Shown here piece after piece: positions 1-64,000 of a stretch of DNA of 64,000 bases. The notes under the pieces were generated by a model, which was not told the DNA's origin, ran no database searches, and saw only the letters and a program-made list of their open reading frames with translations. Both the position numbers and the translations under genes were made by a program. Source of the stretch: a virus; the IMG/VR virus record IMGVR_UViG_3300022752_000020, positions 62,001 to 126,000 of that record; one strand, 5' to 3'. Every line of letters starts with the position of its first letter. Within the stretch, counting starts at the first letter, position 1.

Positions 1-3000
1 ATTGAGAGTTTCCATGTTTCCGCCGTAGGTTAAATCATATGCTATAGCATCAATAATAAATCCTACATCTTCTTCACACTTGGTTACTCTTGTACCAGTA
101 TATGTAAATGTGTACCAAATACTGTCAAGTGGTTGTCCTGCTGCGCTATCATTAATCTGTGTAGTAATCCATGCACTTACAGCAGCCTTCAAATTGGCTT
201 TTTCATTGCGTAATTTAGTAGCAGCTAGAGCATATTTTGGATTACGTGTTCTGATACCAGCTGGTCTTGGTAATGCATATACACTACCACCAGGAATTGG
301 CATAGCTGGGCTCTTTGGAACACTGCCACCACCAATAATACTACTGATTAATTCAAAACTCTGTGTTACACTTGCTATAGCAGCAGCATCGTCCAATAGC
401 TCAACTAGTTTATCCTTGGCAAAATCAATACCACCTAGTGTTTCTTGTAGTTGATCTGTTAGAACCAAGCTACTTGCTGCGCGACGATATGATAGACCTG
501 CCTTAACACTGTTATAATTTGTACCTAGTAATAGGTCATATAAAGCAGCGTCAATGATCAATCCAACGTCACGACTGCAACGACTTTGATCATAGGTCTT
601 GTAGTTAGCTGTAATATAAGCAACCACTTCTTCCTTCAAGAATTCCTTATTAGCGATCAAGCTAGCAGCAGCGTTTACAGCATTTGGATTAAATGCAGCA
701 CCTAATGGAGCTGTATTAACTATTGAGGGAGCTACTTCTACGCCCTTATCAATAATGTCAAACATTAGATCAAACAAGTTTGTAATACGTGCTATAGCAG
801 CCTCATTCTTTACTAGAGGTGGCTTCTGGCTAACTGCAATTACCTGATCACGAATAAACTTGATAGCCTGTAGTTGTGGACCAATCTGTGTGCTTGTTAC
901 AACTTGTGCAGCCTTCTGTAAGTATACGCTACCTGCTGTTACACTTTGGAAGTTACTGTTTAGTACCAAGTCATACATAGCAGCATCTATGATCAAGCCT
1001 ACGTCACGAGCACATTTTTCTGTGTTGTATTGTAGGATAAAGCTATCAATATAGTCTGCAATACGAGCCTGTAGTTCACGCTTCTGTTCTTGTACTGCAA
1101 TGCGTACATAGGCCAGTGTTTCGTCACCTGCTAGGAAGTTTGGTTCTTCTCTAACTGGTACTTGTTTTACACCACCTTTAACAACATTAATTACAATGTC
1201 AATTAATTGACTTAATTTCTGTGCTGTTTCTACGCTACCTGCTGTACCTCTGATCTGTTCTAGTTCTGACTGTACACTCTTAACAGTTACATTTTTAGCA
1301 ACGTCAGCTAAAATATAACCAAGATGATTGTAAGCACGGATTGTTGCTTCTTTTTCATCAGATTGCACACTGTCATTTACTGTTACACCTGAGTAGTAGG
1401 CTAGACCAGCTGTATAGCTTTCCATATTACCACCATAGGTTAGGTCGTAATACACAGCATCTAGAATAAAGTCAATATCTTCCTTACACTTAGTTCTATT
1501 GAATACAAATGGACTTGCGAAGCCTTCTCTGTTTTCACGCTTCTGTTGATCAATCCAAGCAATTAATTCTGCTTTGATGAACTCTCTATTTTCTTCAATT
1601 AGATCACGAGCAAGACGATAACCTTCATCTCTACTATTGTTTAAGCCGCCACCTGGTAATGGTAAGCTATATGGTTTCTGTGGTAGAGCTGCTAGTAGGG
1701 CTGCTTCATTTGCTGCCTGTGTAGCATCAATAATATAGTCCATCAATGTGCCAATTCTAGTATAGGCTACACTGTTGGCTACAATACCTGGAATACCGCC
1801 GCCACCTGCTGCATAACCAGCAGCATTTTCATAGGTCTCACCTAGTGTACGCATTCTTGTCTTCAAGAATTCAAACAATAGTTCAGTTGGTTTTGTCTGT
1901 GGATAGTTACTTAGGCTGGTACTACCTGTTGCTAGAGCAGCATTAGCCTGTTGTCTCCAATAGCTACGAGCAGCAGTAATTGTACGGAACTGTGTATTAA
2001 ACATCATGTCATAACGTACTGCATCAATAACTAGACCAACGTCACGCTCACATTTGTCAATGTCATATGTAAACATTTCATAGACTGTGCCTTCACCTGC
2101 TACAGCATTTAGAGGTGTTGTGTTACGAATAAACACATCATCTTGAGCACCTACAGGAGTTGTAGCATATGTAGTCCAACTGGTTGTACCAATAGTCTTG
2201 ATCTTGTATCTCTTACCTGCTACTGTTTGGCTAGCTTTTAGTACTTTTACTACACGACCAGTAGTACCAGTAATAAGAGCATTGTTATATACAAATTCTG
2301 TTCCAGCTGTTTGAGCCCCAGCACTACCAATAGCAGACCAATTTGTGTTACCAACTGTATGAATTACATAACTTTGTCCATTAACTAGGTTATTTGTACC
2401 TGAAACACCAGGTTTTACAGTTGTAGCACCAAACCAATCTGTCCATGTACCATCTCTTGTTACTGTAACTTGAGCTAATGGTCCTGTACCTTCTTGGTTA
2501 CTTGCTGGAGCACTTGTATTGTTTACTCTAGCCATCTTGAGCTGTTGTCTAATGTACTCTGTTACTTGACTCTGTAGACTACTTCTACCTGGATAGCTTG
2601 TACCGCTGACCACTTGAGCAGCATCACTGGTCTTGTAAAGTACTAATAGGTCATTAGGGAACTTGAGATCATTTGGTACCCAACCATAGCTTGGCTCAAC
2701 AAACGCTGGAGCAGCTACAGCAAAGCTACCATCTTGATTACACAAGTTTCTAATTACCCATGCTAGACTTTGAGCTGTTTGAGCAGCAGCACTGCTACCT
2801 GCATCACCTGGGCTCTGTTTAGCAATAATTCTTAAATCAGCTACATCATCACCTTGTGCTACTAGTTTAACTAGATTAGATAGACGAGTAAATGCAGCAA
2901 TGCTGGCTGTTAGATCATCACCACTAATTGACTCAGTTTGAGATCCTACAAGTTCTCCACTTGCAACGCCGCCAATATAATATGCACCACCAGCAATAAT

Positions 3001-6000
3001 ACTTTCCATATTACCGCCATAGGTCATATCATAATATAGTGCATCTAGTATAAGATCCATATCTCTCAAGCATTTTGACTCTACGAAATCTAATGTAGCA
3101 AATGCTGCATCACTTAAGATGTATTTGAGTATTTCAGCTTTTAAGAACTCTCTATTACTTTCAATTAGGTTACGTGCATAACCATAGCTGGCCAAATAGG
3201 TTGTATTATAACCTGTTGGACTTGGGCATGAATATGCTGGGATAACTACTTCACCTTTTGTTACAATATTAATTAATAGATCCATTCTGTCTGCTACACG
3301 CTCTGAAGCTACAGCAACATTCTTTGTTAGATCAACTAATTTTTCTTTTAATAATTTAAATGCTTCAATAGTAGGTACTTTTTGATCACCAACTACCTTG
3401 CTAGCCTGTGCTCTATAGTAAGCACGAGCAGCAGTGATAGTTCTGAAGTTACTATTAAACATCATATCATAACGTACTGCATCAATAATGCTTTCAATAT
3501 CTTCTTGGCAATCAGTTACACTATATTGTAACTCTGGGAAACGATCACTAATATATGTTGTGATAGCTGCCTTAATAGTTGCTGCATTTGAATTCATTAG
3601 TGTACTGCTGGCCACTAGATCAGGATCAACCCAATCTGTTGTAGCTAGTGTTTCGTCAGCTTTAATGCGAGTAAATGTTAGTCCAGTTGTAGATCCTGCT
3701 GTTGTTCCAATCGCTGCATTTGCCAATGTTTGTAGAGTAAATGTAGTTGTACCATTTGTTGCACTGATTTTGTAAGTGCCATTAGTCACTACACCATTTC
3801 CACTATTTGTACCACTAATTGTTACTTGATGTCCAACAACTAAAGTAGTTGCGGCACATTGGAATTGGCCTGCTGTGCCTGTAATAGCGACATTTGTAAG
3901 TGTGGTATTATTAAGGAAACTATTTACATCTAAAATACGATCTCGAGCAAAATCACCAGCACCACTGCTACCAGCACTACCGTTCTTATTTTGTTCCTCT
4001 GTATAAAGAGCAACTTTTTCTAGTACCCAATCTCTTAATTCTTCATACACAGCAATACTTGCATCTTTTTGGTTAGCTAGTACATTTTTTGCACCAGTTA
4101 CACCACGATAGTAAGCATTAGCAGCAAGTTGTGTACGGTAATTTGTACCAAACATTACATCAAATCTTACTGCATCAATAACTGCATCAATGTCCTGCTC
4201 ACATTCAACTTGTAGAGTTTGACCAGTACTGGCTTGAGTTGTTGTATATCCTAGTCCTGGGAACTTATCAGCCATCAATGCTGTTACAGCAGCCTTAACA
4301 TCTACTCTAAACTGTGCTGCATTAATTGCTGTGTTAAGAGTTTGTAGTGTAGTATCAACCCATGTAATTACTGGAGCATCTTTAGCTGTTGCTGTTGCAC
4401 CATCTGTAATAATATCTACAAGTAGTGTCTTAACTAATTCTCTAGCTTTATCGCTGGCTGTGCCTGTAGCATCACCTACACCAACACGCTGTACTTCACG
4501 ACTCTGCTGTTGATTTCTGGTAAATGTTAGACCAGTAGTTGTACCACTTGCACCTGGAGCTGTTACAATAGCTGTACCATCAACATTGGCTAGTCTAATC
4601 TCAGTGCTACTTGTTACTGCAACAACCTTATAAGTCTTAATAACCTGTGTAGCAGGATCTGCACCACCGACTACTAGACCTGTAATTGTTGCGGTACCTG
4701 TATAAGTAGCTGTCTTAGTTGCTGTAATTAAATCACCAACAATCAATGGATTGCTTGGAGCAGTTAGAGTAAATGTACCATCTGTTGTAGCAGTTTTTAC
4801 TGTCATACCTGCTAGAGATTGGCTAATTACTCTTGAACCACTTGTCACAAACTTCAATAAGTTACCTAAGAATCTAAATGCTTGTTGAGTAGCATTTAAT
4901 TCACCAGCACCCAATGTACCTTGAGGACCGCTACCATTAGCATAGTAACTATCAGCAGCGATAAATGTTGCTGTATTACCACCATAGGTTAAGTCATACA
5001 TGATAGCATCTAGAACTAGATCTACATCTCTTTCACACTTAACTTTATTATAATTTGCTGGAGGACTATTAGCATCAATAAATGCTGTTGTCTCTGCAAT
5101 TAAGAACTGCTTATTGCTAGCAATCATCTTTACTGCATTGAAATAGTCTGTATTACCAGCATGAGCACCTGTGGCTGTTGGTTTTGGCATTACGAATGGT
5201 TTTCTTGGAGTAAATCCTGGACCATCTAAAATGATTTTATTCAACAAGTCAAAACTAGCATTTATTCTATCTTTGGCTTGGAATTGACCACTTGGCTTAA
5301 CATCTTTTAGCTGTACAACTTGATCAACAACTTCTTTTAGTCTTTCATAAGCAGCCACTGTTTGAATAATCTGCTTTGGAATTGTTGATTTTGGTGTTAC
5401 TGCACCATCAAAATATGCGATAGCTGCCTGTGTTGTATCAACATTACCACCGTATAACAAGTCATAGCACATGGCATCAATTAAGAAACCAACGTCACGA
5501 GCACACTTGTCTTTGTTATAGGCAAAATTCATATCAACAAAGTCACTTACAGCATTCTTTAACTTGTTAATTGTAGCTGTTGTTGCTAACAATGTATTAA
5601 ACTTAAGAATATTAGCATCTACCCATGATGTTACTGGTGTTGATGGACTAAATGTGTAGGTTGTTGGATCATTAATATAATTTTTAATAATTGTTACAAG
5701 AGTTTTTGCCTTATCACCACTGGTTCCATTTCCAGCATTGGCTGTTACAGGTTGATTTTGTGTGTAAGCATTGCCATCAGCATCATTATTTGTTGTTAGA
5801 GCCGTACCTTCAGCAACATCTTCAACTAGATCTGCTAGGAAGTTATAAGCAGCCACAGTAGCGGCTGTTTCACCTGCACCTAATGCTAGATTTACACCAC
5901 TTGTACCACCATAATATGCCTTAGCAGCAATAATAGTTTCTAAATTACCACCATATGTTTGGTCATAATAAATTGCATCTAAGATATATTCAACATCTCT

Positions 6001-9000
6001 GCGACATGCTGTTTCATCATAGTCTAAACTTGGATAATTTAATGTAATATATGCAACTACTCTATCCTCAATCCAAGCACGATTTGCCTCAATTAAGTTA
6101 CGTGCTTTTAGTCTTTCTGCATTGCTGGCATTATCAGATCCGCTTGTTGGATCTGTTATAATAAATGCTGGCTCAACTGCTAGACCATTCTCAAGTATCT
6201 TAAGAATAGTATCCATGCTACGGCTTACACGCTGAATACTAGCACTTTCTGCTGTAGTTGGATTGTCTGGATCTACTGCTTTAACAATTTCTAATAGTTT
6301 TCCTTTTAAGTATTGGAAACTGGCCAATGTAGCTGTCTTTTGATCTTTAACTACTGTACTAGCCATAGCACGATAATAGCTACGACCAGCTACAATACTA
6401 CGGAAGTTACTGTTAAACATCATGTCATAGCGTACAGCTTCAACTACATAGCCTACATCACGACGACATTTTTCTCTATCATAGCCAAATAGAACATAGT
6501 TATCGTCTACAAAATCTGCAACTTTATTTTTAACATCTTCTTTATTAGCTTGTAATATATCAAAAGATTTCTTAAGAGCTGTATCAATCCAATCTAAACT
6601 AGGTACACTTGGCACTGTGGCTAAATCGGCTACTGGTGGACTCTCAGCCACGCTGTCATCAATCAATTTGATGATTAAATCTACGCATGTACCAATTTCT
6701 TTGGCTGCTGTAGCACTACCATCACTGCCGTTTGGACTACGAACCTGTGTAGTAATATTACCAACTGTTGGTGTCCATACAAGGTCTTGAGCTACACTTT
6801 GTACAACTAACTTCAAGTATTGATATGCACGTAGAGTAGCACTAACTTCATCCATTTGAGTACCGCTTGGATCTAGTTGGCTTAGTGTGCCTACTGCATA
6901 GCTTAAACCTGCTACCTTACTTTCTAGTGTACCACCATAAGTTGTATCATAAAATAGTGCATCAAGAATCAAGTTTAGATCACGACGGCACTTGTCTACA
7001 TCAAATCCAGCTGGGTTAGCATAAGTTGAACTGGTTGCACCTGGAGTAATCTTTTCAAATCTCATTGTAGTTGTGAAACCAGATGAGCTTGTTGTAACAA
7101 CTGGGCTACCGTCTAGGTTAACAATCTTGAATCCTGGTGTATATTCAGTGGCTGTACCTGGATTAGCTCTAGCTTCAACTGTAGCTACCTTGTACACGCT
7201 TGGGCTGTTATAACCACTAATACTTGCACCAGAGAACATCTTACCACTAATTCTAATCAAATCACCAACTGCTAGAGTTGTGAATTCTGATTGTCCAGTT
7301 ACTGGGTTAACACTAAATGAGCCATCTGTTGAAAAAGCACCAATAACACCTTTGAACTTTACAACTCCTTTGACTAGTTCTAATCCTGGTGTGTTAATAT
7401 ATGTTAGAACATCATCAATAATAAACTCTCTATTCTTCTCAACTAGGTCACGAGCACGTTTGTACTCAATGGCACGACCTTTCTCTGGGAATGGCATACG
7501 ATATTTTGGAACTGTTTCTAAACCTTTATCCACAATATCAATAATAATATCCATATTGCTTTCTATACTGTTAACTGCTAATGAGTTAGTCTTAACTAAT
7601 TCTTTAGCTAATTTCCTCAAGTGTCTGAAAGCACCCACTGTGGCTAGTTTTTGATCGCCTTTAACCTTAGCAGCATTAGCTCTATAATAAGCACGACCAG
7701 CACTAATACTACGGAAGTTGCTGGTAAATGCTAGGTCATATGATAATGCATCTACAATTAGTTCAACATCTCTAGCACACTTATCTCTATCAAACTCATT
7801 TAGAGTAAAGTTAGCATCAATGAATCCTACAATTTCATCTTTGATGAATTCAACATTATTACGTAGGATATTAACTGCTGTTTTACGATCTAGGTCTTCC
7901 TCGTTATTTCTTGTTGGGATTGGGAATGTTAATGCTGTACCATAACCATTGATTGGATCATAGCCATAAGCAACACCATTCACTGTAACCTTAGCATTTG
8001 TGATAATATCACCATCTTCATTAACTCTTGCACCGTCTAAAATATCAATAACAATATCAAATCTTGTACTGATTTCTTCTTTAGCACTTGGAGCAACGAT
8101 TCTCTTTAGTGTAATATTTTTGGCAGCTTTCAAGCTGGCTACAGTTTGTACTTTTTGAGCACCAACTACTTCGCTAGCATAAGCACGTAGGTAACTGATA
8201 GCAGCATTAATAGTCTTATAATTACTGCCAAAAACCATGTCACTTAAAATAGCGTCTAAAATTAAACCAACGTCTCTATAGCACTTTGGCTTATTAAAGC
8301 TAAAGTTATCAAAGAAGCTGTTAGCCATAAACTTGATTGTTTCTGTTTTAATATCTTCCTTGGCTGCTAGAACTGCATCACGAATAGCCTTATATGTTGT
8401 AGGCTGATATGTAACAGTTGGATAACCTGTTGTAGTTGTACCTAATGTTAGATCTGTTGCTGTGTTAACACGAGCAAACTTAGTATCACCATCACTAATT
8501 GTATACCAGTTAATGTTAATATATGCTAACATTTCAGCACGGATGAAATCTCTGTTAGCCATCAATAGATCAAAGGCACGTATTTTGTTTGTATCTGTGC
8601 TGGCAACAAGATTAATAGGCTGCTTTAGTCTTTGAACACTATCTTCACTGTTGTTTGGACCTTCTTGTAAGATCTCGTTAATAATGTCAATTAAATTACC
8701 AATAGCTACAACTTCTGTACTAGTAGCTGGAGGTAAATCTGTACGTTGTGGTACAGCCTCTTGCCATGGATTTGGAGTTGGGCTGCAAGTAATTACATCA
8801 CGTACAAGTTCCTTCATGTACTTGTAAGCATTTACTGTCTGCTTGATCTGATTTGGTAATACACTCTTTAATACATTTGTGTCTTCATTAAAGTCAAAGT
8901 AATAAATGCCTGCTGTAACAGCTTGACGATTACCACCGTGTACAAGGTCAAAACAGATACTGTCAATAATGTAACCTACATCACGGCTACACTTAACTCT

Positions 9001-10410
9001 ATCATAATCAAATCCTGGGAATGCTCTACCTAAATAACTGATAACGTCATCTCTAATTGCTTGTTTATTTGTTTGTAGTGCTGTAAATGCAGCTTCAAGA
9101 TCAGCATCATTTAGACGCTTACCATTTGGCTGAATAAAATCACTTGTTCCTACGATTTCATTATCTAGTCCTTTTAAGAACAAACTAAACAAGGCACCAA
9201 GTCTATTAACCTGTGTTTGAGTAGTTGCTACTAGACCATTAGCTTCTTTAAACTGAGTTATTCCAGCTTGAGCACTTTCAATGGTATCTAAAATTACCAC
9301 ACGCTGTGAAAATAATTGAGCACGACCATAGGCATCAACAGTTGCTGGGACTTCTTCAGCTGCCTTAAGTTGGCTTAGACCATTTGCATAATTGTAATAA
9401 CGCTTGGCAGCATCTACTGTTTGGCTATTACCACCATAGATCAAGTCATAGCAAATTGCATCAATTGTATAACCAATATCTCTACCGCATGTAGCCTGCT
9501 TGTCTGCATCAAAGCCATAAATTACAATCTGTGGCCAGTTTTTCTTAATATAGTCAATAACTTCAGCTACAACAAATTTCTTATTAGCCTGTAAGTTCTT
9601 TACTAGATTAACTACACTTGCTTCTGTATCCTGTAAAGCTGGATATGCTAGCTTGTAATTATTTGTATCTCTATAATCTAAATAAGTTGTTAAAGTTGCT
9701 AGACCACCTGATGACATTGCTGTAGTAAGAATATCAAAATTGCTCTGTACTCTTGATAATAACACTGCATCTTCTTGCACAATAGGAGCAATTTGATCTC
9801 TTACAAACTTATAAGCTTCAATAGTTGGTACTCTTTGTTCTTCACTAATAGTATATGTTCCAGCAACGGCTGTCAAATATGTAATAGCAGCCTTGATAGT
9901 TCTATAGTTTGTACCAAATATAATATCATCTGCCACTGCTTCAATAACTAGTCCAACATCACGCTTGCACTTTGAACTTACAAAGGCTAAAGTTGGATAA
10001 TTCTTTTTCAAGAAAGCAATAGCAGCATCTTCAATTTGAGCTTTTCTATCTAATATAGTTTGTCTTAATACCTTATATTCTGGTTCTGCTGCATCTAGAT
10101 CAGGACCAACAATTAATGTTGGACTTAATGGACCTTCTGCTACAATTTTACTGATGATGGCAAATTCATCTTTTACAATACGCTTGGCTGTGGCTGTAGC
10201 ACTAGCAGTAGTCAATACACTGGCGGCAGTAACTTGAGCACGTTGAATAGCTGCTGCTGTTTGAACTTGTTGTTCAATACCAGTTGTAATATTATCTTTG
10301 GCCCAATAACGTAGGCCAGCAAATGTACTTTGTGTAGTACCTTCATATAATAGGTCAAATGCTAGACCATCTACTACAAGACCGTTATCTCTATCACATG
10401 TTGTTTGGTT
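1..10410 (-). repeat. Nineteen diverged protein repeats (C-x2-D-V-G ... Y-D-L) in the giant gene
   Basis: The encoded motif recurs near 10390, 9960, 9475, 8975, 8275, 7775, 6985, 6460, 6000, 5500, 5030, 4195, 3500, 3065, 2045, 1480, 1010, 570 and 70. Most spacings are about 430-530 nt, with larger gaps where other modules are inserted. Two forms are visible. Form A ends Y-D-L-T-Y-G-G-N, as near 40, 1440, 3020, 5000 and 9440. Form B ends Y-D-M-M-F-N-S-N-F-R-T or similar, as near 2010, 3470, 6420 and 7740. The copies have diverged at the DNA level, so this is old duplication rather than recent expansion. Confidence 0.85.
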
Positions 10411-11337
10411 GTAATTGGCAAAAAGTACACCATCACCAATGTTAGGACGTCTTGCTAAATTCTTAAATGTGATCTGACGACCAGCTGACTTCTTAACAAT
10501 ACCACGATATAATGGATCACTGGCACCACGACTAACTAGACCGTAGTTACCAAATGAGCTGTTGGACAAGTTAACTGAACAGAATCCACCGTTCTCACAC
10601 ATAAATGATATGTCACAGCAAATTGTAAAGATGGACACTAACTGTGTATTACCTCTGTTCAACATGTGAATACCAATACCACCTTGGTTATACTGTGTAA
10701 ACGCATCACAAACCATTGAACGTAAGCCTGTGGTCAATGCACCGTCAACACGCATACCTGTACCAGTAGTTGTAATACTTGTAACAGCCTGTGTGTATGG
10801 TGATGTTACGATTTCACCAGCACTACCGTCTGGTGGGAAACATACCGCAGCACTTGGTGCAATATGTCCTTTAAAGTTCATACAGAAGATGTAAGCGCCA
10901 TTGTATACCCAGAAGATATCCTTGGTTGGATTCTTTGGACGAACTGTGGTGTTACGCAAGTTGTCACCAACAACTGACACACGAGCTGGAACACGTAGTG
11001 GGTTATCTTCAATATACTCCCCACTCTTTAAGAATATAGTTGTGCCAGGAGTCGCTATGCTCAGTGCCTTCTTTAGTGTCAAAAAAGCTTGACCTAATGT
11101 CTTTCCGCTGTTACTATCATCACCGTTCTTGGCCACATAAAGTACATTAGGTACTTCCATTGCTCCAATTTCAATAATTTTCTGAATAGCAGCGAAACCT
11201 TCTGGTTGCTTGATTTCTTGTTTTGTAAACAGTTTACCATCGGCTGTGTTAAGTGCTAATTCGCCTAGGTCAATGCTATCTAGTGATGGTACTTTGCCAG
11301 GTATATCACTACGCTTAAATCTAATATTTGTGCTCAT
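1..11337 (-). CDS. Giant repeat virion protein, at least 3,779 aa, C-terminus outside window
   Basis: The frame is open from an ATG at 11337 to base 1, with AAAGGAAA just upstream as ribosome binding site. Near residues 59-140 the protein shows a pectate-lyase-like start: a YVAKNGDDSNSGKT segment, then TIFLKSGEYIEDN and VSVVGDN. This is the pattern of a right-handed beta-helix with a DUF1565-like entry. From about residue 312 to the window edge it has 19 copies of a motif of the form C-x2-D-V-G-x-I-I-D-A-x2-Y-D-L, mostly 140-180 residues apart. Extra beta-type modules are inserted between some copies. It is last in a run of structural genes on this strand, so a virion surface, fibre or adhesin role is likely but inferred. 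I recognise no enzyme active site, and the family function is unknown to me. Confidence 0.85.
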   Translation of the reverse strand, partial: MSTNIRFKRSDIPGKVPSLDSIDLGELALNTADGKLFTKQEIKQPEGFAAIQKIIEIGAMEVPNVLYVAKNGDDSNSGKTLGQAFLTLKKALSIATPGTTIFLKSGEYIEDNPLRVPARVSVVGDNLRNTTVRPKNPTKDIFWVYNGAYIFCMNFKGHIAPSAAVCFPPDGSAGEIVTSPYTQAVTSITTTGTGMRVDGALTTGLRSMVCDAFTQYNQGGIGIHMLNRGNTQLVSIFTICCDISFMCENGGFCSVNLSNSSFGNYGLVSRGASDPLYRGIVKKSAGRQITFKNLARRPNIGDGVLFANYNQTTCDRDNGLVVDGLAFDLLYEGTTQSTFAGLRYWAKDNITTGIEQQVQTAAAIQRAQVTAASVLTTASATATAKRIVKDEFAIISKIVAEGPLSPTLIVGPDLDAAEPEYKVLRQTILDRKAQIEDAAIAFLKKNYPTLAFVSSKCKRDVGLVIEAVADDIIFGTNYRTIKAAITYLTAVAGTYTISEEQRVPTIEAYKFVRDQIAPIVQEDAVLLSRVQSNFDILTTAMSSGGLATLTTYLDYRDTNNYKLAYPALQDTEASVVNLVKNLQANKKFVVAEVIDYIKKNWPQIVIYGFDADKQATCGRDIGYTIDAICYDLIYGGNSQTVDAAKRYYNYANGLSQLKAAEEVPATVDAYGRAQLFSQRVVILDTIESAQAGITQFKEANGLVATTQTQVNRLGALFSLFLKGLDNEIVGTSDFIQPNGKRLNDADLEAAFTALQTNKQAIRDDVISYLGRAFPGFDYDRVKCSRDVGYIIDSICFDLVHGGNRQAVTAGIYYFDFNEDTNVLKSVLPNQIKQTVNAYKYMKELVRDVITCSPTPNPWQEAVPQRTDLPPATSTEVVAIGNLIDIINEILQEGPNNSEDSVQRLKQPINLVASTDTNKIRAFDLLMANRDFIRAEMLAYININWYTISDGDTKFARVNTATDLTLGTTTTGYPTVTYQPTTYKAIRDAVLAAKEDIKTETIKFMANSFFDNFSFNKPKCYRDVGLILDAILSDMVFGSNYKTINAAISYLRAYASEVVGAQKVQTVASLKAAKNITLKRIVAPSAKEEISTRFDIVIDILDGARVNEDGDIITNAKVTVNGVAYGYDPINGYGTALTFPIPTRNNEEDLDRKTAVNILRNNVEFIKDEIVGFIDANFTLNEFDRDKCARDVELIVDALSYDLAFTSNFRSISAGRAYYRANAAKVKGDQKLATVGAFRHLRKLAKELVKTNSLAVNSIESNMDIIIDIVDKGLETVPKYRMPFPEKGRAIEYKRARDLVEKNREFIIDDVLTYINTPGLELVKGVVKFKGVIGAFSTDGSFSVNPVTGQSEFTTLAVGDLIRISGKMFSGASISGYNSPSVYKVATVEARANPGTATEYTPGFKIVNLDGSPVVTTSSSGFTTTMRFEKITPGATSSTYANPAGFDVDKCRRDLNLILDALFYDTTYGGTLESKVAGLSYAVGTLSQLDPSGTQMDEVSATLRAYQYLKLVVQSVAQDLVWTPTVGNITTQVRSPNGSDGSATAAKEIGTCVDLIIKLIDDSVAESPPVADLATVPSVPSLDWIDTALKKSFDILQANKEDVKNKVADFVDDNYVLFGYDREKCRRDVGYVVEAVRYDMMFNSNFRSIVAGRSYYRAMASTVVKDQKTATLASFQYLKGKLLEIVKAVDPDNPTTAESASIQRVSRSMDTILKILENGLAVEPAFIITDPTSGSDNASNAERLKARNLIEANRAWIEDRVVAYITLNYPSLDYDETACRRDVEYILDAIYYDQTYGGNLETIIAAKAYYGGTSGVNLALGAGETAATVAAYNFLADLVEDVAEGTALTTNNDADGNAYTQNQPVTANAGNGTSGDKAKTLVTIIKNYINDPTTYTFSPSTPVTSWVDANILKFNTLLATTATINKLKNAVSDFVDMNFAYNKDKCARDVGFLIDAMCYDLLYGGNVDTTQAAIAYFDGAVTPKSTIPKQIIQTVAAYERLKEVVDQVVQLKDVKPSGQFQAKDRINASFDLLNKIILDGPGFTPRKPFVMPKPTATGAHAGNTDYFNAVKMIASNKQFLIAETTAFIDANSPPANYNKVKCERDVDLVLDAIMYDLTYGGNTATFIAADSYYANGSGPQGTLGAGELNATQQAFRFLGNLLKFVTSGSRVISQSLAGMTVKTATTDGTFTLTAPSNPLIVGDLITATKTATYTGTATITGLVVGGADPATQVIKTYKVVAVTSSTEIRLANVDGTAIVTAPGASGTTTGLTFTRNQQQSREVQRVGVGDATGTASDKARELVKTLLVDIITDGATATAKDAPVITWVDTTLQTLNTAINAAQFRVDVKAAVTALMADKFPGLGYTTTQASTGQTLQVECEQDIDAVIDAVRFDVMFGTNYRTQLAANAYYRGVTGAKNVLANQKDASIAVYEELRDWVLEKVALYTEEQNKNGSAGSSGAGDFARDRILDVNSFLNNTTLTNVAITGTAGQFQCAATTLVVGHQVTISGTNSGNGVVTNGTYKISATNGTTTFTLQTLANAAIGTTAGSTTGLTFTRIKADETLATTDWVDPDLVASSTLMNSNAATIKAAITTYISDRFPELQYSVTDCQEDIESIIDAVRYDMMFNSNFRTITAARAYYRAQASKVVGDQKVPTIEAFKLLKEKLVDLTKNVAVASERVADRMDLLINIVTKGEVVIPAYSCPSPTGYNTTYLASYGYARNLIESNREFLKAEILKYILSDAAFATLDFVESKCLRDMDLILDALYYDMTYGGNMESIIAGGAYYIGGVASGELVGSQTESISGDDLTASIAAFTRLSNLVKLVAQGDDVADLRIIAKQSPGDAGSSAAAQTAQSLAWVIRNLCNQDGSFAVAAPAFVEPSYGWVPNDLKFPNDLLVLYKTSDAAQVVSGTSYPGRSSLQSQVTEYIRQQLKMARVNNTSAPASNQEGTGPLAQVTVTRDGTWTDWFGATTVKPGVSGTNNLVNGQSYVIHTVGNTNWSAIGSAGAQTAGTEFVYNNALITGTTGRVVKVLKASQTVAGKRYKIKTIGTTSWTTYATTPVGAQDDVFIRNTTPLNAVAGEGTVYEMFTYDIDKCERDVGLVIDAVRYDMMFNTQFRTITAARSYWRQQANAALATGSTSLSNYPQTKPTELLFEFLKTRMRTLGETYENAAGYAAGGGGIPGIVANSVAYTRIGTLMDYIIDATQAANEAALLAALPQKPYSLPLPGGGLNNSRDEGYRLARDLIEENREFIKAELIAWIDQQKRENREGFASPFVFNRTKCKEDIDFILDAVYYDLTYGGNMESYTAGLAYYSGVTVNDSVQSDEKEATIRAYNHLGYILADVAKNVTVKSVQSELEQIRGTAGSVETAQKLSQLIDIVINVVKGGVKQVPVREEPNFLAGDETLAYVRIAVQEQKRELQARIADYIDSFILQYNTEKCARDVGLIIDAAMYDLVLNSNFQSVTAGSVYLQKAAQVVTSTQIGPQLQAIKFIRDQVIAVSQKPPLVKNEAAIARITNLFDLMFDIIDKGVEVAPSIVNTAPLGAAFNPNAVNAAASLIANKEFLKEEVVAYITANYKTYDQSRCSRDVGLIIDAALYDLLLGTNYNSVKAGLSYRRAASSLVLTDQLQETLGGIDFAKDKLVELLDDAAAIASVTQSFELISSIIGGGSVPKSPAMPIPGGSVYALPRPAGIRTRNPKYALAATKLRNEKANLKAAVSAWITTQINDSAAGQPLDSIWYTFTYTGTRVTKCEEDVGFIIDAIAYDLTYGGNMETLN

Positions 11338-11397
11338 TTATTTTCCTTTAACATGAAAATTCATACTTTATATTTACCAAAAATGCAGGAAATACTG
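11338..11397 (-). promoter_or_regulatory. Leader of the giant gene with late-promoter-like GGTAAATA
   Basis: On the minus strand the leader holds TTTTTGGTAAATATA, with GGTAAATA at 11378-11371, then AAAGGAAA before the ATG. Nearly the same string, TTTTTTGGTAAATACA, precedes the gene that starts at 19165. This looks like a relative of the T4 late -10 box TATAAATA. The promoter role is inferred from recurrence and position. Confidence 0.45.
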
Positions 11398-13485
11398 TTA
11401 GTACTCCCCACAATCGATCACTGTGTCCACTAACTTTCCACCTTTGATGTACCCTCCTACATTAAGGTCTTTGGTTATGTTAGTGTCGCCCTCTACTTCT
11501 AATTCTCTCTGAACTTTTACACTATCTTCTACCTCCAAGCTTTGGCTAACTCTTGCAGATGCTTCAACGTACAAGTTGTTGTCCACTGCAAAATTACCAG
11601 CGATAGCTAAATCTCTATTAATCTGTAGATTTCCATCTACTTCCAAATTATTATTAACATTGGTAACACCTTCACTACTACCAATTTCAATGTTTGTTGC
11701 TTCACCTGCAAAATTCACAGTCTTGGCTGTGGTATTTGCTAGATTAAATTCTGATGTACTAACTCTTAAATCACCACCATCAATATTAACATCACCATCA
11801 ACATCTAAGTTATTATTAATATTGGTTGTACCAGTACTAGCACCTATTTCAATATTTGTAGCAGCACCAGCAAAATTAACATTCTTAGCTGTGTTATTTG
11901 CAAGGTTAAATGTTTCTGTGCTGACTGTTAGATCTCCACCATCAATATTAACATCACCATCTACATCTAAATTATTATTAATATTGGTTGTACCAGTACT
12001 AGCACCTATTTCAATATTTGTTGCAGCACCAGCAAAGTTTACTGTGGTTGTTGTCTCATTTAATAAATTAAAAGTAGATGTACTGGCACGTAAATCTCCG
12101 CCATCAATGTTAACGTCACCATCAACATCTAAATTATTGTTAATATTGGTTGTTCCGGTACTAGCACCTATTTCAATATTTGTTGCAGCACCACCAAAGT
12201 TAATTGTTGTAGCATTGGCATTAGCTATATTAAATGTTGGTGTACTAACTGTTAAATCACCACCGTCAATATTCAAATCACCATCAACATCTAAATTTTG
12301 TCCGATATGAAAGTTACCGTCTACATTAAGATTACCATCAACATCTAAATTATTACGAACATTTGTTGTACCTGTTGTTGCACCAAGAACAATACTGGTA
12401 GCTGCTTTGGCAAAATTCACTGTAGTTGCTACATCTGGAATTAGGTTAAAAGTTTGACTAGTTGTCTTTAAGTCATCTCCATCAATAACTACATCACCAT
12501 CAACTTCAAGATTATTACGAACATTTGTTGTACCTGTTGTTGCACCAAGTAAAAGACTAGTAGCAGCACCAGCAAAGTTAATAGTTGTAGCAGTTGTGTT
12601 TAAAAGATTAAACACACTTTGACTAGTAGTTAAATCACCACCATCAATATTAACATCACCATCTACATCTAAATTATTATTAATATTGGTTGTACCAGTA
12701 CTAGCACCTATTTCAATATTTGTTGCAGCACCACCAAAGTTAATTGTTGTAGCAGTTGTGTTTAAAAGATTAAACACACTTTGATTAGTAGTTAAATCAC
12801 CACCTTGTATTTCTAAATCTTTCTTAATTACTGCATTTTCTTCAACAACAATATCACCTCTTAGTGTAATTAGAGTAGGTAAGGCTGGATTACCACGCAT
12901 TATGGGACTATCTACCTTAAATGCATAGTCAAATCCTTTTGGTCCTACATACCTATATCCAAATACATAGATAACATGACTACCGGTCATACCTGTTGGT
13001 ATTGTATTTCCATAAAAATGTAGTATACCAGCTTGATAATCAAAATACCATTCACCAGCACCTAATATACCATCAGCAAATATTTGTGTACCACCACTTG
13101 TACTTGGGTCTGTTAAACCACTATTACCGTAATAAACTTTTACTCTATAACTATTTGTAACATTAACTGTATCAAATTCAGGAGGGATCCAATCTGTGAG
13201 ACCAGTTTTCCATGTAGGATAAACAGTACCACTCATTCTTTGACTAGTAGTATCTGCTGTACATTCTACTCTATTATTTTGTAAGTAGCCTGTGACGGTG
13301 CCTATTGTTGCATTTGCAGTAGCAGGAACCAAATAGGCATTGAGCCAGATACTGTCCCCTCTATTTAGAGAGGGGCTGGCTATAGATTCATTACTTACAC
13401 TCTTGTTGGCAGCGGTATCAGTTTTAGCTACACCTGCTAACTTCTTTAGTAATAAATCAACTCTGGTTGTATCAGTTACGGCCAT
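11398..13485 (-). CDS. Repetitive virion fibre-like protein (695 aa)
   Basis: The N-terminal 200 residues are non-repetitive (start MAVTDTTRVDLLLKKLAG) and resemble the attachment part of marine T4-like phage structural proteins. Residues about 200-625 are tandem 54-residue units containing NLDVDGDVNIDGGDL and AATNIEIGASTGTTNINN. They are rich in Asn, Asp, Gly and Thr, as expected of a beta-solenoid or trimeric fibre shaft. The C-terminal 70 residues are non-repetitive, carry several short NLDV-like turns and end in DCGEY. The ATG at 13485 lies 12 nt after the upstream gene's stop, so the two are probably co-transcribed. A tail-fibre or whisker-like role is inferred; no enzyme motif is seen. 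Confidence 0.75.
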   Translation of the reverse strand: MAVTDTTRVDLLLKKLAGVAKTDTAANKSVSNESIASPSLNRGDSIWLNAYLVPATANATIGTVTGYLQNNRVECTADTTSQRMSGTVYPTWKTGLTDWIPPEFDTVNVTNSYRVKVYYGNSGLTDPSTSGGTQIFADGILGAGEWYFDYQAGILHFYGNTIPTGMTGSHVIYVFGYRYVGPKGFDYAFKVDSPIMRGNPALPTLITLRGDIVVEENAVIKKDLEIQGGDLTTNQSVFNLLNTTATTINFGGAATNIEIGASTGTTNINNNLDVDGDVNIDGGDLTTSQSVFNLLNTTATTINFAGAATSLLLGATTGTTNVRNNLEVDGDVVIDGDDLKTTSQTFNLIPDVATTVNFAKAATSIVLGATTGTTNVRNNLDVDGNLNVDGNFHIGQNLDVDGDLNIDGGDLTVSTPTFNIANANATTINFGGAATNIEIGASTGTTNINNNLDVDGDVNIDGGDLRASTSTFNLLNETTTTVNFAGAATNIEIGASTGTTNINNNLDVDGDVNIDGGDLTVSTETFNLANNTAKNVNFAGAATNIEIGASTGTTNINNNLDVDGDVNIDGGDLRVSTSEFNLANTTAKTVNFAGEATNIEIGSSEGVTNVNNNLEVDGNLQINRDLAIAGNFAVDNNLYVEASARVSQSLEVEDSVKVQRELEVEGDTNITKDLNVGGYIKGGKLVDTVIDCGEY
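11613..12905 (-). repeat. 162-nt tandem repeats with one extra 54-nt unit
   Basis: Equivalent points in the repeat fall at 11775, 11937, 12099, 12261, 12477, 12639 and 12801. All steps are exactly 162 nt except 12261 to 12477, which is 216 nt (162 + 54). The encoded unit is 54 residues and the insertion is 18 residues. This suggests a fibre shaft built from 18-residue turns, three per unit. Confidence 0.85.
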
Positions 13486-13497
13486 TATCTATCCCTA

Positions 13498-16350
13498 TTA
13501 TTGATCGCTCACATCTAAATATAAACTAGTCATTGACTGACCTTGATTTAATCTAATTCTTACCCATATTTCATTGTTAGTACTATTGGTACTACTCAAT
13601 GTTCCAAAACTAATATTAACTTGATTAGTACCTGCTGCTGTTGGGAGATTACCGCCTAATGCACAACCGCCTGCTAGACTATTGTCTATGGCTGCACTTA
13701 ACCAACTGTTAACATGTCCTGATTTTAAACTAGTTCCATTTGCTCCTGGTAATGCTGCCCAAATACCTGCTATACCCCCTGGTGTAGTCCAACGTATTCT
13801 AAACTTGCTTACTCCGCTTCTTACAAATCTAAAAGTAAAATATTGTGGATTAGCCGCTGTTCTTGTACTTAAATTTGGTCCTGCAGGAAGATATCCTGTT
13901 GAATAATTTGTTACATCATGTTTAAGACTATTAACACCTGTTCCTGTTCCTACTACTGTAGCATCTGTAGCTAATAATGTACTTGTTTGACTGTTGAACA
14001 ATGTGCTACCTGCTGTGAATACTGGATTATCTGTGCTGGCAACTCCTGCATCTGGATTCTGACATCTTGTAGCACCAGTTGTACTACCACCTACTGCTGC
14101 ATTAAAAAATATATTAGTTTCATCTAAAAATGATGTGCTACTTGTTGTTCCAGTTTTATAAAGAACTATAGCATTTAGTGTTGGTAATGCTGAATTAGCT
14201 GTAAGATAACTATTATCTGCTGTGAATTGTGGCACAGTAGTTGTAGTTGTCCAAGCACCAAATCCTGTAATTATGTTAACAACAAAGTTTGTACTATTTG
14301 GGCCTGCTCCTGTTGTAACCGTAGTTGTTGCTGGCAATGTTGTATAGGCAAAATTAGCCAATGTTTTATTACCTGCACTGGTCCATGGTCCTACTGCACT
14401 AGTAGTTAGACATGTGCTGGCTGTACTAGGTAAACTGGTTTGTCCTGGATTCCAAGTTACGACAAATCCTATGTTATAAATTGTACTACTATTGTAATGT
14501 GGAATAGTACTACTATAGGTTATATTGCTTGTACCAAGAGTAAAAGTTTGAGCGCTGAATACAGGGGCTAGTGGGCTAGTACTATCATAGTACCAAATAC
14601 CTATATTACTGGTATTAGCTCCAATTGTAGTTGATCCTGCCGCATCATGAGCTATTTGCACTGTATTCCATCCTGCTGGCACTGATGTTCCAGTAACGCT
14701 TAAATCTACTGTCTCATGAAATCCTGGCTTGTCAACAGGATAAGCTACATTATTACCTACAACAAGACTAGTATTATATGCTGTATATGTATTATTATCG
14801 TTCTGTGTAGTAAATTGTAAACTTTGTCCACTTGTTGTAGCATTGGCTACTATATTGGTTGCACTTTGTTGACCAGTTACAGTATTATAACTGGCCAATT
14901 TTAAAATCTTTGAACTAATAAAAGTTATAACATATGTACCATTAAGTGCTAGTCCACCAAAAGCAGTACCACTTGCTGATATTTTAATCAAATAACCTGG
15001 AACTAATACGCCTGTAGTTGGCTGTGTGTACTTGAATTCTTCACTGCCATTAGTTGATCCTGTTAGCACTGTAGTTATTACTTGGGTAGTATTACCATAA
15101 GTTAATTTCTTTGTAACCGCTGCACTATTATTTCTATTAACTGTTATAATACCACGATTGCCTGGACCAGTGTCTGATATTGTATTGGTACTAAATGTAC
15201 TGACTCTTGCCACATATACTACTGTTCCAGCTGCTGGTGCAGTAATACCTGTACCATTTGTTGATTGACTAACAGCATCAATATTCATAATACGTTGTGT
15301 TAGACTATTAATAGTTAAATTTGTAGCATTTGGAAAACTTGGGGGTGGTAGAGGAACTAATAATGTTAATGTTAAATTAAGTTGAGCTACACCATCTGTT
15401 AAACTGGTCTGCTGCGTCATATCCACTGCACCAGCTAGTATTCCATATTCTGGATCACCCATTAAAATATAGTTTGCGTTATCTGTAGCTACATCTCCAA
15501 GGACATTTAGATCATTATGTATTCTGGTATCATTAATAAGTTCGATCAGCCCATTACCATTTGACGCTAATGTTAAATGTCCTTGGCTAAATGTATTGCT
15601 AACTTTTGTATAATTCTGTGGATTGTTTATGCCAGTAAATGTTTTAGCTGGTAGTGTACCAGATCCGGGGATAGATGTTTGAGTAAAGTTATAAGTGTCA
15701 CCAACTTCTGGACCACCTAATCTCATATCATCAACATAAACTTGACGCCATGATTTAGTCAAACTTCCCAGATCATAAGTATCATCTACATCGGGAATAA
15801 TATCACTTATAATATCTGCATTAAATTGAATAGTATCTGTATTTTGATCACCTAAGACCAAATTGCCATCTGCTGTAATACTACCGGTAGCATGTATATT
15901 ACCATTAACTTCTAAATTACCTCTTAAATCTAACTGGCTAAATCCGTTAACTGAATCTGTTGTTGTAATTTTAAATGTTCTACTATCAAAAGTTATGTAG
16001 TCTAAAACTGTATTAGTTTTAAAACTAAGTCCTTGACTATAACTTTTTATTTCATTACCATCAATTTGAACATTATCTATTCTAAGATAATCACCAAGAT
16101 ATGTATTACTAAAAGTTGTACCTGAAACATCTAATGGATATATAGGGTTTACTTTGTTTATACCTACACCAACTATCTTAGTAGGATCATTATCCTTAGG
16201 AACTGATAGGTATAACAGAGCTCTATTTACATTGGTAGTTACGCCACCTACTGTTTCTGGTACAGATCTCTCCTCAAAAGACATATCTTCTCCATATCTG
16301 AGAAGATTCTTTCTGAGCATCGAACCTGAAATACGACCTACATTGGCCAT
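13498..16350 (-). CDS. Large virion structural/fibre protein (950 aa)
   Basis: The start is an ATG at 16350 with AGGGGAG as ribosome binding site. Residues 1-130 form a distinctive N-terminus. Residues about 130-215 are fibre-like (LRGNLEVNGNIHATGSITADG) and end in D-D-T-Y-D-L-G-S plus a W-x2-V-Y-V motif, a common phage tail-fibre element. The remaining 700 residues are Thr/Ser/Asn-rich and beta-type. They carry Y-V-I-T-F-like modules and no recognisable catalytic residues. It lies between other structural genes on the same strand. I infer a fibre or baseplate-appended protein; the exact T4 counterpart is unclear. Confidence 0.7.
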   Translation of the reverse strand: MANVGRISGSMLRKNLLRYGEDMSFEERSVPETVGGVTTNVNRALLYLSVPKDNDPTKIVGVGINKVNPIYPLDVSGTTFSNTYLGDYLRIDNVQIDGNEIKSYSQGLSFKTNTVLDYITFDSRTFKITTTDSVNGFSQLDLRGNLEVNGNIHATGSITADGNLVLGDQNTDTIQFNADIISDIIPDVDDTYDLGSLTKSWRQVYVDDMRLGGPEVGDTYNFTQTSIPGSGTLPAKTFTGINNPQNYTKVSNTFSQGHLTLASNGNGLIELINDTRIHNDLNVLGDVATDNANYILMGDPEYGILAGAVDMTQQTSLTDGVAQLNLTLTLLVPLPPPSFPNATNLTINSLTQRIMNIDAVSQSTNGTGITAPAAGTVVYVARVSTFSTNTISDTGPGNRGIITVNRNNSAAVTKKLTYGNTTQVITTVLTGSTNGSEEFKYTQPTTGVLVPGYLIKISASGTAFGGLALNGTYVITFISSKILKLASYNTVTGQQSATNIVANATTSGQSLQFTTQNDNNTYTAYNTSLVVGNNVAYPVDKPGFHETVDLSVTGTSVPAGWNTVQIAHDAAGSTTIGANTSNIGIWYYDSTSPLAPVFSAQTFTLGTSNITYSSTIPHYNSSTIYNIGFVVTWNPGQTSLPSTASTCLTTSAVGPWTSAGNKTLANFAYTTLPATTTVTTGAGPNSTNFVVNIITGFGAWTTTTTVPQFTADNSYLTANSALPTLNAIVLYKTGTTSSTSFLDETNIFFNAAVGGSTTGATRCQNPDAGVASTDNPVFTAGSTLFNSQTSTLLATDATVVGTGTGVNSLKHDVTNYSTGYLPAGPNLSTRTAANPQYFTFRFVRSGVSKFRIRWTTPGGIAGIWAALPGANGTSLKSGHVNSWLSAAIDNSLAGGCALGGNLPTAAGTNQVNISFGTLSSTNSTNNEIWVRIRLNQGQSMTSLYLDVSDQ

Positions 16351-16500
16351 TACGCTCCCCTATACCCCGTGTTTCACGGTTAACCTTTGTTTGAGCTTGC
16401 GCTCGCATCCCTTACGGGCTCTTTGCCGGTTTACCACAGTTTGATGTGATACTCACAGAATCATGAGTACCAATCTTATTTAGCTAGATTTGGGAAAAGG
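16351..16500 (-). promoter_or_regulatory. Structured 5' leader of the 950-aa gene
   Basis: This 150-nt gap has no gene. Read on the minus strand it holds several hairpins in a row: CCC-GTAA-GGG, GAGC-GCAA-GCTC (16404-16393) and CCGTG-AAA-CACGG (near 16380-16368). The first two have GNRA tetraloops. The last sits just before the AGGGGAG ribosome binding site. The stretch is visibly more G+C-rich than the coding sequence around it. It could be a translation-control or RNA-stability leader. I could not match it to a known riboswitch. Confidence 0.5.
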
Positions 16501-17175
16501 TTAGTCAAACCCGTGAATTACAGTCACCGTTTTACCAGGAGGTGGTGGACTAAAAAATTGAATATATTTTCCAGTAGGGTAGGATTTTGAGCTTGGGGCA
16601 TTAACCATGATATAATTCGTATATGGTATTTGAAAAACATTTTCAACATATACAAATATGTTAGCAGCACTCTTTGGTACAAGTGCATTTACATCTCTTA
16701 TAGGACCAAAATTTAATTCTGTCCCATCAACAAAGCTTATAGTATTAAGATTTTCAATTTCACTATCAGCATCGCCTTCATAAGATGGATAAGTTTCTTC
16801 ATCTGCTAGAAATATTCCGCTGCTTGCTGGATCTGCACCAAATCTTTGTATGGTTACTAGAGCAGGTTGTTTAGCTTTTAACTGAATCCAGATACCATTA
16901 GTTAATACTTCAAGAGCATCTTCATCAAGATTATATCTTATTAAACCGCTATTTTTATACCATGTTGTGGGTGCAGGTCTTTCGTCAGTATATCCTGTGG
17001 GTAAAAATAAAGCTTTTAACTGAGGCAATCCTGTATACCAAGTAGCACCTGGAGCAGTTCTATCATAACTATATGGAATATCCATTATGACCTGTCCATC
17101 ATACCTACTGCTATAGGTCAATTCTAAACTTTTAGCACTATTATTATTAATTTTATTTTGTTTATAAAATTTCAT
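16501..17175 (-). CDS. Virion structural protein (224 aa)
   Basis: The ATG at 17175 overlaps the upstream gene's end by one base, so translation is coupled. The N-terminal part (about 30-110) carries WYTGLPQLKALFLPTGY and a G-I-W-I-Q-L segment. The C-terminal 60 residues contain N-I-F-V-Y-V-E-N-V-F-Q-I-P and then F-F-S-P-P-P-P-G-K-T-V-T-V-I-H-G-F-D. I know this end module as a recurring piece of marine T4-like phage structural proteins. Function beyond the virion is not apparent. Confidence 0.65.
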   Translation of the reverse strand: MKFYKQNKINNNSAKSLELTYSSRYDGQVIMDIPYSYDRTAPGATWYTGLPQLKALFLPTGYTDERPAPTTWYKNSGLIRYNLDEDALEVLTNGIWIQLKAKQPALVTIQRFGADPASSGIFLADEETYPSYEGDADSEIENLNTISFVDGTELNFGPIRDVNALVPKSAANIFVYVENVFQIPYTNYIMVNAPSSKSYPTGKYIQFFSPPPPGKTVTVIHGFD

Positions 17176-17564
17176 TACTGTACCTGCACAACGCTTAAAA
17201 AAGCATTGATAGCACTGGGGCGATCAGCACTGGCCCAAATAGCATCCAGTTCGCCTAAAATAATTTTTTCGCTATCAAAAGCAAATGTATCACCTACATT
17301 AATAGCAAGTTCCTTAATACATACATTAGTACTACTAGGATTCCTCCCTTTCTCTACAAGATATATGGTAAGCAAGGCTGGTTGAGTATCTCTATTACAG
17401 AAAAACATACTAGTAATAGCATATGCTTTACCTGGAAAGTTTGGAGCGGTGAAAGGAGGAGTGTTAACTTGAAAAAGAGCAGTGCCACCTGCAACAGTGC
17501 CTGGTGTTGTCACCGTTGCTTCTGTTACACTTAACACTGGTACTAGAGCTGTTACTAAAGCCAT
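17175..17564 (-). CDS. Small virion structural protein (129 aa)
   Basis: The ATG at 17564 follows AAAGGAATTTTT. The protein is beta-rich with a Thr/Val-rich first 30 residues and a core FPGKAYAITSMFFCNRDT, then LLTIYLVEKG. This resembles small head- or tail-decorating proteins of marine T4-like phages. It is followed directly by the 224-aa gene with a 1-nt overlap. The role is inferred from its neighbours. Confidence 0.6.
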   Translation of the reverse strand: MALVTALVPVLSVTEATVTTPGTVAGGTALFQVNTPPFTAPNFPGKAYAITSMFFCNRDTQPALLTIYLVEKGRNPSSTNVCIKELAINVGDTFAFDSEKIILGELDAIWASADRPSAINAFLSVVQVQ

Positions 17565-17574
17565 AAAAATTCCT

Positions 17575-18777
17575 TTAAAATATTAGCCCATAAACTAGAG
17601 CATTAGCAGCACTACACAGTTCACCAGTGGTATTATTGTTAGTAAAAAATATACCTGTTCCACCTGATCCTTGTGTGGCTCTACTATATATAGTATTTGT
17701 TCCCGTTGTACTTGTAGGATCAGAAAGAGCTGGACTGAGATAATCAATCTTAACTATGCTCCTTATCACTACATTTCCTGTAGAAGGATTGATTACTAGA
17801 TCAGCATTATCTGTTTTAATTATTGCCTGATCACCAATATCTATAACGACCTTAAGATTCCTATCAGCTAATCCGCCTCGACCAACAACTAAGCCTTGAT
17901 CCGTACCTACTTTACCTATTCTAGCCACAGCCAATTGAGCTAAATCTCCAGGTGGTGTTCTTGGAAAACTACCTAAATCACTACCTACAGTAAACAATAC
18001 TCCACTAAATCCATCACCTGTTTGACTTATATCCTTGGCCTGTGCACCACTATAAGTATTTAGAGTGTTTAAATCAGTATATCTAAAAAACTGTTGAATA
18101 ACAGCTTGACCTGCTTCAGCTCTTACATAATCCCTAATGAACTGTATGTTAGGTATAGCATTATTACCTTCTTCTTGCATTGTTATATCAGGATTATCAA
18201 TTAATTTTTTAATACGTATATGATAAGCATCATAAAGCTGATCCTCATTTAGATCGGAAGCTTTATAATCAACTTTTAAAAGTCCTTCATATCCAACAAA
18301 AAAACTTAAATCTTTATTTGGTTGCACACCATAAGTTTGTATTCTATTAGTTGTTATCGGTAATAAAGACTTATTAGGTAAAGTACTTTTACTGACAAAC
18401 GATTCTAAAACAGGATATGCAGTTTTATCTTCTAAACTGTCACCACCTAAAACATAACCTCTTAAAGGAACTTCATCAAACACAAATAATGCGTCTACAT
18501 TTCCTCTATCTATTTCTATTCCAGACATTGGTTCAACACCGCTTATGCCACTCTGACCATTTCCTGGACCTTGTTCACCTCTGTTCAGTCTTATAATACG
18601 GTCTTCAATTTCTAAATTTGTGGAATTTACATAGGTGGCACCACCTTCTACATAAAGATCTCCTGTTACAGTAACTCTACCAGAATTACCTGGTCCAGGA
18701 TTCAATAGAATTTCACTACCTGTTTCTTCGGCAATGATCTTATAACCACCTTTCTGTATTCTTAAAACTTTAGACAT
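17575..18777 (-). CDS. Fibre-like virion structural protein (400 aa)
   Basis: Residues about 20-75 hold VTGDLYVEGGATYVNSTN and L-E-I-E-D-R-I-I-R-L-N-R-G-E, a widespread element of marine T4-like phage fibre proteins. The middle carries a helical stretch and Q-F-F-R-Y-T-D-L-N. The C-terminal third is beta-rich and ends in A-L-V-Y-G-L-I-F. The ATG at 18777 directly follows the upstream stop, in a chain of closely packed structural genes. The likely location is tail or baseplate fibre; this is inference. Confidence 0.65.
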   Translation of the reverse strand: MSKVLRIQKGGYKIIAEETGSEILLNPGPGNSGRVTVTGDLYVEGGATYVNSTNLEIEDRIIRLNRGEQGPGNGQSGISGVEPMSGIEIDRGNVDALFVFDEVPLRGYVLGGDSLEDKTAYPVLESFVSKSTLPNKSLLPITTNRIQTYGVQPNKDLSFFVGYEGLLKVDYKASDLNEDQLYDAYHIRIKKLIDNPDITMQEEGNNAIPNIQFIRDYVRAEAGQAVIQQFFRYTDLNTLNTYSGAQAKDISQTGDGFSGVLFTVGSDLGSFPRTPPGDLAQLAVARIGKVGTDQGLVVGRGGLADRNLKVVIDIGDQAIIKTDNADLVINPSTGNVVIRSIVKIDYLSPALSDPTSTTGTNTIYSRATQGSGGTGIFFTNNNTTGELCSAANALVYGLIF

Positions 18778-18778
18778 T

Positions 18779-19165
18779 TTAGACTGCTGTTAGTTTAATA
18801 ATATCCCCAGTGCTATCTTCGTATTGTGTTAGAAACCATGTATAACGATTTCCACTAAAATCTGTAGCAATACGCTTGGTAAGTTTAGCTACACTTACAC
18901 TACCTGGACTTAATCCATCTGTACTGCCTGTAATTAAAATTTGACCATTTGCTATGGCATTGTCAATAGAATTAACCAGTGTTCCTACTCTATATGTTGA
19001 ACCATCTCTTGTTACTAGATATGTTCTAGCACCTCTTTGTTTTACAATCCAGTAGTCTGTGTTAGTTGTTCCACCAAATCTACCAGTTACTCTAATACCT
19101 GCATCACCTACATATGTGCCAATAACTTTGACACCATTAACATCTTTGCTTAACGGACGTCCCAT
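18779..19165 (-). CDS. Small virion structural protein with MGRPLSKD start (128 aa)
   Basis: The ATG at 19165 has a strong ribosome binding site AAAGGAG. The protein starts M-G-R-P-L-S-K-D, a start I associate with conserved small structural proteins in T4-like cyanophages. It then has a G-T-Y-V-G-D-A-G-I-R-V-T-G stretch and a basic W-I-V-K-Q-R-G-A-R-T-Y core. It is first in the fibre-gene run below the gp23 terminator and is preceded by its own promoter-like box and hairpin leader. The molecular role is unknown. Confidence 0.65.
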   Translation of the reverse strand: MGRPLSKDVNGVKVIGTYVGDAGIRVTGRFGGTTNTDYWIVKQRGARTYLVTRDGSTYRVGTLVNSIDNAIANGQILITGSTDGLSPGSVSVAKLTKRIATDFSGNRYTWFLTQYEDSTGDIIKLTAV

Positions 19166-19244
19166 TTGTTTCTCCTTTAATGGCGTTCTAGGCCTACGGG
19201 GAGGGTTACCCCGTAATAGCTCTGACTATGTATTTACCAAAAAA
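19166..19244 (-). promoter_or_regulatory. Leader with GGTAAATA box and TACGGGG/CCCCGTA hairpin
   Basis: On the minus strand, TTTTTTGGTAAATACA (GGTAAATA at 19238-19231) is followed by a perfect 7-bp hairpin. Its arms lie at 19215-19209 and 19201-19195 with a 7-nt loop. Then comes AAAGGAG before the ATG. The box matches the one before the gene starting at 11337. I read it as a late-type promoter plus a structured leader that starts the fibre-gene transcript. Confidence 0.45.
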
Positions 19245-19943
19245 TTAATTTAGTAAGTTACTATTCCTCAAATGTTCAGGATTTTTTCCATCTGTGTGTA
19301 CTATAGTTGGAGGGTGTCCTCTTGGTCCATATATTGCACCTCGAATAGGACTACCTGTCAAATATTCTTCTAAGCCATATTCCTGACCAAAACCTACATA
19401 ATGAGTATGTTTTGCAGCTTCATTTAACCAACGCTGACGGTTAATAATATGTGGATTATTACTTACTGCATTTACCATAGCATAGGGAAATACGCTGCCT
19501 TCATAGTCAACCCAATCCATATCATGACCAAAACTTGCATGTACGTCTGGATGATTTCCGTGTACTTTACGATTAAATCTCATATGCAAAATATCGTCTT
19601 TACGCATTCCATCTACTATTTGATCTAGGGTATGATGTATATGTTCTTTGTTAAACAACCAATCATGTTCTAACATAAACAAAAATTCTTTATTACTACC
19701 TCTAACAGCTAAATGATAACCATGACTTAACCCGCCTACTTCATGATTAACTACGGGAAAAATTTTATTAAGAGCTTCAATGTATTCGTAACATTTTTCT
19801 TTGTTTGGATTTTTATCACACCATACTGTTACAGGAATATCTGCATTAAAAGTATCCATAAAACTTTTATATGTTGATTCAATATGCCAAGTATCAGGTG
19901 CGTTTATAGTACTGTTTGTAAAAATATGCAATTCTATATCCAT
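19245..19943 (-). CDS. Glycosyltransferase-like protein (232 aa)
   Basis: The protein begins MDIELHIFTNSTINA and runs as an alternating strand/helix fold. It has F-L-F-M-L-E-H-D-W-L-F near residues 87-97, the position of the acidic metal-binding motif in GT-A-fold transferases. It also has a later Y-G-P-R-G-H-P-P segment. The start is an ATG at 19943 with AGGA upstream. It sits between the gp23 terminator and the fibre genes. Its substrate may be a virion protein, host surface glycan or DNA. The family assignment is tentative, because no full GT signature can be confirmed by eye. Confidence 0.45.
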   Translation of the reverse strand: MDIELHIFTNSTINAPDTWHIESTYKSFMDTFNADIPVTVWCDKNPNKEKCYEYIEALNKIFPVVNHEVGGLSHGYHLAVRGSNKEFLFMLEHDWLFNKEHIHHTLDQIVDGMRKDDILHMRFNRKVHGNHPDVHASFGHDMDWVDYEGSVFPYAMVNAVSNNPHIINRQRWLNEAAKHTHYVGFGQEYGLEEYLTGSPIRGAIYGPRGHPPTIVHTDGKNPEHLRNSNLLN

Positions 19944-19970
19944 AATGATTCCTAAATAATAGCATATTTA

Positions 19971-20000
19971 AAAAAAAAGGCACCAAGTAGGGTGCCTTTT
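19971..20000 (-). terminator. Rho-independent terminator after gp23
   Basis: A perfect 10-bp stem pairs AAAAGGCACC (19975-19984) with GGTGCCTTTT (19991-20000) around a 6-nt loop. On the minus strand it is followed by a run of T. It lies about 33 nt past the gp23 stop. A second, weaker hairpin (AATAGA/TCTATT) precedes it. It should end the high-level capsid transcript. Confidence 0.85.
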
Positions 20001-20032
20001 ATAATAGAACAAATTCTTGGTCTATTGAATGA

Positions 20033-21211
20033 TTAGCTAAACTTGACGTTAGCTGTGTTCAATCCAACTTTACCCAAATAGTCTTGAGCGTTACCAAGAG
20101 AACTTGCTGTATTTGTCAACTCTACATAACCATAACGTGTCATAAATGATACGACTGGTTCAAATGTAGATGGATCCAATACAACACCACTGCTCATCAA
20201 TGGAATGTATGGGCAGTAGAATGCAGCAGCATCACTCTCGCTTGTACCTTTGTAACCAATTAGGATATCAGAGGTATCGCTAGCATATGTGTTTACATAT
20301 ACTTTCATAGCACTATTTAATGTACCAACTAGCTTGGTGTTAGTTGGAGCTTCAAATGTGCCTTCTGTTGTACGAGCAAATGCGCTGGTTGTAGCACTTT
20401 GTAGAATAGTTAGTACAAATGGACTTACTACTGCCCAGTTAGCAGCACCACGACGTGTGCGTTGAGCAATAATATTAGCAACACGGTTGATTAAAACTGC
20501 TAAAGCAGCATGTTCATCACCAACGAATGTAGCTGTACCACTTACAGTAGCTTGATTATATGTAGCAAGTGCAGGTCCGGCCAAGTTATTTAGACTTGCT
20601 AGAATTTCTTGATCGATTTCAGCAGTAATTTCCTGTGCTAGAGCAGCCATGATCTCTGCTTCAACATCAATGCCGTGTTGTGCTTGCATATCCTGAGCAG
20701 CCTCAAATGTCCAGCGAGCGCTTAACTTACGAGTTTTCGCTTCAACTGTTTGTTTGAGGATTTGAATGCTCATTCTACGACCAGCAACACCTTCCATTGT
20801 AGCTGTACTAGCAGCTTTGCCACTAGAAGCACCGGAATACTGTTCTGCAATCTTGAATGGGCTTAGTGCCTCTTCACCAGCAGTTGTTCCAACAATGTCA
20901 CCGTTAGCACCGACTGTGTCAGCATAACGTACTCTCAATGTATGGATTTGACCAACTGGTCCAGTTAGTGGTTGTACACCAACCAACTCGTTAGCAATAA
21001 CGGTTGGCATAACACGACGGATCACTGGAAGGATCACGCGGTTTAAAGTTGCGACGTTGCCAGCAGAAGTAGTACCAGCTGAAGCGGTTTCTGCGAGATA
21101 CTTACGAGTATTCTCTAGTGCTACACCCATCACTGATTTCTTTGTGCCTTGGAGGCCTTCGAGTAGAGCCTCTTTTGTCTCCTGCCAACGGTTTGTTAGT
21201 AGTTCAGACAT
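20033..21211 (-). CDS. 23: Major capsid protein gp23
   Basis: It forms the hexamers of the prohead (HK97 fold) and is cut by the gp21 protease. The N-terminal 41 residues look like the removable delta piece and end Y-L-A-E before T42, matching the T4 L/I-x-E cleavage rule. Following motifs include R-V-I-L-P-V-I-R-R-V-M-P and a late Y-C-P-Y-I-P-L segment typical of gp23. At 392 aa it is much shorter than T4 gp23 (521 aa). The ATG at 21211 has AAGGAGAAAG upstream and lies 10 nt past the gp22 stop. No gp24 vertex paralogue is seen in the window. Confidence 0.92.
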   Translation of the reverse strand: MSELLTNRWQETKEALLEGLQGTKKSVMGVALENTRKYLAETASAGTTSAGNVATLNRVILPVIRRVMPTVIANELVGVQPLTGPVGQIHTLRVRYADTVGANGDIVGTTAGEEALSPFKIAEQYSGASSGKAASTATMEGVAGRRMSIQILKQTVEAKTRKLSARWTFEAAQDMQAQHGIDVEAEIMAALAQEITAEIDQEILASLNNLAGPALATYNQATVSGTATFVGDEHAALAVLINRVANIIAQRTRRGAANWAVVSPFVLTILQSATTSAFARTTEGTFEAPTNTKLVGTLNSAMKVYVNTYASDTSDILIGYKGTSESDAAAFYCPYIPLMSSGVVLDPSTFEPVVSFMTRYGYVELTNTASSLGNAQDYLGKVGLNTANVKFS

Positions 21212-21221
21212 TTCTTTCTCC

Positions 21222-22322
21222 TTAATTAAGTCCAGCTAGGCGACGGATATCAACGATGTTACTATCGGGTTCGCTGCTGTTTGTCTTTTGTGTGGTAACC
21301 TTGTTACCGGTAATTTCCTTTGCCTCTACAAGTGCCTGTCTTTTCTTGGTTGTACCAGCACTACCTTCTATAATAGTTGGTAGATACTTGTTAAAACTTT
21401 CTGTTAGTCGTGTTGTTTGTACGCTTTCTAAAAGTTCACTCATAATTCCCTTTTGTTCTGCGTTTAATGGAGCAAGCAGTTCACCCATTACTTCTCTACG
21501 CTTGGCTGCTTCTTTTAGACGACGAATTTCCATTTCCTTGGTTTCTATAACTCTCTGTGCTTTCACTGCCACTGTATTAGCCATAGTGATGGCAGAGTCT
21601 TTCTTGTTTATAACCTTGAGCAATTTACTTGTTTCTGATTTCTCATTCAAGTAACTATTCTGGTATTCGTTGCTAAATGCTTCAAATATCTTACGACCAA
21701 AGTCTGCTCTACGGGCTGCTTCAATGTCCTCTTTAAGTTGTACAAGCTCTTTATTCAAGCTCTTTGTTACAACTTGCTCGACCATTACTGCGGCACGCTT
21801 CACAAAATCCTTTTTCATCTTTCCTAGCTGTTGGCGACCTTCTTTAATTAACTTAACTTTGGTCTGAGCTAGATCCTTCTTATCTGCATAAAATTCAGCA
21901 ATTTCATTAGCGAGAGCTTCAACCACAAATTCTTCTAGTTTAAAGAATTTTGTAGCCATAGACTTTTGATCTTCATGCAATTCTTTTACTTCTTTGGCGA
22001 GACTACGTGTGATGAACTCTTTGAGTACAGCACTGTCTTGCTTCATTTTCATTGCATACTTGGCTTTGGCTTCGGCTAATTGTTTACGATCTTCTGCGAA
22101 CTCAGCAATTTCAGGTGCTAGTTGATCTGCTACCATTCTGTCAATGGCTTCAATCATGACCGTACGATCATGCTCATAACGCTGAGCAAATTCTTCCCTT
22201 AATTGTTGGCTTAGCTGTTCACGATTTTCGGCAACACGGGCTTCCCATGCTTCCTCAATTTGAGATCTAATATCCTCACTAATCACATTGTTTTCAAATA
22301 AGCTTTTTAATACATCCAACAT
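21222..22322 (-). CDS. 22: Prohead core scaffold gp22
   Basis: It is the main internal scaffold of the prohead, degraded by gp21 during maturation. The 366 residues are almost wholly helical and highly charged, with long coiled-coil stretches (for example E-A-K-A-K-Y-A-M-K-M-K and R-R-L-K-E-A-A-K-R-R). The protein ends in a basic and polar tail. The start is an ATG at 22322 with GAGGAGAAT upstream. The position between the protease and capsid genes matches T4 21-22-23. It is longer than T4 gp22 (269 aa). Confidence 0.88.
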   Translation of the reverse strand: MLDVLKSLFENNVISEDIRSQIEEAWEARVAENREQLSQQLREEFAQRYEHDRTVMIEAIDRMVADQLAPEIAEFAEDRKQLAEAKAKYAMKMKQDSAVLKEFITRSLAKEVKELHEDQKSMATKFFKLEEFVVEALANEIAEFYADKKDLAQTKVKLIKEGRQQLGKMKKDFVKRAAVMVEQVVTKSLNKELVQLKEDIEAARRADFGRKIFEAFSNEYQNSYLNEKSETSKLLKVINKKDSAITMANTVAVKAQRVIETKEMEIRRLKEAAKRREVMGELLAPLNAEQKGIMSELLESVQTTRLTESFNKYLPTIIEGSAGTTKKRQALVEAKEITGNKVTTQKTNSSEPDSNIVDIRRLAGLN

Positions 22323-22338
22323 TGTGATTCTCCTCTTG

Positions 22339-22965
22339 TTATCGGAGCTTGCCTATTACTGCTAATAGGCTCTCTTTAATATACTTCTGTGCCTTGGCAT
22401 CTTTCTTCACTTCCTCCGCTATGCGTAAGGCTCTATAACCACCACGACTATTCATCAAGTGTTCATAGATTGGTGTAGGATATGCACCTGGGGCACTAGG
22501 TTGAGCTACCACATCCACTGTGATAATCTCAAAATCACTGACCTTGCCAGTACCATCTCCACTGACATTGCCGGATCCTCTACTACTTACTCCCAACTTA
22601 ACTCCACTTTCTAACATGGTACGAACTAATTGTCCCATGGGTGTTGGCAGTATTTTAAACTTTCCATAACCATTTGGACCGTCCATCCACATTTCTGTAA
22701 TCATGTGGCTTACACGGTCCAAATTAATTTTTAAATCATCTGGATGATCTACTTCACCGAGAACGCTATATCCTCCTGATATCTGATCGTTCAAAGTTTT
22801 GACAGCTCGCTCTATCTCATCAACAGGATATATTCTCTGGTTGGCATTTTTAATACCACCTTGAATACAAATACCTTTCATAAAAAGGTCTTTACCATTT
22901 TCACCTTGACTTTCGACCACGACACGAGCCTGATCGAAACTCAAGTTTTCACGTAAGTAGCTCAT
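22339..22965 (-). CDS. 21: Prohead protease gp21
   Basis: This serine protease cleaves the scaffold and capsid N-termini. The catalytic His is in G-E-V-D-H-P-D-D (His74) and the Ser is in G-V-S-S-R-G-S-G (Ser127/128). Both match the herpes-assemblin-like fold of T4 gp21. The N-terminal part carries G-I-K-N-A-N-Q-R-I-Y-P, also conserved in the family. The length of 208 aa is close to T4 gp21. The gene starts 10 nt after the gp67-like gene, without a strong Shine-Dalgarno, so coupling is likely. Confidence 0.93.
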   Translation of the reverse strand: MSYLRENLSFDQARVVVESQGENGKDLFMKGICIQGGIKNANQRIYPVDEIERAVKTLNDQISGGYSVLGEVDHPDDLKINLDRVSHMITEMWMDGPNGYGKFKILPTPMGQLVRTMLESGVKLGVSSRGSGNVSGDGTGKVSDFEIITVDVVAQPSAPGAYPTPIYEHLMNSRGGYRALRIAEEVKKDAKAQKYIKESLLAVIGKLR

Positions 22966-22975
22966 CTATCTGTGT

Positions 22976-24013
22976 TTACTTGGCTCTTTTTGGTGCGCCG
23001 TTTAGTGGACTCTTTGTGTTTAGTCCACCAACTTGACCTGCTGCGCCGCCTGTACCTGCACCCCAAGCTTTACCTTCTGCTTCACCTTTCTTCTCTGCAC
23101 CGTGTCCAGGCTCTTTCTTCTTAAAGCCTGTCTTACCAGCATTGCCACCTGGCTTGTTTACATTGCCAAAATCTTCAATTTGTGGCTTGCTTTGTTTAAA
23201 CACACCGTTACCTTGTATAGTACGTCCTGCACCTACTTCTACAGGAGCAGCACCATTACGGCCACTTAGAATGTTTTGATTTGTACCACCCATGTCATTT
23301 TTCATGTTGTCGATGATACTTTTTGTGTTAACACCATCATCACCCATTTTACCCCAGGTGTTATAGTTACCACCACCTACTTTCTCTACATATTCACGGA
23401 TGAAGTCTTCATCACTGCGTGACTCTTCTTCCTCTTCTTCCTCTTCCTCTTCTTCACTACGCTTTTCAAAGTACATACTGTCTTTTGTAGGTTCTTCTTC
23501 ACCGCCCATGTCATCGCCGCCCATGCCCATGTCATCGCCGCCCATGCCCATGTCGTCGCCTTCTTCACCACCTTCATCACCCATTAGACTTTCAAACTCG
23601 TCTCTTAGTGCTTCAAGTTCTGATTCTAGATCGTCCAAACGGTCACCAAGTTCTTCTTCTCCACCAGCACCCATGTCCATGTCGCCGCCCATTTCATCGT
23701 CGCCGCCCATGTCCAACTCATCACCACCTTCATCACCAACGTCACCTAGCATGTCGTCGGATGAATCACCACCGAAGGCTTCCATACCTGGCTCTGTTGG
23801 CTCAGGTAACATACCCATGTTTTCTTCGACATCGTCCTCATCGTCATCACGTGACTCTTCGGTTTCCTCTTCTTCGAAATCATCGGCTAATAAATTCTCG
23901 TAAATCTCGCGGCTTTTAGCCACGACTATATCATGAAATAACTCTCGTGCTCGTGCTTCCTCATCGTTAATAAGGTACTCAAGCATCTGTTCGAACTTTG
24001 AACGATCTCCCAT
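22976..24013 (-). CDS. 67: Acidic prohead core protein, gp67-like (345 aa)
   Basis: The first 45 residues (FEQMLEYLINDEEARARELF, then a V-V-A-K-S-R-E-I helix) resemble the start of T4 gp67, a prohead core protein, and the position next to 21-22-23 fits. The middle (about 50-205) is extremely acidic, with repeated G-G-D-D-M-G-M-G units and an unbroken run of eleven Glu. The C-terminal 100 residues are Gly/Lys-rich and basic. T4 gp67 is only about 80 aa, so this is greatly extended. The start ATG at 24013 has AGGAG upstream. A core function is likely; the role of the acidic part is unknown. Confidence 0.65.
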   Translation of the reverse strand: MGDRSKFEQMLEYLINDEEARARELFHDIVVAKSREIYENLLADDFEEEETEESRDDDEDDVEENMGMLPEPTEPGMEAFGGDSSDDMLGDVGDEGGDELDMGGDDEMGGDMDMGAGGEEELGDRLDDLESELEALRDEFESLMGDEGGEEGDDMGMGGDDMGMGGDDMGGEEEPTKDSMYFEKRSEEEEEEEEEEESRSDEDFIREYVEKVGGGNYNTWGKMGDDGVNTKSIIDNMKNDMGGTNQNILSGRNGAAPVEVGAGRTIQGNGVFKQSKPQIEDFGNVNKPGGNAGKTGFKKKEPGHGAEKKGEAEGKAWGAGTGGAAGQVGGLNTKSPLNGAPKRAK

Positions 24014-24090
24014 TTTGGTCTCCTATAGGTTATGAGCTGTCAAGTATTATTTACATATAACTGTAAAAAAGGGTGTCTAATGGCTAAAAT
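24014..24090 (-). promoter_or_regulatory. Leader before the capsid-core genes with late-promoter-like box
   Basis: The minus strand reads TATATGTAAATAATA (24059-24045), similar to the GTAAATA boxes elsewhere. A TTGACA has no matching -10 before the ATG. Then comes ATAGGAGACC as ribosome binding site. It could be a late promoter giving extra expression of the 67-21-22-23 block. No clear terminator was found here. Confidence 0.35.
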
Positions 24091-24702
24091 TTAACGTATT
24101 TTATCCCATGTTGATATCATTTTTCTAAAATCTTCGTATAGTATTTGGTAATAGTTATCATATGTCCATTTGGTCTCAAAGAAATTTGGAATAGTCACTC
24201 TAAAATATTTGATATGCGTATTTTCTTTAATAATATTTTCTGTTTGTTTGAGCCAATTGCCATAGAATGTAGCGGCATGATCAGCAGGTCTATAGTTAAT
24301 TGTGCCTGCAAATACGTTATTAATTTTACCATCAATGCCTTCAAAATCAAACCCAAATATATAGACTTCATCAGGACAATGAGTCTTACTTAGATACAAG
24401 GCAGTGGGACCACTACTATAGCCTAAAGCTGGATCTATATAGTTTAAATTTTGATATTTTAAGGTTTTTTGAGTTATATATGTATAGACATTATGATCCT
24501 GCATATAGCCAGTGTTATGCAATTCTTCTAACATTTTTTTATCAACGGCTATGAGGTAATCAGGCTTATAAACCCTATAAACAGCATTACATGCATATAT
24601 TGTTCCATAGGGCTTAACTTCATCAAAATCTATATTTAGGCGTGTTTTTCCGTTGCCAAATATAAAATGTCGTATTACATTGGCTTTCTTCGACACATCC
24701 AT
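24091..24702 (-). CDS. Putative glycan-modifying protein (203 aa)
   Basis: The protein has F-G-N-G-K-T-R-L-N-I-D-F-D near the start, then Y-G-T-I-Y-A-C-N-A-V-Y-R and P-D-Y-L-I-A-V-D. Later it has V-Y-I-F-G-F-D-F-E-G. This order recalls the Rossmann-like DUF115 and sialyltransferase-type proteins, where G-N-G and G-F-D elements line the nucleotide site. I cannot confirm a donor or acceptor. The start (ATG 24702) overlaps the methyltransferase-like gene by 28 nt. It sits inside the head-gene operon, so it may modify a virion component; this is inference. Confidence 0.4.
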   Translation of the reverse strand: MDVSKKANVIRHFIFGNGKTRLNIDFDEVKPYGTIYACNAVYRVYKPDYLIAVDKKMLEELHNTGYMQDHNVYTYITQKTLKYQNLNYIDPALGYSSGPTALYLSKTHCPDEVYIFGFDFEGIDGKINNVFAGTINYRPADHAATFYGNWLKQTENIIKENTHIKYFRVTIPNFFETKWTYDNYYQILYEDFRKMISTWDKIR

Positions 24703-25271
24703 GCTACGTTTTGAAACTCATCATACATATAATCTTCTAGTTTATTTCTATCAATTGTTTCTTGTATGTCAGCATCTACTATCTCACACCAATTCCAGAT
24801 ACGACGATTAATATTTTGTTCAAAAATATCTCTATCTTTACAATAATCATGGGCCATGATGAAATCACCGGGCTTTAAATAATCTGTAAGTAAATTTACT
24901 TCCATTTGCTTTAATCCACCGTCGCAGAGTAAAACAGTGGTGCCACTACGCTGTAGATTAGCTATAATTTCTTCTTTATTATCTGGTCTTAGATTCATGT
25001 AATCATCAGTAAAAAGATTACATATTCTAACATTAATACCTTCATTACTTAACATTACATACCAACCTTGTGGATATAGTTCATAACTGATCATTTCATA
25101 TTCATGACCAACTTCTTTTAAAAGTCTGTTTAGTGCCAAGCTAGTAGCACCTTGAGCTATACCAATTTCTATAACTGTTGTGGGCTTTATTTTATGAAAA
25201 AAATCCCTAAAAACTTCCTGAAATCTATAATGTTGCTGGCACACTAGGCCATCAATTGGTGGATGTTCCAT
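24675..25271 (-). CDS. Class I methyltransferase-like protein (198 aa)
   Basis: Residues about 33-46 (T-V-I-E-I-G-I-A-Q-G-A-T-S-L) match the SAM-binding motif I of class I methyltransferases of the CmcI / rhamnosyl O-methyltransferase type. They are followed by an I-S-Y-E-L acidic strand end and L-L-C-D-G-G-L. An M-A-H-D-Y motif lies near residue 140, where this family places metal or acid residues. The start is an ATG at 25271 with AAAGGA upstream. With the neighbouring 203-aa protein it forms a small modification pair within the head operon. The substrate is unknown. Confidence 0.55.
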   Translation of the reverse strand: MEHPPIDGLVCQQHYRFQEVFRDFFHKIKPTTVIEIGIAQGATSLALNRLLKEVGHEYEMISYELYPQGWYVMLSNEGINVRICNLFTDDYMNLRPDNKEEIIANLQRSGTTVLLCDGGLKQMEVNLLTDYLKPGDFIMAHDYCKDRDIFEQNINRRIWNWCEIVDADIQETIDRNKLEDYMYDEFQNVAWMCRRKPM

Positions 25272-25290
25272 ATTATTCCTTTATAAATGA

Positions 25291-25533
25291 TTAGGCAGCA
25301 GGCTGTGCAGGTTCAGTGCCGTACATTTTTTGAACAAACTCCATTTCTTCTTCTGTTTCTAAAATGTGTGCTTCCGAAGCCTTACGTAAATCATTTATCT
25401 GTTTCAGGGTTAACCTAGTTTTTCTTTGGTCTGTACGCATTAGTTCATCAAGATCCCGTGCAGAATCAAATCTGAAATCATTCACAATCTTATTTGTTTC
25501 TGTATTAAGGTAAAATAGTTCTCGAAGTATCAT
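25291..25533 (-). CDS. Conserved small protein between portal and protease genes (80 aa)
   Basis: A short helical, charged protein starting MILRELFYLNTETNKIVNDF, with an R-L-T-L-K-Q-I-N-D-L-R-K-A helix and a Pro/Ala tail. Its position directly after gp20 equals that of the small prohead core genes 67/68 in T4, though I see no convincing sequence match. The ATG at 25533 lies 11 nt after the gp20 stop. A core or assembly role is a guess from position. Confidence 0.6.
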   Translation of the reverse strand: MILRELFYLNTETNKIVNDFRFDSARDLDELMRTDQRKTRLTLKQINDLRKASEAHILETEEEMEFVQKMYGTEPAQPAA

Positions 25534-25544
25534 AGTGTATTTAT

Positions 25545-27269
25545 TTACATTGGAGCCTGTACTGGAGGTGTTGCTCCCATACCTGTATCCATACCCGGTG
25601 GCATAGCTCCTTGCTGTGTCATATCTTCTGGTGCAGTAGTATCGCTGCTCATCTCTAAATCGCTGTCAATTCCTGCTGCACTAATGCCTGCACCGCGTAA
25701 TTCTCCGCTGGAATCAGTACCTGTGATAGGTGCCATGCCCTTCTCTTGACGCCATAGATTTTCGTTTTCTGCCATCTCTTCTTCACTTAAACCTAGGAAT
25801 CTCTTTAGGGCAAAACGCTTACTGATATAAGGAACTTGTTGTATGGTATTAAATGTATTGATCCTCTGTCCATCCATCTCACTTTGACGATAAGCAGCAA
25901 AGTTTAATGGTGCTTGAAATTTTAACTCAAACAAACTTGTGTCAATGTTTACACCTTTACTATAGAGGAACCTCTTAAATTCCTCATCAAAAACACTGGT
26001 TAACAATGTTTGTAGTCTCATACAATAATTATTAAAACGTAGTTCTTGTATATAGGCTGTACCTACACGACCATCGTTATATTGCTGTTGTCCATCATCT
26101 GGACCGCTGGGAAGATAGCTACTCGGTATACGCAAAGCTCTAAATAATTTGTTTGTAAAATATCTTAAATCGTCAATTTCACCAAGATTTTGACCGCCTG
26201 CTAGTGTTTCTACCTTACTGCCTCTACCGCCTTCAGTCTGCGGGAAGAAATAGTCTTCACCAATACTCAATGGGTTGTAAGCACTATCAATAATGTTCAT
26301 ACCACCGCCATTTTGACTAGGAATACGACGTTGATGTATTTCATTTTTAACACGCTCTACAAAGCTCATAGCCATATGACTGGGCATATTTCCCACATCA
26401 ATATAGAAAATTCTACGCTCTGGAGCACGTTGTATACGATAGATTAAAATAGCATCTTCTAATAATTCTTTTTGTTTATAAACTTTAAAAACTTGTTCAA
26501 GTAGACTAGTACCAAATGGATAATTGTTGTCAAGACCTTCACTTAAACTCAAATGTATAACGTGAGCAGCATCAATGGCCATCTCATTTTCGTTGATACT
26601 AAAGCGATCTCCGTACTGACTAGGATATGCACCTGTAGCACCACGAGCCATACCTCCACCTGCTACATAATTACTACCTCTATTGTTAGTTTGATATGGA
26701 CTTAATTGAATTTGAGTAGCTACTAAATGTGTAAAATTAGGATTTAAATCTCTAATTACATATTGTTCAGGCTTTTTACCTTCACTTTCATTAACAATTA
26801 CCTTGACTAATTTACTGGGGTCTATGTAAAACCATTTCTGTGTTTCTGGATCACGAATAAAAAAACTATCACCAAATTTAAAAGTATTTCGTACCATACG
26901 AAAAAATCTTACATCAAATTGTTGTAGTTTGAACCATTGCTGTAAGTATTCTCTGAGCACACGAATTTCTGTATTTGTGGCACGATCCTTAAAACTTAGA
27001 CTAAAAGTTGTATTATTTTCTTTATTTTTTTGTGTACAAAATTCTGCAAGTATATCCAATGCTGCATTAACTTCTGGATCCATGTCCATGGTCTCATATT
27101 GCATATATCTTTCAATACGATTTGGACTACCGGTGTAGATATCAGGTAGATAACTGCTATAATTACTACGAGCAGGTCCTGGCTTATTACCTGAATTCAT
27201 ACCATTAATCACGCTAAGGCCTGATTGATTACTGGTATCAACAGGTGTAAAGTATCTACGCCAACTCAT
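25545..27269 (-). CDS. 20: Portal protein gp20
   Basis: It forms the dodecameric head vertex through which DNA is packaged and to which the neck and tail join. The 574 residues (T4: 524) show hallmark segments: M-D-P-E-V-N-A-A-L-D-I-L-A-E-F, the F-K-F-G-D-S-F-F stretch, R-A-P-E-R-R-I-F-Y-I-D-V-G-N, and L-A-G-G-Q-N-L-G-E-I-D-D. The last 60 residues are Met/Pro/Gly-rich and probably disordered. The ATG at 27269 comes 3 nt after the tape measure stop, so the two are co-transcribed. Confidence 0.93.
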   Translation of the reverse strand: MSWRRYFTPVDTSNQSGLSVINGMNSGNKPGPARSNYSSYLPDIYTGSPNRIERYMQYETMDMDPEVNAALDILAEFCTQKNKENNTTFSLSFKDRATNTEIRVLREYLQQWFKLQQFDVRFFRMVRNTFKFGDSFFIRDPETQKWFYIDPSKLVKVIVNESEGKKPEQYVIRDLNPNFTHLVATQIQLSPYQTNNRGSNYVAGGGMARGATGAYPSQYGDRFSINENEMAIDAAHVIHLSLSEGLDNNYPFGTSLLEQVFKVYKQKELLEDAILIYRIQRAPERRIFYIDVGNMPSHMAMSFVERVKNEIHQRRIPSQNGGGMNIIDSAYNPLSIGEDYFFPQTEGGRGSKVETLAGGQNLGEIDDLRYFTNKLFRALRIPSSYLPSGPDDGQQQYNDGRVGTAYIQELRFNNYCMRLQTLLTSVFDEEFKRFLYSKGVNIDTSLFELKFQAPLNFAAYRQSEMDGQRINTFNTIQQVPYISKRFALKRFLGLSEEEMAENENLWRQEKGMAPITGTDSSGELRGAGISAAGIDSDLEMSSDTTAPEDMTQQGAMPPGMDTGMGATPPVQAPM

Positions 27270-27272
27270 ATG

Positions 27273-30200
27273 TTATGCCCTATTATAAAGATTGCCGTTA
27301 TTGGCTTTTACTGCACTTACCTGTGCTCTACCAGTCTCTTCAACCTTATTGATTAGTTTATTCATGCTACTATTTAATGATTCTAAAGTTTTAACTACAT
27401 CATCAAGAGTTTTAGTTGCTTGCTTTTCTGTACCAGTTGTACTAGTTTTCTTATCATCATTCTTTTTAGAATCTTCTTTGTCCTTATCCTCTTTCTTGGC
27501 GTCATTTTGTCTTTGTAATCTTCTTGTTTCAGCATCGCTTTGATTTTCTATAGTTTTAGCTTGACTTCTTGGCTTGGGTATAGGTAGTCCATCAGGACCC
27601 ATAGTAAAGTCGCCCATACTTAATGGTGCTACATCTGCTTGTCCCTCCTGTTCTGCTGCCTTGGGATTAGATTCACCAAAATCTACAAAATTGTTGCTCA
27701 TGGCCAAAGGTTCAGCTGCATCAAAACCTGCTACACTGGCATCACCAGGATCTGTTCCACCTATTAGATCGTTACCTGCACCATATTCATCTTCCTCAAA
27801 GCTACGATCTAGTTCTCCACCAATAGCTTCACCACCTTCACCATATTCATCTTCCTCAAATTCTTTCAACCCTGATACTTGATCTTTAAACTCTTTTAAT
27901 GCAAGTCCTATATAATCTTCTTCTGGCTCTTTAGGTAGCACTATGTCCTCACCACCTTCACCATATTCATCTTCCTCAAACTCGCCACGCTCTGGCATGT
28001 CAAACATTTCATTGAGCTCTTGCATCATAGAATCTTGTGCATCAGATATAACTTGTGATGGCATGTCAAACATTTCATTGAGCTCTTGCATCATAGAATC
28101 TTGTGCATCAGATATAACTTGTGATGGCATGTCAAACATTTCATTGAGCTCTTGCATCATAGAATCTTGTGCATCAGATATAACTTGTGATGGCATGTCA
28201 AACATTTCATTGAGCTCTTTCATCATAGAATCTTGTGCGTCAGATATAACTTGTGATGGCATGTCAAACATTTCATTGAGCTCTTGCATCATAGAATCTT
28301 GTGCATCAGATATAACTTGTGATGGCATGTCAAACATTTCATTAGTTTCTTGCATCATAGAATCTTGTGCATCAGATATAACTTGTGATGGCATGTCAAA
28401 CATTTCATTGAGCTCTTTCATCATAGAATCTTGTGCATCAGATATAACTTGTGATGGCATGTCAAACATTTCATTAGTTTCTTGCATCATAGAATCTTGT
28501 GCATCAGATATAACTTGTGATGGCATGTCAAACATTTCATTGAGCTCTTTCATCATAGAATCTTGTGCGTCAGATATAACTTGTGATGGCATGTCAAACA
28601 TTTCATTAATTTCTTGCATAAATGCTGATTGTGCAGCCACAGCAGCATCAGTCATTCCACCTACACTTTCTATTTGTGCCTCATTAGCTTTTTCTGTTTG
28701 TTCTAAAATTTTATTATCAGATTCTTTTTTAGCTATCCCAAGTGCTTCATCTAATTCTTTTTGTTGTTCTAGATTAGATTTAAGATTATTCTGAGCTCTT
28801 ATTACACCGTTTTCCGCCAACTTCAACTGTGCCTGCTCTTCTTCTGTCAGTGCTCTTTCATTAGCTAGAGCTTTTAGTCCGTCTACTTCACCTTGACGCT
28901 CTAATAGTCTTTCTTCAATTTCTGTTCTTCTCTCTGCCAATTTGTTCATTTCTTCAGTCTTGTCTCTTATACCTTGAACTGGCAGTGCTTCCTTCATATC
29001 CTCTTTGATTTTTTCACTATTAGACTTAACTTCTACCTTAGCATCAGTTAATGGCGCCACTATTAGCTTGCCCATATCTTTACTGATATTTTCAGCTTCC
29101 CTATAAGCCTGTTTCATTTCTTGATTGGCTTTTTTAAATGCTTCACTGCCTTCAATTTCTTCTTTGCTCTTGCCTTCTCTCTGCCCTTTAGCCATCATAG
29201 TGTCCATAGCTGCGCTTGCTTGATCTCCTCGTTCAGTGGCAGCTTCTTTGGCCTTGGCTAAATCGTTTATTTTTGCCTGTCTCTCCATTTGGCGTTGATA
29301 GAGTTCTTCTCGTTTCTTCTCCTGCTCTGCTTCTTCGGCATTACGACGAACTATATTATCCCCGCCACCAGTTACATTCTGTGTTTCAGTGATCATAGTC
29401 TCGGCATTTTTTAGTTTCATTCCTGTGGATTCTTCTATCTTAGGTACTGGCATTGTACCCTGTAGATCCTTAACCATATCCATGGCTTTTTGTGTATCAA
29501 ACTTTCCGTTGAATAACTCTCTTAACTTTTTCTCTTCATTCTCTAGTTTCTTAATTACTGCTTGACCTTCTGGACTATTTGGATCAACATCTTTACCATC
29601 TATAGTGACCTTCGTATTACTCTTTTTATTTTCTATAGCATTATCTACAGCACGTACACTAGCTTGGGTAGGAATTTGATTATTGAGATCTCTTTGTTTT
29701 TCCTCCCACATTTTCCTAGCTTCTGCTTCTGAAATTTTTGGAGTTTCAGATTTCTTATCTTCAGCTTTTTTGTCTTCAGCTTTTTTGTCTTCAGCTTTTT
29801 TGTCTTCAGCTTTCTTTTCAGTTGCAACTTGTACTTGTCCAAAGTTTTTAGGCCAATTAATGATTTCAACTTTGCTAGTGGTTGTTGCAATATCTTTAGC
29901 AATTTTTTGTAGATCAATTCCTGGAAGCTTTGTAGCATCACTAGTTCTAGATCCTTGTGCAGCTACCACTCTGTTCAACACATCACCTATAGCTTCTGTC
30001 CTTACATTTTGTATTAGATTTTTCTGTTGCTCAGGTGTCAGTACCATTTCACCTTTGTGTAATAAGGCCATTACATCTTTTGTTTCTATGGCTCTACCAG
30101 TTTCACCTAAAGTACCGCCAGCACGACCAGTTTCTTCTTTGGTAACCTTTAGAGTACCTACATTCATTATACCCACTTTTGCATCTTGTAGTGCTCCTTG

Positions 30201-31586
30201 TATAGCGGGTATAATGCCCTTATCATAGGCAGTAGTGACTGCTTTGGCAGTTCCTTGTGCTAGGCCTGTACCTATATCAGTAAACATTCCTACTGTACCT
30301 TCCAGTCGATCTTGTCTAGTAGCTGGACTGAATTTGCCCTTTTCTGCATCCTTCTCCTGCTGTATTCTAGCCTGATTATACCTTCTAGCAATGTCTTCAG
30401 GGTTATCCCCTGCCTTGGTCATGAGCATTGATTCACTTAATCTTCTACCTGCTTTGTCAATGTCACCGCCTTTTCTATTCAGTTCTCCTAAAGTTCTAGT
30501 AGATGCAGCAGCATTTAAATCATCTATAACAATGCCTAAAGTTCTTATACTTTGAGTAATACCTGAACGTGCCTTTTGTTCTTCTTGTATGGCTGCTACT
30601 TGTTTTTTCATAGCAGCTTCAACATCTCCGCTACCTTTGGCAACATTTTGCATACCATGATAGGCAGTGTCATTAGCCTTCATCAAATTTCTACTGGCTT
30701 CACCTGCTTCGCCGCCTGCATAGATTGATGTTTGTAAAAATGCTTTATCCTTTTGCAACTTCATAGCTTCAATACTAGCACGCTCTGTATAAACTTTTGC
30801 TAGTTCTGTATTACCTCGACTGAGCTCTGTAGCACTTTTAGCAGCATTCATACCTGCCTGACCATACATGCCCATCTGTGTCTGAGCACTTTTACTCATG
30901 GCTGTACCAGTGGCAAAATACTCCTTATATAGGTCTCCCATGCCCTTAGCAGCCATTTGAGCATAGTTATTTTTAAATTGATCTCTTGCTCTTTTCTCTG
31001 CTTCTTCACCTTGTTCCAGACCAATTAGTCTAAACTTGGCCTCTAACTTCATATCAGCTTGAGCTTTTTTGAGGTTGTCTTCTTGTTCCTTACGACTTAC
31101 ACCTGTTAATTGTGTTAACTGATCTAATTCTAATGCAAATTGAGCAGCACTGGCCGCTGCCTTAGCCTGACCTTCTTTGGTATTTTCAAATGTACTTTTT
31201 TGAAATCCTACAGTAAGAGCTAAAACTTCATTAAGTTCACCAGTAGTAAAACCCATTTGACGTAGGTTTTCTGTGAGACCACTACTATGATATACCTTGG
31301 CTAGATCTGAGAATACTTGAGTACCTTTGCTAACACTACCGCCCAAGGTGCCCATGATATCATTATTACTTTGTAGTAATTCAGCAAACTTTTCAATAGG
31401 CATGCGAGCATTGGTAGCTGCCATCTGCATCTTGATCATATCATTGCCAAAGGTATTACCCGTGACACTGAGCTGCTCAAAGGTTTGATTCATCCTCTCA
31501 ATAGGTGTTTTAGCCTTTTCAACAGTTTGACCAAACTTTCTAACACTATCTACAGCACTACCTAACATACCCTTTTCATCTGCCAT
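27273..31586 (-). CDS. Tape measure-like tail protein (1,437 aa)
   Basis: The first 360 residues are helical with tape-measure features (N-N-D-I-M-G-T-L-G-G, L-Q-L-T-G-V-S-R-K-E type segments). An A-L-L-H-K-G-E-M-V-L-T-P-E-Q-Q motif follows near residues 505-520, common in tail-length proteins. Then come K-K-A-E-D pentapeptide repeats (about 590-610), long charged coiled coils, ten copies of a 22-residue unit (about 977-1197), and F-E-E-D-E-Y-G-E-G-G-E acidic boxes. The last 100 residues are polar and Lys/Glu-rich. T4 gp29 has 590 aa, so this is far longer. It is divergent from gp26. The tape measure role is a good inference, not proven. Confidence 0.7.
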   Translation of the reverse strand: MADEKGMLGSAVDSVRKFGQTVEKAKTPIERMNQTFEQLSVTGNTFGNDMIKMQMAATNARMPIEKFAELLQSNNDIMGTLGGSVSKGTQVFSDLAKVYHSSGLTENLRQMGFTTGELNEVLALTVGFQKSTFENTKEGQAKAAASAAQFALELDQLTQLTGVSRKEQEDNLKKAQADMKLEAKFRLIGLEQGEEAEKRARDQFKNNYAQMAAKGMGDLYKEYFATGTAMSKSAQTQMGMYGQAGMNAAKSATELSRGNTELAKVYTERASIEAMKLQKDKAFLQTSIYAGGEAGEASRNLMKANDTAYHGMQNVAKGSGDVEAAMKKQVAAIQEEQKARSGITQSIRTLGIVIDDLNAAASTRTLGELNRKGGDIDKAGRRLSESMLMTKAGDNPEDIARRYNQARIQQEKDAEKGKFSPATRQDRLEGTVGMFTDIGTGLAQGTAKAVTTAYDKGIIPAIQGALQDAKVGIMNVGTLKVTKEETGRAGGTLGETGRAIETKDVMALLHKGEMVLTPEQQKNLIQNVRTEAIGDVLNRVVAAQGSRTSDATKLPGIDLQKIAKDIATTTSKVEIINWPKNFGQVQVATEKKAEDKKAEDKKAEDKKAEDKKSETPKISEAEARKMWEEKQRDLNNQIPTQASVRAVDNAIENKKSNTKVTIDGKDVDPNSPEGQAVIKKLENEEKKLRELFNGKFDTQKAMDMVKDLQGTMPVPKIEESTGMKLKNAETMITETQNVTGGGDNIVRRNAEEAEQEKKREELYQRQMERQAKINDLAKAKEAATERGDQASAAMDTMMAKGQREGKSKEEIEGSEAFKKANQEMKQAYREAENISKDMGKLIVAPLTDAKVEVKSNSEKIKEDMKEALPVQGIRDKTEEMNKLAERRTEIEERLLERQGEVDGLKALANERALTEEEQAQLKLAENGVIRAQNNLKSNLEQQKELDEALGIAKKESDNKILEQTEKANEAQIESVGGMTDAAVAAQSAFMQEINEMFDMPSQVISDAQDSMMKELNEMFDMPSQVISDAQDSMMQETNEMFDMPSQVISDAQDSMMKELNEMFDMPSQVISDAQDSMMQETNEMFDMPSQVISDAQDSMMQELNEMFDMPSQVISDAQDSMMKELNEMFDMPSQVISDAQDSMMQELNEMFDMPSQVISDAQDSMMQELNEMFDMPSQVISDAQDSMMQELNEMFDMPERGEFEEDEYGEGGEDIVLPKEPEEDYIGLALKEFKDQVSGLKEFEEDEYGEGGEAIGGELDRSFEEDEYGAGNDLIGGTDPGDASVAGFDAAEPLAMSNNFVDFGESNPKAAEQEGQADVAPLSMGDFTMGPDGLPIPKPRSQAKTIENQSDAETRRLQRQNDAKKEDKDKEDSKKNDDKKTSTTGTEKQATKTLDDVVKTLESLNSSMNKLINKVEETGRAQVSAVKANNGNLYNRA
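27996..28655 (-). repeat. 66-nt minisatellite, ten near-identical copies, in the tape measure gene
   Basis: Unit starts fall at 27996, 28062, 28128, 28194, 28260, 28326, 28392, 28458, 28524 and 28590, a perfect 66-nt period. Each encodes 22 residues of the form E-L-N-E-M-F-D-M-P-S-Q-V-I-S-D-A-Q-D-S-M-M-Q. Copies differ by a few bases only: Q/K before E, L/T after E, and gca/gcg in one Asp-Ala codon. Such low divergence indicates recent or ongoing expansion. Confidence 0.95.
29759..29818 (-). repeat. 15-nt tandem repeat coding KKAED, four copies
   Basis: The plus-strand unit cttcagcttttttgt recurs from 29759, with the fourth copy slightly changed. On the minus strand it encodes K-K-A-E-D, a charged linker inside the tape measure-like protein. 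Confidence 0.85.
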
Positions 31587-31610
31587 ATTTTTTCTCGTAA
31601 AATAAACACA

Positions 31611-31618
31611 TATAAATA
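31611..31618 (+). promoter_or_regulatory. Late promoter -10 box TATAAATA for gp26
   Basis: An exact match to the T4 late promoter consensus TATAAATA lies 27 nt upstream of the gp26 ATG at 31646. gp55, the sigma factor that reads such boxes, is encoded at 38495-39316. A TTGGAG ribosome binding site follows at 31635-31640. Confidence 0.7.
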
Positions 31619-31628
31619 TGTTTCTATA

Positions 31629-31636
31629 TATTTATT
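31629..31636 (-). promoter_or_regulatory. Late promoter-like AATAAATA for the tape measure-portal operon
   Basis: On the minus strand the sequence AATAAATA, one mismatch from TATAAATA, lies 42 nt before the ATG at 31586. It overlaps the leader of divergent gp26, so both directions would start from the same 56-nt gap. Confidence 0.5.
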
Positions 31637-31645
31637 GGAGCTGTG

Positions 31646-32482
31646 ATGACTGGAAATCCCTTACAAAAATACTTTCGTCAACCTAAAATCTTCATTGATT
31701 TACCCAGCAAAGGACGCTATTATGACCCTAATAGTTTAGATAAAAAGAATGATCAATTACCTATTTTTGGTATGACAGGTATGGATGAGATCATAATGAA
31801 AACTCCAGATGCTTTGTTTAGCGGTGAAGCCACAGTAAAAGTTATTGAAAGTTGCTGCCCCGCTATAAAAGATGCTTGGAAAATGCCCAGTATTGATGTA
31901 GATTGTCTATTAGTCAGTATAAGAATTGCAACATTTGGATCAAATATGAATGTGACTCATAGATGCCCAGCTTGTCAAAGTTATAACGATTATGAAATTG
32001 ATCTAAGCAAAGTATTAAGTTATCTAGGCTCACAAGAATATGACAGTGTTATAGACTGTGGTGATCTAAAAATTGTTATACGTCCTTTACGCTACGAAGA
32101 AATTACTCGATTTAACATAGAAAACTATAAGCTACAAAGAATGTTAGGTCAACTCAGTAAGATGGAAACACAGGGTGATGATGACGGTAGTATACGTAGT
32201 CAAAACGAAGTTTATCAAAAAATCAGTGACATGCAACTAAACTTGTTTCAAATCAGTGTGGAAAAAATTATTACACCAGAAGGTGAAGTCACCGACAAAA
32301 ACTTTATTGCCGAATGGATTCAAAATAGTGACAAAGAATATTTTAAATTTATTAAGAAAAAACTAGAAAGTAATAAAGCACAATGGGACGTGCCCAGTCA
32401 AGATGTTGTATGTCCTGAATGTGAACATGCCAGTAAGGTAGTTGTTACTATGGATCAAACAAGTTTTTTCGAAAAAGGCTAA
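31646..32482 (+). CDS. 26: Baseplate hub subunit gp26 (278 aa)
   Basis: The protein matches the T4 gp26 type: N-terminal Q-P-K-I-F-I-D-L-P-S-K-G-R-Y-Y, then F-G-M-T-G-M-D-E-I, and S-C-C-P-A-I-K. It has two CxxC pairs (C-P-A-C near residue 112, C-P-E-C near 263) that could bind zinc. T4 gp26 has 208 aa. I chose ATG 31646 because TTGGAG lies 5 nt before it; an in-frame GTG at 31643 would be too close. It overlaps a downstream -1 frame (see next entry). gp26 acts in baseplate hub assembly. Confidence 0.85.
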   Translation: MTGNPLQKYFRQPKIFIDLPSKGRYYDPNSLDKKNDQLPIFGMTGMDEIIMKTPDALFSGEATVKVIESCCPAIKDAWKMPSIDVDCLLVSIRIATFGSNMNVTHRCPACQSYNDYEIDLSKVLSYLGSQEYDSVIDCGDLKIVIRPLRYEEITRFNIENYKLQRMLGQLSKMETQGDDDGSIRSQNEVYQKISDMQLNLFQISVEKIITPEGEVTDKNFIAEWIQNSDKEYFKFIKKKLESNKAQWDVPSQDVVCPECEHASKVVVTMDQTSFFEKG

Positions 32483-32703
32483 TAACAATACCGGATTCTG
32501 ACTTAGAAGATTTCCTAAATAGCTACGATCTACACTGTAAACAAATTAAAGATGATATCTTTACCATAAGCTGGTATATGCGTGGTGGTGTCACAGCCAA
32601 CGACTTATTTCATATCTATAGCTATGAAGATCGTAATATTATGAATGGTATAATCAAAAATAATATAGAACTTACTAAGAAAAGCGGTTTACCTTTGATG
32701 TGA
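31646..32703 (+). CDS. Probable -1 frameshift product: gp26 joined to a 77-residue tail-assembly-chaperone-like extension
   Basis: The zero frame ends at 32482. A -1 slip on T-TTT-TTC (32464-32470) continues for 77 codons to TGA at 32701, giving about 352 aa. The extension (I-P-D-S-D-L-E-D-F-L-N-S-Y-D-L-H and D-I-F-T-I-S-W-Y-M-R-G-G) looks like real protein. Yet it has no ATG, GTG or TTG before the Met about 36 codons in. Many dsDNA tailed phages make tail chaperones this way, with the extended form binding the tape measure, whose gene here is the divergent neighbour. A rare ATA start at 32488 behind AAAAAGG is the alternative. Confidence 0.65.
32464..32470 (+). promoter_or_regulatory. Slippery heptamer T-TTT-TTC
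   Basis: The gp26 frame reads AGT TTT TTC GAA, so the heptamer fits the X-XXY-YYZ rule for -1 frameshifting with the correct phase. It lies 10 nt before the zero-frame stop. I saw no obvious strong downstream pseudoknot. Confidence 0.65.
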
Positions 32704-33627
32704 TTCAAATGCAGGCAAGCTAAGATTACTAACAGTGCCAGGACGATCAGTATACCGATAAGCATCACCTACTTTAGGCAATTTATTTTTTATCTTATCC
32801 AAGGCTCCACCAATAGCACCAATTGGTCCTTTATCAATTACTTCCTTACCAAATTCTATTACCTTTTCTAATGCGTATCCTGCTGATGTAAATAAACCCA
32901 TAATTACTGGAAAAGTTTCAGCAAACCATTTTTTACCGGCATCAGTACGAAACCATGCCATGGCAGCAACTTCACCCACACGGGCAACATGTCCCAACCA
33001 ACGTCTACTAACTTCAGCAGCTCTAGGAAATCCAGTAGCCTGTATCATTTTTGCTATAGTTTTACTACCAACTTTGCCTATAGCCCCAACGACTTTGGGC
33101 ATAATAAGTCCCATAATAAATTCACCATTAAGTTTAGCCAATTGTTCTTCATAATTTGGGTCTTTAGGATCTAATGCCCATCTACTCATCAAATAGTCAT
33201 AAGTTCCATAAAGTAAACTTGCTGTTGTAGCAAATGATACACCCAAGTTAGCCAGTTTTTCTTGAGCTGCTGTAGCTGCCTGCATATTGTTCACTATAGC
33301 TGCTTGATGATTTTTTTCTCCTTGCCTTATTATAGCTTTTTTCATACTATCAATACGCCACTTACCAACAGTTGAATTTTTACTAAAGCCAATTTTATTC
33401 CACCAAGTGCCAGCATATTGTTGTGCTGCTTGTCTTTGAGCAGCTACTTGTCCAGGTATTTTAGGTATAGGAACTCGTGAAACATTTGCAGGTAGTGTAC
33501 GTGATCCACGCCATAATCCACCTAAAGCTCTAGCACCCGCACTAATCAGTTTACCAGTTCCAATAGCAGCTAACGGTATTATGAATTCATCTAATTCTTC
33601 TTCTGTCAACAATTCATTAAGTTTCAT
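32689..33627 (-). CDS. Unknown 312-aa protein, possible internal virion protein
   Basis: I do not recognise the family. The start MKLNELLTEEELDEF resembles the short acidic/hydrophobic capsid-targeting peptides of T4 internal proteins, which gp21 removes. The body has hydrophobic helical segments (about residues 15-35, 125-145, 170-195, 240-260) and is basic overall, with several Arg/Lys-rich stretches. The ATG at 33627 follows CTAAATAAATATAAG, a late-promoter-like box. Its 3' end overlaps the end of the -1 frame extension of gp26 on the other strand by 15 nt. A head-internal or ejected protein is a hypothesis only. Confidence 0.65.
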   Translation of the reverse strand: MKLNELLTEEELDEFIIPLAAIGTGKLISAGARALGGLWRGSRTLPANVSRVPIPKIPGQVAAQRQAAQQYAGTWWNKIGFSKNSTVGKWRIDSMKKAIIRQGEKNHQAAIVNNMQAATAAQEKLANLGVSFATTASLLYGTYDYLMSRWALDPKDPNYEEQLAKLNGEFIMGLIMPKVVGAIGKVGSKTIAKMIQATGFPRAAEVSRRWLGHVARVGEVAAMAWFRTDAGKKWFAETFPVIMGLFTSAGYALEKVIEFGKEVIDKGPIGAIGGALDKIKNKLPKVGDAYRYTDRPGTVSNLSLPAFESHQR

Positions 33628-33629
33628 CT

Positions 33630-33643
33630 TATATTTATTTAGG
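33630..33643 (-). promoter_or_regulatory. Late-promoter-like box before the 312-aa gene
   Basis: The minus strand reads CTAAATAAATATAAG right before the ATG, with AATAAATA at 33640-33633. The leader would be very short and I see no clear ribosome binding site between box and start. Confidence 0.35.
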
Positions 33644-33644
33644 A

Positions 33645-33697
33645 GAGTGAAGCTACGCTCACTCTTTTTTAGGACTTATCGTCCTAAAAACTTTTTT
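33645..33697 (+). terminator. Tandem plus-direction terminator hairpins
   Basis: The first hairpin pairs GAGTG and AGC with GCT and CACTC around TAC and is followed by TTTTTT (33645-33670). The second, TTTTTAGGAC-TTATC-GTCCTAAAAA (33666-33690), is followed by CTTTTTT. Both have their T-runs on the plus strand. They would stop a gp26 transcript that had read through the 312-aa gene in antisense. The second could also act in the opposite direction. Confidence 0.6.
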
Positions 33698-33720
33698 CTT
33701 TCTTCTTTGTTTTTTTTAAT

Positions 33721-34069
33721 ATTATGCAGATTGTGACGTCACTCTTCGCCCGTCCGAGGGCGAAAGGAACATTATGCGAGTTGCTCAGTCCATAGCATTA
33801 GTGCATTACAGAGGCGGTTGTCCGGTACCTCGAGCACAGTCTTCATACAACGGCGGTTAATATACAGTATGCTATCACTATATACTAACGTGCTGCGTTT
33901 TTACAGCGTCTTTTAGCCTTTTAATCCTGTTCAAACAGCCAAATCACGGCATTTAAGTGATCGTCATCCTTGCGGGTAGTGGCTGAGTACTCACTACGGC
34001 GGTGAGTTTTCCATCCCTGCGACTCGTGGTCCAGGTATAGGGGCACCTGAAATTGGCCGGTGCCTAGCC
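33721..34069. ncRNA. Candidate structured non-coding RNA region
   Basis: The 442-nt gap 33628-34069 has no convincing gene. The part from 33721 is about half G+C by my count (172 of 349), well above its coding neighbours. It holds perfect hairpins: TTCGCCC/GGGCGAA (33745-33764), a 12-bp stem with G-U pairs in the minus-strand RNA (33856-33867 with 33878-33889), ACTCAC/GTGAGT (33989-34007) and GGCACC/GGTGCC (34042-34063). Read on the minus strand, 33788-33837 can also fold as a small three-way junction. It lies directly downstream of the GIY-YIG gene. Strand and function are uncertain, and it matches no tRNA, tmRNA or intron core that I can recognise. Confidence 0.5.
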
Positions 34070-34507
34070 TTAACCGTGTAATATTTTGCCTTTGATGTGT
34101 TTGCCGTGAACTCTGACCTGAATATGCCCGTTATAATAATCGTCTGATTCTAACACTTTTCTTTCAAACTGTATTTTCGCTTCAACATAACTACATTCTG
34201 ATTTGCTGGTACAATAATATAATATTTCTCTTGTGAAATTTTCAGTGCCTAATTTGATAACATCTGCCTTGAGTTCGTCATTTGAGCCATAATAATCTTG
34301 CCAATCACTTGATACTTTGCCTCTGATTCGTTTTCTTTTCTTAGTACCATTTTTTAATTTTACTATTTTGTAACTTGTTTTTGCAAACTGAGCTAATTTT
34401 TTGCCTATATACATACGGCCTGACTGTGTATTCGTAATAAGATAAACGAAGCCTATATACTCTTCTGGAATTTCTGTAACTAATTGGCCTTGATAAGTCC
34501 ATGACAT
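34070..34507 (-). CDS. GIY-YIG nuclease, SegE-like (145 aa)
   Basis: The GIY half is E-Y-I-G-F-V-Y-L-I-T-N (about residues 16-26) and the YIG half is R-M-Y-I-G-K-K (about 30-37). A basic linker (K-K-R-K-R-I-R-G-K) and D-W-Q-D-Y-Y-G-S follow. Next come T-R-E-I-L-Y-Y-C and a Glu-bearing Y-V-E-A-K helix, then Y-Y-N-G. This order matches the SegE-like GIY-YIG proteins of T4-like phages, which include free-standing homing endonucleases. I chose ATG 34507; a TTG lies one codon upstream. No Shine-Dalgarno sits at the usual distance. Mobility is possible but not shown. Confidence 0.75.
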   Translation of the reverse strand: MSWTYQGQLVTEIPEEYIGFVYLITNTQSGRMYIGKKLAQFAKTSYKIVKLKNGTKKRKRIRGKVSSDWQDYYGSNDELKADVIKLGTENFTREILYYCTSKSECSYVEAKIQFERKVLESDDYYNGHIQVRVHGKHIKGKILHG

Positions 34508-34539
34508 CAATTATATATTCCATTACGGTGCCTTTATAA

Positions 34540-35496
34540 TTATTTTACGCTATCCATCACAGCTAAAACATATTCAGCTAGTGTTCTAGTTGTGCAATGT
34601 TTTTGAAAATGTTCAAAAATTTTATTTTCTAAATCATGATATTCCTTGTGTCCCTGTTCTGTAGCATAGTATCTCATTTTATCATCATATATACCACGCA
34701 TACTAACAGCCTCTTTGATTAAGCCTTTGGGTAAAGTTTTACATACTTCAGGAGGACAACCATCTATGTCAGTGAAATATGGCAAGCATCTACAGGCCAT
34801 TATTTCATAATGACGCATACAGTCCCATCCTGCTTTTTTATAGGTTAATCCAAACAAACTTTCTCTATATCCATCATAATAATCTTGTTCTGTTTTATAT
34901 GGGTATACATAGTCTCGATATTTTTTTCCTAATGGTTTAGGCTTCATTTTTGCCTGTGCTCTAGTTTTTGGTAGAGATGTTTGAATTTTTTCTTCAGGAA
35001 AAGCAAAACTTATAGGATACATTGTTTTATTACGAAAATTTCCATACAGTTCTCTTTTAAAATATGTACCATAATCAAAAGCTTCATCAACAAAATAAGC
35101 TACTTCATCATGACCCTCTATTACTGCTATTTGTTTTTTATCGTAATATTTTATAACTTCTTTTACCAAAGGATGTATTTCGGCCACATACATACTTGTT
35201 CTAGCACTGACATAGGGTAATATAATATAATCAAAATAATTTTTTTTAACTTTCTCTAATATATCATTTTCTTCATAAGGTCCACGATAAACAGGCAAAG
35301 TTCCAAAAATAGTAAACCCCATACCATAAATTCTAGCTTTTTTAATATTTTCAAAAGTATCCATATACATAAAGTCAGTTTTAGGATAGTTTGTTAGTTC
35401 AATATTAGGCAAAAAATATAGCCCATGTAATACCATATCAGGCAAATAATCAGTGACAGCTCTTCCTAAAAAAAGTATTTTAGTTTTTTCTTTCAT
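34540..35496 (-). CDS. Glycosyltransferase-like protein (318 aa)
   Basis: The N-terminus K-I-L-F-L-G-R-A-V-T-D-Y is a Rossmann-type strand and loop. The C-terminal half has K-K-A-G-W-D-C-M-R-H-Y-E-I-M-A-C and then R-C-L-P-Y-F. This R-H-Y-E-x-M-A-x-x-C-L-P pattern is typical of GT-B-type glycosyltransferases in phages and bacteria. The gene overlaps the end of the 80-aa gene by 17 nt and belongs to the gp55-gp47-gp46 transcript, so expression is probably early or middle. Its acceptor is unknown. Confidence 0.55.
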   Translation of the reverse strand: MKEKTKILFLGRAVTDYLPDMVLHGLYFLPNIELTNYPKTDFMYMDTFENIKKARIYGMGFTIFGTLPVYRGPYEENDILEKVKKNYFDYIILPYVSARTSMYVAEIHPLVKEVIKYYDKKQIAVIEGHDEVAYFVDEAFDYGTYFKRELYGNFRNKTMYPISFAFPEEKIQTSLPKTRAQAKMKPKPLGKKYRDYVYPYKTEQDYYDGYRESLFGLTYKKAGWDCMRHYEIMACRCLPYFTDIDGCPPEVCKTLPKGLIKEAVSMRGIYDDKMRYYATEQGHKEYHDLENKIFEHFQKHCTTRTLAEYVLAVMDSVK

Positions 35497-35722
35497 TTTT
35501 TTGTTTTTTCCTTTCTGCTTTTTCTCTATCTATTTGATAACGCCATTGCATGATTACTTCACGACGTTCTATAGCAATATGCCTAATTTCACTGAGCCAT
35601 TTTCTTGTTTTCAACCCTGCTCTTCGTGTGCCTTTATCAATCCATTCTTGATTGGCCTTGTAATATTGCCTAAATGCATCCATTAAACGATCATGGAGTT
35701 CTTCATCACGTGGAGGTTTCAA
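35480..35722 (-). CDS. Conserved small basic protein after gp46 (80 aa)
   Basis: A helical protein starting MKPPRDEELHDRLMDAF, with K-A-N-Q-E-W-I-D-K-G-T and a very basic end. It uses a TTG start that overlaps the gp46 TGA stop (TTGA), which implies translational coupling. The next ATG is 13 codons in and would cut into the best-conserved-looking part. I know similar small proteins next to gp46 in marine T4-like phages, but no function. Confidence 0.7.
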   Translation of the reverse strand: MKPPRDEELHDRLMDAFRQYYKANQEWIDKGTRRAGLKTRKWLSEIRHIAIERREVIMQWRYQIDREKAERKKQKNERKN

Positions 35723-37491
35723 TCCCTAATCTCCAAGTCATTGGCATAACTGGTATATCCATTTTCTTTAATAACTTTTAATACATTATTTACACGACCA
35801 ACTAGTTCATCCTTATGACTGATCAAATATATATTCTTATTACGTTCTCTGGCCATTTTCTTTAATACTGCTAGAGCACTTTCTACCCCACTGGCATCCA
35901 AACCATTGTCAATAAGTTCGTCAATAAACAACAGATTAATATTCTGATATAGGCTTTCCCATACATCTCTAAATGCCCAACTTAACCCTAAAATTAATCT
36001 ATTACGTTCACCTCTACTTAAATTGTCAAAGTCTAAATCTTGTCCTAATTGAGTAATTTCTACATTAAGATCATTTAAAAAACTAACTTGATGAGGTAGT
36101 CCCATACGATCCAAATAATAACTCAACCTATTATTCAAGTAGGCCAAGTTTTGATCAATGATCTTTTTACGAATAAAACTATCCTTACTGGTCAATAACT
36201 TAAGTAAAAATTCCTGATGTTCTTTTAAACTGTTAAGCTCATTGATTTGATCCCAACTGATTTCCTGCATGGCAGTACTACGCAATTCGTCTATCTGTTC
36301 TTGATAAGGATCCCGTTCTTCACTACGATTCAATAAGGTCTTTTCCAGTGTAGTAAGATTATTTTGATGTTTTAATGCTTGTTCCACAGTGTCATAAAAT
36401 GTTTGAGGTCTGCCATTTATGTTGCCAATCTCATCTAATTCTGCTACCACATTAATTAATTTAAAATCTACATTGTTAAGATAAGTTTGTGCCTCATCTA
36501 AATTCTTTTTAGCCTCAGCTATCAAATCATCATGTATATGCCCTGGCAAGTTTTGATCACATTTGGAACATTTATTATTGGCTAACTTTTCTAATTCAAC
36601 AGTATAATTTTTAACACTACGTTCAGCCTGATTAACAGCAGTTTCTAATGTGGCCTTTTCCTTATTCAAACTATTAATACGAGCACTCTGTTCCAGATAA
36701 TTTTTTAATTTATCATGTTGTTCTAGTTCTTGTTCAATATCGATACTCTGTAGTTCTAAAATACTTTTAGCAATCTTTTCTAAATCTTGCTCTTGTTGAC
36801 TGAGCCAAGCACGTTGTTTAGAATGTAGACTGTTTATACTTTGTTCAATACGTTCATTGCTGCGTTTGGCTGCTTCAATGTTAGCAGATTCTTGCTGTAT
36901 AGCATCTTTAGTTTCTTTTATTTGATTTTTTAAACTTTCACTTTTATCACTGAGCAAGGTAATACCCAGTAACTGCTCAATGATCATACGTTGATCCGCA
37001 GCCCTCATGCTTAGAAATGGCTCTGTGTATGTGTTCAATGCCACAATATGCTTAAACATATCATGGCTCATACCCAATAGTTCATCTAAATCTTTCTGTG
37101 TTTCTCTTACATCACCTTGACTTTCATCAATGACTTCTTGTTCTAAGCCATTGACAAAAAATTTAAACACATTAGGCCTACGTCCACGCTCAATGCGATA
37201 TTCAACACCATTCTTTTCAAAGTTTAACTTGACCAACATGGCTTTGCCATTAGTCTTATTGACCAAGTTATCTTTCTTAATGTTGGTTAATGCTTGGCCG
37301 TAGAGCGCATAACTTAGAGCATTGACGATTGTGGTTTTCCCGGTACCATTACGGCTTCCTGAATCATCACCTCCTTGATCTAAATTTTCGCCTAATACTA
37401 AAGTTAATTGCTCTCGGCCGAAGTCGACGGCTTGGGTATTATTACCCACGCTCATAAAATTCTTAACACTAAGATCCTGTATCTTAATCAT
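35719..37491 (-). CDS. 46: Recombination endonuclease ATPase subunit gp46
   Basis: This Rad50/SbcC-like ATPase works with gp47 in end resection and recombination-dependent replication. Walker A is G-S-R-N-G-T-G-K-T-T at residues 45-54. Long coiled coils flank a zinc hook C-S-K-C near residue 310. The ABC signature is L-S-R-G-E-R-N-R, and Walker B is L-L-F-I-D-E-L-I-D. The length of 590 aa is close to T4 gp46 (560). The ATG at 37491 overlaps the gp47 stop as ATGA. Confidence 0.96.
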   Translation of the reverse strand: MIKIQDLSVKNFMSVGNNTQAVDFGREQLTLVLGENLDQGGDDSGSRNGTGKTTIVNALSYALYGQALTNIKKDNLVNKTNGKAMLVKLNFEKNGVEYRIERGRRPNVFKFFVNGLEQEVIDESQGDVRETQKDLDELLGMSHDMFKHIVALNTYTEPFLSMRAADQRMIIEQLLGITLLSDKSESLKNQIKETKDAIQQESANIEAAKRSNERIEQSINSLHSKQRAWLSQQEQDLEKIAKSILELQSIDIEQELEQHDKLKNYLEQSARINSLNKEKATLETAVNQAERSVKNYTVELEKLANNKCSKCDQNLPGHIHDDLIAEAKKNLDEAQTYLNNVDFKLINVVAELDEIGNINGRPQTFYDTVEQALKHQNNLTTLEKTLLNRSEERDPYQEQIDELRSTAMQEISWDQINELNSLKEHQEFLLKLLTSKDSFIRKKIIDQNLAYLNNRLSYYLDRMGLPHQVSFLNDLNVEITQLGQDLDFDNLSRGERNRLILGLSWAFRDVWESLYQNINLLFIDELIDNGLDASGVESALAVLKKMARERNKNIYLISHKDELVGRVNNVLKVIKENGYTSYANDLEIRD

Positions 37492-38498
37492 AAATTGTTA
37501 TAAATGTCCATTAATAGTTTAACATTGTAGGTATCACTCTCTACACTGGTCAGTTGATTCATTACAATTTGATCTACACTTTCAAATTGTTTAATTTCCA
37601 AATCACTATCGAATTCAATCTCACGTTTTTCAGGTATCAAGGTTAACTCCCTAATTTCGTATTTGTTAAAAAATTCTTCTTTAATATGACCACTTTCTTC
37701 ATAACTGATATCTACATCTAATAATACTCTTAGGTGTTGTTTAGGTTTTATTATACGCTCTTGTTCATCTATAAGTTGAGTCAATTTGATAGTTCTGAAT
37801 GTAGGTTGAGCAGGCCAAGCGTGATATTCTGGATCACCTCCCCATTCTAAAATCATCATGCCTCGGTCATCATCCCAAGCATCCGCATAGTTATGTGGAA
37901 ATGCGTTGCCAATATAGTGCATGTTCTGTTTATTTTGGCGTTTATGAAAATGTCCACTCAACCCAAGTTCATATTTTTTAAATTGAGCCAGTTGTATCTC
38001 ACCGTGATCAGGCATCTGTACCATGGCATTCATATAAAAACTAGGCAGTTCAAAATGACCAAATATATAACGGGCATCTTTCTTGCCCACAGTTTTCCAC
38101 TCTTCACCTACAAGCCAAGGACACATAATAACTTCGCCTAATGTCATAGGCTGATGCACTACTGTGATCCCTGGTATATATTTGCCAAACTCTACACTAT
38201 GGATATCTCGTTTATCTTTATAATAGAGATCATGATTACCAGGAAAGAAAAAGAACTGGTCAAATGCCCTGCCCAGTTTTTCCAAAGCTCTAAGACTATA
38301 ATCCATAGTAACAATATTAAGACTGTTTCGGTTATGATGCCAATCACCCAAAAAGAATCCGGTATCACATCCATTCTTTTTAGCAGTGGCAATAAACCAA
38401 TCTACAAAATCTTCACAGTCTTGATTATGTGTTTGGCTATTTGATTTTAGACCAAAGTGTATGTCTGTAAAAAATGCTGCCTTTTTGAATAAGCTCAT
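37488..38498 (-). CDS. 47: Recombination endonuclease subunit gp47
   Basis: This Mre11/SbcD-like metallophosphoesterase is the partner of gp46. Motifs in order: F-F-T-D-I-H-F-G (D-x-H), F-L-G-D-W-H-H (G-D-x2-H), F-F-P-G-N-H-D-L (G-N-H-D), F-G-H-F-E and G-L-S-G-H-F-H-K-R (G-H-x-H). All metal-binding positions are present, so it should be active. The length of 336 aa matches T4 gp47 (339). Its start overlaps the gp55 stop as ATGA. Confidence 0.96.
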   Translation of the reverse strand: MSLFKKAAFFTDIHFGLKSNSQTHNQDCEDFVDWFIATAKKNGCDTGFFLGDWHHNRNSLNIVTMDYSLRALEKLGRAFDQFFFFPGNHDLYYKDKRDIHSVEFGKYIPGITVVHQPMTLGEVIMCPWLVGEEWKTVGKKDARYIFGHFELPSFYMNAMVQMPDHGEIQLAQFKKYELGLSGHFHKRQNKQNMHYIGNAFPHNYADAWDDDRGMMILEWGGDPEYHAWPAQPTFRTIKLTQLIDEQERIIKPKQHLRVLLDVDISYEESGHIKEEFFNKYEIRELTLIPEKREIEFDSDLEIKQFESVDQIVMNQLTSVESDTYNVKLLMDIYNNL

Positions 38499-39316
38499 TC
38501 CTCTTCTCTCTCAAATCTACGTAGGCTAGCGGCGTGTTCAGCATTACTAGTTCTAGTATAACTTGGGGCCATATCATTCATTTCTAGTATATCATCCCTA
38601 ATATTTTGATTACGTTTTTCAATATTGATTATCCGTACAAAACTGTTAGTAACAGCAGCAGTAAAATAAGCAAATGGATTATTCGATTTAGCTTCATTAA
38701 ATTGTAGTCCTACTTGTGTGAGTTGCAGTATAGCCTGTGCCCTCATTTCATCGTTATAGGTATAGCCACGCACATTACCACGGGTAGCATAACGTTCGCA
38801 TAGTTTGATATACATACGGGCCAATGTGTTGGTTATTTGTCCATGATCCTTACTGAACTTGCCACTTTTTACACCACCTCTCCAATGACTTTTCCCTACG
38901 CATATGAGTTCGTCATTTTCATCAAACTTCCAATGTTGGAAAGGTGGAAAATTTACTCGATCGTGACTATCTGCTTCAGTTTTTTGATTTTTCTTACGTG
39001 TTTTGTTCACAGGGATATGATCATAAGTCATGATCCTAAAAACCAAGTCTCCTTTGGCTATTTTTTTATAATCAATTTCACAGTCAGCCATTTTGACCTT
39101 TTCACCTGCTTCTTTTAGTCTAGCATATTCTTGGTCACCCATACGTTTGGCACGGTTTCTTTTAGCTTCTGCTATGGTTCTTATGTTAATTTTGTCCAAG
39201 CTGGGTAAAATAATATCGTATTGATTATATTCTGGCTTAGAATAACTGCTATAAGTGTTTTTACTTTTGTGTATTTCTTCTAACAAATCTTTGTTATTAA
39301 GATAATTTACAGTCAT
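38495..39316 (-). CDS. 55: Late-transcription sigma factor gp55
   Basis: It directs host RNA polymerase to TATAAATA-type late promoters. The C-terminal half has the marine T4-like gp55 core: L-C-E-R-Y-A-T-R-G-N-V-R-G-Y, then Y-N-D-E-M-R-A-Q-A-I-L-Q-L and N-P-F-A-Y-F-T-A-A-V-T-N-S-F. These correspond to sigma region 2. The N-terminal 100 residues extend beyond T4 gp55 (185 aa; here 273). The start ATG at 39316 follows GAGGAG. It heads the gp55-gp47-gp46 operon, driven by a sigma70-type promoter. Confidence 0.92.
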   Translation of the reverse strand: MTVNYLNNKDLLEEIHKSKNTYSSYSKPEYNQYDIILPSLDKINIRTIAEAKRNRAKRMGDQEYARLKEAGEKVKMADCEIDYKKIAKGDLVFRIMTYDHIPVNKTRKKNQKTEADSHDRVNFPPFQHWKFDENDELICVGKSHWRGGVKSGKFSKDHGQITNTLARMYIKLCERYATRGNVRGYTYNDEMRAQAILQLTQVGLQFNEAKSNNPFAYFTAAVTNSFVRIINIEKRNQNIRDDILEMNDMAPSYTRTSNAEHAASLRRFEREEE

Positions 39317-39338
39317 TTGTAATAATTCTCCTCATGTT

Positions 39339-39367
39339 ATTATAAACTACGCACATTTGAAAGTCAA
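39339..39367 (-). promoter_or_regulatory. Sigma70-type promoter for the gp55-gp47-gp46 operon
   Basis: On the minus strand TTGACT (39367-39362) and TATAAT (39344-39339) are 17 nt apart, five of six and six of six matches to the host consensus. The ATG of gp55 is 23 nt beyond the -10. This should be read by unmodified host polymerase early in infection. Confidence 0.8.
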
Positions 39368-39374
39368 ATAAATA
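39367..39374 (+). promoter_or_regulatory. Late promoter-like AATAAATA for the baseplate operon
   Basis: AATAAATA, one mismatch from the T4 late box, lies 19 nt before the gp48 ATG and abuts the -35 of the divergent sigma70 promoter. AAAGGGGA precedes the ATG as ribosome binding site. Confidence 0.55.
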
Positions 39375-39393
39375 TTTGCCAAAGGGGAATAAA

Positions 39394-40422
39394 ATGAGTC
39401 TAATTTCAAATATTGCCAGTGCTGCTGTGGGTGCTGCTGTAGGTAACCTAGCTAGTGGGTTAGCAGGTGGCCTAGCTGGTGCAGCAAATAGTCTTGTAGG
39501 TGGCCTAGCTGGTGCAGGTAATAACTTAATGAGTGCTCTAAGAAGTAAAAATATACCCATTAATGCAGAAAATTTTATTCCCAAGGAAGTTACAACAGCG
39601 CAAATTGGTTCAGATGGCGATCCAAAAGATTGGAGAGTCCGTCTTAGTTTTCCCTCCAGTGTGGCTCCATATCAAGACTCTCCATTATTTACTCCTTTAC
39701 GAGAGGCTGGCGGCTTAATTTTTCCCTACACTCCAACAATAAGTATCAGTAGTCAAGCTAACTACACTGAGACTCCTATAACACATAATAATTTCCATTT
39801 TACAAGTTTTTCCAGTAGTCGTGTTAGTGAAATCAGTATCAGTGGTGATTTTTATGTTGAGGATGCTGTTCAAGGACAGTATTGGTTAGCATGTATACAT
39901 TTTTTGCGTAGTGTAACTAAAATGTTCACCGGTGGTGTTGGCCTAAGTGGCAATCCTCCTGTTATTTTATATTTTAACGCCTATGGAGATTATGTATTCA
40001 AAGATGTTCCTGTGGTAGTAAGAAGCTTTAGCATGACCTTGCCCAAAGAAGTAGATTATATAACTACCAACATGACAAATCCCAAGCAGGGATCAGCAGG
40101 TGGTTTTGCTGATCCTACCAGCAGTTTAGCAGATACAGCCAGTCAAATGGCAGGGTTGGCCAGTGCATTTGGAGCTACTAAGGCTGCTAATGCTCTAAGA
40201 ACAGTCAGCAATGTGTCAAATGTCCTAGGCGGATTAACCAGTCTAGCAAATAAAACACTAGCACCCAGTAACGAAGGTAAAGCCGGTGCAGATGATAGCC
40301 ATGTGCCAACTCAAAGTAGTTTAAATATAAGTCTTATACCCATTTACAGTAGAAATAGAATTAGAAAATTCAACTTAGAAGATTTTATCAAAGGAACATA
40401 TGTAAAGGATGGGTTCATTTAA
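39394..40422 (+). CDS. 48: Baseplate tail tube cap gp48 (342 aa)
   Basis: The core carries F-T-P-L-R-E-A-G-G-L-I-F-P-Y-T-P-T, then S-S-Q-A-N-Y-T-E-T and A-C-I-H-F-L-R-S-V-T-K-M-F, as in T4-like gp48/gp54 tail tube initiators. The first 40 residues are Gly/Ala-rich. I chose ATG 39394, 5 nt after AAAGGGGA, over an upstream TTG. It could be named gp54 instead, because the two are related. The next gene starts on its stop codon. Confidence 0.75.
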   Translation: MSLISNIASAAVGAAVGNLASGLAGGLAGAANSLVGGLAGAGNNLMSALRSKNIPINAENFIPKEVTTAQIGSDGDPKDWRVRLSFPSSVAPYQDSPLFTPLREAGGLIFPYTPTISISSQANYTETPITHNNFHFTSFSSSRVSEISISGDFYVEDAVQGQYWLACIHFLRSVTKMFTGGVGLSGNPPVILYFNAYGDYVFKDVPVVVRSFSMTLPKEVDYITTNMTNPKQGSAGGFADPTSSLADTASQMAGLASAFGATKAANALRTVSNVSNVLGGLTSLANKTLAPSNEGKAGADDSHVPTQSSLNISLIPIYSRNRIRKFNLEDFIKGTYVKDGFI

Positions 40423-40724
40423 TGGTAGCGAAATATAATTCAACTAGTCCTTGGCAAAATACCAAGATAACAAAAAATTATTTAGATATATTGACCATTA
40501 GGCCTGTAAGTGCTGAAAGTGATGATTTTCTTTATACTATAGAAAGTCAATATGCTCTAAGACCAGATCTATTGGCCTACGATCTATATGGTAGTCATAA
40601 TCTATGGTGGGTGTTTACACAGCGTAATTTAGACGTACTACAAGATCCTATATTTGATTTTGTTCCAGGAGTACAAATATACCTACCAAAAAAGAGTAGT
40701 TTATTTAAGGTGTTAGGAAACTGA
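40422..40724 (+). CDS. 53: Baseplate wedge subunit gp53 (100 aa)
   Basis: It shows the gp53 signature Y-A-L-R-P-D-L-L-A-Y-D-L-Y-G, then N-L-W-W-V-F-T-Q-R-N and D-P-I-F-D-F-V-P-G. T4 gp53 has 196 aa, so only the conserved core is present, as in other marine T4-like phages. The ATG overlaps the gp48 stop (TAATG). gp53 joins wedges to the hub. Confidence 0.88.
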   Translation: MVAKYNSTSPWQNTKITKNYLDILTIRPVSAESDDFLYTIESQYALRPDLLAYDLYGSHNLWWVFTQRNLDVLQDPIFDFVPGVQIYLPKKSSLFKVLGN

Positions 40725-40725
40725 T

Positions 40726-43245
40726 ATGAGCATTTTAAAAAATGCTGTAAAGGCTACTATAGCTACAGCAGCAGTAGGTGCAGTGGCTAACCAACTTAAA
40801 AATGTAAATCCTGTAAGTGATTTAAAAAATGCTGTATCTACGCTATCAGGTGGTTTAGATAAACTAAAAGCAGGACTAAGTCTTGATGCTAGTCAATTAG
40901 TAAACAAAATAGCAGGGCAAGTACCAACAGCATTTGATGTAGGTGAAGTTGGCGGGTTCTTCAAAGTCCCAACTCGTAAAATTAGTATTGATCTCAAAAA
41001 CGAAAATATTGTAGAAACAAATATTAAAAAACTACCTTTGTCTAATGTATTACGAAACTATGCCAGTGTTAACTATGTTTGGACTCTAAGTGTACTCAGT
41101 CCTTTTGCCTGTAATTTTCCAGATGAAACTTATAAAAAAGGTGAGTTAGGTGATATTATTCTTCGCAGTGGTGGTGGAGATCCAGAAAATAGAGTAAGTT
41201 TAAAAAACTATGGTTATACAGGTGAAGCTAGAATGGATCATAATCCTGATGGTAAATTTGATTTTTATATAGACAACCTTAAAATTCAAAGTGTTATAGG
41301 TTTAGATCAAAATACCAAAAATACAAATGCTAGTACTCTACAATTCAAAGTATTTGAACCCTACAGTATAGGATTATTTTTTCAAAGTTTACAAATGGCA
41401 GCTGCTAATAATGGTTATGAAAACTGGATCATTATGCCTGTGCTACTTACTTTAGAGTTTAAAGGGCATTATGGTCCAGATCAACAAATGGTGGACAGTG
41501 CCGTAACTAAAAGACATTTTCCAATCAAAATTACCAATATAGATTTAAGAGTTACAGATAAAGGTAGTGAATATGAATGTCAAGCTGTGGCATGGAATGA
41601 CGAAGCATATAGCGACACCATAAGTAGAACAAGAGTTGATCTACAATTGCAAGGAAAAACTGTACAGGAAATGTTGCAAAGTGGTCCCTACAGTGTACAA
41701 AGTATTGTTAATGATCAATTATTAGAACAAGCTATAAAAAATAAAGTTCCTATAGCAGATCGTATTGTTATATTATTTCCTACAGATACCAGTAGTAAAA
41801 GGAATAGTGATACCACAGACGATACTAGTAGTCCAAAAAGTGCCACTGCCAATCCAAATGTTAAAAAACAAAATGTATTCAAAAAACTAGGATTAGAAAT
41901 AGCCAACGATGGATACAACTATGTGCAGAAAGACAATGTAAACAATGTTGGAACAGCTTCAATGGGATTTACTGATCGTAAAAAAGCAGAGGGTGTATTT
42001 GGTAAGGACGGTGCAATTTGGGACGAAAAGAAGCAAGTATTTACAAGAGGTAAAATCGAATTAAGTACTACCACTGGCAAAGCAGAATTTAAACAAGGTA
42101 GTATGATACCTAACATAATCATTGAAATAATAACCAGCAGTAATTATGGAATTGAAGCATTGCAACCTAGTAATATTGTAAAAGGTAAAGTTAATTGGTT
42201 CAAAATAGACAGCCAAAGCTATATAATAGATACTGATGCCAACATACCAAAAACAGGACGTATGCCCATGGTCACAGTATTTAGAATTATACCTTTTCAG
42301 GTTGATAAGTCTAGATTTCAGAGTGCTGGAGCTGCTCCAGAACATGCCCCAGAAGTGGTCAAAACCAGCCTAAAACAATATGATTATTATTACACAGGAG
42401 AAAATACAGAAATTTTAGATTTTCAAGTTAAATTTGCCACTACATTTTATAAAGCTACCACTGCTGATAGTGGTATTAATAACGAAGATGCTAGACAACG
42501 TGATAAAAATGCACCAGTAGCCACACCCACTAGTCCAGTGATCACTAATGGTAAGGTTACCAATTTTAGACGTAAAGAAGATGGTAGTATATACGATGCA
42601 ACTGATGAATATAAACAAGGCAAACATGGCAATACAAATATAGGTGACGCTGCTACTAAGGTATTAGTACAAGCAGATCAGTTAAAACCTAAGCGTAATG
42701 GGGGAGGAGTGACTGTACAGGATACAGGTACATTGATAGCTAAACAATTCAATGATGCTATAAACAGTGCTGGTGATATGATCACTGTTAATATGAAAAT
42801 TCTAGGAGATCCATTCTTTTTAGGTGATAGTGGATTTGGAAATTATACTGCTCAAGGTACTGAAAATCCTGCCATCACCGCCGACGGTACTATAAATCAA
42901 CAACGTGGTGAAGTTTTTATAACAGTAAATTTTAAAAATCCTACAGATATCAATGGTAATTTATACAAATTTCCTGGGCCTAATACAGTTAATACAATAA
43001 GTGGTTTATATAGAGTGAATACATTAGAAAGTTATTTTGACAGAGGCATGTTTACACAGAATTTAGATTTATGTAGAATGCCAAATCTAGACAGTGCCCC
43101 AACTGATGCTGCATTAGGTGAATTAGGTATAAACACTGCCCTACAAAGCCAAACAGTGTCACCAGCAGCACCTGATATATTGACTGGCCCGCCACCTCCT
43201 TCTGACGCTGATCTAACAGTTTATCCAGATGACGGAGTTATCTAA
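40726..43245 (+). CDS. Baseplate hub structural protein (839 aa), possible gp27 counterpart
   Basis: It lies between gp53 and gp5. Residues about 200-260 carry F-E-P-Y-S-I-G-L-F-F-Q-S-L-Q-M-A-A, then L-L-T-L-E-F-K-G-H-Y-G. I associate these segments with large hub proteins of marine T4-like phages. The first 70 residues are Ala/Leu/Val-rich and helical. The C-terminal part (about 730-780) is beta-rich and ends in a Pro-rich tail. No gp27 gene is seen elsewhere in the window, so this protein may supply that hub function. The T4 equivalence is inference. Confidence 0.6.
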   Translation: MSILKNAVKATIATAAVGAVANQLKNVNPVSDLKNAVSTLSGGLDKLKAGLSLDASQLVNKIAGQVPTAFDVGEVGGFFKVPTRKISIDLKNENIVETNIKKLPLSNVLRNYASVNYVWTLSVLSPFACNFPDETYKKGELGDIILRSGGGDPENRVSLKNYGYTGEARMDHNPDGKFDFYIDNLKIQSVIGLDQNTKNTNASTLQFKVFEPYSIGLFFQSLQMAAANNGYENWIIMPVLLTLEFKGHYGPDQQMVDSAVTKRHFPIKITNIDLRVTDKGSEYECQAVAWNDEAYSDTISRTRVDLQLQGKTVQEMLQSGPYSVQSIVNDQLLEQAIKNKVPIADRIVILFPTDTSSKRNSDTTDDTSSPKSATANPNVKKQNVFKKLGLEIANDGYNYVQKDNVNNVGTASMGFTDRKKAEGVFGKDGAIWDEKKQVFTRGKIELSTTTGKAEFKQGSMIPNIIIEIITSSNYGIEALQPSNIVKGKVNWFKIDSQSYIIDTDANIPKTGRMPMVTVFRIIPFQVDKSRFQSAGAAPEHAPEVVKTSLKQYDYYYTGENTEILDFQVKFATTFYKATTADSGINNEDARQRDKNAPVATPTSPVITNGKVTNFRRKEDGSIYDATDEYKQGKHGNTNIGDAATKVLVQADQLKPKRNGGGVTVQDTGTLIAKQFNDAINSAGDMITVNMKILGDPFFLGDSGFGNYTAQGTENPAITADGTINQQRGEVFITVNFKNPTDINGNLYKFPGPNTVNTISGLYRVNTLESYFDRGMFTQNLDLCRMPNLDSAPTDAALGELGINTALQSQTVSPAAPDILTGPPPPSDADLTVYPDDGVI

Positions 43246-44888
43246 TGCCTGAAATTAATAGATCAACTCTTGAAGGTGAAGGTACTAGTAAAGAAGATGG
43301 ACTGATATTGGCCATTGTGGTCAGTCATTTAGATCCTGATTATATGGGTAGCCTGCAAGTGGAAAAATTACGACAAGTTGGAAATGATCGTAAAAGAACA
43401 GGACAACTGGCCACTGTAAAATATGTAAGTCCATTCATAGGTGTTACCAGTGCAGAATTTAATAGTAAAGTAAATGATTACAATGGAACTCAAAAAAGTT
43501 ATGGATTTTGGGCCATACCACCAGATGTAGGTACCACAGTGGTCTGTTTCTTTGTAGATGGTGATCCAGCTAGGGGATATTATATAGGTAGCATACAGGA
43601 TAAAGACATGAATTTTATGATACCTGGCTATGCTGCTACTAGTTTTAATCAAGATGGGGAAGAAGAACGTGTACCTGTAGCTGAATACAATAAAAAAGCT
43701 GACTTACCAATTAAAAAAGATACTACCAGAATTGAAAAACCACAGCATCCATTTACCACAGTACTAAAAGATCAAGGTTTACTACGTGATGATGTAAGAG
43801 GCATAACCACTAGTAGTGCTCGTAGAGAATGGCCCAGTGCTGTATTAGGTATTAGTACACCAGGACCTATAGACAAAGATGGCCCAAAAGGAAAAGTAGG
43901 TAAACACGAAGACGAAGTTAGTAAAATGCCTATAAGTAGGTTAGGCGGTAGTAGTTTTGTTATGGATGATGGAGATGACAAATTTCTACGTAGAAAAAAC
44001 GCCAGTGAAGGTCCACCTGATTATGCTGCTGTAGAGGATGATGAATTAGATGGTGATAAAAAAATATTACACAATGAACTCATACGCATACGTACACGCA
44101 CTGGACATCAAATATTATTACACAATAGTGAAGACCTTATCTATATAGGAAATGCACGTGGTACAGCATGGATAGAATTAAGCAGTGATGGAAAGATGGA
44201 TATATTCACTGAAGACAGTGTAAACGTACATGCTAAAAACGACTTTAATCTATATGCTGACCGAGATATAAACATGGAAGCAGGACGTAACTTTAACATT
44301 AAAGTAAAAGAAGAAATGCATACACATGTTTTAAAAGATAGTATCTTAATTGTAGAAGAAAATCAAAAAATACACATCAAAAAAGATGTTGATATAACCT
44401 ATGATATGACATTTCAACATAAGGTCAAACAAGATGTAAACATTCAATTTGACACTAACTACCTACACAAAGTTGGCAGTAACTATGACTTCAATGCAGG
44501 TGGACATATCTATATGACTAGTGGTGGCAGTAATGAAACACAAGCTGGAGGAAATATTATAGAAACAGCACCACAGATTCATATGAACGGGCCAAGGGCG
44601 GCCACCGCTGCCATAGCCAGTCAAGCAGAATTACCTCAAATATTAAAAACTCATAGTGTCCCAGATCAAGAAGGTAGTGAATTATTTCAAACTATTATGC
44701 GTAGAGTACCTATTAAGGAACCTTGGTGTCACCATGAAAATTTGGATCCTGTAGAATTCAAGCCAGATAAAACAGATCGTGATATAGATGGTAGATATGA
44801 AGGTAATAGCGAAAGTATACTAAAAGTTCCTGATTTTTTCAAACAGTACACTACAAAGTATGATACTTTTAATAAGGTCAAAACATAA
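43245..44888 (+). CDS. 5: Baseplate central spike gp5 without a visible lysozyme domain (547 aa)
   Basis: The N-terminal 130 residues form the OB-fold type seen in gp5/VgrG (L-A-I-V-V-S-H-L-D, then G-F-W-A-I-P-P-D-V-G-T-T-V-V). Residues about 290-445 give a triple beta-helix needle: D-G-K-M-D-I-F-T-E-D-S-V-N-V, D-I-N-M-E-A-G-R-N-F-N-I and H-I-Y-M-T-S-G-G. In T4 a lysozyme domain lies between. Here residues about 140-285 are polar linker without an E-x8-D/C-x5-T lysozyme pattern. The start overlaps the previous stop (TAATG). Confidence 0.85.
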   Translation: MPEINRSTLEGEGTSKEDGLILAIVVSHLDPDYMGSLQVEKLRQVGNDRKRTGQLATVKYVSPFIGVTSAEFNSKVNDYNGTQKSYGFWAIPPDVGTTVVCFFVDGDPARGYYIGSIQDKDMNFMIPGYAATSFNQDGEEERVPVAEYNKKADLPIKKDTTRIEKPQHPFTTVLKDQGLLRDDVRGITTSSARREWPSAVLGISTPGPIDKDGPKGKVGKHEDEVSKMPISRLGGSSFVMDDGDDKFLRRKNASEGPPDYAAVEDDELDGDKKILHNELIRIRTRTGHQILLHNSEDLIYIGNARGTAWIELSSDGKMDIFTEDSVNVHAKNDFNLYADRDINMEAGRNFNIKVKEEMHTHVLKDSILIVEENQKIHIKKDVDITYDMTFQHKVKQDVNIQFDTNYLHKVGSNYDFNAGGHIYMTSGGSNETQAGGNIIETAPQIHMNGPRAATAAIASQAELPQILKTHSVPDQEGSELFQTIMRRVPIKEPWCHHENLDPVEFKPDKTDRDIDGRYEGNSESILKVPDFFKQYTTKYDTFNKVKT

Positions 44889-45328
44889 TGAGCATACAAA
44901 GACTATATGAAAATACAGTGGTTAAAGGTGATAATAGGGGATCAAAGCCACCCTTACCTAGAACTTATAGGGGGTTTAGCACAGTGAGCCCAGATAGTGA
45001 AAACTTTAGCCTTTATGATTTAAGCCTGATAAAACAAGATTTACTCAATCATTTTCATATTAGACAAGGTGAGAAATTAAATGATCCTACTTTTGGTACT
45101 ATAATATGGGATTTAATTTTTGAACCTTTGACACAAGATGTAAAACAATTGGTATTAGATAATGTAACAGCTATAATAAATTACGATCCAAGGGTACAAG
45201 CTAATAGTATCATTGTAAGCAGTTATCAAACAGGTATACAAATCGAATGCGAATTGACCTATTTGCCCTATAATGTCAGTGAAAAAATACGGTTTAGATT
45301 TGATCAAAGTTTGGGTTTGATAGGTTAA
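44888..45328 (+). CDS. 25: Baseplate wedge subunit gp25 (146 aa)
   Basis: A GPW/gp25-family protein with L-L-N-H-F-H-I-R-Q-G-E-K-L, F-G-T-I-I-W-D-L-I-F-E-P and D-P-R-V-Q-A-N-S-I. The E-P and R-Q-G-E segments are the family hallmarks. The length matches T4 gp25 (132). It overlaps the gp5 stop by one base. It nucleates sheath assembly together with gp6 and gp53. Confidence 0.93.
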   Translation: MSIQRLYENTVVKGDNRGSKPPLPRTYRGFSTVSPDSENFSLYDLSLIKQDLLNHFHIRQGEKLNDPTFGTIIWDLIFEPLTQDVKQLVLDNVTAIINYDPRVQANSIIVSSYQTGIQIECELTYLPYNVSEKIRFRFDQSLGLIG

Positions 45329-45334
45329 TAAATA
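45327..45334 (+). promoter_or_regulatory. Late promoter-like AATAAATA before gp6
   Basis: The only real gap in this operon (23 nt) begins with AATAAATA and is followed by AAGGA as the gp6 ribosome binding site. It may be an internal late promoter. The box alone is weak evidence in A+T-rich DNA. Confidence 0.35.
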
Positions 45335-45351
45335 AGAAATAAGGAAGTTTT

Positions 45352-48300
45352 ATGTCATCCACTGATAGACAAAATAGATTGCTTGTAGCCGAAGATTGGA
45401 AGAGGATCTATCAAAGTTTCAAAAACGCTGATTTTACCAGCTATGATTTTGAAAATTTGCGTAGAGTAATGATAAACTATCTTCGTGAAAACTATCCTGA
45501 AGATTTTAATGACTATATTGAAAGCAGTGAATATCTAGCACTCATAGACATGATTGCTTTTTTAGGTCAAAGTTTTGCCTTTCGTGTGGACCTAAATGCT
45601 CGTGAAAACTTTCTAGAACTAGCAGAACGTAGAGAAAGTATATTAAGATTAGCACGTACTCTAAGTTATAATGCTAAACGTAATAAACCAGCTACTGGTT
45701 TACTAAAATGGGAAAGTATTAGTACCACTGAAGATGTTATAGATAGTAATGGACGTAACATCAGTAATCAAGAAATTGCTTGGAATGATCCTAGTAACGC
45801 TAATTGGTTAGATCAGTTTATTAGAATAATTAATGCGGCATTGCCTATGACTGCACAATTTGGTAGCCCAGACTCATCAGAAAAAATATTCAATATACCT
45901 ACTGAACAATATAGATTGCAAACTGTAGGAACAAGCGTGCCTGTATATGCTTTTACCAAGGCAGTTGACGGTCGTAATATGAATTTTGAACTAGTAAGTA
46001 CAGTGATCAAAGATAATAATATCGAAGAAGAACCACCATTAGCTGGACGTAGACTAAGTTTTATATACCGAGATGATGGTAAAGGTGCAGCCAGCAACAG
46101 TAACGGTTTCTTTTTATTGTTCAAACAAGGTGGATTGAATACGGGTACATTTACATTAAGTGAACCAACAACTAATGAAATAGTAGATATTGATGCAACT
46201 AATATAAATGATAGTGATGTATGGTTATACAAACTCAATGCCAACGGTAGTGAAAGCGAATACTGGGACAAAGTTACAAACTTTGAAGCTAATAATATTA
46301 TCTATAACAGTGTAAAAAAGAATATAAAAAATATCTATAATATTATTACTAGAACTAATGATAGAATAAGTTTAGTTTTTAGTGATGGCGTATTCGGTAA
46401 TCTTCCATTAGGTACTTTTAGAATATATTATAGAACTAGTAATGGTGTAAGCTATACAATTAATCCAAAAGATATGCGTAGTGTCAGTGTAGATGTAAGT
46501 TATCTATCAAATACAGGGCAATTAGAAGTATTAAGCATAGCGATGAGTCTACAAACCAGTGTATCTAACAGCAGTCCTAGCGAAAGTGATGATGAAATTA
46601 AGGCTAAGGCTCCTGCTACATACTATACTCAAAATAGAATGATCACAGCGGAGGATTATAATATTAGTCCTCTAAGTGTAGATCAAGATGTTTTAAAAAT
46701 TAAAGCTGTTAATAGATCAAGTAGTGGTATCAGTAGATATTTTGATCTTATAGATCCAACAGGCAAATACAGTAGTACTGATTTATTCAGTGATGATGGT
46801 ATAATTTATAGAGAAGAATATGAAGACAGTTTTAGATTTACCTATAAAAATCGTGTAGATATACAGGCTGTAATTATAAATCAAGTGTTACCTTATCTAA
46901 GTAAAATCAGCATTCGTAATTATTATTATCAAAAATTTGGTAGAATTGTTTTAGATTTAAGTGCTGAATCACGCATCATATGGCAGCAAAATACTGAAGG
47001 TACAAATTATAGCACAGGTAAATTTAAAAATAATGATCAAGTTATACTTGGATATAATTCAAATAATACATTTAAAAGTTTAGAGTCAGGTGCTTTATTA
47101 AAATTTGTTGCTCCTGATAATTATGCTTTTTTACGCTCAGAAAATAATAGATTAGTAAATTCAAACTTACCTAACACTACCAAATACATTTGGGCTAAAC
47201 TAGTAACTATAACCAATGATGGGTTAGTTGAAAGTTTAGATGATGGTAGCGGACCTATCACATTAAATGAAAAAATTCCTAATAATGCCATAATCACTGA
47301 AATTATACCAAAATGGACTATAACATTAGATGACGTCACAGTAACATTAATGAATGATTTAATATTCAATAATAGAGACTTTGGTCTACGTTATGATTTA
47401 GATACAAAAACTTGGCAATTAATATTTGATACTAACTTAAATCTTGTAGATCCCTTCAATATAGGAAGAACTGGAGATATTAGCAATCAAAAATTAGATA
47501 GTAGTTGGTTATTGAGTTTTACTACAGATACAGAAAAATATACTGTACTCAGTCGTAACCTAAGTTACATATTTGAAAGTGATAAAAAAATTAGATTTTA
47601 TTATGATAAAACTAACAAAGTTTTTGACACTAAAACTAATAAAATTATAAAAGATAAAATTAGTATTTTAAACATTAATACTATTCCAGATTCGCCTTAT
47701 ACACCTTTAAATTATTCAATAGATTGGGAAATAATAAATGAATTTATTGGTAATGATGGATACATCGACACCAAGAAAATTGAAATTACCTTTAAAGACT
47801 CCAATGATGATGGTGTTGTAGATGATCCAGATATTTTTAACTTAGTTGTAAGTCCTAGTACTACTGATCTTTATAAATTTGTTGTGCTTAAAAAGTATGA
47901 AACAAGTACAGGACAAATAGATTACGCTTGGATTGAAAATATAGGTTCTGACGGAAATATATTAATTCATATAGCTAATACTTTTACTAATATTCCATCT
48001 AATTATTTTATAGATAAAAAATATGTTTATGTCTATGATACAGATACATTATTTCAATATGACATGCTTTTAAATAAATTTGTAGTAAGTTTGGACTATA
48101 AAGTATACCAAGGACGTAAAGGTCTTAAATTCCATTATATACACAGTGCTGATTATGAAGCCAGAATTGATCCAGGTTATAGCAATTTTATGGATCTATA
48201 TGTTTTAACCAAACAATATGATATTAGTTTTAGACAATGGCTATTAGGTAGTATAGATCAAGAGCCCATGCCGCCTAGTACAGATCAATTGGCTATAACA

Positions 48301-48800
48301 TTAGGTAGTAAATTGGAACAAATTAAGGCAATGAGTGATGAAATTATATATCATCCTATTAGATATAAAATATTGTTTGGAGCAAAGGCTATATCAAATC
48401 TAAGAGCCAGTTTTAAATTAGTCAAAAACCAAGAACAAATTATCAGTGACAATGATCTTAAATCTAGGGTATTAAACAGCATAAATGAATTTTTTAGTTT
48501 AGAGAATTGGGATTTTGGTGATAGTTTCTATTTCAGTGAATTAGTTGCTTATATAATGAATAGAACAGCACCTTTTTTGGTAAACATTGTAATTGTACCA
48601 AGACAAGAGAATTTAACTTTTGGTAGTTTGTTTGAAATTAAAGCTGAAAATGATCAAATTTTCATAAGTGGTGCTACCAGTGAGGATTTAGAGATAATAG
48701 ATAGTATTACAACAAGTAGCCTTAATGCCACAGGGCTTATCAGTACTAATAATACTGTATTAAGTCAGCAATTTATTGAAAGCAGAGTGAGAGATAATTA

Positions 48801-48801
<1 letters not shown>
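45352..48801 (+). CDS. 6: Baseplate wedge subunit gp6 (1,149 aa)
   Basis: The N-terminal 120 residues carry F-T-S-Y-D-F-E-N-L-R, L-I-D-M-I-A-F-L-G-Q-S and R-V-D-L-N-A-R-E-N-F-L. R-R-E-S-I-L-R-L-A follows and is a strong gp6/baseplate J-type signature. The middle has R-M-I-T-A-E-D-Y-N and the C-terminal part L-G-S-K-L-E-Q-I-K. T4 gp6 has 660 aa, so about 490 residues are extra, mostly in the region 480-950. The start ATG is at 45352 behind AAGGA. Confidence 0.92.

Positions 48802-64000
<15,199 letters not shown>

Follow-up and report, generated by a model that had tools for sequence, protein, structure and literature searches.

The window analysed here is a stretch of 64,000 nucleotides that forms part of a 159,920-base uncultivated virus record. 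It contains a gene resembling gene 26 of T4-like phages, whose end overlaps an open extension in the −1 frame, and a long divergent open reading frame (ORF) lies beside this gene on the other strand. The features of the locus are as follows.

27273-31586, minus strand: divergent ORF of 1437 amino acids, candidate tape measure protein (from position and BLASTP).
31643/31646-32482, plus strand: gene 26, 0-frame short form (TAC-N), 278 amino acids (PF12322, phrog_150).
32464-32470, plus strand: slippery heptamer T_TTT_TTC in 0-frame phase (AGT TTT TTC), seen in the sequence and invariant in relatives.
32470-32703, plus strand: −1 frame extension of 77 codons with a TGA stop (32701-32703), putative C-terminal domain of the long form (open in all relatives; dN/dS; structure model).
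32477-32481 with 32520-32524, plus strand: weak possible 5-bp stem in the register of a sister-clade stem, not supported as functional in the window.
32480-32482, plus strand: 0-frame stop TAA, seen in the sequence; 9 nt separate the heptamer from it.

Translation of gene 26 from the ATG at 31646 gives the product of 278 amino acids, and the earliest possible start is the GTG at 31643. The product matched PF12322 with an E value of 2.1e-19, which exceeds the curated cut-off, and phrog_150 (PHROG 150, baseplate hub) with an E value of 6.1e-21. A fold search of BFVD with its AlphaFold2 model (pLDDT 87) returned T4-like baseplate hub (assembly) proteins, and the fold search of the PDB returned nothing at E <= 0.001. 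The 3′ end of the gene reads AGT TTT TTC GAA AAA GGC TAA, and the phase of the heptamer at 32464-32470 is that required for tandem −1 slippage. Of the 29 main window ORFs checked, gene 26 alone has T_TTT_TTC at 30 nt or less from its stop; one other ORF has TTTTTTA at such a distance, and an ordinary gene beginning with ATG occupies the frame downstream of it. Heptamers of this kind stand near the ends of 17175-17564 (minus strand; T_TTT_TTA, 25 nt ahead of the stop) and 43245-44888 (plus strand; T_TTT_TTC, 52 nt ahead of the stop). Both probably occur by chance, because the next gene, which is in the −1 frame in each case, has its own overlapping ATG.

The −1 frame begins at the CGA codon at 32470-32472, and its first ATG, GTG or TTG codon is the ATG at 32578, 36 codons in. 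A long form that continues into this frame would comprise 352 amino acids. Counted from the heptamer, the extension measures 79 codons, with zero insertions or deletions across 58 aligned IMG/VR loci. Comparison of 107 pairs gave a median dN/dS of 0.17, which indicates purifying selection on the extension as a protein. It contains a conserved WYMRGG motif and was predicted to form a helical domain (model pLDDT 90); a BFVD fold search with the extension found nothing at E <= 0.001, and it appears to be a divergent helical domain that belongs to no Pfam or PHROG family. The extension overlaps tail to tail, by 15 bases (32689-32703), with a convergent gene at 32689-33627 on the minus strand. The preliminary description of this DNA had placed T_TTT_TTC in the correct phase near the gp26 stop, had counted 77 open codons in the −1 frame and had taken that frame to be genuine protein. 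Its coordinates and counts were right, and the constant length and the low dN/dS confirm the coding character of the frame.

To follow the locus among relatives, we performed two IMG/VR scans, which yielded 28 loci with the extension as query and 80 loci with gp26 as query. All of the 56 distinct loci from the gp26 scan contained the in-phase heptamer, followed within a few codons by a stop in the 0-frame. The 73 distinct junctions of the window's gp26 type (68 from IMG/VR and 5 from named jumbo phages) were uniform in that T_TTT_TTC was invariant, the 0-frame stop followed shortly after, and the −1 frame was open (73/73). In relatives, the distance between the heptamer's first base and this stop was 10, 16, 19 or 25 nt. 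Five loci of the two scans provided no complete junction: L028 and L029 hold part of the extension only, where their matches begin, and L043, L054 and L102 show the heptamer, with the sequence ending inside the extension. Five further loci in MAG contigs also contained the in-phase heptamer. In a scan with gp26 of Synechococcus phage S-RIM8 as query, TTTTTTC started ten bases ahead of the 0-frame stop at 75/75 distinct loci of the cyanophage type. The slippery site and the −1 frame are thus conserved jointly in both groups, as expected from the preliminary description.

The constraint on the heptamer extends to positions that are free at the protein level. The base ahead of TTT TTC was always T, while the codon that it completes varied among Asn, Ser, Thr, His and Arg. 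The Phe-Phe pair was always encoded as TTT TTC, a combination predicted at 15% from codon usage elsewhere in the same genes. With amino acids fixed and each identity cluster counted once, the chance that all gp26 clusters would keep NNT TTT TTC was approximately 10^-21.6 when clustering at 60% identity (21 clusters) and 10^-4.4 when clustering, very strictly, at 50% identity (four clusters).

The jumbo phages Atu_ph07, Phosso, 121Q, RaK2 and PA5oct have the same heptamer after gp26, and their −1 frame, about 73-79 codons long, is annotated as separate hypothetical proteins or not at all. S-RIM8 and Agrobacterium phage OLIVR5 also have the heptamer and a −1 extension, part of which is annotated, from an internal start, as 'baseplate hub assembly catalyst'. 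Such separate internal-start genes are found at 3232-3369 of L122 (S-RIM8), 3220-3360 of L123 (OLIVR5) and 6115-6237 of L110 (Atu_ph07), and the first part of the extension is missing from the protein sets of these three phages because of this choice of start. The single exception found was Pseudomonas phage Cygsa01 (L124, 2072-2982), in which gp26 is without the heptamer and a gp51-type small gene follows downstream at a TAATG overlap. The Cygsa01 lineage may have swapped frameshifting for a coupled start.

T_TTT_TTC is not known to be among the strongest −1 sites, and A_AAA_AAG is reported to be far more prone to shifting in E. coli (PMC5009743). RNA stimulators downstream of the site are common in chaperone pairs of the G/GT type, but they are not obligatory. 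In a sister clade (alignment A4, 27 loci, L070-L108), a covarying 10-bp stem starts 6 nt after the heptamer. It is of the type GCCTAATTGG/CTAATTAGGC, extends over nt 13 to 61 as counted from the heptamer's first base, and includes four pairs that have changed on both sides. In an 11-pair version of this stem, 95.6% of cells pair, compared with 13-53% when the stem is slid. The covariation score was higher than that of all 500 shuffles. Because both arms are coding and the sequences share ancestry, the comparison with shuffles exaggerates the support, but sliding the stem gives a clear control. The covariation points to the stem as a probable frameshift stimulator, and it is possibly a new detail of such loci. 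For the window's own clade, the junction of the window folded no better than shuffled sequence (z-score of −0.50), the register of the sister-clade stem showed no covariation, the consensus fold was empty, and a brute-force helix scan detected just long-range candidates, in the conserved SWYMRGG codons. The consensus fold of the cyanophage junction was also empty.

The manner in which the −1 frame is entered can be narrowed. The extension might instead be a separate small protein, made from a non-standard start (ATA, at 32482 or 32488) or through reinitiation by ribosomes that have terminated at the gp26 stop, as would be compatible with the purine stretch AAAAAGG upstream, with an ATG at or near the stop in Atu_ph07, Phosso, 121Q, L063 and L027, and with the TAATG overlap used by Cygsa01. 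The version with ATA at 32488 behind AAAAAGG, the main alternative of the preliminary description, does not hold up, since relatives conserve neither the codon nor the purine stretch. The proposed start codons and purines in general vary freely, whereas the heptamer, for which such a start has no use, stays invariant even at loci with an ATG. Between the stop that precedes it and the 20th codon after the heptamer, the −1 frame has no ATG, GTG or TTG at 45 of the 73 loci, and it has no ATG at 61 of them. We therefore consider separate initiation improbable. At L056, L057, L060, L103 and L108, a −1 frame stop directly abuts the heptamer, and the frame can therefore be entered only in the 10-16 nt ahead of the 0-frame stop.

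Joining of the frames by transcriptional slippage on the T6 run, rather than by the ribosome, would also result in a −1 product, and the T run is present. T6 is, however, a short run for polymerase slippage; the run is never T7, is always closed by C and keeps one codon phase throughout, and the position of the sister-clade stem at 6 nt suits a ribosomal stimulator, so that this origin of the long form seems very unlikely. A homopolymer indel in this contig, whether an assembly or sequencing error or a step in the decay of a pseudogene, would likewise split a gene, but the same arrangement is present in 73 distinct sequences, finished phage genomes included, and the extension is under purifying selection. 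Assembly error is refuted by the many independent genomes with this arrangement, and we regard error or decay as having a negligible probability.

Programmed −1 frameshifting by the ribosome, to yield gp26 and an extended form as proposed in the preliminary description, is supported by the joint conservation, the invariant synonymous positions, the dN/dS value, and the start-less frame at those 45 loci. On this comparative evidence, we place at approximately 0.92 the probability that gene 26 encodes a T4-like tail assembly chaperone produced in two forms by −1 slippage on T_TTT_TTC. We infer the slippage, its rate and the chaperone role as follows. Most ribosomes would stop at 32480 and release the short form of 278 amino acids. 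Some would slip by −1 on T_TTT_TTC, with the Phe tRNAs in the P and A sites re-pairing with TTT TTT, and would continue in the −1 frame to produce the 352-amino acid long form with its predicted helical C-terminal domain. By analogy with lambda gpG/gpGT, both forms may bind the tape measure protein and guide assembly of the tail tube. Both gp26 and gp51 are already labelled as tape measure protein assembly chaperones in the record of Acinetobacter phage Stupor.

The divergent neighbour of 1437 amino acids is a likely candidate for the tape measure protein, on the basis of its position and of a non-significant BLASTP similarity (E value of 0.087) to RaK2 ORF088, which is annotated as similar to tape measure protein. 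No similarity was found between this ORF and the neighbour in Phosso. Its C-terminal third contains about ten near-identical repeats of 22 residues (SQVISDAQDSMMQELNEMFDMP). The window also contains an ORF of 4915 amino acids at 48801-63548 on the plus strand.

To relate the two forms to T4 proteins, we compared sequence profiles. T4 gp51 matched PF12322 over residues 1-201 (E value of 3.9e-52) and is therefore a gp26-like protein with an extra tail. The cyanophage counterpart is homologous to T4 gp51: the cyanophage fusion matched gp51 along the length of the latter (E value of 1.5e-18), and the cyanophage −1 extension matched the gp51 tail (hhalign E value of 2.5e-8). The window-type fusion matched the cyanophage fusion with an E value of 1e-16 and with the FFR junction in register. 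The window's extension alone showed weak similarity to the cyanophage extension (P value of 0.0043) and a weak match to T4 gp51 (P value of 0.0026), but it occupies the same position as the gp51 tail. When the window fusion was compared directly with T4 gp51 alone, the profile match was also weak, and the cyanophage sequences were needed as a bridge. A search of the rest of the phage record, which may be incomplete, for a homologue of gp51 gave no match to T4 gp51 and had no positive control. Along this chain of profiles, what these phages would make from a single frameshifted gene appears to be encoded by two genes in T4. The earlier suggestion that the extension replaces T4 gp51 thus holds in substance and requires a change in wording, in that gp51 consists of a complete gp26-like domain followed by a C-terminal tail and so corresponds to the long form encoded as a separate gene.

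We see about even odds that the T_TTT_TTC frameshift in gp26 is ancestral in the T4-like supergroup (cyanophages, the window's clade, RaK2/121Q/PA5oct, and Atu_ph07-type jumbo phages), with T4 genes 26 and 51 as a derived replacement and with RNA stimulators gained clade by clade. If this were so, the clades would constitute a natural experiment on tuning of the ratio of short to long form. For a gene that usually bears the annotation 'baseplate hub', our analysis provides a likely function and a coding scheme with two products. In the named phages examined, the extension of this gene was overlooked or was annotated as a hypothetical protein or as hub assembly catalyst. The slippery site is near-invariant over very divergent T4-like phages, about 150 relatives, and the relation of T4 gp26 to gp51, with a shared domain and an extra tail on one of them, becomes directly testable.

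The idea of a frameshift in gp26 is already published for T4-like phages, and the window locus agrees with it. Vladimirov 2022, as described in PMC12846349, reported −1 signals of the poly-T type in the TAC-N genes of T4-like phages and, as described in PMC10885494, some T4-like phages with one short and one longer fused gene and no frameshifting. The window shares with the chaperones so described a gp26-type TAC-N gene, a poly-T −1 slippery signal, and a short and a long form, and it differs from these accounts in having an extension that lacks a Pfam or PHROG family. The TAC locus of Vandenendeviridae (phage Adele) similarly has a −1 shift that is conserved close to the end of TAC-N (PMC12846349), although the motif is GTTTTT and the phage group is another one. 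Cyanophage (Kyanoviridae) gp26 with its 'baseplate hub assembly catalyst', as in S-RIM8, has T_TTT_TTC, an adjoining 0-frame stop and a −1 extension, which is shorter than that of the window at about 58-67 codons past the stop. In T4, both gp26 and gp51 belong to PF12322, and gp51 combines a gp26-like part with a tail matching the cyanophage −1 extension, but the two are encoded by separate, divergent genes with no frameshift. The heptamer of lambda gpG/gpGT differs from T_TTT_TTC. The lambda system resembles the window locus in having a low-level −1 shift near the end of a gene that yields a short and a long chaperone (PMC5009743), whereas the lambda genes share the strand of the tape measure gene and the window's candidate for that gene is divergent.
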